A DNA stretch of 64,000 nucleotides from Pseudalgibacter alginicilyticus (lineage in GTDB: Bacteria > Bacteroidota > Bacteroidia > Flavobacteriales > Flavobacteriaceae), in assembly GCF_001310225.1 (NCBI RefSeq), contig NZ_CP012898.1:1798001-1862000 (forward strand), read 5' to 3'. Position numbers and translations under genes: made by a program. Below are positions 1 to 64,000 of the stretch, one piece after another. How positions within the stretch are numbered: position 1 is the first letter of the stretch; each line of letters begins with the position of its first letter. The notes beneath the pieces were generated by a model. It did no database searches, was not told the origin of the DNA, and saw only the letters and a program-made list of their open reading frames with translations.

Positions 1-634
1 CAAACTTTACATTTTTAAACCATTGTAAAGTTTCAATCATCTTATAAATAGGATTATCATCATTTGGGTGTGCAGCATGACTAGCAGTTCCTTGTATCTT
101 AGCATCAAAAACCACCAAACCTTTTTCGGCAACCGCTAAATTCATCAACGTTGGTTCTCCTACTATGGCAACATCAATTTTAGGAATAATTTTCAACATG
201 CTATTCAATCCATTTGGACCACTACTTTCCTCTTCTGCAGAAGCTACCAAAATCAAATTATATTTTAAATCTTTATAATTATAAAAATGAGTAAAAGTAG
301 CAATTAGAGACACCAAACAACCACCTGCATCATTACTACCCAAACCGTATAATTTACCATCTTCAACAATGGCTTTCAATGGATCTTTGGTATATGCACT
401 ATTCGGTTTTACAGTATCATGATGTGAATTTAGTAACATATTTGGTTTGCTCTCATCAAAATACTTATTGATTGCCCAAACATTATTTTTCGTCCTTTTA
501 TAATCTATATTATTGCTTTTGAACCAAGCTTCAATATGCCTTGCAGTTTTATCTTCTTCGGTAGAAAAAGATTGCGTTTCTATTAACCTTTTAAGTAACG
601 CAATAGCATCATTTGATAATTGTTTTTGCGTCAT
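1..634 (-). CDS. argE: Acetyl/succinyl-ornithine deacylase, M20 peptidase (partial)
   Basis: Last gene of the arginine cluster seen here; its 3' part lies beyond the left edge, so about 211 N-terminal residues are visible. It removes the N-acyl group from N-acylcitrulline or N-acylornithine in the cytoplasm. The M20 metallopeptidase signatures are present in order: HHDTVKP (metal-binding HxD), a GLGSNDAGG loop, the SAEEESSG segment with the catalytic and metal-binding Glu pair, and VGEPT. Translation from the ATG at 634 starts MTQKQLSNDAIALLKRLIE, as expected for this family. It begins one base after the argB stop, so the two are co-transcribed. Because the neighbouring transcarbamylase looks like the N-succinyl type, the true substrate may be N-succinylcitrulline (inference). 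ArgE function rests on context as well as motifs, because the M20 family is broad. Confidence 0.9.
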   Translation of the reverse strand, partial: MTQKQLSNDAIALLKRLIETQSFSTEEDKTARHIEAWFKSNNIDYKRTKNNVWAINKYFDESKPNMLLNSHHDTVKPNSAYTKDPLKAIVEDGKLYGLGSNDAGGCLVSLIATFTHFYNYKDLKYNLILVASAEEESSGPNGLNSMLKIIPKIDVAIVGEPTLMNLAVAEKGLVVFDAKIQGTASHAAHPNDDNPIYKMIETLQWFKNVKF

Positions 635-635
635 T

Positions 636-1412
636 TTACAAGGTGATTTTGGTGAAGTTATCATTTGCTTTGATCAACATATCTGTATTTCCCATATTAA
701 TTGTATTGACTCCATTTTTTAAAGCATCAAAACAATTTTCCAATTTAGGAAGCATCCCATCTGCAATAATTCCTCTATCTAACAAATATTTATATGTTTT
801 AGAATCAATATGTTTTATCACTGAATTTTTATCTTGTATGTTTTCTAAAACACCATTCAATTCAAAACAATAATAAACAGACGTTTTATATAATTTACTC
901 ATTCCTATGGCTACTTGCGAAGTAATGGTATCTGCATTTGTGTTTAATAATTGTCCGTTACCGTCATGCGTAATGGCACAAAAAACAGGTATAAAATCTG
1001 CTTGAATTAATTTATCTATAGATTCGTGAGCTACTTTTTTAACATCTCCTACAAAACCAAAATCAACTTCTTTAATAGGTCTTTTTTCAGAAGAAATACT
1101 ATTTACATCCGCACCAGTTAACCCAATAGCATTTACATTTAAAGCTTGCAGTTTTGCAACCACATTCTTATTTACCAAACCTCCATAAACCATTGTAATA
1201 ACTTCTAATGTTTTGGCATCCGTAACACGCCTACCATTAACCATTTGAGATTCTATTCCTAGTTTTAAAGCCACAGAGGTAGCACGTTTACCTCCTCCAT
1301 GTACCAAAATCTTTTTCCCTTCTAAATTAGAAAACAATTTCAGAAAAGCATTTAAAGACGTTTCATCTTCAATAATGTTTCCTCCAATTTTGACTATTTT
1401 TAATGTCTCCAT
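636..1412 (-). CDS. argB: N-acetylglutamate kinase
   Basis: Phosphorylates the gamma-carboxylate of N-acyl-glutamate, the second step of cyclic or linear arginine synthesis; cytoplasmic. The 258-residue length fits the amino-acid kinase family. Near the N-terminus there is the nucleotide loop KIGGNIIED and the substrate-binding HGGGKRAT; a later NTNADTITSQVA segment contacts ATP. It lies between argF' (45 bases upstream) and argE (1 base downstream) on the same strand, clearly in one operon. There is no N-terminal extension of the kind seen in arginine-inhibited ArgB hexamers, so feedback inhibition cannot be claimed from sequence. Confidence 0.95.
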   Translation of the reverse strand: METLKIVKIGGNIIEDETSLNAFLKLFSNLEGKKILVHGGGKRATSVALKLGIESQMVNGRRVTDAKTLEVITMVYGGLVNKNVVAKLQALNVNAIGLTGADVNSISSEKRPIKEVDFGFVGDVKKVAHESIDKLIQADFIPVFCAITHDGNGQLLNTNADTITSQVAIGMSKLYKTSVYYCFELNGVLENIQDKNSVIKHIDSKTYKYLLDRGIIADGMLPKLENCFDALKNGVNTINMGNTDMLIKANDNFTKITL

Positions 1413-1456
1413 GCTTTATATTTCATTGGTTTTCAACTATGCTAACCTGACTTTAG

Positions 1457-2404
1457 TTAAAGGTTTTCAAGTATTTTTTTAAGCACAGTTTGTGCTGCAA
1501 AAGTTCTATTATTTGCTTGTTGGATTACCAAAGAATTTTCACTATCTAAAACAGCATCAGACACAACTAAGTTTCTTCTAACAGGCAAACAATGCATAAA
1601 TTTAGCATTATTTGTCAATTTCATTTTTTCAGCACTTACCATCCAATCTAAATCGGAATTTAATATTTTTCCGTAGTTAGAGTAAGAACTCCAGTTTTTA
1701 GCATAAATAAAATCGGCATTAGCAAAGGCTTCATCCTGATTATAAATAATAGGTGAATCCCTTGTTATTTCTGGATTTAAATCATAACCTTCCGGGTGTG
1801 TAATAACAAACTCTACGTCCATTTTTTGCATAGCCTGTGTAAAACTATTTGCTACCGCATGTGGCAATGCTTTAACATGTGGTGCCCAAGTAAGTACTAC
1901 TTTAGGTTTTGCTACTTTAGAAAATTCTGAAATGGTTACAGCATCCGTTAAAGCTTGCAATGGATGTCCTGTGGCACTTTCCATACTTACTATTGGCACG
2001 GAAGCATGTTTTATAAACGAATTTATGACTTGTTCACTTTCATCTTTTGGTTTATCTGTTAAAGTTGGAAAAGCACGTACAGCAATAATATCACAATATT
2101 GAGAAACTACAGCTGCAGCTTCTTTAATATGCTCTGCAGTACCTCCATTCATTACCGAGCCATCCTCAAATTCAATACCCCAAGCATCCCCAGACACATT
2201 CATTACAATAGGATTCATTCCTAAATTTAATGCTGCTTTTTGAGTGCTTAACCGGGTTCTTAAACTACTATTAAAAAACAACAATCCTATGGTTTTATTA
2301 GCACCTAAAGCCAAATGTTTCAATGGGCTTGCTTTTAATGCTTTGGCTTCTTCAATCCAAGAATTAATGTTATCTATATCTTGAATGGACGTATAATTCT
2401 TCAT
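1457..2404 (-). CDS. argF': N-succinylornithine (or N-acetylornithine) carbamoyltransferase
   Basis: Transfers carbamoyl phosphate onto an N-acylated ornithine. This variant is used by Bacteroidota and Xanthomonas in place of ordinary ornithine transcarbamylase. At 315 residues it has the carbamoyl-phosphate loop FFNSSLRTRLSTQ at about 43-55, in place of the classical STRTR form, and HCLPVRRN near the C-terminus. The 80s loop reads NGGTAEH with Ala90. In the studied relatives the equivalent residue is Glu in the acetyl-specific enzyme and Pro in the succinyl-specific one, so a small non-acidic residue favours N-succinylornithine (inference). It sits between proB (8 bases upstream) and argB. 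Transcarbamylase identity is sure; the acyl preference is not. Confidence 0.93.
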   Translation of the reverse strand: MKNYTSIQDIDNINSWIEEAKALKASPLKHLALGANKTIGLLFFNSSLRTRLSTQKAALNLGMNPIVMNVSGDAWGIEFEDGSVMNGGTAEHIKEAAAVVSQYCDIIAVRAFPTLTDKPKDESEQVINSFIKHASVPIVSMESATGHPLQALTDAVTISEFSKVAKPKVVLTWAPHVKALPHAVANSFTQAMQKMDVEFVITHPEGYDLNPEITRDSPIIYNQDEAFANADFIYAKNWSSYSNYGKILNSDLDWMVSAEKMKLTNNAKFMHCLPVRRNLVVSDAVLDSENSLVIQQANNRTFAAQTVLKKILENL

Positions 2405-2412
2405 TTTTACTT

Positions 2413-3174
2413 TTATTTTATTCTAGTAAACGGTATTTTATTATTCATAGCATTCACTATAAAATCATCTTCCAATCCATTTACTATCCATGTTTCTATA
2501 TTTGCTTTTTTAGCAACCAAAGCTGCCTCTATTTTAGATTGCATTCCGCCACTGCCGTGTGAAGATTTAGAATCTACCACTTGATTGATAAGTGTATCAA
2601 TATTTGAAACTGCTTCAATAGTTTTTGGTTGTTTCTCGTTTATAGATTCTTTTGTATAAATGCCGTAAGTATTTGTAGCAATTACAAACAAATCAACTCC
2701 TAAAAGCGAGGCTGTTAATGCTCCTAATTTATCGTTATCGCCAAATTTAATTTCATCTGTTGCAACAGTATCATTTTCATTAATAATGGGGATATAACTA
2801 TTATTAACCAACACATTAATAGTATTTACAATATTAACTCTACTCTCTTTCTTTTCAAAATCTGAATAAGATAACAAACACTGCGAAGTTAGTAAACTAT
2901 GCTCTCTAAATATTTCTTGATATATCCTTATTAAATGGGGCTGCCCAATGGATGCTAAAGCTTGCTTTACAAAAATTGGCTTGCGTTTACTCTCTAATTT
3001 CACAAACTGTTTTGCCACAGCTATAGCACCTGAAGTTACTATTATAAACTCATGTGTATCTTGTAATTGTGCTATTTGAATGGCTAAATCCTCAATTTTA
3101 CCTCTTGAAATATTATCTGTTTCTTTAGTAAGGGTATTAGAACCTATTTTTAATAAAACTCTTTTTTTCTTCAT
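2413..3174 (-). CDS. proB: Glutamate 5-kinase
   Basis: First step of proline synthesis: ATP-dependent formation of gamma-glutamyl phosphate, handed to ProA. The start chosen is the ATG at 3174 (MKKKRVLLKIGSNTLT), which overlaps the proA stop by one base (TAATG); an upstream in-frame ATG at 3207 would lie inside proA and adds a stretch with no family character. The protein is 253 residues and consists of the amino-acid kinase domain only: KIGSNTLT nucleotide loop, VTSGAIA, INENDTVATDEIKFGDND substrate segment and SHGSGGMQSK. The C-terminal PUA domain of the E. coli enzyme is absent, which is common in this phylum. Tight coupling to proA supports joint expression. Confidence 0.94.
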   Translation of the reverse strand: MKKKRVLLKIGSNTLTKETDNISRGKIEDLAIQIAQLQDTHEFIIVTSGAIAVAKQFVKLESKRKPIFVKQALASIGQPHLIRIYQEIFREHSLLTSQCLLSYSDFEKKESRVNIVNTINVLVNNSYIPIINENDTVATDEIKFGDNDKLGALTASLLGVDLFVIATNTYGIYTKESINEKQPKTIEAVSNIDTLINQVVDSKSSHGSGGMQSKIEAALVAKKANIETWIVNGLEDDFIVNAMNNKIPFTRIK

Positions 3175-4367
3175 TATCTTGTTTGTCCATTTCCATGAAC
3201 ATACCATTTATTTGTTACTAAATGCTGTAAACCGATTGGTCCGCGTTGGTGTAATTTATCTGTACTAATAGCTAATTCGCCACCCAATCCTAATTGTCCA
3301 CCATCAGTAAATCTTGAAGATGCATTATGATACACCGCAGCCGTATCTACATTTTCCATGAAAGCTTTGGCTTCGTTTTCATCCTTAGTAACAATAACTG
3401 AAGAATGTCCGCCAGAATATTTATTAATCATGGCAATGGTGTCTTGATTAGACGCAATTTCGCCTATAAGAATCTTATAATCTAAAAATTCTTCATACCA
3501 AATATCGTCAGATTTTATGCCTTCTAAACCATGCTCTTTTGAAATTGTATCATCACCTAATACTTGAATTTTAAAATCTTTTAATTTTGAAATAAGGTTT
3601 GCAACAAAATCTTTTTTATTAGGAAGATTTTCATCTATCAATACCTTATCAATGGCATTGCAAGCTGATATTTTTGATTTTCCATTCAAAATAACGTTGA
3701 TAGCAATATCCAAATCCGCGTCTTTATGTACATACACAAAATTATTACCACGTCCACTAATAATTACTGGACAAGTAGCATGCTGCTTAGTAAATGCTAT
3801 CAATCTTTCACCACCACGTGGCACAATCAAATCAACCTGTTGTGTTGGATTTTCTAAGAATGCTTGAGTTTCTATTCTATTAAATTGTAAATACTCCACC
3901 CAATTTGTTGAGGCACCATTTTCTTTTAAAGCTTGATGCCATAATTCAACAATCTTAAGATTAGAATTTAAAGACTCTTTTCCGCCTTTTAATAATATTT
4001 TATTTCCAGATTTGAATGCGATTCCAGCTGCTTCCACAGTAACATCAGGTCTGGATTCATAAATAATCAAAACCGTACCAAAGGATGCCGTTTTATTATA
4101 AACCTGCATCCCATTATCATGCTTAAAGCGAAAACGCTCTACCCCAACAGGATCGTCTTGCGATGCTAAATGTGTTACAGAAGCAATCATTTCATCAACT
4201 TTTTTATCGTCCGCTTTCAATCTGTCATACATGGAAATATCATCTCCACTGTAAGCCTCTAAGTCGCCCTTATTAACCTCAATGATAGCCGCTCTTTCTT
4301 GTTCCAAAAGTTGCGCCATTTTAAGTAATACAGCATTTCTTGTTTCAATTGATAATAAAGTGTTCAT
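3174..4367 (-). CDS. proA: Gamma-glutamyl phosphate reductase
   Basis: NADPH-dependent reduction of gamma-glutamyl phosphate to glutamate semialdehyde, which cyclises towards proline; cytoplasmic, aldehyde dehydrogenase superfamily. The 397-residue protein shows the family blocks IYESRPDVTVEAAG, LKGGKESLNSN and the VPRGGERLI segment, and ends in GLGGELAISTDKLHQRGPIGL. The catalytic cysteine region is ISACNAIDKVLID. It follows argD by 32 bases and overlaps proB by one base, so proline and arginine genes form one transcription unit. No truncation or odd composition seen. Confidence 0.95.
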   Translation of the reverse strand: MNTLLSIETRNAVLLKMAQLLEQERAAIIEVNKGDLEAYSGDDISMYDRLKADDKKVDEMIASVTHLASQDDPVGVERFRFKHDNGMQVYNKTASFGTVLIIYESRPDVTVEAAGIAFKSGNKILLKGGKESLNSNLKIVELWHQALKENGASTNWVEYLQFNRIETQAFLENPTQQVDLIVPRGGERLIAFTKQHATCPVIISGRGNNFVYVHKDADLDIAINVILNGKSKISACNAIDKVLIDENLPNKKDFVANLISKLKDFKIQVLGDDTISKEHGLEGIKSDDIWYEEFLDYKILIGEIASNQDTIAMINKYSGGHSSVIVTKDENEAKAFMENVDTAAVYHNASSRFTDGGQLGLGGELAISTDKLHQRGPIGLQHLVTNKWYVHGNGQTR

Positions 4368-4399
4368 TGTTTTCTTTTTTTTGTTGTCAGTGCTCTATT

Positions 4400-5524
4400 C
4401 TACAATGCTTTTTTTAAAGCCTCAAAAAACTGATCAACGTGTTGTTTTTTAATTGTTAATGGTGGTAAAATCCGTATTAGTTTTTTATTGGATGCACCAC
4501 CAGTAAATATATGATTTTCATATATAAGTTTTTTTCTAAGTTCTCCAACTTCAAAATCGAATTCCAATCCGATCATTAATCCTCTTCCTTTAATATTTTT
4601 TATTTGAGGAATTGTTTTTGCTTTTGAGATAAAATATTCTGATATGGTATGGACATTTTCAAGCAACTTATCTTCTTCAATGGTATTTAAAACGGCTAAA
4701 CCAGCAGCACACGCCAAATGATTTCCTCCAAACGTAGTTCCTAACATCCCATGCTTAGCCTCAATACTTGGATGAATTAAAACGCCACCAATAGGAAATC
4801 CATTTCCCATTCCTTTTGCTATAGAAATAATATCTGGAGCAACATTATAATACTGAAAAGCGAAAAACTTACCAGAACGCCCGTAACCAGATTGCACCTC
4901 GTCCGCAATAAAAAAGGTATTATTTACTTTACAAAGTTGATCCACTTGCTCAAAAAATTTAGCAGTGGCTTGATCCAAACCTCCAACACCTTGAATAAAT
5001 TCAACAATAACGGCACAAACATCGCCTTTTTCCAATTCCTTTTTAACCGCTTCAACATCGTTTAGAGGCAAAATTGTTACCGCTTGCTGCGCATTTATTG
5101 GTGCTATAATATTAGGATTATCAGTAGCCGCTACTGCTGCCGAGGTACGACCATGAAATCCATTTTTAAACGCAACCACACGAGATTTCCCTGTTTTAAA
5201 AGAGGCTAATTTCAATGCGTTTTCATTGGCCTCTGCACCCGAATTACATAAAAACAATTCATAACCTTTACAACCTGAAAGGGCTTCTAATTTATTAGCC
5301 AATTCAAGTTGCAACGGATTTTGAATGGCGTTGGAATAAAAGCCTAACTTTTCAACTTGATTTGTAATAGCCTTAACGTAATTAGGGTGTGCATGTCCAA
5401 TTGAAATCACGGCATGACCACCATATAAATCTAAATATTCAATTTCTTTGTCATCATAAACAAAAATATCTTTTCCAGAAACTGGAGTAACACTGTATAA
5501 TGGGTAAACGTCAAATAGCGGCAT
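4400..5524 (-). CDS. argD: Acetylornithine/succinylornithine aminotransferase
   Basis: PLP-dependent transfer of an amino group from glutamate to N-acylglutamate semialdehyde, giving N-acylornithine. The 374-residue class III aminotransferase shows NSGAEANENALKLA (phosphate cup), ADEVQSGYGRSG with the ring-stacking Asp, and IAKGMGNGFPIGG, whose Lys is the Schiff-base residue. It lies between argC (113 bases upstream) and proA (32 bases downstream) on the same strand. Class III enzymes are promiscuous, but context fixes the arginine role. Confidence 0.94.
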   Translation of the reverse strand: MPLFDVYPLYSVTPVSGKDIFVYDDKEIEYLDLYGGHAVISIGHAHPNYVKAITNQVEKLGFYSNAIQNPLQLELANKLEALSGCKGYELFLCNSGAEANENALKLASFKTGKSRVVAFKNGFHGRTSAAVAATDNPNIIAPINAQQAVTILPLNDVEAVKKELEKGDVCAVIVEFIQGVGGLDQATAKFFEQVDQLCKVNNTFFIADEVQSGYGRSGKFFAFQYYNVAPDIISIAKGMGNGFPIGGVLIHPSIEAKHGMLGTTFGGNHLACAAGLAVLNTIEEDKLLENVHTISEYFISKAKTIPQIKNIKGRGLMIGLEFDFEVGELRKKLIYENHIFTGGASNKKLIRILPPLTIKKQHVDQFFEALKKAL

Positions 5525-5637
5525 TTTTTTGTTTTAATTTTAATAGATTCATCAAATCTAACTTTGTGTTATTTCTACTTTACTCAGTAATCATGGCTCT
5601 AACACCCAAAACTTATTGAATCTCGTTTATTTTAATA

Positions 5638-6621
5638 TTAAAAATAAGTTCCTTTTAATTGAATCCCTTCATTTTCGGGCAAACCAAACATCAAATTCAT
5701 ATTTTGAACTGCTTGTCCTGAAGCGCCTTTTAATAAATTATCAATTATACTTGTAATCAGTAATTTATTATTGTGCTTATGCAAATGTATCAAACATTTG
5801 TTAGTATTTACTACCTGCTTAAGATGCAATTCTTTTTCTGAAATAAAAGTAAAAGCAGCATCTTTATAAAAGGACTTATACATATCTTTTGCCTCTTCAA
5901 TGGTGCCTTCAAAATTGGTGTAAACAGTCGCAAAAATTCCTCTTGAAAAATTACCGCGATTAGGCATAAAAAGTATTTCAGATGAAAAACTGCTTTGTAA
6001 TTGTTTTACAGATTGATTAATTTCTCCTAAATGCTGATGGGTAAAAGGTTTGTAGTAAGAAAAATTATTATCCCTCCAAGTAAAATGAGTTGTTTCAGAC
6101 AATGATGTTCCGGCTCCTGTAGCCCCCGTAACGGCATTAATATGCACATCGGTATTCAGCAATCCTTTACCTGCCAATGGTAATAACGCTAATTGAATAG
6201 CTGTTGCAAAACAGCCAGGATTAGCAATATAATTGGCTTTTTCAATCACTACTTTTTGTAACTCAGGCAACCCATAAACAAAGGTTTTCCCTTTAAAAAC
6301 CTTGTCTTTTTCCAATCTGAAATCATTTCCTAAATCAATAATCTTTGTATTTTCAGAAAAGGCATTCGCTTCTAAAAATTTAATGGAATTACCGTGACCC
6401 AGACACAAAAACAGCACATCAACATTAGGATTAATAGTATCTGTAAATTTCAAATTTAAACTCCCAACTAAATCTTGATGTATGTTACTAATTTGATTTC
6501 CAGCATTGGAGGTACTAAAAACAAAATTAATTTCAGCATTTGGGTGTGTAATTAATAATCTAATTAACTCACCAGCCGTATATCCTGCTCCCCCTATAAT
6601 ACCAACTTGTATTTTTTTCAT
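5638..6621 (-). CDS. argC: N-acetyl-gamma-glutamyl-phosphate reductase
   Basis: Third arginine step, reducing N-acyl-glutamyl phosphate to the semialdehyde with NADPH. The 327-residue protein opens with the dinucleotide fold GIIGGAGYTAGELIRLL and has the catalytic cysteine motif NPGCFATAIQLALLPL; later blocks include GATGAGTSLSETTHF and PNRGNFSRGIFATVY. Typical length, no anomaly. It lies downstream of argG with a 106-base gap and upstream of argD with a 113-base gap. Both gaps are AT-rich and no terminator is visible in them, so read-through is likely. Confidence 0.95.
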   Translation of the reverse strand: MKKIQVGIIGGAGYTAGELIRLLITHPNAEINFVFSTSNAGNQISNIHQDLVGSLNLKFTDTINPNVDVLFLCLGHGNSIKFLEANAFSENTKIIDLGNDFRLEKDKVFKGKTFVYGLPELQKVVIEKANYIANPGCFATAIQLALLPLAGKGLLNTDVHINAVTGATGAGTSLSETTHFTWRDNNFSYYKPFTHQHLGEINQSVKQLQSSFSSEILFMPNRGNFSRGIFATVYTNFEGTIEEAKDMYKSFYKDAAFTFISEKELHLKQVVNTNKCLIHLHKHNNKLLITSIIDNLLKGASGQAVQNMNLMFGLPENEGIQLKGTYF

Positions 6622-6727
6622 TTTACAATTTATTTCTCATTATATAATCATATCGAACAAGACATTGCATTCCATTTAACCATGCATTTTCTAATACTAA
6701 CGAAATGATTCATCGTTTAAAATCTTA

Positions 6728-7906
6728 TTAAGAGTTGTTTACCTGTTGATAAATCTTGTTTGCATTTCCAATAATTTTGATAAATCCTTTGGCATCATCT
6801 GCAGTCCATGCTTTATTCTCTTCACCGTAACTTCCAAATTTAGCGCTCATTAAATCATGTTCAGACTTAATACCGTCTAATGAAAAATGATAGGGTTTTA
6901 AAGTAACCGTTACATCGCCACTCACCTTATCTTGACTACTCTCTAAAAAGGCTTCCATATTTCTCATTACGGGGTCTAAATATTGCCCTTCATGCAAATG
7001 CATACCGTAAAAACTTGCCAAATATTCTTTATGTTGTAATTGCCATTTTGTTAAGGTATGTTTCTCTAATAAATGATGAGCTTTAATAATAATTAAGGCT
7101 GCTGCGGCTTCAAAACCAACACGACCTTTAATACCTACAATTGTATCTCCTACATGAATATCTCTCCCTATTGCATATGATGAGGCTAAACTATTTAAGA
7201 CTTCAATATTAATTTCTGGATCATTTTCAACCCCATTAACAGCAACCAATTCACCTTTTAAAAAAGTTAATGATACTTTTTCTTCTTCATTATGTTTCAA
7301 TTGAGACGGATATGCCTCATTTGGCAAAGGCTTATCTGATGTTAATGTTTCTGAACCACCAACACTTGTACCCCATAAACCTTTGTTTATTGAATATTTT
7401 GCTTTTTCCCAAGACATATCTATTCCATTCGTTTTTAAATAGTCAATTTCTTCCTGTCTGGTTAGTTTTTCATCTCTAATAGGCGTAATAATTTTAATAT
7501 GTGGTGCTAAGGTTTGAAAAATCATGTCGAAACGTACTTGATCATTACCTGCTCCTGTGCTACCGTGAGCAATATATTCTGCATCAATGCTTTTAGCATA
7601 TTCTACAATTTCAATTGCTTGAATGATACGTTCAGCACTTACTGATAGTGGATAAGTATTATTTTTTAATACATTTCCGAAGATTAAGTACTTCACCACT
7701 TTTTGATAAAATGTGGGTACTGCATTGATGTTTTTATAAGTTGAAACTCCCATTTTATAAGCATTACTTTCTATATGGTTAATTTCCTCTTTTGTAAAAC
7801 CTCCTGTATTTACACTCACAGCATGTACATCATATTCTTTTGATAAACTTACGGCGCAATATGAGGTATCTAAGCCTCCACTATATGCTATTACTAATTT
7901 TTTCAT
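6728..7906 (-). CDS. argG: Argininosuccinate synthase
   Basis: Condenses citrulline and aspartate with ATP. The 392-residue protein begins with the PP-loop ATP-binding motif AYSGGLDTSYCAV and contains HGSTGAGNDQVRFD and GRDIHVGDTIVGIKGRVGFE, all family blocks. It is the second gene of the minus-strand cluster, 25 bases after the GNAT gene. argH, needed for the final step, is not in the window; the cluster continues off the left edge, where it might lie (inference). Confidence 0.95.
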   Translation of the reverse strand: MKKLVIAYSGGLDTSYCAVSLSKEYDVHAVSVNTGGFTKEEINHIESNAYKMGVSTYKNINAVPTFYQKVVKYLIFGNVLKNNTYPLSVSAERIIQAIEIVEYAKSIDAEYIAHGSTGAGNDQVRFDMIFQTLAPHIKIITPIRDEKLTRQEEIDYLKTNGIDMSWEKAKYSINKGLWGTSVGGSETLTSDKPLPNEAYPSQLKHNEEEKVSLTFLKGELVAVNGVENDPEINIEVLNSLASSYAIGRDIHVGDTIVGIKGRVGFEAAAALIIIKAHHLLEKHTLTKWQLQHKEYLASFYGMHLHEGQYLDPVMRNMEAFLESSQDKVSGDVTVTLKPYHFSLDGIKSEHDLMSAKFGSYGEENKAWTADDAKGFIKIIGNANKIYQQVNNS

Positions 7907-7931
7907 TTAATTATAATTTGTATGTCTTATT

Positions 7932-8504
7932 TTATATTTGCTTTAAATGACCAATTTCAGACTCAAAACATTCATTTACATAATACCTAAAACTATGCTC
8001 ATCTCGTAATTTTCCTAATTTCTCAAGTTCTTCAACCAATCCTGCAGACATTTTAGCTAAGGTAACATGAGTCATACCTAATAATTCGTTATAATAATGC
8101 ACTTTAGGTGTTTGTGCTACTGAAATAAGAAACGAATCAGAAAACAATTCGGTCATTTTATACATTAATAACAACCCAAGATTATAATTTCTACATTCGC
8201 GATCTACCCATAAAGAGGTACGTTCAAACACGGAATGCCCTTTAACCAAATGCTCATGAACAAAAATATGGCCATAAATTCGATCATTTTTTTTCAATAT
8301 AAAACAACCGTTTTCTGCACGTGTTTTTAACATATCAACATCTACATAGTACAAAGTTGAAAGTTCTCTTGATCTTTCTGAAATAATTTCCAGTGATTTA
8401 TTTGAAAGTTTATAAACAAGCTTTATTTCTATTTCTTCTTTTGTACAAAATAATTCTGCTTGTTCTATAACACTATTAATTTCTATGTCCAATATCGTAT
8501 TCAT
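7932..8504 (-). CDS. GNAT-family N-acyltransferase, probable glutamate N-acyltransferase
   Basis: First gene of the arginine cluster, about 190 residues. The start at 8504 (MNTILDIEINSVIEQAE) is preferred over an upstream in-frame ATG at 8582, whose extra 26 residues look like translated leader. A GNAT core is visible: a beta-strand ILKKNDRIYGHIFVHEH, then LWVDRECRNYNLGLLLMYKM, where the acyl-CoA-binding loop would be, and VHYYNELLGM. By position it probably makes N-acetyl- or N-succinyl-glutamate and so starts the pathway, replacing ArgA or ArgJ; this is inference from context because GNAT sequences alone do not fix the substrate. It is followed by argG after 25 bases. Confidence 0.8.
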   Translation of the reverse strand: MNTILDIEINSVIEQAELFCTKEEIEIKLVYKLSNKSLEIISERSRELSTLYYVDVDMLKTRAENGCFILKKNDRIYGHIFVHEHLVKGHSVFERTSLWVDRECRNYNLGLLLMYKMTELFSDSFLISVAQTPKVHYYNELLGMTHVTLAKMSAGLVEELEKLGKLRDEHSFRYYVNECFESEIGHLKQI

Positions 8505-8662
8505 TTTAGTTTGTTGTTTAAAAACATATCTCAATTTTAACCAATAACCTATAAAAAGACCATTGATTATTAAACTAAACAATTCATTAAAGTATATCTA
8601 ACTCTAAAAATTATTATTTTAAACAATATAAGTAACGAAAATTGAAAGTGAATTACTTTCTA

Positions 8663-8829
8663 AAAAAACACCCCTTAGGGGCGATTTTGAGGAATACACA
8701 CAACAGCAGTTTTAGTACACAATACTAAAACATAAGAGATAAGAGATATGTGGTTTCCTGTTTTCACTGAATAACTACCTAAACTATTAACTCTAAATCG
8801 TCGGCACAAGCCCCTTTCGTTAATATAAG
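8663..8829 (-). ncRNA. Candidate structured leader / attenuator RNA upstream of the argG operon
   Basis: Read on the minus strand, transcription from the promoter at 8834-8863 would give a leader ending in a small GC hairpin, CCCC-TAA-GGGG (8671-8681), followed by TGTTTTTTT (8670-8662), which looks like an intrinsic terminator about 160 bases before the GNAT start. Inside the leader are a perfect 8-bp stem with 5-base loop (8710-8717 with 8723-8730) and a second stem (8690-8700 with 8749-8759; 5 bp, a 2x2 internal loop, 4 bp). AGGGGC (8815-8810) can pair with GCCCCT (8682-8677), which would break the terminator hairpin. This is seen in sequence. That it senses arginine, or is instead a free small RNA such as 6S, is inference. 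I recognise no known riboswitch class. Confidence 0.42.
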
Positions 8830-8833
8830 GGTA

Positions 8834-8863
8834 CAAAACTACAACTAATTATTTACTAAACAA
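8834..8863 (-). promoter_or_regulatory. Promoter of the arginine-cluster leader
   Basis: On the minus strand the exact Bacteroidota -7 box TAGTTTTG occupies 8841-8834. A TTG lies 19 bases upstream (8863-8861), near the expected -33 position. The predicted start is around 8829-8826. It abuts the long hairpin terminator of the preceding operon, as expected for two units arranged in tandem. Confidence 0.55.
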
Positions 8864-8910
8864 CATTCATCTCATATAAAAAAACATAATTTTTTATATG
8901 AGATGAATGT
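8863..8910 (-). terminator. Strong intrinsic terminator after the DUF1080 gene
   Basis: Perfect 21-bp inverted repeat: 8863-8883 pairs with 8890-8910 around the 6-base loop ACATAA. The inner six pairs are A-T, giving a U-run at the loop side. It begins 10 bases past the DUF1080 stop and separates the sugar operon from the arginine cluster on the same strand. Confidence 0.8.
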
Positions 8911-8919
8911 CTACTCTTA

Positions 8920-9669
8920 TTAAAGTTCTCTCAACCAAATATTACGATAACTAACCCTACTATTATCTTGATGATCTTGCAATATTAAAGGTCCTTTACC
9001 GTGTTTCTCATATTTAGGATAACCGATAAATTTGGTTGGACCTATTATTTTAAAATGATCTTGAACCAAAATACCGTTAAATAAAACAGTAACGGTAGCT
9101 TGTTGAGTTACATTACCTCCTAAATCAAATTCAGGCTGATGATAAATAATATCATAGGTATTCCATTCACCTGTTTCAACAGCCGCATGCACCAAAGGAA
9201 CAGATTGTTTGTACACAGAACCTGCTTGCCCATTTACATATGTGTTATTACCATTGTTATCCAACACTTGAATTTCATAAAGTCCTTGTAGAAACACACC
9301 ACTGTTAGCTCGATGTTGACCGCTTCCTTCTAATCTTTTAGGCGATTTCCATTCAATATGAAGCTGAATACTACCAAAGTTTTGTTTAGTTTTAATATTA
9401 CCAGATTTATTTTTGACAGTCATACTTCCATCATTATTTATTATCCAATCGGCTTCTTTTCCATCTTTAGCGTTTACCCATTGCTTTAAGTCGCTTCCAT
9501 TAAAAAGCACAATAGCGTCACTTGGTGGTAAATTATTTATACCAGGAGTTACAACAGGTACTTTAGGTTCCCAAACTTCTGTTTCTTGAGGTTTCATCTT
9601 TTGCTCTTTTTCTTGAGCAAAACAAAGAAACGACCAAAAAGCCAATACTAAAACTCCTATTTTTTTCAT
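8920..9669 (-). CDS. Secreted DUF1080 (3-keto-disaccharide hydrolase-like) protein
   Basis: 249 residues with a Sec signal peptide (hydrophobic VLVLAFWSFLCFA, cleavage likely before QEKEQ) and one DUF1080 domain, a concanavalin-like jelly roll. Landmarks are the N-terminal IVLFNGSDLKQWVN, the mid-domain HRANSGVFLQGLYEIQVLD, and the C-terminal GPLILQDHQDNSRVSYRNIW. DUF1080 proteins have been linked to cleavage of glycosides oxidised at C3. It is the last gene of the minus-strand sugar operon, 13 bases after the IolE-like gene, and is followed by a strong hairpin terminator. Acting in the periplasm on a keto-glycoside made by one of the neighbouring Gfo/Idh enzymes is inference from context. 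Confidence 0.85.
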   Translation of the reverse strand: MKKIGVLVLAFWSFLCFAQEKEQKMKPQETEVWEPKVPVVTPGINNLPPSDAIVLFNGSDLKQWVNAKDGKEADWIINNDGSMTVKNKSGNIKTKQNFGSIQLHIEWKSPKRLEGSGQHRANSGVFLQGLYEIQVLDNNGNNTYVNGQAGSVYKQSVPLVHAAVETGEWNTYDIIYHQPEFDLGGNVTQQATVTVLFNGILVQDHFKIIGPTKFIGYPKYEKHGKGPLILQDHQDNSRVSYRNIWLREL

Positions 9670-9682
9670 TTAATTAATATTT

Positions 9683-10735
9683 TTAAATTCCTAAAATACC
9701 CTTCAATAATTTTTCATCGGTTTCACCACCTGCAAAATCATCAAAACTGCGTTCTGCGGCTTCAATAATATGCTTTTGGATAAAAGGCGCCCCTTCTCGA
9801 GCTCCTTGATTAGAGGATTTTATGCAACATTCCCATTCCATAACCGCCCAAACATCACAACCATAAGTAGTTAATTTAGAAAATATGCCTGAAAAATCTA
9901 CTTGACCATCACCTAATGAACGGAAACGACCTGCCCGTTCTTTCCAATCGGAATACCCGCCATACACGCCTTGCTTTCCTGATGTATTAAACTCAGCATC
10001 TTTTACATGAAATGCTTTAATGCGCTCATGATAATAATCAATAAAGGTTAAATAATCTAACTGCTGCAACACAAAATGACTTGGATCATACAAAATATTG
10101 GCCCGTTTATGATTTCCTGTTGCTTCCAAAAAACGCTCAAAAGACACACCATCATGTAAATCTTCTCCAGGGTGTAATTCATAACAAATATCAACCCCTT
10201 GCTCATCAAAATGATTTAAAATTGGAAGCCAACGCTTAGCCAATTCTTTAAATCCCAAATCTACCAATCCGTTTGGACGCTGTGGCCATGGATAAACCGT
10301 GTGCCACAGTAACGCTCCTGAAAATGAAGCATGAGATTTTAACCCTAATCTTGAACTTGCTGTTCCAGATTTTTTCACGAAATCAATAGCCCATTCCGTT
10401 CTTGCTTTTGGATTGTTCTTGAATTGTTCTGGCGCAAAGCCATCAAACATAACATCGTAAGCTGGGTTTACTGCTACTAATTGCCCTTGTAAATGTGTAG
10501 AAAGCTCAGTGATTTCCAATCCATAAGAATTCACTTTTCCTTTAAGCTCGTCACAATACATTTGACTTTCTGCTGCCTTTTCTATATCTATCAATCCAGA
10601 TTCCCAAGTTGGAATTTGAATCCCTTTATACCCTAATTCTGATGCCCATTGGCACATACCATCTAAAGTATTAAATGGTGCTTCACTTCCTGCAAACTGC
10701 GCTAAAAAAACCGCAGGTCCTTTTATTGTTTTCAT
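9683..10735 (-). CDS. Sugar phosphate isomerase/epimerase (IolE-like TIM barrel), cytoplasmic
   Basis: 350 residues without signal peptide. AP-endonuclease-2/xylose-isomerase-like TIM barrel: the opening LAQFAGSEAPFNTLDGMCQWASELGYKG is cut here in description only and shows the family's LGYKG strand; metal ligands appear as CYELHPGE, ILYDPSHF, KAFHVKDAEF and AVMEWECC. Members isomerise, epimerise or dehydrate keto-sugars. It lies 94 bases downstream of the Gfo/Idh gene and 13 bases upstream of DUF1080, within the operon. The exact substrate is not predictable from sequence. Confidence 0.85.
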   Translation of the reverse strand: MKTIKGPAVFLAQFAGSEAPFNTLDGMCQWASELGYKGIQIPTWESGLIDIEKAAESQMYCDELKGKVNSYGLEITELSTHLQGQLVAVNPAYDVMFDGFAPEQFKNNPKARTEWAIDFVKKSGTASSRLGLKSHASFSGALLWHTVYPWPQRPNGLVDLGFKELAKRWLPILNHFDEQGVDICYELHPGEDLHDGVSFERFLEATGNHKRANILYDPSHFVLQQLDYLTFIDYYHERIKAFHVKDAEFNTSGKQGVYGGYSDWKERAGRFRSLGDGQVDFSGIFSKLTTYGCDVWAVMEWECCIKSSNQGAREGAPFIQKHIIEAAERSFDDFAGGETDEKLLKGILGI

Positions 10736-10829
10736 ATTCTACACGTCTAAAAGTTCCACCGAAACTTCCCATATCAACTGTACTACACACAAAATGGAAA
10801 GAAAACAGGAACGTATGATTTATATTATT

Positions 10830-11975
10830 TTAAATTTTTGTCCATATTGAATTATTCCTATCACTTTCAACAGCAGCATAAATAAATTTCATCCCTCTAA
10901 TGCCATCTTCAACCGTTGGATAATCTGGTTTTTCAATAATATCTCCATTATTAATAGCTATTAAATGTTTAGAGAAATTTTTATAAATAGTAGCAAATGC
11001 CTCCAAATAGCCTTCGGGATGCCCTGCTGGAATCCTACAAACTTCCATAGCTTCAGAATGCAATCCGTTACCGTTTGGAGTATATATTTTCTTAGGCTCT
11101 TCTAGCCAACGAGTTATCAGCTCATTTGGATTTTCTTGATACCACTCTAAACTTCCTCTCGTACCATACACCTTAATTGCCAGATTATTTTCCTCACCCA
11201 AGGCTATTTGCGAAATAGAAATACTTCCTTTGGCTCCGTTTTCCATTCTAATAAGCATATTACCATCATCATCTAAAACCCTACCATCTCCAAACTTACC
11301 TAAATCGGCTGCTATTTCTTTAATTTTCAACCCTGTAATATACTCAATTAGGTTTTCTGCATGCGTACCAATATCACCCAGAGCTCCTCCTATACCTGAG
11401 CGTTTTGGGTCAATCCTCCAAGACGCTTGTTTCTGACCTGTATTTTCTAATGATGTTGAAAGCCACCCTTGTAAATATTGCGCTTGAATTTTTCTAATAG
11501 TTCCCAATTCACCTTTGGCCACCATAGCTTTAGCTTGTTTCACCATAGGATTCCCAGTGTAATTATGTGTAAGCACAAATAATTTTTCGCTTTTTTTTAT
11601 AACATTTTGTAATTCTATAGCCTCATCTAATGTCAGCGTAACTGGTTTATCACAGACCACATGAAAACCATTTTCTAAGGCCATTTTTGCTGGAGGAAAA
11701 TGCATGTGATTTGGAGTTACTATAGAAACAAAATCCATACGAATTGACTCCGGCAAAGCTTTTTCTTTCTGAATCATTTCTTCAAAAGTTCCATAGCACC
11801 TAGTTTCATCTAAATTCAAATCTTTTCCTGAAGCAATAGATTTTTCTGCTGTACTGCTAAATGCACCACACACCAATTCTATCATACCATCAATAGCTGC
11901 AGCCTTTCTATGTACATCTCCAATGAACGAACCAGTGCCACCACCAACCATTCCCATTCTTAATTTTCTACTCAT
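10830..11975 (-). CDS. Gfo/Idh/MocA-family oxidoreductase, cytoplasmic
   Basis: 381 residues, no export signal. Rossmann start GMVGGGTGSFIGDVHR, then the family's SIVTPNHMHFPPAKMAL strand and CDKPVTLTLDEA, the variant of the usual EKP motif whose Lys contacts the cofactor and substrate. The C-terminal domain carries GGALGDIGTHAENL with the catalytic-type His. It oxidises or reduces a sugar or its keto form with NAD(P). Set between the MFS transporter (17 bases) and the IolE-like gene, it probably acts on the imported sugar. A paralogue carrying a Tat signal lies in the divergent operon at 15676. Confidence 0.88.
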   Translation of the reverse strand: MSRKLRMGMVGGGTGSFIGDVHRKAAAIDGMIELVCGAFSSTAEKSIASGKDLNLDETRCYGTFEEMIQKEKALPESIRMDFVSIVTPNHMHFPPAKMALENGFHVVCDKPVTLTLDEAIELQNVIKKSEKLFVLTHNYTGNPMVKQAKAMVAKGELGTIRKIQAQYLQGWLSTSLENTGQKQASWRIDPKRSGIGGALGDIGTHAENLIEYITGLKIKEIAADLGKFGDGRVLDDDGNMLIRMENGAKGSISISQIALGEENNLAIKVYGTRGSLEWYQENPNELITRWLEEPKKIYTPNGNGLHSEAMEVCRIPAGHPEGYLEAFATIYKNFSKHLIAINNGDIIEKPDYPTVEDGIRGMKFIYAAVESDRNNSIWTKI

Positions 11976-11992
11976 TTTTAAAATTATACGTT

Positions 11993-13162
11993 TTATGATT
12001 TCACTATTTTATTTTTTTTCACATAGATATTTAATCCAATAAATGCAACTATAAGAATGGCAGGCAAAACGGACATGGTTCGCAATGCTTCGCCTGCGCT
12101 TGCAGTATCCATAAGATTCCCCATAATAGGCAAAACAACCGACACTGAAAACATACCTGCTCCACCCATTATTGACAGTCCTAATGCACCAGTTTCCGGC
12201 AAATGTTCGGCTACGAAACCTAACATAGTTGGCCAAAAAAACGTAACCCCTATGGCAAAGACAGCAGCTGCTACAAAGGTCATTCCTCCAGTGGTAATGG
12301 TAAGTAACCACAAGCCTATAAATGTAAATATTGCCGAATACAATAACATTCCTGAGGGACTTAATTTATGAACTACCTGCCCTGCAAACATCCGTCCTAA
12401 TGCCATAATTCCATTTATAAAAGCAAGTACCAACAAGGGAGCTGCTACAGATTCTTTTAAAAGTGATTCTATACGCTGTGTTGTGCCTAATTCTGACGCT
12501 GCTGTTAAAAACATACAAAGTACCATAAATAAGAACAATGGTTTAAAAACACTTGAAAACATGACCTTATTACTTATACCTAGTTGCACACGCTCTGTAA
12601 CTGGTATTTTTTGACCAAAAAACAAAATACCATATAAAGCTAAAGGAACAAATAAACTAGCAACCATAACTTTCCAACTTAACCCCATGACATCCATTAT
12701 AAGCCACCCAACTAGGGCACCAATCACTATCCCCCCAGGAAACCAAACATGGAATCTATTTAACATTTTTGTTTTTTCATCAGAATACATAGAAGCTACC
12801 ATTGGATTTAGTGCTGCTTCAACAAACCCATTTCCTATTCCAACAAATAATGTTGCTATAAATAACGAAGTCATCGTATCTGCCATAAGTGTTAAAACTA
12901 TACCCACTGCATGCGTAATAAAAGCCATCCAAGTAATTTTTTTAATTCCAAGCAAGTCTACCAATGGCCCTCCAATAATCATAGCTATTGTGAAACCAAA
13001 AAACGCTGGAGCAAAGGCATATCCTAATTGCTCTAAAGTTAATCCAATCCCCTCTGGACCAAATACGGTTTCAAGTCTTGCTCTAATAGCAAAAGTCATG
13101 GCTGTGGTGATTAATGCAAGGCAACTTGCAAGAAATAGCCTGTTTTTGTTGATGTGTTCCAT
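11993..13162 (-). CDS. MFS sugar permease (FHS type)
   Basis: 389 residues with about 12 predicted membrane segments, for example FFGFTIAMIIGGPLVDLLGI, LFIATLFVGIGNGFVEAALN and LSIMGGAGMFSVSVVLPIMG. The GNGFVEAALNPMVASMY stretch resembles the fucose/glucose:H+ symporter branch of the major facilitator superfamily. It lies second in the operon, between the exported TIM-barrel lipoprotein (34 bases) and the cytoplasmic Gfo/Idh oxidoreductase (17 bases), so it likely imports the product of the periplasmic enzymes across the inner membrane. Substrate unknown. Confidence 0.88.
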   Translation of the reverse strand: MEHINKNRLFLASCLALITTAMTFAIRARLETVFGPEGIGLTLEQLGYAFAPAFFGFTIAMIIGGPLVDLLGIKKITWMAFITHAVGIVLTLMADTMTSLFIATLFVGIGNGFVEAALNPMVASMYSDEKTKMLNRFHVWFPGGIVIGALVGWLIMDVMGLSWKVMVASLFVPLALYGILFFGQKIPVTERVQLGISNKVMFSSVFKPLFLFMVLCMFLTAASELGTTQRIESLLKESVAAPLLVLAFINGIMALGRMFAGQVVHKLSPSGMLLYSAIFTFIGLWLLTITTGGMTFVAAAVFAIGVTFFWPTMLGFVAEHLPETGALGLSIMGGAGMFSVSVVLPIMGNLMDTASAGEALRTMSVLPAILIVAFIGLNIYVKKNKIVKS

Positions 13163-13196
13163 TTTAAAAAATTTAGTTTGATTAATGATCCTATAT

Positions 13197-14153
13197 TTAA
13201 GACAATTGGTTTCCTACTTTAATTAATAAATCTTTTGTAAGCATAATACCTTTGTCCTCAGACATACCCTTTCCTTCAAATTCTATCCCCACAAAACCCT
13301 TATAATGAACGTCTTTAACCATTTTCATAACTTTTAAATAATCTATGGTAGTTTCATTTCCATTTTTATCGAAATCATATGATTTTGCACTTATTGCTTT
13401 CGCAAAAGGTAACAAATCCATCATTCCTTTATAAGGGTCATAAGCGTCTATACAATTTCTATCTTTATCTTTTTCAATACAGAAATTACCAAAATCTGGC
13501 AACGTTCCACAGTTGTCAGTTTTAATTTGAGAAAATACTTCAGACATCCAATGACCATTTGAAGAAAACCCACCATGGTTTTCAACTAACACATTAATAT
13601 TTGAACCTTTTGCAAAATCCGACAGTTTTTCTAAAGCGTCAACAGCCGCTTTAACAGCTTCTTTTTTATCAATACCACCAGCCAAATTAACACGAATAGC
13701 ATGACAACCTAAAAAATGAGCCGCCTCAACCCATTTATAATGATTTTCAATTGCCTGAAGCCTTTTAGATTTATCAGCATGAGCTAAACCTCCTTCTCCA
13801 TCAACCATAATCAAAACATTTGTTTGCCCTTCCGTATCAGCACGAAGATTCATTTCTTTAAGAAAAGCCACATTTTTTGCTTTATCTTTAAAAAAGGTAT
13901 TAACATATTCTAATCCTTCACAACCAAAACTTCTTGATTTAGCAGCAAAATCTAAATGATCCATTTTTTTATTAAATATAGCGCGATGTAGAGACCACTG
14001 TGCTAAAGAAATTTCAAAAAATAATAAAGGTTTTTTTGTCAACTCTTCTACAATCTGTTTTTCTTTTACAGAATTTTTACAAGCAGTAAACCCTAAAACA
14101 GAAAATGCCATACTTGCCTGTATTGTTCTATTTATAAAATCTCTACGTTCCAT
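13197..14153 (-). CDS. Exported TIM-barrel sugar isomerase-like lipoprotein
   Basis: 318 residues. The N-terminus has a twin-arginine motif (ERRDFINRT) followed by a hydrophobic stretch and a lipobox-like GFTAC, so it is probably a Tat-exported lipoprotein. The mature part is an AP-endonuclease-2-like TIM barrel: NVLVENHGG, GTLPDFGNFC and GFVGIEFEGKG carry the expected metal-ligand acids and histidine. It heads the minus-strand operon. A -7-like CTATTTTGCA reads on the minus strand at about 14236-14227, some 75 bases before the start. A periplasmic keto-sugar isomerase, hydratase or lyase is the best guess. Confidence 0.83.
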   Translation of the reverse strand: MERRDFINRTIQASMAFSVLGFTACKNSVKEKQIVEELTKKPLLFFEISLAQWSLHRAIFNKKMDHLDFAAKSRSFGCEGLEYVNTFFKDKAKNVAFLKEMNLRADTEGQTNVLIMVDGEGGLAHADKSKRLQAIENHYKWVEAAHFLGCHAIRVNLAGGIDKKEAVKAAVDALEKLSDFAKGSNINVLVENHGGFSSNGHWMSEVFSQIKTDNCGTLPDFGNFCIEKDKDRNCIDAYDPYKGMMDLLPFAKAISAKSYDFDKNGNETTIDYLKVMKMVKDVHYKGFVGIEFEGKGMSEDKGIMLTKDLLIKVGNQLS

Positions 14154-14439
14154 TTACTTAGTTGATTTTAAAAAATGTTTTACAAAAATTAAATTTTTAT
14201 TCAAAAAATATTAAACATTATTGGAATGCAAAATAGCCAATTTTTCAATAATTACGAATTTAATCACCAAATACTTTAAATTTTGAATAATTAATAATAA
14301 ATTCATCAATTAATTTCGAATTGACTCAACGCTCATAATTTTAAATGCTATCTAAAACATTGACTTTAGAAAAAACGCAAGAACACTTAAATGCTTTTAA
14401 AAACATAATTTAGCCTATAACAACCCACTGTAAAACACC

Positions 14440-14685
14440 ATGAATCACTACTTGAAATTATTTACCCTCAACTTCTCCACATTACTCTTAACACATTACA
14501 AATTAAAAGAGCAAACCACAATTATCCCTACAAAAAAATGGGTATCACTTTTTAATGACAACGATTTATATGAATACTATTGGGAATCCAAAAAAAACAA
14601 GCTATTAAAAAAAGGGAGGATTCTACTTCAAATTGTGAGCCAACCAGTTAATTCTATAATATTGAAATACTACAATCTTAATTAA
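14440..14685 (+). pseudogene. Relic of a DUF1080 gene (internal deletion)
   Basis: An 81-codon frame that begins MNHYLKLFTLNFSTLLL. It carries the hallmark DUF1080 opening KKWVSLFNDNDL at residues 32-42 (compare IVLFNGSDLKQW in the intact protein at 8920). It then jumps to KKGRILLQIVSQPVN, which resembles the family's C-terminal GPILLQDHG-PV segment. Roughly 150 residues of the domain would be missing. In a neighbouring frame the last bases read YNIEILQS-stop, like the usual RNIWIREL ending, suggesting a small frameshift too. It sits 8 bases before the FGE-fold gene and would be the first gene of the plus-strand operon. It could be a genuine short ORF, but the two matching ends argue for decay. 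Confidence 0.45.
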
Positions 14686-14692
14686 TTACTTC

Positions 14693-15658
14693 ATGAAATT
14701 AAGCCAATTTTTAAGTTTTGGATGCGTATTATACCTCTTTAATCATGGTATTCATCTAAATGCCCAAGATTTTCAGAATTACACACAAGCAATAACCAAT
14801 GAAAATATAAGCATTGAATTAGTAGCAATTAAAGGAGGTAGTTTTACCATGGGGGCACTTGAAGAGGACATAACAAGAAAAGCTGATGAAAAACCTAACC
14901 ATAAAGTAAAACTCGATGATTTTTGGATAGGTAAATATGAAATTACTTGGGAACAATATGACACATTTGTATATGCCAACATAGACAACTCGCAATTCAT
15001 TGATAAAAAAGGTCTTAAAGCTATGGGTATTGACGGCATTTCTGGAGCTACACCGCCTTATGTCGACATGAGCTTTAATATGGGCAAAGCATCAGCTCCT
15101 GCTGTAAACATGACGCAATATGCAGCACTCATGTTCTGTAAATGGCTAACAGCAAAAACCGGTATCTTTTACAGACTACCAACAGAAGCCGAATGGGAAT
15201 ATGCATGCAAAAAAGGGAATACCGACAAAACAGCATCCTTAGACAGTATTGCGTGGCATCAAGAAAATTCCAACGAAAAATACGAAAAAACAGGATTGAA
15301 ATCGCCAAACAGCTTAGGCATTTACGATATGCTTGGCAATGTTTCCGAATGGGTTTTAGACCAATATAGCACAAGTTATTATGCTGAATCTCCAACAAAA
15401 AACCCTTGGAACAAACCCACAGAATTATACCCTCGCGTATTGCGTGGAGGCTCTTGGAAAGATACAGCCAATAAATTATGCTGTACATCCAGACAGCAAT
15501 CCAAAGCCATTTGGAAACGAAGAGACCCACAAATTCCTAAAAGCAATTGGTGGCATACCGATGCCCCGTTTATAGGGTTTAGAATTGTTAGACCAAAAAT
15601 TCAACCAACTAAAAAAGAAATAGAATCCTATTGGCTAGATGCCATGATGGATTTTTAA
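14693..15658 (+). CDS. Secreted FGE/SUMF1-fold protein (not a canonical sulfatase activator)
   Basis: 321 residues with an N-terminal signal (FLSFGCVLYLFNHGIHLNA). The mature part is a formylglycine-generating-enzyme fold: VAIKGGSFTMGA, DDFWIGKYEITWEQY, FYRLPTEAEWEYAC, YDMLGNVSEWVLDQY, RVLRGGSW and PFIGFRIVRP. The two catalytic cysteines of true FGE, expected just after GGSW and five residues later, align with Asp and Leu here; a CC pair lies slightly further on. No sulfatase gene is present in the window. It is probably a structural or sugar-binding member of the superfamily working with the exported oxidoreductase that follows 17 bases later. Confidence 0.82.
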   Translation: MKLSQFLSFGCVLYLFNHGIHLNAQDFQNYTQAITNENISIELVAIKGGSFTMGALEEDITRKADEKPNHKVKLDDFWIGKYEITWEQYDTFVYANIDNSQFIDKKGLKAMGIDGISGATPPYVDMSFNMGKASAPAVNMTQYAALMFCKWLTAKTGIFYRLPTEAEWEYACKKGNTDKTASLDSIAWHQENSNEKYEKTGLKSPNSLGIYDMLGNVSEWVLDQYSTSYYAESPTKNPWNKPTELYPRVLRGGSWKDTANKLCCTSRQQSKAIWKRRDPQIPKSNWWHTDAPFIGFRIVRPKIQPTKKEIESYWLDAMMDF

Positions 15659-15675
15659 AACAAAAACACACCATT

Positions 15676-17004
15676 ATGACACTTAAAAAAAACACCTTAT
15701 CAAGACGCCATTTTGTAAAAAACACTTCACTAATTACAGGAGGTATCATTCTAGCGCCTTCTGTTTTAACAGCCACCACTTTTAAAGCCAAAGAAAAAAA
15801 ATTAAAACTGGCCGTTGTTGGTTGTGGCGGCAGGGGTACCGGTGCCGTTACCCAAGCTTTAAAAGCAGATGCCAACGTACAACTTGTAGCCATGGCATAT
15901 GCTTTTCTGGACCGATTGGATTCTTCTTTTGAAAATCTGAACAAAATGTTTGATTCCAGTAGAATCAAAGTAAAACCATCAAAGAAATTTGTAGGCTTTG
16001 GCTCTTATAAAAAAGCCATTGATGAGGCCGATGTAGTCATTCTAACAACGCCACCCGGTTTTAGGCCACAACACTTTGAATATGCGGTTGCCCAAGGCAA
16101 ACATATTTTTATGGAAAAACCCGTAGCTACGGATGTTGCTGGAATCAAAAAAGTTTTGGAAGCAGCCAAAGTCGCCCAAAATAAAAAGTTAAATGTTGTG
16201 TTAGGTCTTCAAAGACGCTATCAATTTAATTACCAAAAAGCAAATAGCCTGATTCAAGAAGGTGCTATCGGGAACATTGTTTCAGGACAAGTATATTGGA
16301 ACAGTGGTGGGGTTTGGGTAAAACCACGTCAAGAAAACTGGACCGAAATGGAATACCAAATGCGAAATTGGTACTATTTTAATTGGCTTTGTGGCGACCA
16401 CATATTAGAACAGCACGTACATAATATTGATGTTGCCAATTGGTTTTTAGGAAGCTACCCTATAAAGGCACAAGGCATGGGAGGCAGAGAAGTAAGAAAC
16501 GGCAAAGACCACGGACAAATATTCGACCACCATTTTGTAGAATTCGAATATGCCAACGGTGCCATAATTTCAAGTCAATGCAGACATCAAAGAGGCTGCT
16601 TAAGTCGTGTTTCCGAAACCTTTCAGGGTACCGAAGGCACATGCCATACTAGTGGCGCTAGCGATACCAAAATAAAATCATATTCTGGCAATCACATTTA
16701 TACACACAATTCCGAAAACGACAAAAACCCTTACCAAGTAGAACACGACAGACTTTTTGCAGCCATAAGAAGTGGAGAAGTCATTAACGATACAGAATAC
16801 GGCGCAAAAAGTACTATGACTGCCATTATAGGACGCATGGCAACCTATTCAGGACAAGAAATTACATGGGAAAAAGCCATGGCCGCAGAGCATATTTTGG
16901 TGCCTAACGAAGATGAATTGTCATTCGATTCCATACCACCAATAGTACCCGACGCTTCTGGAGACTACCCGATTCCAGTTCCTGGAAAAACTAAATTTTA
17001 TTAA
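15676..17004 (+). CDS. Tat-exported Gfo/Idh/MocA-family oxidoreductase
   Basis: 442 residues from the ATG at 15676 (MTLKKNTLSRRHFVKNTSL), which gives a clean twin-arginine signal; an ATG at 15631 would overlap the previous gene and add nothing. After the signal there is a Rossmann motif LAVVGCGGRGTGAV, FMEKPVATD with the EKP lysine, and a C-terminal domain with CGDHILEQHVHNIDVANW. Export by Tat means it folds with its nucleotide bound, as in glucose-fructose oxidoreductase, and works in the periplasm. Probable role: oxidise a sugar or glycoside (at C3 in related systems). It is followed after 32 bases by an exported TIM barrel. Confidence 0.88.
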   Translation: MTLKKNTLSRRHFVKNTSLITGGIILAPSVLTATTFKAKEKKLKLAVVGCGGRGTGAVTQALKADANVQLVAMAYAFLDRLDSSFENLNKMFDSSRIKVKPSKKFVGFGSYKKAIDEADVVILTTPPGFRPQHFEYAVAQGKHIFMEKPVATDVAGIKKVLEAAKVAQNKKLNVVLGLQRRYQFNYQKANSLIQEGAIGNIVSGQVYWNSGGVWVKPRQENWTEMEYQMRNWYYFNWLCGDHILEQHVHNIDVANWFLGSYPIKAQGMGGREVRNGKDHGQIFDHHFVEFEYANGAIISSQCRHQRGCLSRVSETFQGTEGTCHTSGASDTKIKSYSGNHIYTHNSENDKNPYQVEHDRLFAAIRSGEVINDTEYGAKSTMTAIIGRMATYSGQEITWEKAMAAEHILVPNEDELSFDSIPPIVPDASGDYPIPVPGKTKFY

Positions 17005-17036
17005 TTAAAATCTCTTGATCAGTTAAAACCCATATT

Positions 17037-17960
17037 ATGGAAAGAAGACAATTTATAAAAAAAAGTACGGTAGCAGCATCTGCATTGGGCATTGGTATTT
17101 CAACAATACATGCTTTTAATTCAAGCAAATCCAACCCTATAAATAACGCCAATACGTTTAAACTAAATTACGCACCACATTTGGGCATGTTTAAACATCA
17201 TGCTGGTAACGACCCCATAGACCAAATAAACTTTATGGCCGACCAAGGTTTTACAGCATTTGAAGACAACCAAATGATGAAAAGAGATGTTTCCTTGCAA
17301 ACCAAAATTGGGGAAACACTTGCCAAACGGAATATGACCATGGGTGTTTTTGTTATCGACAAAGGCGGAAATATGCAAAACACGCTTGCGGATGGCACAA
17401 AAGAACACGTCGATATCTTTTTAGACGGTTGCAAAAGAGCGGTTGAAGTCGCCAAACGCGTTAACGCAAAATGGATGACCGTTGTTCCTGGTGGGTACCA
17501 CAGAAAATTACCCATAGGCATTCAAGATGGTCATGTTATTGAAGCCTTACGCCGAGGAGCCGACATTTTGGAACCACATGGATTGACAATGGTTTTAGAA
17601 CCTTTATCCGATTCACCAGATTTATACTTACAAAGATCTGACCAAACCTATATGATTTGCAAAGCGGTAAACAGTCCATCCTGCAAAATTCTATTCGACA
17701 TCTTTCACCTTCAAAAAACAGAAGGCCATATTATTAGAAATATTGACCTTACTTGGGACGAAATTGCATATTTTCAGATAGGAGACAATCCAGGAAGAAA
17801 AGAACCAACAACAGGTGAAATCAACTATAAAAACATATTCAAATACATTCATTCAAGACAATACAATGGTATATTGGGTATGGAACACGGTAACTCTATA
17901 GAAGGCTTAGAAGGAGAATTAGCAGTTATCAATGCCTACAGAACAATCGATAATTTTTAA
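17037..17960 (+). CDS. Tat-exported hydroxypyruvate-isomerase-like TIM barrel
   Basis: 307 residues. The N-terminus MERRQFIKKSTVAASALGIG is a twin-arginine signal. The mature part resembles the hydroxypyruvate isomerase/sugar epimerase branch: WMTVVPGGYHRKL, GLTMVLEPLSD (metal Glu), KILFDIFHLQ (Asp/His), AYFQIGDNPGRKEPTTGEINY and GILGMEHGNS (Glu). It is last in the plus-strand operon and is followed by an AT-only hairpin terminator. Together with the Tat oxidoreductase it suggests a periplasmic oxidation/isomerisation pair; the substrate is not known. Confidence 0.86.
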   Translation: MERRQFIKKSTVAASALGIGISTIHAFNSSKSNPINNANTFKLNYAPHLGMFKHHAGNDPIDQINFMADQGFTAFEDNQMMKRDVSLQTKIGETLAKRNMTMGVFVIDKGGNMQNTLADGTKEHVDIFLDGCKRAVEVAKRVNAKWMTVVPGGYHRKLPIGIQDGHVIEALRRGADILEPHGLTMVLEPLSDSPDLYLQRSDQTYMICKAVNSPSCKILFDIFHLQKTEGHIIRNIDLTWDEIAYFQIGDNPGRKEPTTGEINYKNIFKYIHSRQYNGILGMEHGNSIEGLEGELAVINAYRTIDNF

Positions 17961-17969
17961 CAAACTGAA

Positions 17970-18003
17970 ATTAAAAAAATATTTTTTCAAATATTTTTTT
18001 AAT
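17970..18003 (+). terminator. AT-only hairpin terminator after the exported sugar operon
   Basis: A perfect 15-bp inverted repeat made only of A and T (17970-17984 with 17989-18003, loop TTTC) starting 10 bases after the stop. The 3' arm contains seven consecutive T. Low stability, but placement fits a terminator. Confidence 0.5.
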
Positions 18004-18055
18004 ACTTGTAACTTTTTAATACATTAAACTACTTATAGGCAACCAACCCTTTACA

Positions 18056-18550
18056 TTGAATAAAGAACTTGAACATAATTTTGTTGAATTGCTGGAAAAG
18101 CATCAAAACATTGTGCATAAAGTATGCCGTTTATATACTAATAATTATGACGCTCACAACGATTTATTTCAAGAAATAACCATTCAGCTATGGCGTGCTT
18201 ATCCAAAATTTCGTGGCGAAGCAAAGTTTAGTACGTGGATGTATCGGATAGGGCTAAATACTGCCATTACCTTATACAGAAAATCTAAACGAACCATTAA
18301 GACTCAAGATTTTGAGGGGATTGCTTTTAAAATAAAAGCAGAAGATTATGATGATACAGAAGAACAGCAATTGAAAATACTATATAAAGCTATACACCAA
18401 TTAAATGATATTGAAAAAGCTCTTGTTTTCTTATATTTAGAAGACAAAGATTATAGAGAAATAAGTGAAACTTTGGGAATTAGTGAAGTGAATGCCCGTG
18501 TGAAAATGAATAGAATAAAAACGAAACTTAAAACCATTTTAAATTCCTGA
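18056..18550 (+). CDS. ECF-type RNA polymerase sigma factor
   Basis: 164 residues. Region 2 is seen as EITIQLWRAYPKFRGEAKFSTW with MYRIGLNTAI, and region 4 as LEDKDYREISETLGISEVNARVKMNRIKTK. The frame contains no ATG before region 2; a TTG at 18056 (MNKELEHNF) is the only sensible start, since a stop lies at 18017. It is followed after 4 bases by a membrane protein that may act as its anti-sigma partner, then by a DUF3784-like protein. No recognisable target promoter motif or autoregulatory site was found upstream. Confidence 0.9.
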   Translation: MNKELEHNFVELLEKHQNIVHKVCRLYTNNYDAHNDLFQEITIQLWRAYPKFRGEAKFSTWMYRIGLNTAITLYRKSKRTIKTQDFEGIAFKIKAEDYDDTEEQQLKILYKAIHQLNDIEKALVFLYLEDKDYREISETLGISEVNARVKMNRIKTKLKTILNS

Positions 18551-18554
18551 GCTT

Positions 18555-19190
18555 ATGGAAGGATTAGATCTATTAAAAAAAGACTGGAACAGGCAGGATA
18601 AAAACCAAAAACACTTATCTCAAAACGAGATATATCCTATGCTTCACAAAAAATCTTCTTCTATTGTAAAAACTCTTTTTTACATTAGTGTTGCGGAACT
18701 TATTTTTTGGATTTTAATTAATACAATACCTCTATTTACATCAATTGAATACAGAGAAAAGCTTAATATGGTTTATGGCAGTCCATTTATATTTACTGCA
18801 ATTAACATATTATCTTATGGTATTATTCTTCTTTTTATTTATTTGTTATTTAAATCACACCAAGCTATTTCTGTTACAGATAATGCTAAAAAACTAATGA
18901 AAAGCATTTTAAAAACCCGAAAGATTATTAAATATTATGTGCTTTACAATTTAACTCTAGCTTTTATAGCCATGAGTATTGGCTTTTATTTTGGCTTAAC
19001 TAAAAACCCAGAAATAGCTTCCAAATTATATAAAATTACTAACAGTGAGAAACTCATCATGCTCAGTATTGTTTTAATATCAACAGCTATTTTTGTGTTT
19101 ATAATTTGGATATTTTACAAACTCATTTATGGATTATTACTAAAACGCCTGAATCAGAATTACAAAGAACTTAAAAAAATTGAAATTTAA
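18555..19190 (+). CDS. Membrane protein, candidate anti-sigma partner
   Basis: 211 residues with about four membrane segments after a short cytoplasmic start (MEGLDLLKKDWNRQ). Examples are TLFYISVAELIFWILINTI, FIFTAINILSYGIILLFIYL, YVLYNLTLAFIAMSIGFYFG and IMLSIVLISTAIFVFIIWIF. It lies 4 bases after the ECF sigma gene, the usual place for an anti-sigma factor, but no zinc-binding anti-sigma motif is visible. The function assignment is therefore context only. This family recurs next to flavobacterial ECF sigma genes. Confidence 0.75.
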   Translation: MEGLDLLKKDWNRQDKNQKHLSQNEIYPMLHKKSSSIVKTLFYISVAELIFWILINTIPLFTSIEYREKLNMVYGSPFIFTAINILSYGIILLFIYLLFKSHQAISVTDNAKKLMKSILKTRKIIKYYVLYNLTLAFIAMSIGFYFGLTKNPEIASKLYKITNSEKLIMLSIVLISTAIFVFIIWIFYKLIYGLLLKRLNQNYKELKKIEI

Positions 19191-19196
19191 AACTAA

Positions 19197-19601
19197 ATGA
19201 TGATTTACACTATCATAGGAGTTAGCTTAATATTTATAGTAGTAGCTTATGCCGTTACAGAAAATAACGCTTCACAAATTCTATCTGGCTACAACACTAT
19301 GAGCAAAGAAGAGCAAAAGAAATTTGATATAAAAGCGTATATCCCTTTCTTTAAAAAATTTCATATTATTTTAGGTTTAACCTGTATGTTTGGGGGTTTA
19401 TTACTCTTTTATTTTATAAGCAAAAAAGCAGCCATACTTTTTATAAGTCTCTATCCTATTGTTGCATATATTTATTTCATTCAAAAAAGTAACATATTTT
19501 ACAAAAAACAAGTAAAGCAAACTAATAAATGGATACAACTTTTTATGATAGCAATTTTAGTATTTATCATAATAATGGTACTTCTAAAGGAGTTCTTTTA
19601 A
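19197..19601 (+). CDS. DUF3784-like small membrane protein
   Basis: 134 residues. Membrane segments are at the N-terminus (IIGVSLIFIVVAYAVTE), in the middle (GLTCMFGGLLLFYFI, ILFISLYPIVAYIYFI) and at the C-terminus (LFMIAILVFIIIMVLL). The motif SGYNTMSKEEQKKFDIKAY between the first two segments is typical of DUF3784 proteins. It lies 6 bases after the preceding membrane gene, so is the third gene of the sigma-factor operon. Its last 18 bases overlap the 3' end of the convergent pseudouridine synthase gene. Function unknown. Confidence 0.75.
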   Translation: MMIYTIIGVSLIFIVVAYAVTENNASQILSGYNTMSKEEQKKFDIKAYIPFFKKFHIILGLTCMFGGLLLFYFISKKAAILFISLYPIVAYIYFIQKSNIFYKKQVKQTNKWIQLFMIAILVFIIIMVLLKEFF

Positions 19602-20174
19602 ATCAAGAACCTCAAAAACCTCACCCACATCCATATTTCCCAAAAGAATCTTTCCAACACGAACCCGAACCAAACGCAAAGTTGGAAAACCAACTGCCGA
19701 TGTCATTTTACGTACCTGCCTAAATTTTCCTTCATGTAATGTCAATGAAATCCACGAGGTTGGCCCATGTCTAGCATCACGAATTTTTTGAGAGCGTATT
19801 GGAAATTTAGGACTTTCGTCCAATTTAAAAACTTCACATGGTTTTGTTCTATATTTTTTACCATTGAAACCAATTTCAATTCCAACTTTTAATTGCTCAA
19901 TAGCAGCTTCTGAGATATTGCCATCCACCTGAGCATAATATTCTTTACCTACTTTTTGACTATTTACATAATCGCTTATTTTACCATCAGTAGTCAACAA
20001 CAGCAATCCTTCCGATTTTTCATCCAATCGTCCAATAGACATAATGTCTTTTGGAAAATCAAACAATGTCCCTAAAAATTTTTTTGATTTTTGTTTGGAG
20101 GCATTACTTATAAATTGGCTTAAATAACCATATGGTTTGTAAATTACAAAATGTTTATGCTCAACTTTATCCAT
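19584..20174 (-). CDS. RsuA/RluE-family rRNA pseudouridine synthase
   Basis: Isomerises a specific uridine in rRNA; cytoplasmic. About 196 residues from the ATG at 20174 (MDKVEHKHFVIYKPYGYLS), preferred because family members begin close to the YKPYG motif; ATGs at 20192 and 20216 are possible. The catalytic motif GRLDEKSEGLLLLTTDG contains the essential Asp, and HEGKFRQVRKM and LRLVRVRVG are the later family motifs. No N-terminal S4 domain, which fits the RluE branch (23S rRNA), although RsuA-type specificity cannot be excluded. Its 3' end overlaps the convergent sigma operon by 18 bases. Confidence 0.88.
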   Translation of the reverse strand: MDKVEHKHFVIYKPYGYLSQFISNASKQKSKKFLGTLFDFPKDIMSIGRLDEKSEGLLLLTTDGKISDYVNSQKVGKEYYAQVDGNISEAAIEQLKVGIEIGFNGKKYRTKPCEVFKLDESPKFPIRSQKIRDARHGPTSWISLTLHEGKFRQVRKMTSAVGFPTLRLVRVRVGKILLGNMDVGEVFEVLDLKELL

Positions 20175-20284
20175 AGTTATTTTGTTAGCCATATTGAAAT
20201 AAGAAATAATTGACACATCAAATTGTTTTTAAAAAACTAAGTTCAAGCTATACCGTATTCCAAATTCTACTTTATTTGTAATAC

Positions 20285-22573
20285 TTATACGTCTCTTAAG
20301 ATTTTAAAAACCAATTCTTTTGTAGGCTTTTGTCCATTTATTTTGGTTCTTACAAAATCAAACGTAACTTTAAAATCACATCCCGATTTATAATTGCTAC
20401 AGCCGTATGCCTTTTTTCCTTTAATGACCGTTCCTTCTTTACATTTAGGACAAATCAACTCATCTGATTTTGTTATTGCAGGTCTTAATTTTGGTTCCAA
20501 TTTAAGATTAAAATCATCATCAAAACGAAGCAAACCTTCAACAAGTCCTTCTTTCCTTTTAAATCCTTTTAAATTAACAGTGTTTCCTTTTTTAAGCAAT
20601 CTTAAAAATTGCTTTTCTGATATTTTTTTCCCATCAAAACTAAAAGGTAACACAAAGTTGCAACCAGATTTAAACGCTCCACAGCCATAAGCAGATTTTC
20701 CTTTTATTATAGTCGCTTTTTTGCATTTGGGACAAACCTCAGCCAAAATACCCGCAGTTTTTTTAACAGAAGCTGTTACTGTTCTATTTTTAATAACATT
20801 TGCTTGCGAAATATTAGCTCGTTTGGTTTCGCTACGTACTTCATATACTAAAGCATCAACCATATGTTTCATGTTTTTTATGAAAGCGCTGGCACTAAAC
20901 TCGCCTTTTTCAATATCTTTTAATTGTTTCTCCCATGAACCTGTTAGTTCTGCCGATTTTAATAAATCATTTTGGATGGTATCAATCAATTGAATCCCAG
21001 TTACTGTTGGCAAAACTTGTTTTTTATTACGTTTTATGTATTTCCTTTTAAAAAGTGTTTCTATAATATTGGCTCGGGTGGACGGCCTACCAATACCATT
21101 TTCTTTCATTAAATCGCGCAACTCTTCATCATCAACCTGCTTTCCTGCAGTTTCCATAGCACGTAATAATGATGCTTCCGTAAATTGATTAGGTGGCTTA
21201 GTTTCTTTTTCTAAAAATGAAGGCTCATGTGGCCCTTTTTCGCCTTTAATAAAAGCAGGCAAAATACCTGTTTCTTTTTCTTTAAAATCTGGAGATTCAA
21301 ATACAATGCGCCAACCTTTTTTTAAAATTTCTTTGCCTGTTGTTTTAAATGACACTTGAGCAGCTTGACCAATAACGGTTGTGTTTGACACTGAACAATC
21401 CTCATAAAACACGGCTATAAAACGCTTAACAATTATATCATAAACTTGTTGTTGGTTGTATTGCAGTTTAATTTGAACCCCCGTTGGAATGATAGCATGG
21501 TGGTCTGTTACTTTTTTATCATTGAAAACTTTGGCTGATTTTTTTATTTTCTTTCCTAAAAGCGGTTCCGTTAAAGCAAAATAATTAGTTAAATTCTTAA
21601 GAATTCCTGCTACTTTTGGATAAACATCATTTGGTAAAAAAGTGGTATCTACCCTTGGATAGGTGACCACTTTTTGCTCGTATAATGTTTGAACCAATTT
21701 CAAAGTTTCATCTGCTGAAAACCCAAATTTAGTATTACAATATACTTGTAGTCCCGTTAGATCAAACAATTTAGGTGCATATTCATTACCCTTTTTCTTT
21801 TGGATGGAAACAATTTCAAAATCACTTTCTTTTACTTTATTGGCCAATACTTCACCATCTTCTTTTTTAAGAAAACGTCCTTCCTCGTAACTAAATAAAG
21901 TTTCACGATACATAGTTTGTAATTCCCAATAGGGCTGTGGCTTAAAGTGCTCTATTTCCTTAAAACGATTAACCACCATGGCCAAAGTTGGAGTTTGGAC
22001 GCGACCTACGGACAACACTTGCTTATATCCCCCATGCTTAACCGTATACAATCTAGTAGCATTCATGCCCAATAACCAATCACCAATAGCACGGGAAAAA
22101 CCTGCGTAGTATAAATTATCATAGTTTTTTGATGGTTTTAAATTTTCAAAACCTTCTTTGATGGCTTCGGCAGTTAATGATGAAATCCAAAGGCGTTTTA
22201 CTTCGCCTTTATAGTTGGCTTCATTCATCACCCAACGTTGAATCAACTCTCCTTCTTGACCCGCATCCCCACAATTTATAACTACATCAGCTTGATCAAA
22301 TAAACTTTTTACAATTTTAAATTGCTTTTGAATACCCGAATTTGATACCACTTTAATTTCAAATTTTTCAGGAAGCATAGGAAGGTTGTTTAAATCCCAA
22401 CTTTTCCAATAAAGCTTATAATCATTTGGTTCTTTAAGCGTGCATAAATGCCCAAAAGTATAGGTAACGGCATAACCATTACCTTCAAAATAACCATCGC
22501 GTTTGGTATTGGCTCCTAATACAGAAGCTATTTCACGGGCAACACTTGGTTTTTCGGCAATACATACTTTCAT
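20285..22573 (-). CDS. topB: Type IA DNA topoisomerase (topoisomerase III-like)
   Basis: Relaxes or decatenates DNA through a 5'-phosphotyrosine. About 762 residues; start set at 22573 (MKVCIAEKPSVAREIA) where the Toprim domain begins, with another ATG three codons upstream. Counting from that upstream ATG, the catalytic tyrosine is Y308 in VVTYPRVDTTFLP, and ENGIGRPSTRANIIETL is the conserved topoisomerase block. The Toprim acidic motif reads GDAGQEGE (D106, G108, Q109, E110) where textbook enzymes have DxDRE. Two C-terminal repeats each hold a CPKCK and a GC/SGC pair and look like zinc ribbons. Upstream lies a 41-bp element shared with the Crp-type gene. Confidence 0.92.
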   Translation of the reverse strand: MKVCIAEKPSVAREIASVLGANTKRDGYFEGNGYAVTYTFGHLCTLKEPNDYKLYWKSWDLNNLPMLPEKFEIKVVSNSGIQKQFKIVKSLFDQADVVINCGDAGQEGELIQRWVMNEANYKGEVKRLWISSLTAEAIKEGFENLKPSKNYDNLYYAGFSRAIGDWLLGMNATRLYTVKHGGYKQVLSVGRVQTPTLAMVVNRFKEIEHFKPQPYWELQTMYRETLFSYEEGRFLKKEDGEVLANKVKESDFEIVSIQKKKGNEYAPKLFDLTGLQVYCNTKFGFSADETLKLVQTLYEQKVVTYPRVDTTFLPNDVYPKVAGILKNLTNYFALTEPLLGKKIKKSAKVFNDKKVTDHHAIIPTGVQIKLQYNQQQVYDIIVKRFIAVFYEDCSVSNTTVIGQAAQVSFKTTGKEILKKGWRIVFESPDFKEKETGILPAFIKGEKGPHEPSFLEKETKPPNQFTEASLLRAMETAGKQVDDEELRDLMKENGIGRPSTRANIIETLFKRKYIKRNKKQVLPTVTGIQLIDTIQNDLLKSAELTGSWEKQLKDIEKGEFSASAFIKNMKHMVDALVYEVRSETKRANISQANVIKNRTVTASVKKTAGILAEVCPKCKKATIIKGKSAYGCGAFKSGCNFVLPFSFDGKKISEKQFLRLLKKGNTVNLKGFKRKEGLVEGLLRFDDDFNLKLEPKLRPAITKSDELICPKCKEGTVIKGKKAYGCSNYKSGCDFKVTFDFVRTKINGQKPTKELVFKILRDV

Positions 22574-22683
22574 GCGTTTCATCTATCGTTTTTTATCTGC
22601 CACATATAGCATCTATATAATTACCCCTTTAAATATTGAAATTTTAATTATAGATATTTTTTGTATTCATTTCAAATGAGGCG

Positions 22684-22724
22684 TTGCAAAATAGAAATTT
22701 AAGACTGATTCTTAAAAAGGAATT
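22684..22724 (-). repeat. 41-bp element upstream of topB, also found upstream of the Crp-type gene
   Basis: Forward bases 22684-22724 start TTGCAAAATAG and end AAAAAGGAATT. 35 of 41 positions match 25754-25793, with one gap. On the minus strand the TATTTTG near its downstream end resembles a -7 box, so this is probably a promoter with a shared architecture. The rest of the 320-base gap between topB and the DUF3089 gene holds nothing recognisable. Confidence 0.5.
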
Positions 22725-22902
22725 ATTAGTAGTTATTAACCATTAAAACGTAACTAAAAAAAAGTGCAGTTTAGAATACAAATTGAGATTAGCTACTTGG
22801 TAAAATAAACAAAATGACAGGCAGCATACTTAGTCTAAAACAAGTTAAATCAACAATAAATCATATGATTATAAGAAATATATTGCTACGATAGATATTT
22901 AT

Positions 22903-24126
22903 TTATTCACAATTACTTAGTTTTTGATCTATTTGATCCATCAGAGCCCATAAATAAATATGATAATCTTTAGTATGATACCCAAAATTTGAATAATTAG
23001 GATGGCTTTGGGCATTTGCCAAATCATTAGGTCTTTGATCGTTTTGAAGTGGAGCATAAGCTACACTTAAAACTATTTTTTGTGAATTCTCTCTTTTAAA
23101 CCTTACTAAATACAAATCATTGAATGCTATAAAATTACTATCATCAGCAAGATTATAACTGGTATCAGGAGCTATGTAATTTTTCAAAGACGTAGCAGTT
23201 TCTCCGTAGTAACTAAAATCTTGAATAATCCAATCTTGTGTTTCATCAAATGCTCTGTAAACAAGTCCACTATTTATGAGATAAGGATTAAACTCAGGTA
23301 ATCCGTAATTAATATCTGAGATAGCTTGTTCTTCATCCATTGAATTCCAGTTACTAATACAACCACATTCATTTATTGCTGTACATAAAGGAATGTTTTC
23401 CCACCATCCCCCTTTATATGTTCCTTGCTTAGCATACACATATCTCATACCTCCTAATGCTGCTGTAACAAGTTTATTTCGTAAATTTTCATCTGTATCA
23501 AACAAATCTCTTAAAAGCATTCCTAATAAAAAAGAGCCTTGAGAATGTCCTGCCAAAATAATTTTATTCCCATTATTGTAGTTGTTTAAATAATTTAGAA
23601 AAGCTGCTTTTATATCACTATAAGATGTTGCTATAACATTTGCTTGTAATTCTTTTTCTACATTATCATTATACGCTTTACCTGTAGACTGTCTATATCT
23701 AGGAGCAAACATTCTACCATATTTAGCTAACAAACTACCCTGCGCTATTGTGGTTAATGCAATTTTAATAGCATCTTGATCTTCTATAGCAATAGCTTCT
23801 ACTGCTGTAAAATTTTGTGTATCTGATAAAATTGTGGGGTGCACCCAAAAAACATCAACCCCAGTATTGGCATTGGAATTATTAGAAATATCAATGATTT
23901 GTTCTATTTCTAAATTTTGATCAATAACAGCAATATCTAAATTATAAGTATGTAGTATGGTTGCTTTATTAGGATGAAACGACCAATTTTCCATATCATC
24001 ATAACTCACTGTTGAATTGGGGATTTCTATAGTTTCTTCATTAAAATCACTCTCTGTAATATTTCCGTTTTCCTTAGAACATGAGAGTATTAAAATTATT
24101 TGGAATATAAAAATCAGCTCTTTCAT
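22903..24126 (-). CDS. DUF3089 alpha/beta-hydrolase lipoprotein (lipase/esterase-like)
   Basis: 407 residues. The N-terminus is a lipoprotein signal (FIFQIILILSCS, lipid Cys16). DUF3089 features are GVDVFWVHPTIL at 89-100, FAPRYRQSTGKAY, and the nucleophile elbow AGHSQGS with Ser195. A substrate-side insertion with several cysteines (CTAINECGCISN) might form disulfides outside the cytoplasm. It stands alone between topB and a desaturase with more than 250 bases on each side. Lipid or ester hydrolysis at the envelope is the likely role, not proven. Confidence 0.85.
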   Translation of the reverse strand: MKELIFIFQIILILSCSKENGNITESDFNEETIEIPNSTVSYDDMENWSFHPNKATILHTYNLDIAVIDQNLEIEQIIDISNNSNANTGVDVFWVHPTILSDTQNFTAVEAIAIEDQDAIKIALTTIAQGSLLAKYGRMFAPRYRQSTGKAYNDNVEKELQANVIATSYSDIKAAFLNYLNNYNNGNKIILAGHSQGSFLLGMLLRDLFDTDENLRNKLVTAALGGMRYVYAKQGTYKGGWWENIPLCTAINECGCISNWNSMDEEQAISDINYGLPEFNPYLINSGLVYRAFDETQDWIIQDFSYYGETATSLKNYIAPDTSYNLADDSNFIAFNDLYLVRFKRENSQKIVLSVAYAPLQNDQRPNDLANAQSHPNYSNFGYHTKDYHIYLWALMDQIDQKLSNCE

Positions 24127-24379
24127 TTTGCTTTTTATTATATATGACTACTCATAACCAAAAAAGTTTAATTTAGTTTTTTATAAATAATTTGGCACGA
24201 AATCGTGTTAATATTCCAATACTTCAATTAGGCTAAATTTAACATTTTTACTAACAATGCAAAAAACGCAGCATGCCCACTGATTCGTTTTAATTTCATC
24301 ATTAAGACACTAAAAACGCTATCTTACTACTCTAACGAAACCACAAGGTTCCTCGTATTGGAGCACGCTTCACCAACAA

Positions 24380-25102
24380 CTATATCAGCTTAATAACTCC
24401 CAACCTATTAAGTATTCTCATGATAAAATAAGTAGGATCAAACTCGTGCCATCTTACTCCAAAATTGGCTCGACCTCCATATTTATGGTGATTGTTGTGA
24501 TAAGCTTCACCCATCATTAAAAAATCAAAAGGGAGCAAGTTTTTAGAAGTGTCTTTAACTTTAAAATTTACATAGCCATAAATATGTGCATACCAATTAA
24601 TAATAACACCATGAATGGGAGCCATTAAAATTATTACAGGTAAAAACAACCATTGCCACCATGCAGTTGCAAATTGCAGAAAGAACAAAACATAAAGCAA
24701 TGTCCAAATAACTCTGGAAATTCTAGAGCTTGCTATTCTATCAAAAGCCAGCCATTGCGGTACATTTTTTGTGAACTTTTCATCAACTTCAATACGCTGT
24801 TGATTAATGTCTTGATACACATTTTTAGTACGCCACATCATCTTTAAAACATTCTCATCAAATTTTGGTGAATGAGGGTCTTTTTCAGTATCGGCATAAG
24901 CGTGATGCATTCTATGCATAACCCCATATCCATAAGCACTTAAATAATTAGAACCTTGAAAAAGCCATGTTAATATATAAGTAACTTTTTCTGCCGTTTT
25001 AGACATGTAAAATGTTTGATGTGCCGCATATCTGTGAAGGAAAAATGTTTGAAAAAATAAGCCTCCATACCATAAAATCACCAGTAAATATATAACTTCC
25101 AT
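24380..25102 (-). CDS. Acyl-CoA/fatty-acid desaturase (delta-9 type)
   Basis: Di-iron membrane desaturase introducing a double bond into acyl chains. The 240-residue protein has the three histidine boxes: HRYAAH at 23-28, HRMHH at 63-67 and HNNHH near residue 205, with hydrophobic segments between (ILTWLFQGSNYLSAYGYG, VIWTLLYVLFFLQFATAWW). It is shorter than eukaryotic enzymes and lacks cytochrome b5. It lies 59 bases downstream of a Crp/Fnr-type gene on the same strand; regulation by that protein is possible but unproven. Confidence 0.88.
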   Translation of the reverse strand: MEVIYLLVILWYGGLFFQTFFLHRYAAHQTFYMSKTAEKVTYILTWLFQGSNYLSAYGYGVMHRMHHAYADTEKDPHSPKFDENVLKMMWRTKNVYQDINQQRIEVDEKFTKNVPQWLAFDRIASSRISRVIWTLLYVLFFLQFATAWWQWLFLPVIILMAPIHGVIINWYAHIYGYVNFKVKDTSKNLLPFDFLMMGEAYHNNHHKYGGRANFGVRWHEFDPTYFIMRILNRLGVIKLI

Positions 25103-25161
25103 TTAATACCGTTTAAAAGGCGAAAATAGGCATAATGACTTTTAAACACAATGAACTCAAG

Positions 25162-25734
25162 TTAATAAATACGTTTTCGAATTCTGCTTAAAGCCTGTGG
25201 AGTAACTCCAATATATGAGGCAATATATTTTAATGGAATATGTTTAATAATATTGGGGCGATCATGAAAAAGATTTATATAACGTTGTTCTGCCGATTCA
25301 TTTAATAAGGATTGCTCCCTTCTTGATTTAATTAAAAACAGTTTTTCTGCAGTAAAACGCCCAATGGTATTACCTATTTTAGTTTTCCGATAAACGTCTT
25401 GTAAATCTGCATAACTAATACTCCAAAGCGTAGTATCTATTAAGGTTTCAAGTTGATATAACGAAGGCGTTTGCGTTAAAAATGAATCGTAAGCACTCAC
25501 AAATTCACTTTGCAAACAAAAACCAAATGTTATTTCTTTTTCATTCTCTGCCTTTGGAATAAACAAACGCACACATCCCTTTTCTATAAACGAAATGTAA
25601 TTTTCAACATTGCCCGTTTTCAAGAAGGTGTTTTTCTTAGGAAATTCCCGTTTAATAAGACGAGATGAAAAATAATTCCAATCTGCATCATCAACATCCA
25701 CGATCGTTTCTAAATAACTTCTTAATTTACTCAT
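25162..25734 (-). CDS. Crp/Fnr-family transcriptional regulator
   Basis: 190 residues. An N-terminal cyclic-nucleotide-binding-like beta roll (FPKKNTFLKTGNVENYISFIEKG is its first part, described only by position 29-51) is followed by a C-terminal helix-turn-helix IPLKYIASYIGVTPQALSRI at about 168-187. There are no cysteine ligands for an Fe-S cluster. It probably senses a small molecule and controls nearby genes such as the desaturase. The promoter region carries the 41-bp element shared with topB, about 20 bases before the start. Confidence 0.87.
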   Translation of the reverse strand: MSKLRSYLETIVDVDDADWNYFSSRLIKREFPKKNTFLKTGNVENYISFIEKGCVRLFIPKAENEKEITFGFCLQSEFVSAYDSFLTQTPSLYQLETLIDTTLWSISYADLQDVYRKTKIGNTIGRFTAEKLFLIKSRREQSLLNESAEQRYINLFHDRPNIIKHIPLKYIASYIGVTPQALSRIRKRIY

Positions 25735-25753
25735 AAAAACCCAAAATAAGAAT

Positions 25754-25793
25754 TTGCAAAATAGGAATTTTAGAATGGTTTAAAAAAGGAATT
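25754..25793 (-). repeat. Second copy of the topB-upstream element, before the Crp-type gene
   Basis: Forward bases 25754-25793 start TTGCAAAATAG and end AAAAAGGAATT, matching 22684-22724 at 35 of 41 positions. The minus-strand TATTTTG lies about 25 bases from the start codon at 25734. The rest of the 416-base divergent gap is AT-rich and holds only the promoter at 26049. Confidence 0.5.
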
Positions 25794-26048
25794 TTCTACT
25801 ATTGAAGGAACTCGCAATGAAGCTAATACTTACTTTTAAGTAAAATCACCATTTTATTAAACTCATTATATTTACGCTATTCCTTTTTGGATCAAGCCAT
25901 TACACAAACCTTATAATAACATAAAACACTTAATAAACTTAACTTCAACTAATAAAAATATTTAAAATCATACTAATCCATAACACAATATATTTACATA
26001 CAGTTTCATTCTAACCCTATAATTTTTAAATAATAAATGAAAAAACGA

Positions 26049-26056
26049 TACTTTTG
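26049..26056 (+). promoter_or_regulatory. -7 box for the PLP-enzyme gene
   Basis: Exact TACTTTTG followed by CAC, matching TAnnTTTG. The start codon lies 95 bases downstream, giving an untranslated leader of roughly 85-90 bases. No clear -33 TTTG is visible. Confidence 0.5.
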
Positions 26057-26150
26057 CACTTGTAGTTATTCATTAATTCCTAATTTACTACTTTGTAAAC
26101 GCAATACAAACCATCTAACCAATTAGTATTCGCATCAACTAAAACGACCT

Positions 26151-28223
26151 ATGACAAATAATATTCTTATTGAAGACCAGTACAAAAGAACCCCTTTATT
26201 TGAAAAAGAAAATGTGAACTATTTAGTTCGTGTTTTAAAACGATTCAATACGGTCCCAAAAATAAATAATATAAACATTATTACCTCTACAAGTGTACCT
26301 GATGCGTTTAAAATTATCCCTAACAAATCAATTATTATTGGGTCATTGTTTTTAAATCAACCTGTTTTAGCTCTGGTTTATTTAAGATATGGTATTGAAT
26401 GGCAACTTTGGTATAAAGCTTTAGGTGAAGACAAAAAAGACATCGTTTTATGTGATGTAGCAGCTCTTAAAGTTGCCAAAATATTTTACAAATTACTACC
26501 TCAAGATGACAAAGAAAAACTAAAAGATTTAGATTATTTTTTAATCAATTTAATTAAAGACAACGAAGATTTAAACACGGAATCTTTATTAAAATATGAA
26601 GCCTTACAAAAATTTCACGGACTAAAAAACACGAATACAACATTTAAAGATTCTTGGAAACCAATTATTTCTAATCTAGCAAAACCTACAGAGTATTTAT
26701 TGATGGCTGGTGGCGACTTAAGATTAAACATTGATGAAATTCAATTATTAAATAAATACGGATGCCGTCCTTTTCCCAGACCAGAAGCATTTACTTTTGC
26801 TTCTTCCACTGCAACAAGTGTTTCAAATTTTGCTTTTGATAAAACAGATAAAGCTAGAAGTATATTAATTGGAAATAGCTTAAAAAATGGTTTTAAAAAC
26901 ACATCCATTGAATTTTCGGAGCTACTTAAAAACAATCTTAGGAAAATTTTTAAATTACAAGATACTTCTGAAATTATTTTTTCACCATCAGGCACAGATT
27001 CTTCACTTCAAATAGCAGCTATTACACAAATTATTTCCGATAAAGATATTACACATGTTTTAGTGGCTTCAGACGAAACAGGGAGTGGTGTCCCGGGAGC
27101 TTTAAAAGGTTGTCACTTTGAAAATACAACGGCATTAAATTATCCAGTTATAAAAGGCGATAAAATTGAAGGCTTTAGAGATATTGATTTAATAAAAATC
27201 CCTTTTAGAGATGAAAACGGCGCTTTAAAATCATCTTCACAATTGGATGAAGAAGTTTTTAATGCCATTTCTAAAACCAATGCATTAGGCAGACACGTGG
27301 TATTGCATACCATGGACCAATCTAAATTAGGCTACCAATCACCAAGTGAAGCTATTATAAAAAAAATCTACACTCTCAACAAATTATCTATACAGATAAT
27401 TGTGGATGGTTCACAACTTAGACTTGACCCAAAAGACATCCAAAATTATTTAAACAAAGGTTATATTGTTACCATCACAGGAAGTAAATATTTCACGGGG
27501 CCTCCTTATTCAGGCGCTCTAATTCTTCCTGAAACTGTTAGCAAATCAATCCAATCTGCAAAAAACAAGCTACCAAAGGGCTTAACAAAATATTACAACC
27601 ATTCAGATTGGCCAACATCTTGGTTTTGTTCGCAAAATTTAAGCGAAGGCTATAATTACGGCTCATATATGCGCTGGAATGCTGCCATTGTTGAAATGGA
27701 TAGATATTTTAAAACCCCTATTTTATATAGAAACATGGGAATTGAAATGTTTTGCAATTTTATTGATGATTCTATAAAAGACGCTACTTTTTTAGAACCT
27801 CTATATGACAACGAAACAAACACCAATACCTATAATAGCAAAGAGTTTGGCATACGAAATATCCGAACTATTTTCCCTTTCTTTATCATTAAAAATAATG
27901 AAGCCCTATCCATTAAAAATGTAAAAAAACTTTACACTTTATTGAATTCAGATTTATCAAATCAATTTGAAGATGCTCCTTTAGAAATCATTAGACTCGC
28001 AGCCCAAAAATGCCATATAGGACAAGCTGTTAATGTAAAATACAATACATATATTGAAAGCGCCATTTTAAGAATTAGCCTGGGAGCAAGGGTTATTTCC
28101 GAAAGTTGGGTTAATAGAGATATCAGCTTGTTTTTTAGAAATATTGAAGTTCAAATGAGTCAGATTACTATCATTATTAAAAAAATAGAATTAATATTAA
28201 ATCACCCTGAATTGTTGAAATAA
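26151..28223 (+). CDS. Large PLP-dependent (fold type I) enzyme with unrecognised N-terminal region
   Basis: 690 residues, about 200 longer than ordinary fold-type I enzymes. The C-terminal two thirds carry the PLP hallmarks: SPSGTDSSLQIAA (phosphate cup, about 278-290), VDGSQLRLDP with Asp419 for the pyridine nitrogen, and TGSKYFTGPPYSGALILP with Lys446 as the Schiff-base residue; the 27-residue Asp-Lys spacing is normal. Residues 1-190 contain a short hydrophobic patch (LFLNQPVLALVYLRYGIEW) and match nothing I can name. No signal peptide. It has its own promoter and is convergent with the GH63-like gene, so it is probably a single-gene unit. Aminotransferase, lyase and decarboxylase activities all remain possible. 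Confidence 0.72.
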   Translation: MTNNILIEDQYKRTPLFEKENVNYLVRVLKRFNTVPKINNINIITSTSVPDAFKIIPNKSIIIGSLFLNQPVLALVYLRYGIEWQLWYKALGEDKKDIVLCDVAALKVAKIFYKLLPQDDKEKLKDLDYFLINLIKDNEDLNTESLLKYEALQKFHGLKNTNTTFKDSWKPIISNLAKPTEYLLMAGGDLRLNIDEIQLLNKYGCRPFPRPEAFTFASSTATSVSNFAFDKTDKARSILIGNSLKNGFKNTSIEFSELLKNNLRKIFKLQDTSEIIFSPSGTDSSLQIAAITQIISDKDITHVLVASDETGSGVPGALKGCHFENTTALNYPVIKGDKIEGFRDIDLIKIPFRDENGALKSSSQLDEEVFNAISKTNALGRHVVLHTMDQSKLGYQSPSEAIIKKIYTLNKLSIQIIVDGSQLRLDPKDIQNYLNKGYIVTITGSKYFTGPPYSGALILPETVSKSIQSAKNKLPKGLTKYYNHSDWPTSWFCSQNLSEGYNYGSYMRWNAAIVEMDRYFKTPILYRNMGIEMFCNFIDDSIKDATFLEPLYDNETNTNTYNSKEFGIRNIRTIFPFFIIKNNEALSIKNVKKLYTLLNSDLSNQFEDAPLEIIRLAAQKCHIGQAVNVKYNTYIESAILRISLGARVISESWVNRDISLFFRNIEVQMSQITIIIKKIELILNHPELLK

Positions 28224-28277
28224 ATTAAAAAAGCGAACAGCTTAACTTAAAACACATGGTGTTGCTAAAATTATTAA

Positions 28278-30899
28278 TTAATTGTCATCCATTTCCATAA
28301 TTAAATTAGCAATTAAAGCGGTCCACCCTGTTTGATGCGAAGCACCTAAACCTTTACCATTATCGCCATCAAAAAACTCATAGAAAAGGTGCTGATTTTT
28401 AAAATGTTCGTCATTTGTGAAAAGCTTATCAGCATCGTCTGAATGGTATTGAAACCTGCCATCTTCATTACTCTCAAACAATTTAATTAATCGTTTACTT
28501 AGTTCGTTTGCAATTTGTTTTAAATTCATTTTTTTACCCGAACCAGTTGGAAATTCATAAACATATTTGTCACCGTAAAAAGTATAATATTTACGTAAAG
28601 ATTGAATAATCATATAATTTAAAGGCATCCAAATGGGACCCCGCCAATTGGAATTCCCTCCAAACATATTAGATTGGCTTTCGCCAGATTCATACTGAAT
28701 TTGATAATGTCCATGGTATTCAAATACAAATGGATGTTTTTCATGATATTTTGAAAGTGAACGAATCCCATAATCTGAAAGAAACTCATTTTCATCCAAT
28801 AAGCGCTTAAGCAAATGCTCGAGTCTAAAACCGCGCATGATTGAAAACAAATAATTATCATCTGCATTGGTATCATCTAAATTTGAAATCAAAGAAGCCA
28901 AATCTGGGCGCGTTCTCATAATTTCGTTTGCCCTATTTCTAAATGATTTCAATTCTTCAAATAAGTCTTTATGTATAATTTCAACAGCAAACATAGGAAT
29001 AACTCCAACTAAAGAACGTACTTTTAATCGATCAGTTCTCCCGTCAGACATCTCAACAACGTCATAATAAAAATTATCCTCATCATCCCAAAGTGAAATA
29101 TCTTTTTTACCAATATGATGCATTGCCCAAGCAATATTTAAAAAGTGTCTAAAAAACTTGGCTGCAGCTTCTTCGTAAATCTTATTAGTTTTTGAAAGCT
29201 CCAACGACATGCGTAACATGTTTAATGAAAACATTGCCATCCAACTGGTAGCATCTGCTTGCTGCATTCGGTTTATGCCTTCTGGCATATGGTTACGGTC
29301 AAATACTCCAATATTGTCTAATCCTAAAAAGCCACCTTCAAAAAGATCAGTTCCACTTTTATCTTTTTGATTTACCCACCACGTAAAATTAATTAGAAGT
29401 TTTTGAAATGCTATTTCTAAAAACTCTATATCTGGTTTATTGGTATTCGTTTTATCCTTTTCATAAACATTCCAAACCGCATATGAATGCACTGGTGGAT
29501 TTACATCACTAAAATTCCACTCATAAGCAGGAATTTGCCCATTAGGATGCATGTAACTTTCTTTTAGCACCAATAGCAATTGTTCCTTTGCAAAAAAAGG
29601 ATCTATATCTACAAACGATGCCATATGAAACGCTAAATCCCATGCAGCGTACCATGGATATTCCCATTTATCTGGCATGGAAATAACATGTCTATTGGTT
29701 AAGTGTTGCCAACTATAATTTCGCATGTTAACACGGTTTGGTTTACCTTCTCCAGGACCACCAAAAAGCCATTTAAAAACATCGTTATAATAGAATTGTT
29801 TAGTCCATAACAAACCAGAAAAAGCACTTTTTGCAATAGCTTGATGTGTCTTAGGTAAATCTTTTTTTATAATCCTACTATAAAAATCTTCACACTCCTT
29901 GAGGCGTTCATTAAATATTTCATCAAAATCCTCCCATGGATTTTCTATCTTTTTCTTACTAAGTCTAACTCTAATACTTTTTTCTTCACCAGCTTTGAGT
30001 TTAAACTTATGCCAAACAGCCATTTTAGAACCATTTTTTTCTGGATTTACAGTAGGTTTTGAATTTACTACATGGTCATTGATACCATCTTTAACATAAT
30101 CAACATCATTCTCAAAATTATAGATACGCTTATTATTGGTTTCATTTTCACAAAACAACTGTTTTCCGTTTTCGTGATAAAAATAATAGTTACCGTTTCT
30201 TCTACTTTTAGATTGCGCACAATCATTTGCTATAGATTTTATACTTGGACGTGAATATTTTTTATTATGCTTCCAAAAATTCCGAAACCAAAAGTGAGGA
30301 AGCACATGTATATCGGCAGCTTTGGCTCCTCTATTCACAATTGTAATTTTCATTAAAATATCATCAACATCAGCTTTAGCATACTCTGTAAAGCAATCAA
30401 AATAAGCATTATCTTTAAAAACACCTGTATCTAATAATTCATACTCAGGCTCATGCCTACTCCTACGGTTATTATTAACTAATTCTGAATATGGAAATTG
30501 ATTATGTGGGTATTTATATAAGTACTTTGAATAGGTATGGGTTGGTGTTGATACCTGATGAAAATAAAGTTCTTTAACATCTTCTCCATGATTCCCTTGA
30601 TTGTTTGTCAACCCAAATAAACGCTCTTTTAAAATCGTATCTTTCCCATTCCAAAAAGCTGGTGCTAAACAAAGAATTTCGCGTGCATCACAAAATCCCG
30701 CAATACCTTCTTCTCCCCATCGGTAAGCATTACTCCTTGCCTTCTCATGGTCAATAAACTCCCAAGATTCGCCATATTCGCTATAATCTTCTCGAACAGT
30801 ACCCCATTGTCTTTCTGCCAAATAGGGCCCCCATTTTTTCCAGCGCTTATAGGTATCAGCAACAGCTAACCTTTCTTCTTCAGAACCTTTGTAAATCAT
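28278..30899 (-). CDS. GH63-like glucosidase
   Basis: 873 residues without signal peptide, so cytoplasmic. The (alpha/alpha)6 glycosidase character shows in WEYPWYAAWDLAFHMASFVDIDP (positions about 455-477, described in part), HPNGQIPAYEWNFSDVNPPVH and the C-terminal GGNSNWRGPIWMPLNYMII and ASHQTGWTALIANLIME. These match the bacterial GH63 / mannosyl-oligosaccharide-glucosidase-like family, which cleaves alpha-glucosidic links in compatible solutes or oligosaccharides. It stands alone with no sugar transporter beside it. The specific substrate is unknown. Confidence 0.82.
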   Translation of the reverse strand: MIYKGSEEERLAVADTYKRWKKWGPYLAERQWGTVREDYSEYGESWEFIDHEKARSNAYRWGEEGIAGFCDAREILCLAPAFWNGKDTILKERLFGLTNNQGNHGEDVKELYFHQVSTPTHTYSKYLYKYPHNQFPYSELVNNNRRSRHEPEYELLDTGVFKDNAYFDCFTEYAKADVDDILMKITIVNRGAKAADIHVLPHFWFRNFWKHNKKYSRPSIKSIANDCAQSKSRRNGNYYFYHENGKQLFCENETNNKRIYNFENDVDYVKDGINDHVVNSKPTVNPEKNGSKMAVWHKFKLKAGEEKSIRVRLSKKKIENPWEDFDEIFNERLKECEDFYSRIIKKDLPKTHQAIAKSAFSGLLWTKQFYYNDVFKWLFGGPGEGKPNRVNMRNYSWQHLTNRHVISMPDKWEYPWYAAWDLAFHMASFVDIDPFFAKEQLLLVLKESYMHPNGQIPAYEWNFSDVNPPVHSYAVWNVYEKDKTNTNKPDIEFLEIAFQKLLINFTWWVNQKDKSGTDLFEGGFLGLDNIGVFDRNHMPEGINRMQQADATSWMAMFSLNMLRMSLELSKTNKIYEEAAAKFFRHFLNIAWAMHHIGKKDISLWDDEDNFYYDVVEMSDGRTDRLKVRSLVGVIPMFAVEIIHKDLFEELKSFRNRANEIMRTRPDLASLISNLDDTNADDNYLFSIMRGFRLEHLLKRLLDENEFLSDYGIRSLSKYHEKHPFVFEYHGHYQIQYESGESQSNMFGGNSNWRGPIWMPLNYMIIQSLRKYYTFYGDKYVYEFPTGSGKKMNLKQIANELSKRLIKLFESNEDGRFQYHSDDADKLFTNDEHFKNQHLFYEFFDGDNGKGLGASHQTGWTALIANLIMEMDDN

Positions 30900-31171
30900 A
30901 CTAAAGTGATATAATTATTGAATGTCATTAAATAAATCGAGCACTAACTTATAAAACCTCTCTTTTTAACTCTTTTTTTAATAGGTTGAAAAAATGTGAT
31001 TTCTAATGTGGCCTAAAGTAAAAATAAGTTTTTTTTACCCAAGTTACTAAGTCCTCAGGAAGTATTGTTAAATTGTTATTTTTAACTGTATTATTTTAAT
31101 TTCTTACAAAATATTACATCATCTAAATGGCTAACTCATATTTTAAATAAAAAAATAATAAGTAAAAAACC

Positions 31172-31984
31172 TTACCACTCTCTAAGTTTATTTAAAGCTT
31201 CAAGTGCTTCTATTTCTTTTTGAGGAATCACTTTCAAAAATGAAGGATGCTGCTCAATAGCATATTCAATTTTTGTTACAATGTCATCTGTAGTTTCGTT
31301 ATCGTAATCAATGTCCAAAGGAGCTTTAATCTCTAAAGATTGAAGTATATTTTTCTTTTTAATTCTCAAGCCTTTTTTGTCAAATGATCGTCTAAATCCA
31401 TCTATCACAATAGGAACTACTAAAGGCTTATAGCGCTTAATTACATGAGCTGTACCTTTTCTAATTGGTCTAAAAGGTGTGGTAGTTCCTTGGGGAAATG
31501 TTATAACCCAGCCGTCATCCAAAGCCTTTCCTATATTGGAAATATCGCTCATTTTTACTTGTCTATTAACATCTTTACCTTCTGAACGCCAAGTACGCTC
31601 AATACTTATTGACCCCATATAAGCCAATATTTTTGGCAACAAACCAGCCTTCATGGTTTCTTTAGCAGCTACATAGTAGATATTTAGTTTTGGATCCCAA
31701 ATATAACCTATATTTTTAATGGAATCGACACGACCACTTAAACTGGCATTAAACACATGAAACATAGCTACTACATCTGCAAAATATGTTTGATGATTGG
31801 ATATAAATAATACATTGGTATGAGGTAAACTTTTAATAATTTCAGACCCTTCTATTTGCAATTCATTAAAGCCTCGGAAACGTCTGTGTGTAAGAACACC
31901 AAAAATCCTGATAAGCCATTTTTTTAAAAATAGAATATGTCCAAATGGATTTCGTTTAAAAAGTCCCATAAATTTACGTGTCAA
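31172..31984 (-). CDS. PlsC-type 1-acylglycerol-3-phosphate acyltransferase
   Basis: 270 residues. Block I NHQTYFAD (His64, Asp70) supplies the catalytic HX4D pair, and FPQGTTTPFRPIRKG is the acceptor-binding EGTR-like block; VVPIVIDGFRRSF matches the later block. It probably acylates lysophosphatidic acid or a related lipid at the inner membrane. It lies downstream of the Nudix gene but has its own -7 box at 32093, so it is likely transcribed separately. Confidence 0.85.
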   Translation of the reverse strand: MTRKFMGLFKRNPFGHILFLKKWLIRIFGVLTHRRFRGFNELQIEGSEIIKSLPHTNVLFISNHQTYFADVVAMFHVFNASLSGRVDSIKNIGYIWDPKLNIYYVAAKETMKAGLLPKILAYMGSISIERTWRSEGKDVNRQVKMSDISNIGKALDDGWVITFPQGTTTPFRPIRKGTAHVIKRYKPLVVPIVIDGFRRSFDKKGLRIKKKNILQSLEIKAPLDIDYDNETTDDIVTKIEYAIEQHPSFLKVIPQKEIEALEALNKLREW

Positions 31985-32092
31985 TTAAATTAGTTAAAAC
32001 GTTTAATATGACTAGATTTAAAAAAATTATTGGATGATAAAAAAACAAAAAAAAATGCTAAATCCCCCTAAAACCTATTCATATTGAGTGTG

Positions 32093-32100
32093 CAAAGGTA
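32093..32100 (-). promoter_or_regulatory. -7 box for the acyltransferase gene
   Basis: Minus-strand TACCTTTG, an exact TAnnTTTG, just past the Nudix stop. Start codon about 110 bases downstream. Confidence 0.45.
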
Positions 32101-32114
32101 GCAAATATAGCAAA

Positions 32115-32756
32115 CTAGATGATTTGTTTTAACAAGTCTTTAATTTCACTCAACATCATGGCTGTTGCACCCCAAACAATATGATTATTTAAAATAAACG
32201 CTGGAACCTCAACATCAACACTATATGACGTTGATACCTTTTTAGTCGCTACTAATTTATCGTCTAAAAAATGATGTAACGGAACCTCTAAAATAGCCTC
32301 AACCTCACTATCTTGTTTAATGAAATTTGGGGTTGTTTTAGAAATTCCAATAAAAGGTTGTACATAAAAATTACTTGGCGGAATGTAAATTTGCGACAAC
32401 TCACAAACGACTTCCATACGAGTAATAGGCACACCCAATTCTTCAAAAGTCTCTCTAAGCGCTGTTTCTTCTAAAGAAGCATCTTGTTTTTCCAACTTTC
32501 CTCCAGGAAACCCTATTTGAGCAGAATGCACACCTTTATAAGTTTTTCTTAAAATTAACACTAAGGTAGTTTGTCCTTTAAAATCTGGATAAAACAATGC
32601 CAATACACCCGCTTTTTTAGCGGTTTTTATAGCTTTTTTTTGTTGATCCAGAAGCACTTGTCTATAAGGAGGCGCCATTTTAAACTGCGAAGATTCGGCT
32701 GGAAGCGGTATATTTTTTATTTTTGAAATTCTTATTAAAAACTCATCAAAATTCAT
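32115..32756 (-). CDS. Nudix hydrolase, CoA pyrophosphatase-like
   Basis: 213 residues. The Nudix box spans about 82-109: it opens GFPGGKLEKQDASLEE and ends ALRETFEELG, including the REUXEE core. The preceding LRKTYKGVHSAQI is characteristic of the NudL/CoA pyrophosphatase group, which cleaves CoA or acyl-CoA to phosphopantetheine and 3',5'-ADP. Its start codon is only three bases from the start of the divergent cyclophilin gene, so each promoter must lie inside the other's coding sequence or one start is wrong. A second Met at residue 27 is possible. Confidence 0.86.
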   Translation of the reverse strand: MNFDEFLIRISKIKNIPLPAESSQFKMAPPYRQVLLDQQKKAIKTAKKAGVLALFYPDFKGQTTLVLILRKTYKGVHSAQIGFPGGKLEKQDASLEETALRETFEELGVPITRMEVVCELSQIYIPPSNFYVQPFIGISKTTPNFIKQDSEVEAILEVPLHHFLDDKLVATKKVSTSYSVDVEVPAFILNNHIVWGATAMMLSEIKDLLKQII

Positions 32757-32759
32757 CGT

Positions 32760-33479
32760 ATGCGACTAATAGCTCTTTTTTGTTTTTCTATTTTATTTTT
32801 GAATTGTGAAGATAAACAATCTAAAAAGAAAGTAACGATTAAAACCGAAACACAAAAAGAAACTATAATTGAATCTACTAAAATAGAAGAGGACTCAACA
32901 AACACAAAAGAAAAGCCAGAGTTTCCTGTATTAACAGATTCTAACATGGCTATGGAGTTTTTTTTAGAATATGAAAAACACAATAAAGAAAACAAAGTAC
33001 GAATAACTACTGATTTTGGATCTATTGATATCTTGCTTTTCAACGAAACAAAATTCCATCGTGCAAATTTTATTTATCTAACCAAACGCAAGTATTTTAA
33101 TGGCACACAATTTTATCGTGTAATTGATAATTTCATGGTTCAAGCTGGCAATAGTGATGATAGAGAAACCGTAAGAAAACGTACAGAAATAGGACGTTAC
33201 TTACTGCCTACTGACACTAAACGTGGTTTTAAGCATGACAGAGGTGTTATTTCTATGCCAAGTGGTGAAATTGATAATCCACATAAATTGGCATCTCCAT
33301 TTGAATTCTTTATTGTTCAACAGCATGGAGGATCACATTTTCTTGATGGCGATTATACCATTTTTGGAAAAGTAATTAAGGGCATGCATGTAGTTGATAA
33401 AATTGCTGGTGTAGAAACTGATGAAGGTGATTGGCCTGACAAAAATATTTTTATAAGAAAAGTTGAGATTATTAATTAA
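32760..33479 (+). CDS. Cyclophilin-type peptidyl-prolyl isomerase lipoprotein
   Basis: 239 residues. The signal MRLIALFCFSILFLNCEDK ends in a lipobox (FLNC), then comes a charged linker of about 60 residues and a cyclophilin domain from about residue 80: VRITTDFGSIDILLF, FHRANFIYLTKRKYFNGTQF, YRVIDNFMVQAG and HFLDGDYTIFGKVIKGMHVV. It catalyses proline isomerisation in the periplasm, anchored to a membrane. The intact lipobox supports the ATG at 32760 although it leaves only three bases to the divergent Nudix gene. Confidence 0.88.
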   Translation: MRLIALFCFSILFLNCEDKQSKKKVTIKTETQKETIIESTKIEEDSTNTKEKPEFPVLTDSNMAMEFFLEYEKHNKENKVRITTDFGSIDILLFNETKFHRANFIYLTKRKYFNGTQFYRVIDNFMVQAGNSDDRETVRKRTEIGRYLLPTDTKRGFKHDRGVISMPSGEIDNPHKLASPFEFFIVQQHGGSHFLDGDYTIFGKVIKGMHVVDKIAGVETDEGDWPDKNIFIRKVEIIN

Positions 33480-33502
33480 GATGCATCAATAAAACAAAAA
33501 AA

Positions 33503-34114
33503 TCATCCTTTTTTTTCTGAATAAAGATCAGGTAAAGCTATTTTGAATATTACCGCCAATAACCTTGTTAAAATAACAACCAACCCTGATATCATAAAAA
33601 CCCAATTATTTCCAATTGGAAACTCACTCAACACAAAATAAACAATTCCGCCAAGTATACAGGCTGTTGCATAAATTTCTTTTCTAAATATAACGGGTAT
33701 TTCATTACATAAAATATCTCTAATAACACCCCCAAAACATGCTGTAATAGTTCCCAGAGCAATACAAATAATAGGATGTAAATTTGCATTTAATCCTTTT
33801 TCAACTCCAATGATAGTATATAAACCAATACCAATAGTATCAAATAAAAACAAGGAGGTTCTTAAATAATTAAGTTTACTTCTAAAAATAATAGCCATGA
33901 TTGAAGACACCAAAATAACATAAGTGTACATCATATCAGTCATCCAAGTTACTGGCGTATTTCCTATTAACATATCACGAAGCGTACCACCACCAACAGA
34001 CGTTACAAATGCAATAATCAATATTCCAAAAAAATCCATTCGCATTTTCATAGCAACTAATACTCCTGATATTGAAAAAGCAACAGTTCCTAAAATTTCA
34101 ACAATGTAAAACAT
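33503..34114 (-). CDS. TRIC/UPF0126 cation-channel family protein
   Basis: 203 residues made of two UPF0126 repeats. Each holds the glycine-rich kinked helix: TSVGGGTLRDMLIGNTPV and ITACFGGVIRDILCNEIPV. About seven membrane segments are predicted. Bacterial members form trimeric intracellular-cation (TRIC-like) channels in the inner membrane. It is convergent with the cyclophilin gene (24 bases) and lies 127 bases downstream of the RDD gene. Nothing unusual in length. Confidence 0.88.
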   Translation of the reverse strand: MFYIVEILGTVAFSISGVLVAMKMRMDFFGILIIAFVTSVGGGTLRDMLIGNTPVTWMTDMMYTYVILVSSIMAIIFRSKLNYLRTSLFLFDTIGIGLYTIIGVEKGLNANLHPIICIALGTITACFGGVIRDILCNEIPVIFRKEIYATACILGGIVYFVLSEFPIGNNWVFMISGLVVILTRLLAVIFKIALPDLYSEKKG

Positions 34115-34241
34115 AATTTATTTATTTTAAACTACTTAAAAGCGATTCACTTAATTATCATTATTTAAAACAGCCCTATCGACTCAGCTCAGAATAAACA
34201 GTTCACTCACTTTCTCTATTCTAAAAAAAGTAGTTCTCTAC

Positions 34242-34961
34242 TTACATATTTTGAGTGTAAAAATTATAATCTTTTAAAATAACATCTATAAATTCTGCAT
34301 CAGACTTTTGCTTCATTTCTTTAATAGCGGTTACTTCCATAATTTTTTTACGCAATTTTATCAACGTGCTATAATCTTGTCCTTGCTTTGCTGTTAAAAA
34401 CGTTTCTTTAATTATGCGTGCATCATTATCTGATAGCTTAATAACACTTGGGTATGTAGGCTTATAATTTTCTTTTATGTGTTCTAAAATAGTATGATTT
34501 ATATTTACTTGATCTCTAAGAGTTATTACTGCTGTACCAGCTGCCATATCTCCCAATCTTTGCGATTTTTTACTAGAAGAAATCACAAAAAAACCCAAGC
34601 CCAAAATATAAATATCTACAATCCTAAAAAACCATCGCACTATATAATCTGAAAAAGTTGCTTGATATCCATCAATTTTAACTACTCTAATTTTCATAAT
34701 TTTTTTACCAAGTGTTTGACCATCTAACAAAGACTCTAAAGCCAAAGTATAAATAGCTACAGGTAAACCAAGCAAGGTATTTAAACCTATTTGCGACCAC
34801 TGATCCATATTATCAAAAAGACCAAAAACCATATTCATAACAATCATATAGCCAATTTTTATGGCGTTGTCCATTAAAAAAGCTGCTAACCTTTCCCCTA
34901 ATCCAGCGGCAGTAAATTTTATTTTGACATTTTGCGTAGTGTTAATTTGTAACTCTGACAT
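34242..34961 (-). CDS. RDD-domain membrane protein
   Basis: 239 residues. The RDD domain fills the first 150 residues: GLGERLAAFLMDNAIKIGY (the RD pair in variant form), SLLDGQTLGKKIMKIRVVK, and VRWFFRIVDIYILGLGFFV with the second Arg/Asp set. A soluble C-terminal part of about 90 residues follows. It is divergent from the SpoIIM operon, with 220 bases between; RDD genes accompany SpoIIM/DUF4129/MoxR clusters in many Bacteroidota, so a joint membrane role is likely. Function unknown. Confidence 0.85.
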   Translation of the reverse strand: MSELQINTTQNVKIKFTAAGLGERLAAFLMDNAIKIGYMIVMNMVFGLFDNMDQWSQIGLNTLLGLPVAIYTLALESLLDGQTLGKKIMKIRVVKIDGYQATFSDYIVRWFFRIVDIYILGLGFFVISSSKKSQRLGDMAAGTAVITLRDQVNINHTILEHIKENYKPTYPSVIKLSDNDARIIKETFLTAKQGQDYSTLIKLRKKIMEVTAIKEMKQKSDAEFIDVILKDYNFYTQNM

Positions 34962-35181
34962 TTTATAATTTAATTTGAATTCGTTTAGACTTATGGTTCC
35001 TTAACCGAATTCGGGCAAATTTCAGATATTTTTAGGACATAGATGAACTTTAAGCACAGAATCTCTTGAAACCAATGAACCATGGTTATCAAACCACAAA
35101 ATAAATTGTTGATTTTAAAAGATTTTTTGTTTTATATTCCTATTTTGAAAGGAATGACAATTTTAATAGAAATTCTAGAAC

Positions 35182-36198
35182 ATGAACTTTAGGAATTTCT
35201 TTTCTATCAAATGTATGAGAGAAGTTGCATTTATAAAGCAGAATAAAGATAAATGGTTAAGTTTTGAAACAGCCATTTTTAATAATAATTTTAAAAATCC
35301 TGACGAATTAGCTTCGCAGTACATTCAACTTATAAATGATTTAGCCTACGCACAAACCTTTTATCCGAAAAGTAAAGTAATTGTTTATTTAAATCAATTA
35401 GCTGCTAAAGGGTTTCAGAAAATTTATAAAACCAAACGTGAAGACTCTAATAGGATTTTAAGTTTTTGGATAACAGAAGTCCCTTTGATTATGTATCAAT
35501 ATAGGAAATATGTTTATATCACTTTTGCTATTTTTTCACTATTTATTTTTATTGGCATTATTTCTGCTGCCAATGATGGTGAATTTGTACGCTCCATTTT
35601 AGGTGATCAATATGTAAATATGACCTTAGAAAACATAGAAAATGGTGACCCAGTTGCTGTTTACAAAAGCGGGAGTAATTGGGGGAGTTTTATTGGAATT
35701 ACTGCAAATAATTTAAAAGTAGGTATTATGGCCTTTATTTTAGGAGTTTTTGGAGGTATAGGTACGGTTTATATTCTTTTTAAAAATGGTATTATGCTCG
35801 GGTCTTTTCAGTATTTCTTCTATGAAAAAAATGTGTTTTGGGAAAGTGTTCGTGGCATTTGGATACATGGTTCCATGGAAATTTTCGCTATTGTTATTGA
35901 AGCAGCCGCAGGACTCATTTTAGGGGCAAGTATTTTATTTCCAGATACCCACTCTAGGATGACTTCATTTAAACAAGGAGCAAAAACAGGTATAAAAATT
36001 TTAATAAGCACCTTTCCTTTTACTTTTTTTGCTGGTTTTTTAGAAGGGTTTGTTACCCGATATTCTAACATCATGCCTAACTGGCTATCAGTGGGCATCA
36101 TATTAACCACCCTTAGCCTTATAAGTTACTACTATCTCATTTATCCTTTTAAAGCTCATAAAAAATGGCAGTATAACATTTTAAATCCATCATTTTAA
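35182..36198 (+). CDS. SpoIIM-family (stage II sporulation protein M-like) membrane protein
   Basis: 338 residues. A soluble N-terminal part (1-105) is followed by several membrane segments (YVYITFAIFSLFIFIGIISA, VGIMAFILGVFGGIGTVYIL, IVIEAAAGLILGASILF). The motif LFKNGIMLGSFQYFF and HGSMEIFAIVIEAAAG are the core SpoIIM/DUF95 pattern. This is not a sporulator; the family is a general membrane component of MoxR clusters. A -7-like TATTTTG at 35141 lies within a 6-bp inverted repeat ATTCCT/AGGAAT. The stop is directly followed by the next ATG, so translation is coupled. Confidence 0.88.
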   Translation: MNFRNFFSIKCMREVAFIKQNKDKWLSFETAIFNNNFKNPDELASQYIQLINDLAYAQTFYPKSKVIVYLNQLAAKGFQKIYKTKREDSNRILSFWITEVPLIMYQYRKYVYITFAIFSLFIFIGIISAANDGEFVRSILGDQYVNMTLENIENGDPVAVYKSGSNWGSFIGITANNLKVGIMAFILGVFGGIGTVYILFKNGIMLGSFQYFFYEKNVFWESVRGIWIHGSMEIFAIVIEAAAGLILGASILFPDTHSRMTSFKQGAKTGIKILISTFPFTFFAGFLEGFVTRYSNIMPNWLSVGIILTTLSLISYYYLIYPFKAHKKWQYNILNPSF

Positions 36199-36912
36199 AT
36201 GTTAAAAAAAAGCCTTCTAATTTTAAGCCTTTTTTCGTACTTCTGTTTTCAGAGTGGTATTGTATTGGCACAACAACCAACTAACAGCAACTTATTTGAT
36301 GATGATTTCAAAAAACGCTATACTGGACGAAAATATAATTATGAAGGCAAAGAAGTGATTGGATACACGCCAGAAGGAAAAGGTGAAATTGCAGATTATA
36401 AAAATGAAAAAAATCGAATTAAAGAAAAAAATAACGAAAATCAACTATCTATAAATTTAGGCCCTCTTGGCTGGATATTTATCTTAATTTTATTGGTGGC
36501 CATAGCCTATTTTATTTTTATATTATTAAATGAAGGAAGTGGAGGATGGTTTTCAAAACGTCAGCAACAAAAACTTAACAACAATAGCGATATTACTTCC
36601 AAAAATATAGAAAATACAGATATTCAATTACTTATAAATCATGCCGAAAACAATCACAATTACCGTATGGCTATTCGTTATTATTATCTTTTAGTTTTAA
36701 AAACCTTAAGCCTAAAAAATCATATAAAAATTGAAGATGATAAAACCAACGCAGATTATCTTAACGAAATAAACACCTCTCCTTTTTTTAAAAAATTCAA
36801 CTATATTTCATACATCTACAATTACACTTGGTATGGTGAATTTGAAGTAAACACTGCGCAATACAACGTAGCAAAATCCAATTTCACTAACCTTATAAAC
36901 AGCATTAAATAA
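36199..36912 (+). CDS. DUF4129-domain membrane protein
   Basis: 237 residues. It has a signal sequence (LLILSLFSYFCFQSGIVLA), a short exported region, one membrane segment (GWIFILILLVAIAYFIFILL, about 93-113), and a cytoplasmic C-terminal DUF4129 helical domain containing NYRMAIRYYYLLVLKTLSLK and YTWYGEFEV. It starts on the base after the SpoIIM stop and its own stop overlaps the next start by one base (TAATG). Part of the MoxR/DUF58 membrane cluster; molecular role unknown. Confidence 0.85.
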   Translation: MLKKSLLILSLFSYFCFQSGIVLAQQPTNSNLFDDDFKKRYTGRKYNYEGKEVIGYTPEGKGEIADYKNEKNRIKEKNNENQLSINLGPLGWIFILILLVAIAYFIFILLNEGSGGWFSKRQQQKLNNNSDITSKNIENTDIQLLINHAENNHNYRMAIRYYYLLVLKTLSLKNHIKIEDDKTNADYLNEINTSPFFKKFNYISYIYNYTWYGEFEVNTAQYNVAKSNFTNLINSIK

Positions 36913-38120
36913 TGAAAAAATTAGTCTCTGTTTTCATTATTATAGGCATTATAATAGGCCTCGCTTTTCTACTTGACATTCAGTTTACAAAAACAGTAGA
37001 TTGGGAAGAATCATTTGACGAAAAAAGTAATAAACCTTATGGTATAAGTATTTTTTACAAAGAGTTATCTAATATTTTTAAAGACCAAAAAATACGAACA
37101 GTTTACCACACACCATACAGTTATCTATACGCCAATTCTGAGGATGGTTATGGTGAACATGTAGCAAAAGGCAATTATATTATTATTGGAAACTCAACTT
37201 ATTTAGACTACGATTCTGTTAATGAGTTGCTCCATTTTGCTGATTTAGGTAATACCGTTTTTATTTCCGATTATTATCTACCCGAAACTTTAACAGATAC
37301 TTTAAAATTAAATATAGATTATATTTTAAATGAACGAGATAGTGTTTCTAAATTATCATTTAAATCTCAAAAACTAAAACAAAACCATACGGTTATTGAC
37401 AGAAATGAAGGCGATTTCTATTTTTCAAATTTTAATAGAAAAAACTATCATATTTTAGGTTATACCAAAACCAACTCTAAACGCGTCAACTTTTTAGGAG
37501 TTCCTTTCGGAACAGGTAATATCTATCTGCATTTGCAACCTAAAATATTCACCAACTACAATCTGTTAAAAGACAAACGCTACCAATATGTTGAAGGCAT
37601 TTTATCCTATTTACCCAATGACGCTATTTATTTTGATTCGTACACAAAAACGTACACCGCTTATGATGGTGATGTAGAACCAAACTCTGATTTAGGTTGG
37701 TTTTTAAATCAAACTTCATTTAGTTGGGCTTGGTACACCGCATTAATTCTAATCTTACTGTTTATTATTTTTAATGCAAAACGTAGACAACGTATTATTA
37801 AAACCATTAAACCACTTCAAAACACTACAGTACTTTTTGTTAAAACCATTTCTAACTTATACTTTGAAACACAAGACCATAAAAACCTCATTGAAAAAAA
37901 AATAACATATTTTTTAGAACATGTTAGAACTGATTTAAAATTAGACACATCAGATTTAAACGAAGAATTCATGAATAAACTAACTGCTAAATCTGGCAAG
38001 AAAAAAGAAGAAATCACACAATTAATCAATTATATAAAATGGTTAAAAAGCAAAAACGAATTTGCCGAATTAAACCTCATTACGCTTAACAAACATATAG
38101 AAGCATTTTATTCTAAATAA
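36912..38120 (+). CDS. DUF4350-domain membrane protein
   Basis: 402 residues. One N-terminal membrane segment (VSVFIIIGIIIGLAFLL), a periplasmic DUF4350 region (PYGISIFYKELSNIF, NYIIIGNSTYLDYDSVNELL, GNTVFISDYYLPETL), a second segment around residue 278 (WYTALILILLFIIFNA), and a cytoplasmic tail of about 110 residues. The DUF4350 fold resembles GATase-like domains. It lies between DUF4129 and MoxR genes with overlaps or 2-base gaps, so all are made together. Confidence 0.86.
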   Translation: MKKLVSVFIIIGIIIGLAFLLDIQFTKTVDWEESFDEKSNKPYGISIFYKELSNIFKDQKIRTVYHTPYSYLYANSEDGYGEHVAKGNYIIIGNSTYLDYDSVNELLHFADLGNTVFISDYYLPETLTDTLKLNIDYILNERDSVSKLSFKSQKLKQNHTVIDRNEGDFYFSNFNRKNYHILGYTKTNSKRVNFLGVPFGTGNIYLHLQPKIFTNYNLLKDKRYQYVEGILSYLPNDAIYFDSYTKTYTAYDGDVEPNSDLGWFLNQTSFSWAWYTALILILLFIIFNAKRRQRIIKTIKPLQNTTVLFVKTISNLYFETQDHKNLIEKKITYFLEHVRTDLKLDTSDLNEEFMNKLTAKSGKKKEEITQLINYIKWLKSKNEFAELNLITLNKHIEAFYSK

Positions 38121-38122
38121 TT

Positions 38123-39193
38123 ATGGACGAAATTAATAACCCAAAAAATCATGAGGATTATCAGCCAAAACCTGATATAACCCCTGCATCTAATTTTGAT
38201 GCTACAAAAGAAAACTCATCAGACATACATTTTCAAAACAGATTAAATTTATCTGAACTTCAACAAAACGTGCTACAAATAAAACAAGAAGTAGGCAAAG
38301 TAATTGTAGGTCAAAAAGACATGATAGATATGCTTATTGCCGCACTTTTAGCCAAAGGACACGCTTTAATTGAAGGTGTTCCTGGCGTTGCAAAAACCAT
38401 TACAGCCAAACTTTTAGCAACATCTTTAAATGTTGATTTTAGTAGAATCCAATTCACACCCGATTTAATGCCTAGTGATATTTTAGGAACCTCTATTTTC
38501 AATTTAAAAGATTCTGAATTTGAATTTAAAAAAGGACCTATTTTTTCAAATATGGTACTTATTGACGAAATAAACAGGGCACCTGCAAAAACGCAAGCGG
38601 CTCTTTTTGAAGTCATGGAAGAACAACAAATAACCATTGATGGGTATAAATATCAATTAGACTCGCCTTTTATGGTAATAGCTACTCAAAACCCTATTGA
38701 ACAAGAGGGCACGTATAGATTACCCGAAGCACAGTTAGACCGATTTTTATTTAAAATAGATGTTAATTATCCTAATTTAGAAGAAGAAATAGATATTATC
38801 ACGCGAGAACATACGTTAAAAGATGCCTTAAAAACAGATGCCATCACCTCTTTTTTAACAGGTGAGCAAATTAAAACGTATCAAAACCTGACAACCCAAG
38901 TTTTGGTTGAGACTCACTTACTAAAATATATTGCCCAATTAATATTAGCCACTAGAAATAACCCATTTTTGTATTTAGGAGCATCACCAAGAGCATCTAT
39001 AGCCATATTAAAAGCCAGTAAAGCCTTTGCCGCAATAAATGGACGCGATTTTGTTACCCCTGAAGATATAAAACGAGCTGCAACTCCTGTTTTACACCAC
39101 CGCGTTATTGTTACGCCTGAGCGTGAAATGGAAGGCATGACAACTAAAGATGTCATTAAACAAATTATTGAAACGGTAGAAATACCACGATAA
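38123..39193 (+). CDS. MoxR-family AAA+ ATPase
   Basis: 356 residues. Walker A GVPGVAKT at 85-92, Walker B LIDEIN at 146-151, sensor-type ATQNPIEQEGTYRLPEAQLDRF, and the lid PRASIAILKASKAFA. MoxR ATPases act as chaperones that load cofactors or assemble partner proteins, usually with a DUF58/VWA protein as here. A disordered N-terminal extension of about 40 residues precedes the core. Its start lies 2 bases after DUF4350, and a DUF58 gene follows. Confidence 0.94.
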   Translation: MDEINNPKNHEDYQPKPDITPASNFDATKENSSDIHFQNRLNLSELQQNVLQIKQEVGKVIVGQKDMIDMLIAALLAKGHALIEGVPGVAKTITAKLLATSLNVDFSRIQFTPDLMPSDILGTSIFNLKDSEFEFKKGPIFSNMVLIDEINRAPAKTQAALFEVMEEQQITIDGYKYQLDSPFMVIATQNPIEQEGTYRLPEAQLDRFLFKIDVNYPNLEEEIDIITREHTLKDALKTDAITSFLTGEQIKTYQNLTTQVLVETHLLKYIAQLILATRNNPFLYLGASPRASIAILKASKAFAAINGRDFVTPEDIKRAATPVLHHRVIVTPEREMEGMTTKDVIKQIIETVEIPR

Positions 39194-39205
39194 ACCCATA
39201 GAAAA

Positions 39206-40537
39206 TTGAAATTCCTTAAACCATTCTACATACAACCTTATTTTTTTTACACTGGCATTGGCATCGTGGTGCTTTTTGGTTTAAGCTATTTTGTCCCCAT
39301 ATTTTTTATCATAGCCCAGATATCTATCTTCATTTTATTAGCACTCTTTTTATTGGATGTACTAATTATTTTTATGGGAAAAAACAAATTAGAAGCCGAA
39401 CGGATTGTTCCTGAAAAATTTTCAAATAGTGATAAAAATCAAATTAATATTAACATTCGCAACCATTATAACATCAACATAAAGCTTGAAATTATTGATG
39501 AAATTCCTGAGCAATTTCAAATCAGAGATTTTAAATTAAAAAAATCTATTACATCAAAAAAATCAAAAACCATTACCTACCAATTGCAACCTTTTGAACG
39601 TGGCGAATACCATTTTGGATCTTTAAATATATATGCCAGTTCTATTTTAGGATTAATTGCCAAACGCTATACTTTTGGAAAGAACAAAATGGTACCTACC
39701 TATCCTAGTTTTAAACAGTTACGGAAATTTGAATTACTAAACATTAATAAAAACACCCTACAATATGGCCTAAAAAAGGTAAGACGATTAGGGCACACCA
39801 TGGAATTTGAGCAAATTAAAGATTATGTGTTAGGGGATGATTTACGTACCATAAATTGGAAAGCCACAGCTAAGAAGAACAGCTTGATGGTTAATCAGTT
39901 TCAGGATGAAAAATCGCAAACTGTATATTCCATTATTGATAAAGGGCGTATTATGAAGATGCCATTTGATAAATTAAGCCTATTAGATTACGCTATAAAT
40001 GCCACGCTAATTATCAGTAGTTTGGTTTTAAAAAAACAAGATAAAGCTGGTATGTTTTCATTTTCTAAAAAGGTTGAAAATATGGTAGTAGCAGAACGTC
40101 GAACTTCTCAAATGCGTCTAATTTTAGAAAACCTATACAACGTCAGTACAGATTATTTTGAAAGTGACTATAGCAGGCTTTACACCAGTATTAAACAATA
40201 CATCCCTCATAGGAGCTTACTACTTTTATACACCAATTTTGAAACATTAGATGGTTTACATAGGCAACTCCCTTATTTAAAAGCTATAGCAAAAAATCAT
40301 TTATTAATAATAATTTTCTTTAAAAACACCGAACTCAATTCTATGGTTAGTGAAAAAGCAGAAACTATACAACATGTTTATGACAAAGTAATTGCTGAAA
40401 AATTTGCTTTTGAAAAACGGCTTATCGTTAACGAGTTAAAAAAATACGGTATTTATTCCATTTTAACCACGCCTCAAAACTTAACGATTAACACCATTAA
40501 TAAATACTTAGAAATAAAAGCTAGAGGATTAATATAA
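39206..40537 (+). CDS. DUF58-domain (VWA-like) membrane protein
   Basis: 443 residues starting at a TTG (39206, MKFLKPFYIQPYFFY); a stop lies 15 bases upstream and there is no alternative ATG near the family's normal beginning. Two membrane segments occupy residues 15-55. The DUF58 motif GDDLRTINWKATAKKNSLMVNQF lies in the middle (described by its core DLRTINWKATA), with a VWA-like fold after it (YSIIDKGRIM). It is the last gene of the MoxR operon and a probable MoxR partner at the inner membrane. Confidence 0.9.
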   Translation: MKFLKPFYIQPYFFYTGIGIVVLFGLSYFVPIFFIIAQISIFILLALFLLDVLIIFMGKNKLEAERIVPEKFSNSDKNQININIRNHYNINIKLEIIDEIPEQFQIRDFKLKKSITSKKSKTITYQLQPFERGEYHFGSLNIYASSILGLIAKRYTFGKNKMVPTYPSFKQLRKFELLNINKNTLQYGLKKVRRLGHTMEFEQIKDYVLGDDLRTINWKATAKKNSLMVNQFQDEKSQTVYSIIDKGRIMKMPFDKLSLLDYAINATLIISSLVLKKQDKAGMFSFSKKVENMVVAERRTSQMRLILENLYNVSTDYFESDYSRLYTSIKQYIPHRSLLLLYTNFETLDGLHRQLPYLKAIAKNHLLIIIFFKNTELNSMVSEKAETIQHVYDKVIAEKFAFEKRLIVNELKKYGIYSILTTPQNLTINTINKYLEIKARGLI

Positions 40538-40543
40538 GCGCTA

Positions 40544-41719
40544 TCAATTCAACATTTTTAGTTTTTCTAAAACTAATTTAGATGTTGGTTTTAATTTTAA
40601 TGCTTTATTATATTCCTTTTTTGCACTATCAAAATCTAAAATTCCAGTATAATAATCTCCCAAACTCATGTAAGCATTTATACTATTTGAGTAATATTTT
40701 TGATTTATTTTAAAAAGCTGAACGGCTTGTCTTGTTTTTTGTGTTCTGATACAATACTTTGCTATATCATCAATTACAGATTCGTTAGGAAGAAATTCAT
40801 AACCTATTTCATTATTAAATTCGTTAAAAGATTCTACCAATAATTCTGGTTGAATCGCAATTTTTTTCACATCAAGCTGGTAACCTTCAAAAATATATCT
40901 CAAACCATAATATTCGCTTGGTAACGAAACGGTTCCATGATCATCGTCATCAAAAAACCTATAGGTCCATTTTAATAAACTATTCGGATGCTTTTCTAAT
41001 TCCTTCTTTACTGAAATAATCGCTTTTTGAATTTGAATATCATCGTCAAGAATAGCAGTATTATTAGCCTGTGCTATATACAACCGTTTTCCCTTTAAAT
41101 TTAAATCATCTAATTCAGTTCTTATTTTATTTAATATATATTCGTTATCCCACCAAACACTTGGATCTATAGCAATATACGCATTAAATAATTGAGGCTT
41201 TGTTAATAATGTATTAAACACTGCAAGTCCTCCAAAAGAATGACCTATCAAGGTTTTATACCCATTGGTTCTGTATTTTTTATTTATTTCTGGTATTAGT
41301 TCTGATGCAACAAATTCTAAAAATTTTTCATTACCACCTGTATTTGAAAAAACAAATCCTTTTTCGGTTTGAGGTTTACTTACTTCGGTAGGTGTTAAAT
41401 CTCTGCTTCTATTTTCTGATGTTAAAACACCTACATAAATCATATGAGGTAATGATGCATATGGCCCAATACTTAAAAAATCTTGAATTCCTGTTAATGA
41501 ATGAAAATGTCTTTCTCCATCTAAAAAATAAACAACGGGATACTTTTCTGGAGCATATATAGTATCATTATAGTTAGGCGGTAAATAAATCCAATAATTA
41601 CGATTCTCATCCAAAACCGACGAAAAAAATGAATGTTTTTCACCAATTTCAATCTTAGCTTGACCAAATGTTTTAAAAACAGTAATACATACTATTAATA
41701 TATACAGCAGTTTTTTCAT
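40544..41719 (-). CDS. Siderophore esterase-like alpha/beta hydrolase with TPR tail
   Basis: 391 residues from the ATG at 41719, which begins a signal peptide (MKKLLYILIVCITVFKTFGQ); a longer frame to 41779 runs into the PepSY gene and is unlikely. The esterase D-like fold is shown by VVYFLDGERHFHSLTGI and the nucleophile elbow GHSFGG with Ser161; DDDDHGT may hold the catalytic His. The last ~70 residues (AYMSLGDYYTGILDFDSAKK) look like tetratricopeptide repeats. It follows the PepSY gene by 17 bases, and with the TonB receptor beyond it suggests hydrolysis of an imported ferric siderophore in the periplasm (inference). Confidence 0.83.
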   Translation of the reverse strand: MKKLLYILIVCITVFKTFGQAKIEIGEKHSFFSSVLDENRNYWIYLPPNYNDTIYAPEKYPVVYFLDGERHFHSLTGIQDFLSIGPYASLPHMIYVGVLTSENRSRDLTPTEVSKPQTEKGFVFSNTGGNEKFLEFVASELIPEINKKYRTNGYKTLIGHSFGGLAVFNTLLTKPQLFNAYIAIDPSVWWDNEYILNKIRTELDDLNLKGKRLYIAQANNTAILDDDIQIQKAIISVKKELEKHPNSLLKWTYRFFDDDDHGTVSLPSEYYGLRYIFEGYQLDVKKIAIQPELLVESFNEFNNEIGYEFLPNESVIDDIAKYCIRTQKTRQAVQLFKINQKYYSNSINAYMSLGDYYTGILDFDSAKKEYNKALKLKPTSKLVLEKLKMLN

Positions 41720-41736
41720 TTTACGAGTAGTTATTT

Positions 41737-42864
41737 TTAAGCCACAATACGCTTGTTTTTTTTGCGTCTTCCCCACCAAATTAAAAATCCAGTAACAGAT
41801 AGTGATGTGGCAATTATTCCAGTTAAAAAAGTTATTAATTTACCTATTTGTCCCCACCACTGCCCCATATGGAGCTGCCAAACAATATTCTCAGTTTTTT
41901 CATGAATGATTTGTTCTGGTGCTAATTTTATTTTTTCGCCAGTATACTTATCATATATCGTGAAATCTAAATTTTCTATACTTTTAAGGCCTGGTTTTCC
42001 TGAATTCAACATATAAACCCCTTCTTTCTCCAAGTTAAAAACCCATGAATTAACTGCATTTTTTTCAGGGTATTCTTCTTGCAAAGCCTTGTATGCATAG
42101 GTTACCAAATCTTTAGCAACTCGTGTACTATCAGACTTAGGCAATTGCTCATGAACATCAATAGAATTACCTCCTGAAACTTTAACAGTAAAATCCATTA
42201 ATGGATGAAAAAAAATAATAAGCCCCGTTGCACTAAGTATTATAGAAGATGGTAAAGAATAAAACCCAAGCACATTATGTAAATCATAATTTAGTCGTTT
42301 AAATTTTGCTTTCCATTTAATATTAAAACTAGCTTGTCGAGTCGTTTTATTCCATTTTTTCGGCCACCACAAAATGAGCCCCGTTACGCACCCTATTAAG
42401 AAAATAATAGTAGAAATTATTACAATCCAACCTCCAACAGATCCTGCGAGTAATTCTGCATGCAAGTGTGCCACAACATAAAAAAAGTAAATTGTACTAT
42501 CTTCTTTTATGATTGCTCCTGTGTAAGGATTCATATAAATCATTAAAAGCGTTTTTTCTTTTATGTTAAATACACGAAGCCTTAAGCTACGCTCTGGGTC
42601 TTTATAAAATACAATTTCGGAAATACGATAATTTGGATTTTGGTTTTCAATCTGTTTGAAAATTTTATCATGAGTAATTCTATGTTCCTGAGGTGTAACA
42701 TAAAGTGCTTCACCTGCTGAAAAATCCATAATTTCATCACAATAAACAATAATAGTACCTGTAAAACAGACAAATAACACAATTATACCAGCTACTAAAC
42801 TAGGCCATAAATGCACCCACGCTACTATTCGTTGAAATAAGTTTTTTGATTTTTTTTTACCCAT
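41737..42864 (-). CDS. PepSY-associated membrane protein (siderophore reductase-like)
   Basis: 375 residues with four membrane segments: WPSLVAGIIVLFVCFTGTII, GGWIVIISTIIFLIGCVTGLI, VLGFYSLPSSIILSATGLII and FLTGIIATSLSVTGFLIWW. Histidines sit in or near them (HLWPS, HLHAEL, HNVLGF, HMGQWWG), in the pattern of PiuB/FoxB-type proteins that reduce ferric siderophores. It lies between the TonB receptor and the esterase in an iron-uptake set. The terminator at 43019-43056 separates it from the receptor, so it may have reduced or separate expression. Confidence 0.86.
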   Translation of the reverse strand: MGKKKSKNLFQRIVAWVHLWPSLVAGIIVLFVCFTGTIIVYCDEIMDFSAGEALYVTPQEHRITHDKIFKQIENQNPNYRISEIVFYKDPERSLRLRVFNIKEKTLLMIYMNPYTGAIIKEDSTIYFFYVVAHLHAELLAGSVGGWIVIISTIIFLIGCVTGLILWWPKKWNKTTRQASFNIKWKAKFKRLNYDLHNVLGFYSLPSSIILSATGLIIFFHPLMDFTVKVSGGNSIDVHEQLPKSDSTRVAKDLVTYAYKALQEEYPEKNAVNSWVFNLEKEGVYMLNSGKPGLKSIENLDFTIYDKYTGEKIKLAPEQIIHEKTENIVWQLHMGQWWGQIGKLITFLTGIIATSLSVTGFLIWWGRRKKNKRIVA

Positions 42865-43018
42865 TTTTATAAACTTAAAAAAAGGACAAAAACTAATTTC
42901 GTCCCTTAATCGACTATATACTTTATTTTAATACTTACCAATTTAAGCCAATTTCTATATTTTGCTTAAAAAAGTTAATAAGTAAGACGGTTAATATTTG
43001 AAGTAGGTTTCGTTAAAA

Positions 43019-43056
43019 AATAAAAGAGAACATGAGGCATCACGTTCTCTTTTATT
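43019..43056 (-). terminator. Intrinsic terminator between TonB receptor and PepSY gene
   Basis: 13-bp inverted repeat (43019-43031 with 43044-43056) with a U-rich run on the minus strand after it, 10 bases past the receptor stop. It should end or attenuate receptor transcription. Confidence 0.75.
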
Positions 43057-43065
43057 AAGTTAATT

Positions 43066-45432
43066 TCAAAAAACACTATAAAACAAACCAACTTTAATAT
43101 TTAATGGTTTTTGCGGAATACCATAACCATTGTAATATTCTTTATCAAGAAGGTTATCTGCTTTTAAATTTATTTTATACTTCCCTTTTTTGTAAAACAC
43201 TGTAGCGTCAACAGTTGTAAAAGCATCTGAACTAAAATTATTGGCGGTACTGTTATAAATTTCACTCATATGATTAGCACCCAATCCAAAACCTAAGCCT
43301 TTTGTTTTCCCTTTTAAAACTTGGTAGCTTAACCAAAAATCCCAAACGGTTTCAGGTGTATAACTTAAACTGTTTCCTAAAACTGCTTCATCACCAAAAC
43401 TAACTTTTTCTAAAGTAGCATTGTTTTTGGTATAACCAGCTACAATATTTAAACCTGGTACTGGATTTGCAATAAGATCAATTTCAAAACCTTTGCTTAA
43501 TGTTTCTCCTGTTTGTGAACTAATTCCATTTTCATCAACAATAATATCATTATCAATACTAATATTGTAGTAACTAATTGTACTTAACAATCTACCATTA
43601 AAGAAATCTAATTTTGTACCAATTTCAACTTGTTTTGCTCGCTCTGGATCCCAAGTAATAATTTCCCCATTACCATTATCAGATGGCGCATTATTGTTAA
43701 GCCCATCCATATAATTTACAAACAAAGATGCTCTATCATTAAAGGGATTGTATGCAACACCAAGTTTTGTACTTAATGCATTTTGATTGTATCCGTTAGA
43801 TGCTTCAACCCCATTTGAAATTGTATTATCTGCCATAAAACGATCGAAACGTAAACCTCCTGTTAAAGTTAATTGTTTGTTTATAGTTATGGCATCAAAA
43901 GCATAAAATCCTAAAGTTTGAAATTTAGTTATTGTCTTATTCTTTGTTCCGTCGGCAATATTTGCTTCAAATTGTTCATTTGTAAGACCTGTAATTACAG
44001 GATTTGTAGTATCAACTGCCTCTATTGCATTCCAAACTCCAGTACGTTGTGTGTCATCTAAATTATTTAGATAACTAAACCCTGTAACAAATTTATTGTC
44101 AATTTTATCACCTTCAATAACATTTAAAAAATCTTGTTGAATATGTGTACTTTGTGTTTCTCTTGGGTCATATTGCAAATAATATCTATTAACTGTTGTT
44201 TCATCTCCCATAACTACACGTAAATAGTTTGCGTCAGAAAATGAAGAAGCACTTGAAAATGTTGTTTTAGCCGTCCAAGTATTAGACATTTTATAATTTA
44301 ATAAAGTTTGTAATACTGTTGAAGTATAAAAACCTGCCATACCGTTAGCTCCATAGTTGGTATTATAATCCCAATTTAAATCATCCCAAGAATTTACATC
44401 ATCAGAAATTAATCCTCCGGATATACCTCTTGCAAAATTTACATTACGTTTACTTTGATTGTATTCTAAATTAGCTTTTACAGTTAGCTTTTCTGACAAT
44501 TCAAAAGTTAATGAAGGCGCAACCATAAACTCTCTAATAATGCCTTGATCTTGAAAGCTATTCTCGCTATTATAAGCTCCATTAAATCTAAAATAAACAT
44601 GCTCATTTTCACTTAAAACTGTATTATAATCTAACGTTGCTCTGTTTAAATCCCATCTTCCAGTAACATAACCTATATCAAGCTTTTCTCCATTATATGC
44701 TTGTTTTGTCACCTTATTTACAACACCTCCAAAATTAGCTATATTATTAACGTTAGAACCATAAAATAAAGAACCCGGACCTTTTACTAATTCAATTCTT
44801 TCAATATTTTGAGGATCAATAGGTGCTTTTACCCAAGCAATTCCACCATTTCTTAAATGCACATCCGATCTAAATCCTCTTAAATAAACACTTACATTAC
44901 CATCATTAGATTCAACATAGCCACCACCTGTTATACTTTTAAAAGCTGAAGGCAGGTCTGTTGTTATTTGTTCTTTTAACAACGCATTAGTTACTACCGA
45001 ATACGATTGTGGATTATTGATGTTCTTTAATGGCACTCTTGCTACATATTCTGACTCTTTATGAGCAAATTGATTCAAACGTTCAGCAATAACAATAACC
45101 TCCCCCAATTGTTCTTGATTTTCATCTAATTGAATGTTGTTTATTTTAATTTCTGGACTATTTACAACTACGTCTACGGTTTTTTTTTGCATGCCTATTA
45201 ATGAAAACTCGATAGTATACGTTCCATAAGGAATATTTTTAAACATATAATTCCCTTCTGCATCTGTAATAGTTCCAATTGTAGTAGGTTTAATAACTAC
45301 ATTTATAAAGGATGCAGGGCTACTATCTGATGTTAAAACCTTACCACTAATGTTACTTTTGTTTTGTTGAGCATAGGTTGTGGTTATAAAAAACAATACC
45401 GTTATTGTTTTTAAAATTCTTGATACTTTCAT
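43066..45432 (-). CDS. TonB-dependent siderophore receptor
   Basis: 788 residues. Signal peptide (ILKTITVLFFITTTYA), an N-terminal carboxypeptidase-regulatory-like domain of about 80 residues (GKVLTSDSSPASFINVVIK, PYGTYTIEFSLIGMQKK), then the plug (DLPSAFKSITGGGYVES, VYLRGFRSDVHLRNGG, IERIELVKGPGSLFYGSN) and a 22-strand-type barrel ending VGLFYSVF. The plug style is that of hydroxamate-siderophore receptors (FhuA/FoxA group). It imports ferric chelates across the outer membrane with TonB energy. Divergent from an AraC regulator; a -7 box TAGATTTG is at 45558-45551. Confidence 0.92.
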   Translation of the reverse strand: MKVSRILKTITVLFFITTTYAQQNKSNISGKVLTSDSSPASFINVVIKPTTIGTITDAEGNYMFKNIPYGTYTIEFSLIGMQKKTVDVVVNSPEIKINNIQLDENQEQLGEVIVIAERLNQFAHKESEYVARVPLKNINNPQSYSVVTNALLKEQITTDLPSAFKSITGGGYVESNDGNVSVYLRGFRSDVHLRNGGIAWVKAPIDPQNIERIELVKGPGSLFYGSNVNNIANFGGVVNKVTKQAYNGEKLDIGYVTGRWDLNRATLDYNTVLSENEHVYFRFNGAYNSENSFQDQGIIREFMVAPSLTFELSEKLTVKANLEYNQSKRNVNFARGISGGLISDDVNSWDDLNWDYNTNYGANGMAGFYTSTVLQTLLNYKMSNTWTAKTTFSSASSFSDANYLRVVMGDETTVNRYYLQYDPRETQSTHIQQDFLNVIEGDKIDNKFVTGFSYLNNLDDTQRTGVWNAIEAVDTTNPVITGLTNEQFEANIADGTKNKTITKFQTLGFYAFDAITINKQLTLTGGLRFDRFMADNTISNGVEASNGYNQNALSTKLGVAYNPFNDRASLFVNYMDGLNNNAPSDNGNGEIITWDPERAKQVEIGTKLDFFNGRLLSTISYYNISIDNDIIVDENGISSQTGETLSKGFEIDLIANPVPGLNIVAGYTKNNATLEKVSFGDEAVLGNSLSYTPETVWDFWLSYQVLKGKTKGLGFGLGANHMSEIYNSTANNFSSDAFTTVDATVFYKKGKYKINLKADNLLDKEYYNGYGIPQKPLNIKVGLFYSVF

Positions 45433-45518
45433 AATAATATTCTATTTATGCTTATTAAATTGAATGACCCTTATTTTTTTATAAACTTTTAATGGATCTA
45501 TTTTTAGTTGTTTTAATT

Positions 45519-45540
45519 TAGATTAATTATAAATAATCTA
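45519..45540. promoter_or_regulatory. Candidate operator between receptor and AraC genes
   Basis: Perfect 7-bp inverted repeat TAGATTA / TAATCTA separated by 8 bases, directly beside the AraC-gene -7 box. A Fur-type or AraC-type binding site would fit an iron locus. Confidence 0.4.
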
Positions 45541-45548
45541 TATTTTTG
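45541..45548 (+). promoter_or_regulatory. -7 box for the AraC-family gene
   Basis: Exact TATTTTTG (TAnnTTTG) 70 bases before the start codon. The predicted start at about 45555 falls inside the divergent receptor's -7 box, so both promoters cannot be occupied at once. Confidence 0.5.
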
Positions 45549-45550
45549 TG

Positions 45551-45558
45551 CAAATCTA
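45551..45558 (-). promoter_or_regulatory. -7 box for the TonB-receptor gene
   Basis: Minus-strand TAGATTTG, an exact TAnnTTTG, about 119 bases before the receptor start. Confidence 0.5.
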
Positions 45559-45618
45559 AATAAGTAAGCACATTCCATTATAACGTAAAAGGTTTTTTAA
45601 TCAACGTAAAAAGAAGAA

Positions 45619-46605
45619 ATGAAAACTATATTAAGAAGCCCCATATTTGAAAATAATGTTTTAGTAAAAACATTTGAAAAAGACTTCAAAAGCACTGATT
45701 TTAAAGAAAACACAGTTAAAATAGATGATAAATATGGAAAAGGGAATATAATTGAAATTCAATTAAATGGTGTGATAATTTTAATACGAGATTTAAAAAT
45801 CAACGAACATTCTATAAATGTTTTTCATGATTTTCCTTTTTTTAAATTACAATTTGAAATTGAAGGCTCAAGTCACTACATACCTTTCAATAAATTATCT
45901 AAAGAAGTTTACATTCCAAATAACCATTATAATTTATTTTATTTACCTGAAGTTGATGGTGTTTTAAATTACAAAACCAATAACCTTAAAACACTTGAAA
46001 TAATTTTTACTGAAAATTATATAGAAAAAATAATTGGTAAACGTTATAAAAAAACATTAAACAAATTTGGTATGGCTGTTACTAATAAGAGACCTTTCTT
46101 ATTATGGAAAAAAAGCAAACCAATACCAACTGAATTACAAGCACATATAAACGAAATAATTAATTGCAAATATACAAAAGACCTAAAAAAACCTTATTTA
46201 CAAGCTAAAGTGAACGAATTGCTAATATATTTATTAGCTAAAACAAACGAAGAGTACGATAAAAAACCAGACCTTAACTTACCTGAAATAGACTATATAA
46301 ACATTTTAAAAATTGAAACATATATCAGAAATAATTTAAAAGAACCCCTAACAATTTCAGAACTAGCTTTTGTGGCTGGAATGAATACATCAAAACTTAA
46401 ACAAGCCTTTAAAATTGTTTTTTCTACTACCATTTTTAAATATATTACCAGACTGAGAATGGAAAAAGCAAAATACCTTATCGAAAAGGAAGCTTATACT
46501 ATTAATGAAGCATCTTATGAAATAGGATATAAACATGCGCATCATTTTACAACTGCTTTTAAAAAAACATACGGAATTTTACCTAGCAAATTAATTTTAA
46601 AATAA
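45619..46605 (+). CDS. AraC-family regulator (PchR-like)
   Basis: 328 residues with a long N-terminal ligand-sensing region and a C-terminal double helix-turn-helix from about residue 235: LTISELAFVAGMNTSKLKQA and INEASYEIGYKHAHHFTTAF. The architecture matches PchR-type activators, which sense a siderophore taken up by the receptor they control. It is divergent from the TonB receptor. It ends at a strong hairpin shared with the convergent dps gene. Confidence 0.87.
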   Translation: MKTILRSPIFENNVLVKTFEKDFKSTDFKENTVKIDDKYGKGNIIEIQLNGVIILIRDLKINEHSINVFHDFPFFKLQFEIEGSSHYIPFNKLSKEVYIPNNHYNLFYLPEVDGVLNYKTNNLKTLEIIFTENYIEKIIGKRYKKTLNKFGMAVTNKRPFLLWKKSKPIPTELQAHINEIINCKYTKDLKKPYLQAKVNELLIYLLAKTNEEYDKKPDLNLPEIDYINILKIETYIRNNLKEPLTISELAFVAGMNTSKLKQAFKIVFSTTIFKYITRLRMEKAKYLIEKEAYTINEASYEIGYKHAHHFTTAFKKTYGILPSKLILK

Positions 46606-46632
46606 AAAGAGCCTCAATATGAGGCTCTTTTT
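46604..46632. terminator. Bidirectional terminator between AraC and dps genes
   Basis: Perfect 12-bp stem (46604-46615 with 46621-46632) with loop AATAT; A-run on one side and T-run on the other, serving both convergent genes. Confidence 0.85.
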
Positions 46633-46653
46633 TAATATTATAATGAATACTTA

Positions 46654-47133
46654 CTAAACCGTTTCGCCTAACCAGGCTTTCATCATCCAAACTGTTTTTT
46701 CTTGTTCGGTAATAAAATCACTCATCATAGAATTTGTTCCCTCATCATCGGCATCTCCAGATTTATCTAAAATTTGTCTTTCAATTTGCAATAATTTAGC
46801 TAAAGAATCTACAATTAATTGTACTGCTTTTTCATCTTCAGATATATTTTTACCCACAGGCACCTCAGCCTTTGCCGAGTAGTCTTCAAACGTATGCAAA
46901 GGAGTTTCTCCTAAAGTTAAAATACGCTCTGCTATTTCATCAACTTTTGCGTTAGCATCAGTATAAAGCTCTTCAAATTTTACATGTAAATCAAAAAAAC
47001 GTTTTCCTTTAATGTTCCAATGAATGCCTCTCAAATTTTGATAATAAATTTGAAAATTAGCCAATAAGCTATTCAAATCTTTTGCCAAATTTTTTGTTTT
47101 TTCCGTGTCTAATCCTAAACTATTTAATGTCAT
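46654..47133 (-). CDS. dps: Dps-family ferritin-like DNA-protection protein
   Basis: 159 residues. The inter-subunit ferroxidase ligands are in HWNIKGKRFFDLHVKFEELY and VDEIAERILTLG. It forms a dodecamer that oxidises and stores iron with peroxide and protects DNA. It is divergent from oxyR with 106 bases between. An exact -7 box TAAATTTG (minus strand, 47168-47161) lies about 28 bases before the start, and the pairing with oxyR suggests peroxide control. Confidence 0.93.
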   Translation of the reverse strand: MTLNSLGLDTEKTKNLAKDLNSLLANFQIYYQNLRGIHWNIKGKRFFDLHVKFEELYTDANAKVDEIAERILTLGETPLHTFEDYSAKAEVPVGKNISEDEKAVQLIVDSLAKLLQIERQILDKSGDADDEGTNSMMSDFITEQEKTVWMMKAWLGETV

Positions 47134-47160
47134 GATATTATGTATTTAAATTATCTACTA

Positions 47161-47168
47161 CAAATTTA
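47161..47168 (-). promoter_or_regulatory. -7 box for dps
   Basis: Minus-strand TAAATTTG, exact TAnnTTTG, start codon about 28 bases downstream. Confidence 0.55.
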
Positions 47169-47239
47169 ATCTATAATTAACACTTATTATCATAAATTTT
47201 ATTGATAGTTTTTATATTTTTATAGTCTAAATTGATACT

Positions 47240-48178
47240 ATGACTATTACACAATTATACTATGTTTTAGCGGTTGCAGAAAACCAAAATTTCACAAAAG
47301 CTGCTGAAAAATGTTTTGTTACACAACCCACTCTAAGCATGCAAATCCAGAAACTTGAAGAGCAACTTGAAGTACAGATATTTGATCGGAGCAAGAAACC
47401 TATTGAACTAACAGATGTTGGCAGAAAAATTGTTAATCAAGCCCGAAATATTGTTAACGAATCGTATAGAATTCAAGATATCGTAGACCAACAAAAGGGC
47501 TTTATTGGCGGTGAATTTAAATTAGGAATTATACCAACGGTTATGCCTACATTACTTCCCATGTTTTTAAAATCTTTTATTAAAAAGCACCCCAAAGTAA
47601 AACTCAAAATAGAAGAACTGACAACAGAGGAAATTATAACCAGAATTAATGACGGACATTTAGATGCGGCCATTGCTGCAACTCCACTTGAAAACGAAAA
47701 CATAAAAGAACGTGTTTTATATTTTGAACCCTTTGTTAGCTACATTCCGAAAAACCACAGATTACACGGTAATAAAAAAATTGAAATTTCAGAATTAGAC
47801 ATTAATGACATGTTACTTCTAGAAGATGGTCACTGTTTTCGCGATGGTGTAATTAATCTATGTAAAGCCTTTAAAAGCAATTCAGAAGATAAATTTCAAT
47901 TAGAAAGTGGCAGTATTGAAACTCTTATTAAACTTTCTAACGAAGGTTTAGGCATGACTCTTCTACCTTATCTACATACATTAGATATTAACGAAAAGGA
48001 AAAAGAAAACCTACATTTCTTTAATGATCCTTCCCCAGCGCGAGAAGTAAGCCTTATTTACCATAAAAGTGAATTAAAAATGCAAATTATTGAAGCCTTA
48101 CAAGATGTTATTTCAGGTATTATACGTGGAGCTATTACTTTTCAGAATGTAAAAATTATCAGCCCTATAGTTAAATGA
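47240..48178 (+). CDS. oxyR: Peroxide-sensing LysR-family regulator OxyR
   Basis: 312 residues. N-terminal LysR helix-turn-helix (NFTKAAEKCFVTQPTLSMQI) and a substrate-binding-like C-terminal domain. The segment LEDGHCFRD then INLC carries Cys199 and Cys208, the same spacing and even the same numbering as the disulfide pair of E. coli OxyR, so peroxide sensing is well supported. Divergent from dps, its probable target. The intergenic ATAG/CTAT-like half-sites could be its operator, but no clean copy of the published consensus is present. Confidence 0.93.
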   Translation: MTITQLYYVLAVAENQNFTKAAEKCFVTQPTLSMQIQKLEEQLEVQIFDRSKKPIELTDVGRKIVNQARNIVNESYRIQDIVDQQKGFIGGEFKLGIIPTVMPTLLPMFLKSFIKKHPKVKLKIEELTTEEIITRINDGHLDAAIAATPLENENIKERVLYFEPFVSYIPKNHRLHGNKKIEISELDINDMLLLEDGHCFRDGVINLCKAFKSNSEDKFQLESGSIETLIKLSNEGLGMTLLPYLHTLDINEKEKENLHFFNDPSPAREVSLIYHKSELKMQIIEALQDVISGIIRGAITFQNVKIISPIVK

Positions 48179-48305
48179 CATATGGCATTTATCATATTTA
48201 ATATAAAACAAACTTCTTTCACTTACTAAAATTCAAGAACTAATTAATAAAAAACACTCTTTAAATTTGAAAACCATAAGCGTGCCCATTACAAATTAGC
48301 GATAT

Positions 48306-48335
48306 AAAAAAAGCGACAATATTGTCGCTTTTTTT
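48306..48335 (-). terminator. Intrinsic terminator after the small conserved gene
   Basis: Perfect 30-base palindrome with core GCGACAATATTGTCGC flanked by seven A and seven T. It lies 6 bases past the stop of the 65-residue gene on the minus strand and could also end oxyR transcripts. Confidence 0.8.
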
Positions 48336-48341
48336 TAACAT

Positions 48342-48539
48342 TTATGGTTTAAGATAAATTAAACACTGATTTAATTCAGGGTTCTGCTGAACAAGAGAAT
48401 GAATAAATATTTTCAATTCTTCTATCTCATAAGGCAATAAACGCTCCAAGGCTTTTTGCACTTCTCTGCAGAACAGTGTTGCATCAAAACTTACTTTATT
48501 AAGAACTGTTTTGGTATACTCAAGCATTGCTCTAGCCAT
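48342..48539 (-). CDS. Small conserved flavobacterial protein, unknown function
   Basis: 65 residues, MARAMLEYTKTVLNKVSFD at the start, predicted all-helical, ending in NQCLIYLKP. Small proteins beginning MARAMLEYTKTVL and carrying FDxxLF-x-K/REL-like helices are widespread in Flavobacteriaceae, usually as single genes. A strong terminator follows the stop directly. No motif tells the function. The preceding 400-base gap (48540-48939) is very AT-rich and holds only the promoter of the T9SS gene. Confidence 0.75.
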   Translation of the reverse strand: MARAMLEYTKTVLNKVSFDATLFCREVQKALERLLPYEIEELKIFIHSLVQQNPELNQCLIYLKP

Positions 48540-48884
48540 GATTAATGTAGGGATTTGGTTTGTAAAATTTCAAAGTAGTTTTCTTCAATAAAATTCAATT
48601 TTGGTTTTTAAAAGTAATTAAAAATTTATAATAAAGTAATGTGAAAACTTATTTTAACAATTAATTAAATATTGAAAATTTTTAACCTCATTAAACTGTT
48701 TTTTTGATTAAAAACCAATAATTATCCACTTACTGAAATTATAATTTTGACGAATTAACAATTTATAAATTTAAACAGCAAAACATTTAACCTCTTTTGT
48801 CGTCAAAAAACGCATTTTAACTGATTAAATACTATTTTCATCGATTAAATACATTTATTCACGATTACACAACAACAATATTAA

Positions 48885-48892
48885 TATATTTG
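48885..48892 (+). promoter_or_regulatory. -7 box for the T9SS surface-protein gene
   Basis: Exact TATATTTG, 48 bases before the start codon. The remainder of the 48540-48939 gap shows no gene. Confidence 0.5.
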
Positions 48893-48939
48893 GTATTCAT
48901 ATTAATTGCTATTAACGCTTCCAATCTCTCTCTAAAAAC

Positions 48940-51900
48940 ATGAAGTCTAACCAGTATTTATTGACTCTTTCTGTATTACTACTTTTTAATATCATTTATT
49001 CACAAACTGGCCCTGGAGGAGTCGGCAATAACACCTCAAACGGTCTGTGGTTAACTGCTGATAATTTACCCTTAACTAATAACGACTTTGTAGATACTTG
49101 GTTTGATGCTTCAGGAAACAATAATCACGCATTTGCTATAACAGACGAACAACCAATATACTTAGCAACAAGTAGCTTAAATAACATGCCTTGCATTCGT
49201 ATGGATGGTTATAATGATCAATTAGAAATAAACGATGCAAACATATTAGATGGTACAATTGGCATGACACTATTTACTATTTTAAGACCAAATAACCTTA
49301 ACGGTAACCCACGCGGTATATTAGGCAAAAGAATAACCCACACAACCGATGTTGATTATGCTTACACGTGGTTTTTCCACAATAACAACTACATCAATGT
49401 AGACATTAACACCAATAATAATAGATTTAATACACAACCAACAGGATTTTCAAATGCCACAAATTACCTACTCGAAATGAGCTTTGATGGTTCTTTACTT
49501 AATCATCAAAGATCAAAAGTTTACAGTGCAGGAAAATTGATTACTGAAAATTATGAATATTCAAACACCATAATAAACAGTGCCTCCAACTTAACAATTG
49601 GTGTTTTACCTGGCAACAATTCTTCTTATTTTGGAGCTGATATCGCTGAACTAATACACTATAATTACACACTTAATAACGCTGAACAAATAATAGTAAA
49701 TAATTATTTATCTGCTAAATACAATATAAACTTAGATTCAGATGATATATACCAACAAGACAACCCTGTCAATGGAGATTTTGATCATAATGTGGCAGGA
49801 ATAGGCCAAGCATCTGATGGCTCACAACATACCGATTCACAAGGAAGCGGTATAGTACGCATTAGCCATCCATCTTCGTTATCCAATAACGAATTTTTAT
49901 TTTGGGGAGAGGAAACAAAAATTAAGAACTATAATTTTAGTTCTAATTCCAGCAACTATTCAGAACAGTTGAATTCTAGGTGGCAGATTAGCTCATTGGG
50001 TAACCTAGGCTCCGTAACAGTAGCTTTTGATATTAGTAGTATGAACCTATCAGGTATAAACACCTCTTGCTCATATCTACAATTAGTAATAGACAACGAT
50101 TACAACTTTACATCTCCTGAAAGCGTATATAACTTAAACATAAATGCTTCGGAAACTAAAGCACAAACAATAACTGCTGCTATATTTAATTCAAATGATT
50201 ATTTCACACTTCGCTACATAGACAAAATTGTTTGGGATGGTTTTAATTTTTTTAATGGCTCTGTATCGGGAACAAATGCACCCAATACTTACGATTCTTG
50301 TTTAAAATTAGTCATAAAAGCTGGAACTCCCGCTACCCTTACCGAAAATGCACACGTCAGAGAAATAGAAATTGAATCGGGAGCAACATTAAATGTAGCA
50401 GAAGGCATTTTATTAGAAGTTGAAAACGGCATTAAAAATAATGGTAGTATAAATCTTTTTACTGAAGCGCAACTTATACAAAATCACATAGGCTCTAATT
50501 TTAATACTGGAACAGGAACCACGACAGTTAAACAACAAGGCACTGGCAACTCATTCAGTTACAACTATTGGAGTTCGCCTGTTAACACCTCTAATGACAC
50601 GTGGCAAATAGTAAATTTAGAGGACACCAATGGAGTAATACCTTTCATATACGGTGCTTATGCTGCAGATCACACAACTTCCCCTATTACACTAAGTAGC
50701 AGATGGCTATACACATTTAATGGGCCAGACGACTATAATACTTGGAAACAAATTGGAATTAACACCAATATAGCACCCGGCATAGGCTACACCATGAAAG
50801 GATCAGGAAGCGGTACTAATCAAGAATATATTTTTAGAGGCAAACTAAATAATGGTGATTATACAACACCAATTATAGCACCTGGTAATCAAATTTTAAT
50901 TGGCAACCCTTACCCATCTGCTTTAGATGCGGATAAATTTATAGCTGAAAACATAGGAGTGATTGATGCTATTTATTTTTGGGAATCTTTTGCTGGAAAT
51001 AACAGCCATTATTTAGCCAATTATGAAGGCGGATATGCTACGCGCAATATAATGATGGGTACTCATGCAACAATAGATACTTCAGGCTTAACAAGCGGAG
51101 AAAACACTGCTGGAATAACCAAACCCGAACCTACTCAATTTATTAGTGTTGGACAAGGCTTTTTTGTAGAATCTACAGCACATACAGACGCAACACTAAA
51201 CTTCAACAATGGACAGAGGGCCTTTGCCAAAAATTCTAACAATAGTACCATTTTCTATAAAAACAGCAACACTAAAAACCAACAAGTTACTTCCGAGGAC
51301 ACAAGACCTAAATTATGGTTTTCAGTGATAGACCCTAAAGGCTATAAAAAAACCATAGGATTGGGCTATGACACAAACACCACCCTTCAATATGATAGAG
51401 CCTACGATACTGAACCATTAAATTATTTAAAAGATTTCTTGTATTGGACATTGGAATCAAAAAAGTTAGTCATCCAAGCCCTCCCTGAAATAAATATTAA
51501 TGACATTTTACCTTTAGTCATGGAGGTAAGTAGCCCAGGTTTATTTGAATTTTCAATAAGCAAAATGGAAAACATCCCCGATAATTTGAATATTTATTTA
51601 TTAGACAACCAACAGAATGTTTACTATAGCTTAAGAGACAGTGTAGCACAACTGCTTTTAAATACAAAAGGTACTCAAAATCAATTCTCTATTGTATTTC
51701 AAAAACAAAACACATTAGGAGCCATTGAATTTAATAATAATGCTTTTATATCCTACAACGCTAATTTAAAAACCTTAAAATTATATTACAATAAACCTAT
51801 ATCAAACATTAAAAACTTAAGTTTTTATAATACTTTGGGACAAGAAGTGAAACGTATTAAAGCACCAAGTTCTAATTTTATTAATATTTCTCAATTAAAT

Positions 51901-51975
51901 GATGGAGTTTACATTCTTAAAGTTGAAACAAAAAGCGGCACTCTGTTAAGAAGTATCAAATTTGTAAAATATTAA
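48940..51975 (+). CDS. T9SS-secreted surface protein with LamG-like domain
   Basis: 1011 residues. Signal peptide (LLTLSVLLLFNIIYS), then a concanavalin-A/LamG-like region (residues about 25-260: GLWLTADNLPL, WFDASGNNNHAF, IAELIHYNYTL). A long beta-rich middle follows, with a SGATLNVAEGILLEVENG-type stretch (about 480-500) common in flavobacterial surface proteins. The C-terminal type-A sorting domain of about 80 residues contains LSFYNTLGQEVKRI and LNDGVYILKVET and ends SIKFVKY. It is translocated by the type IX system and attached to or released from the cell surface. Adhesion or polymer binding is likely; no catalytic motif was seen. Confidence 0.87.
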   Translation: MKSNQYLLTLSVLLLFNIIYSQTGPGGVGNNTSNGLWLTADNLPLTNNDFVDTWFDASGNNNHAFAITDEQPIYLATSSLNNMPCIRMDGYNDQLEINDANILDGTIGMTLFTILRPNNLNGNPRGILGKRITHTTDVDYAYTWFFHNNNYINVDINTNNNRFNTQPTGFSNATNYLLEMSFDGSLLNHQRSKVYSAGKLITENYEYSNTIINSASNLTIGVLPGNNSSYFGADIAELIHYNYTLNNAEQIIVNNYLSAKYNINLDSDDIYQQDNPVNGDFDHNVAGIGQASDGSQHTDSQGSGIVRISHPSSLSNNEFLFWGEETKIKNYNFSSNSSNYSEQLNSRWQISSLGNLGSVTVAFDISSMNLSGINTSCSYLQLVIDNDYNFTSPESVYNLNINASETKAQTITAAIFNSNDYFTLRYIDKIVWDGFNFFNGSVSGTNAPNTYDSCLKLVIKAGTPATLTENAHVREIEIESGATLNVAEGILLEVENGIKNNGSINLFTEAQLIQNHIGSNFNTGTGTTTVKQQGTGNSFSYNYWSSPVNTSNDTWQIVNLEDTNGVIPFIYGAYAADHTTSPITLSSRWLYTFNGPDDYNTWKQIGINTNIAPGIGYTMKGSGSGTNQEYIFRGKLNNGDYTTPIIAPGNQILIGNPYPSALDADKFIAENIGVIDAIYFWESFAGNNSHYLANYEGGYATRNIMMGTHATIDTSGLTSGENTAGITKPEPTQFISVGQGFFVESTAHTDATLNFNNGQRAFAKNSNNSTIFYKNSNTKNQQVTSEDTRPKLWFSVIDPKGYKKTIGLGYDTNTTLQYDRAYDTEPLNYLKDFLYWTLESKKLVIQALPEININDILPLVMEVSSPGLFEFSISKMENIPDNLNIYLLDNQQNVYYSLRDSVAQLLLNTKGTQNQFSIVFQKQNTLGAIEFNNNAFISYNANLKTLKLYYNKPISNIKNLSFYNTLGQEVKRIKAPSSNFINISQLNDGVYILKVETKSGTLLRSIKFVKY

Positions 51976-52076
51976 CGCCTTTTATTTTTTTTAATTAACT
52001 ATTTATTTAACTGAAGTAGAAAAACATTAACGTATTGCAATTACTATTAACCTAACCATTTAACTAAATAACACTT

Positions 52077-52877
52077 TTAAAACCTATTATCACCATCCAA
52101 CAAATCTCCCAAACCACCTAAGATACTACCTTCACCTTTATCTTTTCCTCCTGCTCTTGGTGCAGACGCTAACACCCTACCAGCTAACCTGCTAAATGGC
52201 AAGGATTGTATATAAACTGTTCCAGGGCCTTGAAGCTTAGCAAAAAACAAACCTTCACCTCCAAAAATGGTGTTTTTAATACCTCCAACAAATTCAATAT
52301 CGTAATCTACAGATTGATCAAAACCAACAATACAACCAGTATCTACCCTTAAAGTTTCTCCCGCTTTGAGTTCTTTCGTAGCCATAGTACCTCCTGCATG
52401 CACAAATGCCATACCATCTCCTTCTAATTTCTGCATTATAAAACCTTCACCTCCAAAAAGTCCTCGACCTAATTTTTTAGAAAACTCAATACCAACACTC
52501 ACACCTTTTGCCGCACACAAAAAAGCATCTTTTTGACAAATAAATTTCCCAGCAAAACGGGTTAAATCTATAGGTATAATTTTACCTGGATATGGAGATG
52601 CAAAGCTCACATTACGTTTACCACTCAAATTGTTATAAAATGCTGTCATAAACAAACTCTCACCAGTAAGAATACGCTTTCCAGCTCCTAAAATCTTTCC
52701 TAAAAAGCCCGAATCATTTTGTGAGCCATCCCCAAAAATAGTTTCCATTTTTATACCATCATCCATCATCATAAAACTACCAGCTTCGGCAACAACACCT
52801 TCTTGTGGATCCAGCTCTATTTCAACATATTGCATTTCTTCACCATAAATTCTATAGTCTATTTCGTGTGCAGTCAT
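52077..52877 (-). CDS. TIGR00266/AIM24-family protein
   Basis: 266 residues of a beta-helical AIM24 fold with many glycine-rich turns: [58 protein letters not shown]. The two FGGEG repeats are typical of the family. Cytoplasmic, no signal. It is followed upstream on the same strand by a DUF4442 gene (98-base gap). Molecular function unknown in bacteria. Confidence 0.87.
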
Positions 52878-52975
52878 TTTTTAATATTTTAAAAGTTTAT
52901 CTATTTATTGGTTTAGAATTAGCTTGTTTTGTTACAAAAAAAACAAGATTAATTTGCTTAACATGAATATACTAA

Positions 52976-53431
52976 TTAAGTTTTTACTTTTATACTCCAC
53001 TCAAAATTAAAATTAGAAACTTGAATTCCTGCTTCATTGACTCCAATAGATTGCATCCAAAAAGTTTGCCCTTCACCTGTTTTAATAGCAGTACTTAAAA
53101 CATCTTCAATCAATTTACCATCAATACAAGTAAACGTAATTTTACCCGTTGCCTTTTTCGTAAAATTACCATTATTGTTAGCAACAAGCATAGAAATATT
53201 TTTACCACTTTCTTTTATCTTACCCAAAACTAAAGCTCCTGTAGCTAATTCTGCAGCCATACCTTGTACTGCCCAAAACATGGACTTAAATGGATTTTGA
53301 TTAATCCATTTGTGTTTGACAACAACGATACACTTTTGGTCATCAATATATTTTACACGTACCCCACTAAAATAAGCAGACGGTAATTTGAACATATTAA
53401 AAGTATTTATTTTACCAGGACTTAAAACCAT
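52976..53431 (-). CDS. DUF4442 hotdog-fold protein (thioesterase-like)
   Basis: 151 residues. Hotdog-family features: KWINQNPFKSMFWAVQGMAAELATGAL contains the central helix (described by its core QGMAAELATG), and GQTFWMQSIGVNEAGIQVS the last strands. Related proteins are acyl-CoA thioesterases, but DUF4442 members have no proven activity that I know. It is divergent from the DUF4870 gene. Confidence 0.82.
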   Translation of the reverse strand: MVLSPGKINTFNMFKLPSAYFSGVRVKYIDDQKCIVVVKHKWINQNPFKSMFWAVQGMAAELATGALVLGKIKESGKNISMLVANNNGNFTKKATGKITFTCIDGKLIEDVLSTAIKTGEGQTFWMQSIGVNEAGIQVSNFNFEWSIKVKT

Positions 53432-53537
53432 ATTTCTTATTTTTTCACCTAATGTATTGAAAAAAAACGACTCTATTAAATGTTAATTTTATGTTAAAAA
53501 TTAGTACTATGCGTAACAAAGTACCTTTTTTAAGACA

Positions 53538-53545
53538 TATATTTG
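53538..53545 (+). promoter_or_regulatory. -7 box for the DUF4870 gene
   Basis: Exact TATATTTG. It overlaps a possible TTG start at 53543, which therefore cannot be translated from this promoter and fixes the ATG at 53573 as the start. Confidence 0.55.
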
Positions 53546-53572
53546 CATAAGAAACTATTATATGTTTTAATC

Positions 53573-54019
53573 ATGCCCAATAACCATCAAAAAAATATTG
53601 CCACTTTTATACATTTATCAATATTCAGTAAATTTATTATTCCTTTTGGAAATTTTATTGGTCCGGTTGTTTTATGGGCTGCAAACAAAGACAAATCTGA
53701 GTATATAAACAACCATGGTAAACAAGCCATTAATTTTCAAATAAGCATCTTACTTTATACTTTAATAATAGGTCTGTTAACCCTACCATTTTTTCTATAC
53801 AATCTGTTTCCAATAAGTAATTTTTTAAATTTCAATGAAGTAGTTAATTTTGAAATGAATGTCCACAAACTGAACTCTTTATTTCTCATGGCTGGCGGAT
53901 TAGCCATTTTGGCCTTGTTAGGATTCATTTTAGAATTCATTTTAATTATAATAGCCAGTTTGAAAGCACGAGATGGCCAACTATATAAATACCCATTTAC
54001 TATAAATTTTTTAAAATAA
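53573..54019 (+). CDS. DUF4870-domain membrane protein
   Basis: 148 residues from the ATG at 53573 (MPNNHQKNIATFIHLS). The DUF4870 signature is FIGPVVLWAANKDKSEYINNHGKQAINFQ, seen here at about 27-55 (core INNHGKQAINFQ). Membrane segments follow: LYTLIIGLLTLPFFLYNLF and AILALLGFILEFILIIIASL. Common single-gene membrane protein of unknown role. It is followed by the PadR-PspC cluster after 176 bases. Confidence 0.85.
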   Translation: MPNNHQKNIATFIHLSIFSKFIIPFGNFIGPVVLWAANKDKSEYINNHGKQAINFQISILLYTLIIGLLTLPFFLYNLFPISNFLNFNEVVNFEMNVHKLNSLFLMAGGLAILALLGFILEFILIIIASLKARDGQLYKYPFTINFLK

Positions 54020-54195
54020 TTTCATCAATATAATCATCAAATCAGTCAAAAAATGAACAGTTTAAAAGAATTAAAATGTATTAGAACATAAAATAAACTC
54101 CTAAAAGTTAATGTTCAACATGAAGTTTAAAGCAAATTACATTTCTGTGCTAATCACAGTCTAAGCATGACTTCTAAAAAAAATTAAAGCAACAA

Positions 54196-54540
54196 ATGAA
54201 AATAGAAAACACAAAAGCACAAATGCGAAAAGGTGTTTTAGAATACTGCATATTATCTGTATTAAAAGACGATGACGCATATGTTGCAGAAATTTTAGAC
54301 ACTTTAAAAGGCGCTAAATTGCTTGTGGTAGAAGGAACCATTTATCCACTATTAACAAGATTAAAAAATGCAGGGCTTCTTAATTACCGTTGGGAGGAAT
54401 CCTCCTCTGGACCACCAAGAAAATATTACGGCCTAACAGAAACAGGAAAATTATTCTTAGATGAACTAACTAATACTTGGATTGAATTACAAAACGCAGT
54501 AAACATAGTAACAAGCCAAAAAAAGAAAAACAATGAATAA
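54196..54540 (+). CDS. PadR-family transcriptional regulator
   Basis: 114 residues. Winged helix: MRKGVLEYCILSVLKDDDAY opens the DNA-binding domain, VVEGTIYPLLTRLKNAGLLN is the recognition region, and PPRKYYGLTETGKLFL the wing. Short C-terminal helix as in subfamily-2 PadR. Its last 8 bases overlap the PspC gene, so translation is coupled and it probably controls its own operon. A CTGTG-CTAAT-CACAG inverted repeat at 54145-54159, 36 bases upstream, is a candidate operator. Confidence 0.88.
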   Translation: MKIENTKAQMRKGVLEYCILSVLKDDDAYVAEILDTLKGAKLLVVEGTIYPLLTRLKNAGLLNYRWEESSSGPPRKYYGLTETGKLFLDELTNTWIELQNAVNIVTSQKKKNNE

Positions 54541-56296
54541 AACGGTCAACATAAATTTAGCAGGCATTTTTTTTCATATTGATGAAGATGCATACTTAAA
54601 ACTACAACGTTATTTGGATGCTATAAAACGTTCTTTTACTGATTCTGAGGGGCGTTCAGAAATTATAGCAGATATTGAAGCACGTATTGCCGAACTTTTC
54701 TCCCAACGGGTAAAACACGACAAGCAGGTTATTGGAAATAAAGAAGTAGATGAAGTGATAGCCATTATGGGACAACCCGAAGACTATCTTGTTGATGATG
54801 AAATTTTTGAAGATGAGCCTAAAGAAAATTACAAAGCAAAAAAAACACATTCAAAAAAACTATTCAGGGACCCTGACAACAGATACATAGGAGGTGTATC
54901 GTCTGGCTTAGGTCACTATTTAGGTATTGATGCTATTTGGATTCGATTTGCTTGGATTATACTATTTAGCGTTTTTGGCACAGGCATCCTACTTTATATT
55001 TTGTTGTGGATTCTGTTACCCGAAGCTAAAACAACAGCCGAAAAAATAATGATGACCGGAGAGCCGGTTAACATTAGCAACATTGAAAAAAAAATAAAAG
55101 ACGGATTTGACACCGTATCTAAAACCGTTTCAGATACGGTTAAAAATGTAGACCTCCCCAAACAAGGACAACGAATTAAATCAACTTCCAAATCCTTTTT
55201 TGATAATTTAGGAAGCATTATAATGTTCTTCTTAAAGGTTTTTGCAAAATTTATAGGTATAATACTTATGATTGCAGGTGCTTCTACACTTATTGGATTA
55301 ATTGTTGCGCTGTTTTCAGTTGGTATATTAAACAATATTCATATTACAGGTTGGGAATACCTAAACATTGTAAACGCAGGAGACACCCCTATATGGCTTG
55401 TATCCCTATTATTATTTTTTACTATTGGTATTCCATTTTTTTTCTTGTTTTATTTAGGTTTAAAAATTTTAATAAACAATCTAAAATCTATCGGAAATAT
55501 CGCTAAATTTACATTATTAGGATTGTGGCTTATTTCTATAATTGGCCTGATAATTATTGGCGTTAAACAAGCAAGCGAACATGCTTTTACTGAAAAAATA
55601 ATTGAAAAAACAGAACTAAAAATCACTAATACTGATACAATTTATGTGAAAATGAATGGAAGTGATTATTATGGAAAACACCACTATAATAATAGTTTTA
55701 AAATCGCAAATAATGAAAATGGTGACAAAATGATTTATCGATCCTACATAAAACTATTTGTAAAATCAACCCACGATACAATTGCAAAAATAAATATATC
55801 AAAAAGTGCTCAAGGAGGTGATTATGACAAAGCAATAGAGCGTGCTAAAAAGATAAATTATCACTACGAACTTAGAAACAAAACACTATTATTAGATTCT
55901 TATTTAACCACCAATCCTAAAAACAAATTTAGTAATCAGGGAATCACAATAACCTTATTCTTACCAGAAGGTAGTGTTGTTAATTTTGACAAAAACACAA
56001 AATCATTTTTCAATTATAGTAAATATGATAATTATTTAGTCTCTTCAAATGACGTTAACCACAATTTAAAAATTCTTGAAAATGACATTACATGCTTAGA
56101 CTGCGACAATGAAAAAGATTTAAAATTAGATATCAATATTAAAGATGAAGATAATAGCATAAAAATCAATGCCGAAGGAATTAAAATTAAAGCTGATGGC
56201 TCTACTATAGAAATTAGCAGTAAAGGTATAACAGGTAACATTGAAGATGTAAATGTTAATTCAGACAGCCTTAATATAAAATCAAAAAACAAATAA
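54533..56296 (+). CDS. PspC-domain membrane protein
   Basis: 587 residues. An N-terminal region (VNINLAGIFFHIDEDAYLKL; SEIIADIEARIAELFSQR) is followed by a PspC domain at about 115-165 (RYIGGVSSGLGHYLGIDAIW; GTGILLYILLWILLPEA). Three further membrane segments lie between residues 230 and 350, and the C-terminal 230 residues would be periplasmic and beta-rich, repeating KINAEGIKIKADGSTIEIS-like units. PspC proteins respond to envelope stress in proteobacteria; here the PadR-PspC-DUF2807 arrangement is a recurring Bacteroidota set with unknown output. Confidence 0.87.
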   Translation: MNKTVNINLAGIFFHIDEDAYLKLQRYLDAIKRSFTDSEGRSEIIADIEARIAELFSQRVKHDKQVIGNKEVDEVIAIMGQPEDYLVDDEIFEDEPKENYKAKKTHSKKLFRDPDNRYIGGVSSGLGHYLGIDAIWIRFAWIILFSVFGTGILLYILLWILLPEAKTTAEKIMMTGEPVNISNIEKKIKDGFDTVSKTVSDTVKNVDLPKQGQRIKSTSKSFFDNLGSIIMFFLKVFAKFIGIILMIAGASTLIGLIVALFSVGILNNIHITGWEYLNIVNAGDTPIWLVSLLLFFTIGIPFFFLFYLGLKILINNLKSIGNIAKFTLLGLWLISIIGLIIIGVKQASEHAFTEKIIEKTELKITNTDTIYVKMNGSDYYGKHHYNNSFKIANNENGDKMIYRSYIKLFVKSTHDTIAKINISKSAQGGDYDKAIERAKKINYHYELRNKTLLLDSYLTTNPKNKFSNQGITITLFLPEGSVVNFDKNTKSFFNYSKYDNYLVSSNDVNHNLKILENDITCLDCDNEKDLKLDINIKDEDNSIKINAEGIKIKADGSTIEISSKGITGNIEDVNVNSDSLNIKSKNK

Positions 56297-56330
56297 TTCA
56301 TTTATCATTATAATATAAAAACGAACAGTT

Positions 56331-56399
56331 ATGACAACCATTATCAAAATAATTATAGCTACTATAATAAATATTATTATTGTTTTTATGCACCTTTAA
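56331..56399 (+). pseudogene. 22-codon orphan signal-peptide-like ORF, possible remnant of a head-GIN lipoprotein
   Basis: Reads MTTIIKIIIATIINIIIVFM then HL-stop. It resembles the first 20 residues of the DUF2807 lipoproteins that often follow PspC genes (MTTLVKIIIATLLSLL then a lipobox Cys), but here the frame stops where the lipobox would be. About 35 bases after the PspC stop. It might be a decayed gene start or a real hydrophobic micropeptide. Confidence 0.3.
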
Positions 56400-56445
56400 C
56401 ATGTTATGTTTATATAACAGATTTATACATTAACTTAGTAACCTC

Positions 56446-56485
56446 AAACCATTTCCAAGTTTTAATCAAATCTTTGAAATGGTTT
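56446..56485 (+). terminator. Hairpin terminator after the PadR-PspC unit
   Basis: 10-bp inverted repeat AAACCATTTC / GAAATGGTTT (56446-56455 with 56476-56485) with a 20-base loop, ending in five T. It isolates the DUF2807 gene from the upstream unit. Confidence 0.45.
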
Positions 56486-56490
56486 TTACT

Positions 56491-56498
56491 TATATTTG
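56491..56498 (+). promoter_or_regulatory. -7 box for the DUF2807 gene
   Basis: Exact TATATTTG immediately after the hairpin, 30 bases before the start codon. Confidence 0.5.
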
Positions 56499-56520
56499 TT
56501 AAAACACAACCCTCATAAAC

Positions 56521-57357
56521 ATGGCTAAAAGCACATTTGCATTATTTTTCACACCCCTTTTGTGTATCATGTTACATGCTCAAAAACCTGAAAAAGTTAA
56601 AGGCAATAGAAATGTAATTATTCAAGAAACATTAATAAATCCCTTTCATACAGTTAGCATAGATGAAGATTTTGAAATTGAAATAATTTACAACAAAATA
56701 CCGTCTGTAGAAATTGAAGCCGATGAAAATCTTCATGAATTTATTGAATTTGAAGTAAGAAATGATATCCTTTCGTTTAATAAAACAAAAAGAATAACAT
56801 CAAAAAAAAAGTTGAATATCATTGTTAAATACAATGATATGCTTCACACTATTGAAACCAATGAGAATAGTGAAATAAAGTCATTAACGACTATGGAATT
56901 AAATAACGCCACGTTAATCACTTATGGTTCATCAAAAGCCGACTTAACTATAAATACTAACCAATTAATTTTAGAAGGTAAAGAGCGCTCCAAAGTAAAG
57001 TTAGACTTAATTAGTGAGCATACAAACATAACACTTGTTGATAACAGCAAATTGGATGGACTTATTAACTCGCCAGAATTGCATTTAAATTTAAGTCAAC
57101 GTGCCAATGCCAACTTAAATGGAAATGGTGAAAACTTAATAATAAAAGCTAATAATTATTCGCAATTTATAGGGAAAGATTTTACGGTTAAAACTTGCGA
57201 AGTTATTTGTGATATTTCTAGCGATGCAACTATTGACGTCACTGAAAGTATTATGATTGAGGCTTCTGGAACCAGTAGTATTTATTTATATAACAATCCA
57301 AAAATAACTATAAATAGATTTACAGATACCACCAAACTTCAGAAAAAAGTCAAATAA
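56521..57357 (+). CDS. Head-GIN-domain (DUF2807) exported protein
   Basis: 278 residues. Signal peptide FALFFTPLLCIMLHA, cleavage before QKPEK. The head-GIN domain opens VKGNRNVIIQETLINPFHTV and continues with SVEIEADENLHEFIEFEV; the rest is right-handed beta-helix-like repeats. It has a periplasmic or surface location and unknown function. It follows the PadR-PspC unit but appears to have its own promoter behind a hairpin terminator. Confidence 0.85.
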   Translation: MAKSTFALFFTPLLCIMLHAQKPEKVKGNRNVIIQETLINPFHTVSIDEDFEIEIIYNKIPSVEIEADENLHEFIEFEVRNDILSFNKTKRITSKKKLNIIVKYNDMLHTIETNENSEIKSLTTMELNNATLITYGSSKADLTINTNQLILEGKERSKVKLDLISEHTNITLVDNSKLDGLINSPELHLNLSQRANANLNGNGENLIIKANNYSQFIGKDFTVKTCEVICDISSDATIDVTESIMIEASGTSSIYLYNNPKITINRFTDTTKLQKKVK

Positions 57358-57376
57358 ACTGTTTTTTTTTAACTTT

Positions 57377-57967
57377 TTATGAATGATATTCTTTTACTTC
57401 CAACTGAAAATCTATTTCTATATTATCTTCAACTTCAATAAGTCCAAATAATTTTTTAGGAGCTTGCATTTCAAAATCTTTCAAACTAATATTAGCTTTA
57501 CCTGTTATAAACATATTGTTTTCTCCTGTTAGTGATACTGGAATTTCATAATTATTTACAAGACCCGCTATTTTAATATCTACATGAACAAGTGCTTTAG
57601 ATGTATGTTTGTTGTCGGTTTTCAATTCTTTTAAAAATAAATATATTTTAGGATGTTTATCCGTTTTTAAAATCTTTTGAAAATCGCTATTAATTCCTTT
57701 ACCTCCACAATCAAAATAAAAATTATCTAAAACTAAAGCCGTTTTTTTAAAAACAACTTTATCCCCTATTCTTTCAAAAATAACCGGAATTGGTTTTTTC
57801 AATTGGTTAACATTGTATTTGCATTCAAAAGTGTTGATATTAGTAACCCCTTTAACAGATAACTTACTACTTGGTGTTACTAAAACAGAAGTTTCCACAA
57901 TATTTACATCATCTTTTATAAACCCAAGCGATGCCATAACAAAAACAAAAATTATTATTTTTTTCAT
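57377..57967 (-). CDS. YceI-family exported protein (first copy)
   Basis: 196 residues from the ATG at 57967, which starts a signal peptide (IIIFVFVMASLGF); a longer frame to 58060 adds an implausible hydrophobic leader. YceI lipocalin-like features include LSVKGVTNINTFECKYNV, GKANISLKDFEMQAPKKLFG and VEDNIEIDFQL. YceI proteins bind polyisoprenoid-type lipids in the periplasm. It is convergent with the DUF2807 gene and shares the strand with the porin-like gene and a second YceI protein. Confidence 0.85.
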   Translation of the reverse strand: MKKIIIFVFVMASLGFIKDDVNIVETSVLVTPSSKLSVKGVTNINTFECKYNVNQLKKPIPVIFERIGDKVVFKKTALVLDNFYFDCGGKGINSDFQKILKTDKHPKIYLFLKELKTDNKHTSKALVHVDIKIAGLVNNYEIPVSLTGENNMFITGKANISLKDFEMQAPKKLFGLIEVEDNIEIDFQLEVKEYHS

Positions 57968-58150
57968 AAACTTGTTGTCAATTTTTATTAAATGTAATTT
58001 TCCACAATAATACATAATAACATTTTTATTTAGAATAAAAAAATAACCTGAAATAATCAATGCAAATAATTTTAATTATAGATCCATTCAGGAGTAACAA
58101 AGCTATTATGTTTTTAGATCTGTGCCTAATAAGCTAATCAATGCTATAAA

Positions 58151-58219
58151 AAACAAACCTCAAAATACATACCAATTTAATATTTTGCAAATATTTAATT
58201 AGCGTTTTGAGGCTTGTTT
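58151..58219 (-). terminator. Hairpin after the outer-membrane beta-barrel gene
   Basis: 15-bp arms (58151-58165 with 58205-58219) with one mismatch around a 39-base loop; the minus-strand 3' side is U-rich. About 25 bases past the stop. Confidence 0.5.
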
Positions 58220-58243
58220 AATTATTTTTTATTTAAAATTTGT

Positions 58244-59506
58244 TTAGAAACTTATCACAGCTTCAAGCATAAATCCATCAAACTGACCATCCTCAAATTG
58301 ATCTCCTACGGCAAAATCGTTATAATTTTGATTTACGTATTCCGCTTTCAATAAAACATTTTTAGTCATAAACCAACCAGCACCTAATTGAAATCTATTA
58401 ATGCTAATATCATCACCACTAGCTAACTCAGAACTAACTGTGTTATAACGAGCTCCAAAGAATACTTTTTCTTCAGGACCAAATCTGTAAATAGCCTCAC
58501 CTGCAAACTGCTCAGTATTTCTTCTGTCTGTTTCAACTAAACTTCTACCTGAAGTTAATTCAATAGTTCCAAATACTTCCAATCCACCATATTTCAAAAA
58601 TGGATTAATCATTACTGCAGTAATTTTATTTCCATAGCTTGGATCAAAACGACCTGATCTAAATCCTGAAGATCCTGGCACTTCCATAATACTATAATAT
58701 CTAGAACCTGCTCTATCTGCTGAATATAGATATAATCTTGATGAATATCCTGTATTATACAATGACCCTGTTAATCTAACTCTTAAATCTGTATCGATTT
58801 GTTTATCATAACCTAATTTGGCTAAAAGAGCTGCTCCACCAGTTGTACCATCAGTTTCTATAACATTTTGATTTAATTTTCCATTAGAAAATCCTACCAT
58901 TCCAAAAAATCCACTATCTGTATTATAATACACTTCAGCACCTACTTCTGTAGTAAATGAATCCATAATTAAATTTCCAACAAATGGATTGTAAAGTGCT
59001 TGTGCATTATCTGTTCTTCTAAAATGCGCATCACCATAGTTATTCTCCATGTGTCCAATTTTAATAGTCGTATTTTTCATAAGACCTCCTAAAAAGCCCT
59101 CACTAATAAAATCTAATTTATCTATTTGAAAATACCCTCCTTTTACATATGGCTCTGGGTGGTGTCTAGAAGATAAGTATGTTCTTAAATGCATATTTAC
59201 ACCATCATAAAGCGCTACATCTAAATCTAAATTAGCAGTAGCTAAGTTAAAGTTACTCCCAACATCTCCTAATACTACAGCTCCTGAATTTTCATGATCT
59301 AATGATTGAAATTGTAAGGCAAATGACCCGCCTATTCTTACTTTCACACCATCAAAAGTAGTTACCGTATCTTTAGGCGATTCAAAAACATTAACACCAT
59401 TTTTATCTGGCTGCCTGTAATTATCTAAGTTTCTGTTTTGAGCATAAAAACTAACTCCAGTTAATAATACTACTGATAGTATTGCTTTGTTTAAAATTGA
59501 TTTCAT
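58244..59506 (-). CDS. Outer-membrane beta-barrel (porin-like) protein
   Basis: 420 residues with a signal peptide (ILSVVLLTGVSFYA) and a C-terminal aromatic residue (EAVISF), as expected for an outer-membrane barrel. Repeated amphipathic strands such as VFFGARYNTVSSEL, FQLGAGWFMTKNVLLKAEYV and the opening FDGVKVRIGGSFALQFQSL fit a phosphate-selective-porin-like (OprP/OprO) family. It lies 40 bases downstream of the second YceI gene, probably in one unit with it. Substrate unknown. Confidence 0.82.
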   Translation of the reverse strand: MKSILNKAILSVVLLTGVSFYAQNRNLDNYRQPDKNGVNVFESPKDTVTTFDGVKVRIGGSFALQFQSLDHENSGAVVLGDVGSNFNLATANLDLDVALYDGVNMHLRTYLSSRHHPEPYVKGGYFQIDKLDFISEGFLGGLMKNTTIKIGHMENNYGDAHFRRTDNAQALYNPFVGNLIMDSFTTEVGAEVYYNTDSGFFGMVGFSNGKLNQNVIETDGTTGGAALLAKLGYDKQIDTDLRVRLTGSLYNTGYSSRLYLYSADRAGSRYYSIMEVPGSSGFRSGRFDPSYGNKITAVMINPFLKYGGLEVFGTIELTSGRSLVETDRRNTEQFAGEAIYRFGPEEKVFFGARYNTVSSELASGDDISINRFQLGAGWFMTKNVLLKAEYVNQNYNDFAVGDQFEDGQFDGFMLEAVISF

Positions 59507-59546
59507 AATTGTTTTATTTAAGTGTTTATTTAAGTATTTTTTTTAA

Positions 59547-60131
59547 TTATTTTAATACGATTGAAAATTTAATTGTCAATTCTTCTCCAGTAGTAATAGC
59601 TCCAAACATTGCTTTGGGAGGCTCCACTTTAAAATCAGTCATATTAATTTTCTTTTCTCCAGTCAAGATTGCTTTTCCTCCATTAGTATTAACATCAAAA
59701 TCTAAAGAAATACGCTTTTTAGTACCTGCTATTGTCAAATCACCTGAAGATTTTACAGCAAACACCCCTGCTCCTTTACTTGTTACACTTTTAGCTTCTA
59801 CCAGTTGAAATGTGATTGTTTTGTGATCATCGGTTTTTAAAGCTTTAAAAGTATTTTTATCCATTGAAGATTTTCCACTTTTTAAACTTTCTGCAGTTAC
59901 CACCACATTAATAGCCTCAATTAAGCATTCATTTAAATTCTTGAAAGAAATTTTTCCGCTTAAATTTTCGGCATCTAATTCCCAATCATGAACATTTGAT
60001 GTTCCTAAAACTTTTAATGAAGATTCTTGATTGTTTAAATTAAATTCTTGAGCTTGAGTTTTACCTGACGTAAAAATAAATAGAACTAATAAGCTCAAAA
60101 TAGTCATATTCATTTTTCTAAATTTCCACAT
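59547..60131 (-). CDS. YceI-family exported protein (second copy)
   Basis: 194 residues; signal peptide ILSLLVLFIFTSGKTQA. YceI features: LKVLGTSNVHDWELDAENL, SGDLTIAGTKKRISLDFDV, FKVEPPKAMFGAITTGEEL. It is 40 bases upstream of the porin-like gene. A -7-like ATCTTTG sequence lies at 60164-60158 on the minus strand, and a TGA-N6-TCA palindrome at 60187-60202 sits around -40, suggesting control by a Crp/Fnr-type regulator. An internal ATG at 60113 is a possible alternative start. Confidence 0.87.
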   Translation of the reverse strand: MWKFRKMNMTILSLLVLFIFTSGKTQAQEFNLNNQESSLKVLGTSNVHDWELDAENLSGKISFKNLNECLIEAINVVVTAESLKSGKSSMDKNTFKALKTDDHKTITFQLVEAKSVTSKGAGVFAVKSSGDLTIAGTKKRISLDFDVNTNGGKAILTGEKKINMTDFKVEPPKAMFGAITTGEELTIKFSIVLK

Positions 60132-60186
60132 AATTATTTGCTTTTAATATTACACTGCAAAGATTCAAGTAAACGAAAATAAAATA

Positions 60187-60202
60187 TATGATATATGTCA
60201 TA
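60187..60202 (-). promoter_or_regulatory. Candidate Crp/Fnr-type operator upstream of the YceI-porin unit
   Basis: TATGATATATGTCATA, a near-palindrome with the TGA-N6-TCA core used by Crp/Fnr proteins, about 56 bases before the YceI start. The rest of the 60132-60460 gap shows only promoter-like AT-rich sequence. Confidence 0.35.
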
Positions 60203-60434
60203 TTATGAAAAAATGTCAAATAATTCATGAAATTAATACACAAAACACTCATTATGAGCTGTTAATTTAACAATAATACTAGCCAAACATTTCAAATAAA
60301 ATATAGCACACCCGTTTACTCAGTAAAAATCCATTAAAAATAATGAAACTTAAAACTTAATGAGCATCTAAAATGGTTCGGAAAATAAAAATCAATAAAC
60401 TTATAAACGGTTAAACTAATACGCATTTAAAATG

Positions 60435-60442
60435 TAACTTTG
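60435..60442 (+). promoter_or_regulatory. -7 box for the RNA methyltransferase gene
   Basis: Exact TAACTTTG followed by CA, 19 bases before the ATG at 60461, giving a very short leader. Confidence 0.5.
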
Positions 60443-60460
60443 CATCCATATTTACACAAG

Positions 60461-61675
60461 ATGCGATTACACAGAAACTTATGCTTTGCGGTTATTGATG
60501 GATTAACCTTAATTTTTAACGAAGGAAATTATGCCGATAAGGTTATTCAGCAACTTTTAAAACGCGATAAACGTTGGGGTGCCCGCGACCGTGCTTTTGT
60601 TGCCGAAACCACTTATGACATTGTACGGTGGAAACGATTATATGCTGAAATTGCAGAAGTTAAAGAACCGTTTGATAGAGAAAACCTATGGCGCATGTTT
60701 GCCGTTTGGGCCACTTTAAAAGGTATTAAACTGCCCGATTGGTCTTATTTTGAAAAAACACCAACTCGAAAAATTAAAGGGCGATTTGACGAACTTTCAA
60801 AAATTAGAAAATTTAAAGAATCCATTCCTGATTGGATAGATGAAATAGGCGAAAAGGAATTAGGTAAAGCTACTTGGAGTTTAGAAATTAGTGCTTTAAA
60901 CGAGCAAGCTGATGTTATTTTAAGAGTCAATACTCTAAAAACAACTAAAGAAAAGCTACAAACCGAATTATTTGATTTGGATATTGAAACCGAATTTTTA
61001 GCGGAATATCCAAATGCTCTAAAACTTAAAGAGCGTGCCAATGTATTTACTACCGAAGCCTTCAAAAATGGGTATTTTGAAGTTCAAGACGCATCGTCTC
61101 AATTAGTTGCTGAGTTTTTAAATGTACAACCTGGCATGCGTGTGGTAGATACTTGCGCTGGTGCTGGTGGAAAAACTTTGCATATTGCTTCTTTAATGGA
61201 AAACAAAGGGCAAATTATTGCTATGGATATTTATGGAAATAAATTGAACGAATTAAAACGACGCGCTAAACGAAACGGCGCTCATAATATTGAAAACCGT
61301 GTTATCGAATCTACCAAAGTTATAAAAAAACTTTATAATAAAGCAGACCGTGTTTTGATTGACGCACCATGTTCAGGATTAGGTGTGTTAAGAAGAAATC
61401 CCGATGCGAAATGGAAATTACAACCCGATTTTGTTGATAAAATTAAAATCACTCAACAGAACATCTTACAACAATATTCTAAAATGCTTAAAGTTGGCGG
61501 TCAAATGGTTTATGCAACCTGTTCTGTATTACCATCAGAAAACCAAAATCAAGTATCAACTTTTTTAAAATCGGAAGCTGGGGAAAACTTTACTTTAATA
61601 AAAGACAAAAAAATATTAGCTCATAAATCTGGATTTGATGGGTTTTATATGGCATTGTTGGAACGTCAATCCTAA
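60461..61675 (+). CDS. RsmB/NOP-family RNA (cytosine-C5) methyltransferase
   Basis: 404 residues from the ATG at 60461 (MRLHRNLCFAVIDGL); a TTG at 60440 overlaps the -7 box and is rejected. An N-terminal NusB-like RNA-binding region is followed by the Rossmann methyltransferase: VVDTCAGAGGKTLHIASL (AdoMet loop), DAPCSGLGVLRRNPDAKW (release cysteine) and ATCSVLPSENQ (catalytic cysteine). It methylates rRNA, by analogy the 16S C967 site of RsmB, but the site in this family is not certain. Monocistronic. Confidence 0.9.
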   Translation: MRLHRNLCFAVIDGLTLIFNEGNYADKVIQQLLKRDKRWGARDRAFVAETTYDIVRWKRLYAEIAEVKEPFDRENLWRMFAVWATLKGIKLPDWSYFEKTPTRKIKGRFDELSKIRKFKESIPDWIDEIGEKELGKATWSLEISALNEQADVILRVNTLKTTKEKLQTELFDLDIETEFLAEYPNALKLKERANVFTTEAFKNGYFEVQDASSQLVAEFLNVQPGMRVVDTCAGAGGKTLHIASLMENKGQIIAMDIYGNKLNELKRRAKRNGAHNIENRVIESTKVIKKLYNKADRVLIDAPCSGLGVLRRNPDAKWKLQPDFVDKIKITQQNILQQYSKMLKVGGQMVYATCSVLPSENQNQVSTFLKSEAGENFTLIKDKKILAHKSGFDGFYMALLERQS

Positions 61676-61753
61676 ATATATTATAAAGAATTTTTTATTT
61701 AACCATCTGCACATACACAAAAAATTAAATTCGTGTTAAAATATTCTCTGTTA

Positions 61754-61769
61754 CTAACCGATTGTTTAG
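61754..61769. promoter_or_regulatory. TetR-type operator 1, overlapping the tetR promoter
   Basis: CTAACCGATTGTTTAG, 13 of 16 bases identical to operator 2 at 62374. It overlaps the -7 box TAGTTTTG at 61767-61774, so binding would block transcription of the regulator gene starting at 61790. Confidence 0.6.
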
Positions 61770-61774
61770 TTTTG
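61767..61774 (+). promoter_or_regulatory. -7 box for the TetR-family gene
   Basis: Exact TAGTTTTG; start codon 16 bases downstream. Overlaps operator 1. Confidence 0.5.
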
Positions 61775-61789
61775 ATTTATAATTAGAAA

Positions 61790-62353
61790 ATGGCAAGAAA
61801 AAAAAAATATAACGAAACTGAAGTTGTTGAAAAAGCAATGACCCTTTTTTGGAAAAATGGTTATGAAGCAACATCCATGCAAATGCTTGAAAAGGAGATG
61901 GGCATTAATAAATTTTCAATATATGCAAGTTTCGGAAACAAACACGGCCTGTTCATTGAAAGTTTAAAACAATACAAAACTAAAGTACATGCCATTTTAG
62001 ATAAATTTAAAAAAGGAACAAAAGGCGTAGAAGATATTAAACAATTTTTTTATGATTCTGTAAGTTCTGAATATAAAAACGACAATATAAAAGGATGCTT
62101 TATAACAAACACCTATAATGAGTTCTCTGAAAACGAAGATCAATTAGTTCAGGAACAGATGAGTACTTTTATGAATAACTTAAAATCCATTATTATTGAA
62201 AAATTACAAATGGATCTTTCAAAAGACAAAGAAACTATTATAAAACAAGCTAATTATTTATTATTAGCAAAACATGGTTTAGCCGCCGCAGCAAGAGTTA
62301 ACACAAAACAAGAAATAGAAGATTATATTGAAATGACATTTAAAAACATATAA
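61790..62353 (+). CDS. TetR-family repressor
   Basis: 187 residues. N-terminal helix-turn-helix (VVEKAMTLFWKNGYEATSMQ; MGINKFSIYASFGNKHGLF) and an all-helical ligand domain with a CFITNTYNEFSE segment resembling the YcdC/AcrR-type C-terminal family. It probably represses itself and the downstream AhpD-like gene, since both are preceded by copies of the same 16-bp palindrome. Ligand unknown. Confidence 0.9.
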   Translation: MARKKKYNETEVVEKAMTLFWKNGYEATSMQMLEKEMGINKFSIYASFGNKHGLFIESLKQYKTKVHAILDKFKKGTKGVEDIKQFFYDSVSSEYKNDNIKGCFITNTYNEFSENEDQLVQEQMSTFMNNLKSIIIEKLQMDLSKDKETIIKQANYLLLAKHGLAAAARVNTKQEIEDYIEMTFKNI

Positions 62354-62373
62354 CCCTTTTTTTTACAAAATAA

Positions 62374-62389
62374 CTAAACGAACGTTTAG
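62374..62389. promoter_or_regulatory. TetR-type operator 2, before the AhpD-like gene
   Basis: CTAAACGAACGTTTAG: a perfect 7-bp inverted repeat with a 2-base centre, 27 bases before the next start codon. Confidence 0.65.
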
Positions 62390-62416
62390 AAAAATTAACA
62401 TTAATAACAAAAAATT

Positions 62417-62980
62417 ATGACTACATTAAAAGTTCACAACATTGAAACAGCACCAGAAGGCAGTAAACCATTATTAGAAAACTCTGAAAAAGCCTTTGGA
62501 AGAATTCCAGGTTTACATGGTGTTTTAGCTGGTGCTCCTAAAATATTAGAGGCTTATCAAACTTTACACAGTTTATTTGTTGAATCATCTTTTAACGAAG
62601 AAGAATTAACAGTCGTTTGGCAAACTATCAATGTAGAGCACGCTTGTCATTATTGTGTTCCTGCACACACTGGAATTGCAAAAATGATGAAAGTTGATGA
62701 TAAAATTACAGAGGCATTACGTAACGAAACACCTTTAGAAGATTCTAAGTTAGAAGCCTTACGCACCATGACTTTATCCATTGTTAGAAATCGTGGAAAT
62801 GTTTCTGAGGCAGATTTAAACGCTTTTTATACTGCAGGTTATGCTGAAGCTCAAGTATTGGAAATTATTTTAGGCTTATCACAAAAAACAATAAGTAACT
62901 ACGTAAACCATATAGCAAATACACCTGTTGATTCGGAATTTAAAAAATTTGAATGGACCAAAGAAAATGTGGTAGCTTAA
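62417..62980 (+). CDS. AhpD-like carboxymuconolactone-decarboxylase-family protein
   Basis: 187 residues. The AhpD active-site pattern is complete: VEHACHYCVPAH with Glu74, Cys77, Cys80 and His84. Such proteins are thiol-based peroxidases/disulfide reductases rather than decarboxylases. The helical repeat with LGLSQKTISNYVNHI matches the family. It is preceded by the TetR operator and followed by an intrinsic terminator, so it may be the main target of the regulator. An electrophile or peroxide response is a reasonable guess. Confidence 0.87.
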   Translation: MTTLKVHNIETAPEGSKPLLENSEKAFGRIPGLHGVLAGAPKILEAYQTLHSLFVESSFNEEELTVVWQTINVEHACHYCVPAHTGIAKMMKVDDKITEALRNETPLEDSKLEALRTMTLSIVRNRGNVSEADLNAFYTAGYAEAQVLEIILGLSQKTISNYVNHIANTPVDSEFKKFEWTKENVVA

Positions 62981-63012
62981 CTCTTTAAAAACCACCTATT
63001 AATAGCAGTAAG

Positions 63013-63042
63013 CCTTTCGTTTTAAGCGCGAAAGGTTTTTTT
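63013..63042 (+). terminator. Intrinsic terminator after the AhpD-like gene
   Basis: CCTTTCG / CGAAAGG stem (63013-63019 with 63029-63035), 9-base loop, then seven T. Confidence 0.8.
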
Positions 63043-63074
63043 AATAACAGCTTATAAAAAAACAACTATATAAT

Positions 63075-63875
63075 ATGGATAATAATAGACGAAATTTCAT
63101 TAAAAACTTAAGCTTAGTAGGAACTACAGGAATGTTAATTCCAAATTTAGCTATTGGAAATACACAAGAAAACCCAAATATTATGATAAATAAAACAAGA
63201 CCTAAAGTATTGTTTTTTGATGTAAATGAAACACTTTTGGATCTTACCGACATGAAAAAACAAGTTGGTGAAGCTTTAAATGGAAGAGAAGATTTATTAT
63301 CTCTTTGGTTTACAACCATGCTACAATACTCATTAGTAACCACAGCCAGTGGACAATACGAACATTTTGGAAACATAGGGGCAGCCGCACTACAAATGGT
63401 AGCAGCAAATAATGGCATTACAATAAAGGAAGATGAAGCAAGAAACATCATACTAAATGCACTTAGGGGATTACCTTCACACCCTGAAGTTGAAGAAGCT
63501 TTAAAAGAACTAAAAAAGGCTGGTTATAAATTAGTATCTTTTACAAATTCTTCAAATGAAGGAGTTAGAAAACAATTTGAAAGTGCCGGATTAACATCAT
63601 ATTTTGATGAAAGACTAAGTGTGGAAGACATTGGTAAATTTAAACCCTTTTCAGACACCTATGCTTGGGGTGCCCGCAAAATGGGTATAAAACCAGAAGA
63701 ATGCATGCTTATAGCTGCACACGGCTGGGATGTAGCAGGAGCACTTTGGGCTGGTTGGAGAGCCGCTTTTATTAGTCGACCTGGGCAACAACTGTTTCCT
63801 ATAGCTCCAAAAACAGAAATTATTGAATCAGACCTTCTTAAGATTTCAAAAAAACTCGTTGTACTAAAAAAATGA
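63075..63875 (+). CDS. Tat-exported HAD hydrolase (haloacid dehalogenase type II-like)
   Basis: 266 residues. The N-terminus MDNNRRNFIKNLSLVGTTGM is a twin-arginine signal, unusual for this cytoplasmic family. The HAD domain from about residue 44 contains FFDVNETLLDL with nucleophile Asp49, SFTNSS (motif II), GKFKPFSDTYAWGARKMG with the Lys of motif III, and AAHGWDVAGA with the motif IV Asp. The arginine of true L-2-haloacid dehalogenases, usually in a WR pair, is replaced by Phe79 in LLSLWFTTMLQY. Activity may therefore be other than dehalogenation. It sits behind a terminator and so is separate from the TetR unit. Confidence 0.84.
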   Translation: MDNNRRNFIKNLSLVGTTGMLIPNLAIGNTQENPNIMINKTRPKVLFFDVNETLLDLTDMKKQVGEALNGREDLLSLWFTTMLQYSLVTTASGQYEHFGNIGAAALQMVAANNGITIKEDEARNIILNALRGLPSHPEVEEALKELKKAGYKLVSFTNSSNEGVRKQFESAGLTSYFDERLSVEDIGKFKPFSDTYAWGARKMGIKPEECMLIAAHGWDVAGALWAGWRAAFISRPGQQLFPIAPKTEIIESDLLKISKKLVVLKK

Positions 63876-63956
63876 TTGTTTATCATGTTTAAACACCCAC
63901 TAATAACTCAAAACTTACATCCCTATATTTTTGCGTGAAATTAAACTAAAAAAAAG

Positions 63957-63964
63957 TAAATTTG
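63957..63964 (+). promoter_or_regulatory. -7 box for the gene starting at the right edge
   Basis: Exact TAAATTTG followed by CAC, with a TTTG at 63930-63933 in a plausible -33 place (23-base spacer). Start codon 34 bases downstream. Confidence 0.55.
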
Positions 63965-63997
63965 CACTTTCTTTAAACACACACAAATCAATAAATA

Positions 63998-64000
63998 ATG
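63998..64000 (+). CDS. Start codon of the next gene (only the ATG is in the window)
   Basis: The last three bases are ATG, 34 bases after a clear -7 box and following AATCAATAA. Nothing can be said about the product. Confidence 0.5.

Follow-up and report, generated by a model that had tools for sequence, protein, structure and literature searches.

A probable leader-peptide attenuator with an invariant 5' RNA domain before the arginine operon of Pseudalgibacter alginicilyticus

The minus strand of the window, our term for the whole 64,000-nucleotide stretch of DNA analysed here, probably carries a leader-peptide attenuator that reads the arginine supply through translation and controls a GNAT-argGCD-proAB-carbamoyltransferase-argB operon. 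We favor this reading, made from the DNA sequence and its comparison among relatives, because a short open reading frame (ORF) stays in frame across genera, ends with Arg codons in the relatives, and has a hairpin folded over its last codons and stop. It is favored also because the element always lies in cis to the arginine operon in bacteria where ArgR was not detected, and because a Trp-codon leader built on the same logic occurs in the window's genome. An initial annotation had proposed an attenuator or riboswitch before the arginine operon but had missed the leader ORF (8767-8675, minus strand). The attenuator part of that proposal is upheld by the promoter box, the leader ORF, the terminator-like hairpin and a competing long-range complementarity, and also by position, since GNAT-argG follows the element wherever the locus is long enough to show it. 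The riboswitch part gained no support beyond an invariant 5' domain. Rfam covariance models matched nothing in the window at gathering score (no known riboswitch or T-box class), a known riboswitch being rejected on this ground, and gave only sub-threshold miRNA, ctRNA and plastid matches in 8600-8920. Because the leader ORF is present, the likely mechanism shifts from a ligand-binding RNA to a ribosome-mediated one.

Direct reading of the minus strand located every motif of the initial annotation where it had been placed. We take TAGTTTTG at 8841-8834 to be a Bacteroidetes-type promoter -7 box, the consensus of which is TAnnTTTG; a loosely defined TA...TTG/TCG box lies no more than 26 nt upstream in 102 of the 107 loci that carry the 5' domain. 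This domain (8825-8785) comprises P1 (8825-8819 with 8791-8785), P2 (GGC/GCC, 8812-8810 with 8805-8803) and invariant internal loops. It includes AGGGGC (8815-8810), a candidate antiterminator arm that is complementary, as had been claimed, to GCCCCT at 8682-8677. The leader ORF runs from a GTG at 8767 through 30 codons, encoding VKTGNHISLISYVLVLCTKTAVVCIPQNRP, to a TAA at 8675. Inside it are a long hairpin with the outer stem AGGAA/TTCCT (8759-8755 with 8694-8690) and hairpin A (GTTTTAGTA/TACTAAAAC, 8731-8723 with 8717-8709), the perfect hairpin reported earlier at 8710-8730, which we measured at 9 bp. Hairpin B, CGCCCC-TAA-GGGGTG at 8683-8669, is terminator-like and is followed by TTTTTTT at 8668-8662 (hairpin with tail, CGCCCCTAAGGGGTG plus T7, 8683-8662); it contains the last Arg-Pro codons and the stop, the stop codon falling in the terminator loop. 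Farther 3' are the hairpin GAAAGT/ACTTTC (8660-8644), the positional counterpart of a hairpin C (AGGTGNGTCC) of other genera, and TTTCGTTA (8640-8633), which is complementary to TAACGAAA of the 5' domain and has a similar motif in 46 of 50 window-type loci. A terminator scan of 8450-8950 gave three matches against 0.1 expected, one of them at 8683-8669. The other two are a single 20-bp hairpin with a T-rich tail at 8863-8910 (minus strand), between the upstream gene and the promoter, which is probably the terminator of the 3-keto-disaccharide hydrolase-like gene at 8920-9669.

The first structural gene behind the leader encodes a GNAT acetyltransferase-like protein (7932-8504, minus strand, start chosen at the ATG at 8504) that scores 20.8 bits with Pfam Acetyltransf_1, for which the cut-off is 20.7. 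Profile matches place argG, argC, argD, proA, proB, an N-acetylornithine-type carbamoyltransferase gene and argB, also on the minus strand, within 636-7906, with an M20-peptidase stretch beyond argB. Curated NCBIfam cut-offs were passed by argC, proA, proB, the carbamoyltransferase and argB, with argG (E 4e-85) and argD (E 2e-106) below theirs. Of five relatives whose first gene was compared with Pfam, four have a GNAT there and the fifth just misses the cut-off. The first-gene GNATs of the window and of L022, L024 and L179 are of different sequence types, and a search of 149 related genomes for the window type found it, at E <= 1e-6, in 4, its own genome included. ArgR was detected in 0 of 31 genomes of the order (19 from the window's family) by a search that placed 8 of 14 controls above the cut-off. 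For the question of how these bacteria control arginine with no ArgR detected, a leader ending in Arg-Pro before GNAT-argG would be a concrete, testable answer.

A DNA search of 397 genomes of the family matched 20, and 18 of these (the window's own included) have this element; the matches in G012 and G227, which cover 21 and 27 nt only, were excluded from the count. A covariance model of the 5' domain, R1, recovered the same 18 of 397 genomes at 65-75 bits, with none between 34.8 and 65, and only the window's own genome among 395 across the phylum, under stricter filters that lose weak matches. The core was absent from the seven examined of nine weaker R1 matches (<35 bits; L140 and L141 lay outside this examination). 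A collection scan with the exact core pattern returned 89 loci, partly repeating the 18; among the 80 matches listed are Algibacter, Aquimarina, Tamlana, Polaribacter, Hyunsoonleella, Aestuariibaculum, Flavivirga, a Jejuia assembly and uncultured relatives. The 107 loci represent 93 distinct sequences (window included) with the same 5' domain. In 93 of the 107, argG lies downstream, and the remaining 14 end before argG could appear. Elsewhere in the window's genome, the 5'-domain pattern with up to three mismatches had no further occurrence, giving one site only.

In 104 of 107 loci the leader start codon and hairpin B are separated by a multiple of three nucleotides, with five values (84, 87, 90, 93 and 96 nt); of the other three loci, L093 and L098 have a degenerate end, and L094, missed by the script, reads in frame. 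At loci with the 5' domain the leaders terminate in RRP or RFPxxRP. Ninety-one sequences were grouped by leader type (the 93 distinct ones without the short loci L032 and L048, duplicates also left out): window-type leaders have a GTG start (for example VKTGNNISLISFVLVNFTRAVVVRFPHTRP), Aquimarina-type leaders an ATG start (MKTANYIFTEVRVQLLNTLDNTIIPVRRFRRPLGV), and mixed-type leaders an ATG four codons upstream (METSVKTGNHISIISSTLVISTKGIVVRFPVRRP). Counted back from the final Arg-Pro, L093 and L098 left out, the last 12 codons contain on average 2.28 Arg in window-type (36 distinct), 3.83 in Aquimarina-type (46) and 2.86 in mixed-type leaders (7), one Arg per tail being given by construction because the tails are anchored on that Arg-Pro; the corresponding values for codons 2-13 are 0.03, 0.13 and 0.0. 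The window leader itself has one Arg in its last 12 codons, which counts against attenuation. Its sole Arg codon is CGC at 8683-8681 (codon 29), and at codon 24, where 32 of the 36 distinct window-type ORFs (the window's counted in the 36) have Arg, the window leader has TGT. We regard the window copy as derived, its leader having a single Arg codon. Window-type leaders gave no coding signal in a codon-position test (entropy 0.57/0.57/0.47), and an amino-acid substitution test saw no selection at the peptide level (z 0.89, reached by 97 of 500 shuffles). The middle of the window-type ORF is conserved as RNA. The window leader is probably translated.

Folded alone, the leader has an ordinary energy (z -1.33, 23 of 200 shuffles as good); single-sequence stability was rejected as evidence for this reason, and the evidence is conservation instead. 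In the window-type alignment A3, comprising 35 distinct sequences with the window included (L087, L093, L098 and duplicates left out), hairpin A has compensatory, both-side changes in seven of its nine pairs. These amount to 22 both-side cells against 4.8 in shuffles; none of 500 shuffles reached 22, and slid versions of the hairpin reached at most 11. The outer stem AGGAA/TTCCT is paired in 92.6% of cells, with one both-side change in one pair and three pairs that only break. P1 and P2 do not vary within the 35 sequences, which speaks neither for nor against those stems. Between clades, P1 differs on both strands (UAUUAAC/GUUAAUA versus UAGUUAAC/GUUACUA), a compensatory change read by eye and requiring a bulged U in the second clade. 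Conservation and covariation among relatives, the absence of which the initial annotation had named as its refutation, are thus both present.

Leaders ending in Arg-Pro also occur at loci that lack the 5' domain. An argG match was obtained in 57 of 99 related genomes, and 30 loci were taken, 27 of them without the domain. In 23 of these 27, a short ORF ending in RRP-stop (22) or RPRP-stop (1) precedes GNAT-argG (for example MKGQNYITTTISTTAQVRPFSPRRRRP); the same rule gave 0 of 27 on the reverse strand and 1 of 540 in shuffled sequence. The other four are L162 and L170, in which RRP is followed by further residues, and L167 and L171, where the rule finds none. We rely on this controlled count rather than on the mean of 4.05 Arg in 22 leaders without the 5' domain, because picking leaders by an Arg-near-end rule biases that mean. 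Where both ends were located (18 loci), 83 to 140 nt separate the leader stop from the GNAT start. The RNA over this stop codon reads CGYCGCCCGUAAGGGUG in most loci without the domain and is followed by hairpin C, for example GGAAAU-AGGUGAGUCC-AUUUCC or GGAGUU-AGGUGUGUCC-AACUCC, with a stem that is compensatory by eye. The motif AGGUGNG(U/C)CC also occurs upstream in 27 of 27 of these loci. Hairpin C is conserved in genera outside the window's clade; in L021-L025 and L151-L179 it lies 3' of the leader stop with AGGTGNG(T/C)CC or close variants and has no U run. The AGGUGNGUCC loop is absent from the window's clade. A strict pattern of the hairpin B/C module, used in place of a model since the stems were misaligned in alignment A2, matched 7 of 196 and 7 of 257 genomes as a lower bound, the same seven each time and all of the window's family. 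Each of the seven matches has a leader ending in RRP-stop and is followed by a GNAT-like gene and argG, and the backwards control gave 0. The picture would be one of an attenuator in transition, with Arg-rich leaders and hairpin C in most genera sampled and, in the window's clade, an invariant 5' RNA domain and leaders poor in Arg.

In the mechanism that we propose, transcription would start just before the 5' domain and a ribosome following RNA polymerase would translate the leader. When charged Arg-tRNA is scarce, the ribosome would stall on the late Arg codons; because these codons reach up to and into the left arm of hairpin B, it could then mask that arm or leave GCCCCU free for AGGGGC of the 5' domain. 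With hairpin B blocked, transcription would continue into the operon. With enough arginine, the ribosome would finish and leave, hairpin B would form before the U tract, and transcription would stop.

Outside the window, there is little support for the step that leads from hairpin B to termination. The intrinsic terminator is strong in the window; its weakness in most relatives counts against attenuation. In a survey that took the best hairpin of each stretch, not hairpin B alone, and that split 57 from 50 loci by a looser rule than the leader-type grouping, the 57 window-type or mixed-type loci included 3 with a tail of 7 T in 8 behind a hairpin. Tails with 6 T in 8 or more were found in 17 of the 57, in 4 of 50 Aquimarina-type loci and in 5 of 26 without the 5' domain. 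Because strong U tracts are so rare in relatives, Rho or translational control retain some weight. It is unlikely, though worth serious consideration, that a translated arginine-responsive leader acts without an intrinsic terminator, affecting how the GNAT mRNA is translated or decays, or working through Rho-dependent termination. The weak U tracts fit this alternative, as does the conserved hairpin C, with no following U run, between leader and GNAT in Aquimarina and in genera without the 5' domain; however, the terminator-like hairpin of the window, with its T7, is a textbook case, and in this genome the trp leader comes with a strong intrinsic terminator.

The long-range pairing on which one branch of the attenuation mechanism would depend is kept in 98.6% of cells across the 35 window-type sequences, and the RNAalifold consensus includes AGGGGC:GCCCCU. 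The window-type alignment has no both-side change in this pairing, which is counted against attenuation. Constrained folding gave the energies that follow, which take in neither ribosome nor kinetics. In transcripts ending before GGGG, all 35 sequences give the long-range fold a lower energy than the P1/P2 fold, and in 33 of them it is the unconstrained optimum. Of the 35 full leaders, 30 favor the long-range fold over P1/P2 plus hairpin B; the window favors the local fold, by 2.3 kcal/mol, a further point against attenuation. Also counted against it, the unconstrained optimum of most full leaders is neither named fold (mean -41.2 versus -35.1 and -38.5 kcal/mol), the long-range fold being optimal in 7 of 35. 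The competing folds lie within a few kcal/mol of each other.

The clade-restricted, invariant 5' domain is the part that attenuation leaves unexplained, and it is the most interesting part. Its core is identical in 18 of 18 loci found without the exact pattern (the window's own included), invariance being judged on these 18 because the collection scan required the exact core, and much of the domain is not needed for AGGGGC/GCCCCU pairing. In L093 and L098, both from uncultured assemblies, the domain is kept while the leader end and hairpin B are broken; this counts against attenuation and hints at a function of the domain itself. Very tentatively, and with considerable doubt, we suggest that it is a second sensor or an element engaging ribosome or polymerase, and that arginine control in the window's clade has moved from counting Arg codons, of which one is left, to an RNA-based sensor coupled to the leader peptide. 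A metabolite-binding aptamer (for arginine, ornithine or another ligand), forming a riboswitch added to the leader peptide, we consider improbable: it would account for the identical core and for the extent of the domain beyond the pairing arm, but no Rfam model matches, the domain occurs before the arginine operon only, and one compensatory change between clades, seen by eye, is all the covariation it offers.

TnaC stalls with tryptophan and SpeFL with ornithine, and an arrest peptide of this kind, in which free arginine or ornithine would stall the ribosome at the leader end, is a distinctly poor candidate here. In favor of arrest, most leaders end in Arg-Pro at or just before the stop, and the window's clade manages with one or two Arg codons; but the peptide beyond the Arg-Pro end is not conserved between clades, and the leader end is also dictated by hairpin B. 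TnaC, SpeFL and the fungal arginine attenuator peptide are, like the leader proposed here, amino-acid-sensing leader peptides, but they sense free ligand through the nascent chain (PMC8429421), a feature for which the arginine leader gives no evidence. The free 6S-like small RNA offered as an alternative in the initial annotation would fit the long hairpins behind a promoter box but is ruled out for practical purposes, since a 115-bit 6S-Flavo match lies elsewhere in the same genome (C1:815626-815732), the RF01685 model has no match at the arginine leader locus, and the element stays in cis to the arg genes, with argG downstream wherever the stretch is long enough.

Leader-peptide attenuation, which remains our preferred reading, resembles that of trp/his-type ribosome-mediated attenuators (in Bacteroidetes, Bacteroid-trp RF01692) in its ORF with end-product codons, cognate operon and terminator-like hairpin. 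It differs in that the amino acid is arginine and that the Arg codons overlap the terminator arm, with the stop in its loop; it differs also in the invariant 5' domain, and the RF01692 model gave no match at the arginine leader locus. In the window's genome RF01692 matches at G000:C1:3579376-3579501 (L118), where the leader MNTILNNTWWWCF and a strong terminator precede an anthranilate synthase I gene. The element was not recognised in the literature covered on arginine or argG leader peptides and on Bacteroidetes attenuation, which left subscription papers mostly outside, and an earlier report is possible, above all in Lopatovskaya et al. (2010), on attenuation of amino-acid operons. In Flavobacterium psychrophilum, of the same bacterial family, clues for leader-peptide attenuation before amino-acid biosynthesis operons include structured elements at pheA and hisG; the section concerned names these two and not arginine, and argG occurs 0 times in its main text (PMC9723704). 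The Staphylococcus aureus rbfL leader peptide also senses arginine shortage but blocks the rbf ribosome binding site and so acts on rbf translation, not on an arginine operon (PMC13009471).

An Rfam search of nine relatives' loci returned Flavo-1 RNA only, downstream of argG in two (L151:3689-3770 and L153:3664-3761). A second Arg-rich ORF, such as MKILKNKIRCSIPGLPVRNRRRSF, stands upstream in several of the loci that lack the 5' domain; in L151, L154, L160 and L163 this ORF (MKxLKNKIRC...) lies upstream of the RRP-stop leader with a U-rich AACGTAATTTTAATTTTT behind it, and the two are possibly tandem attenuators.
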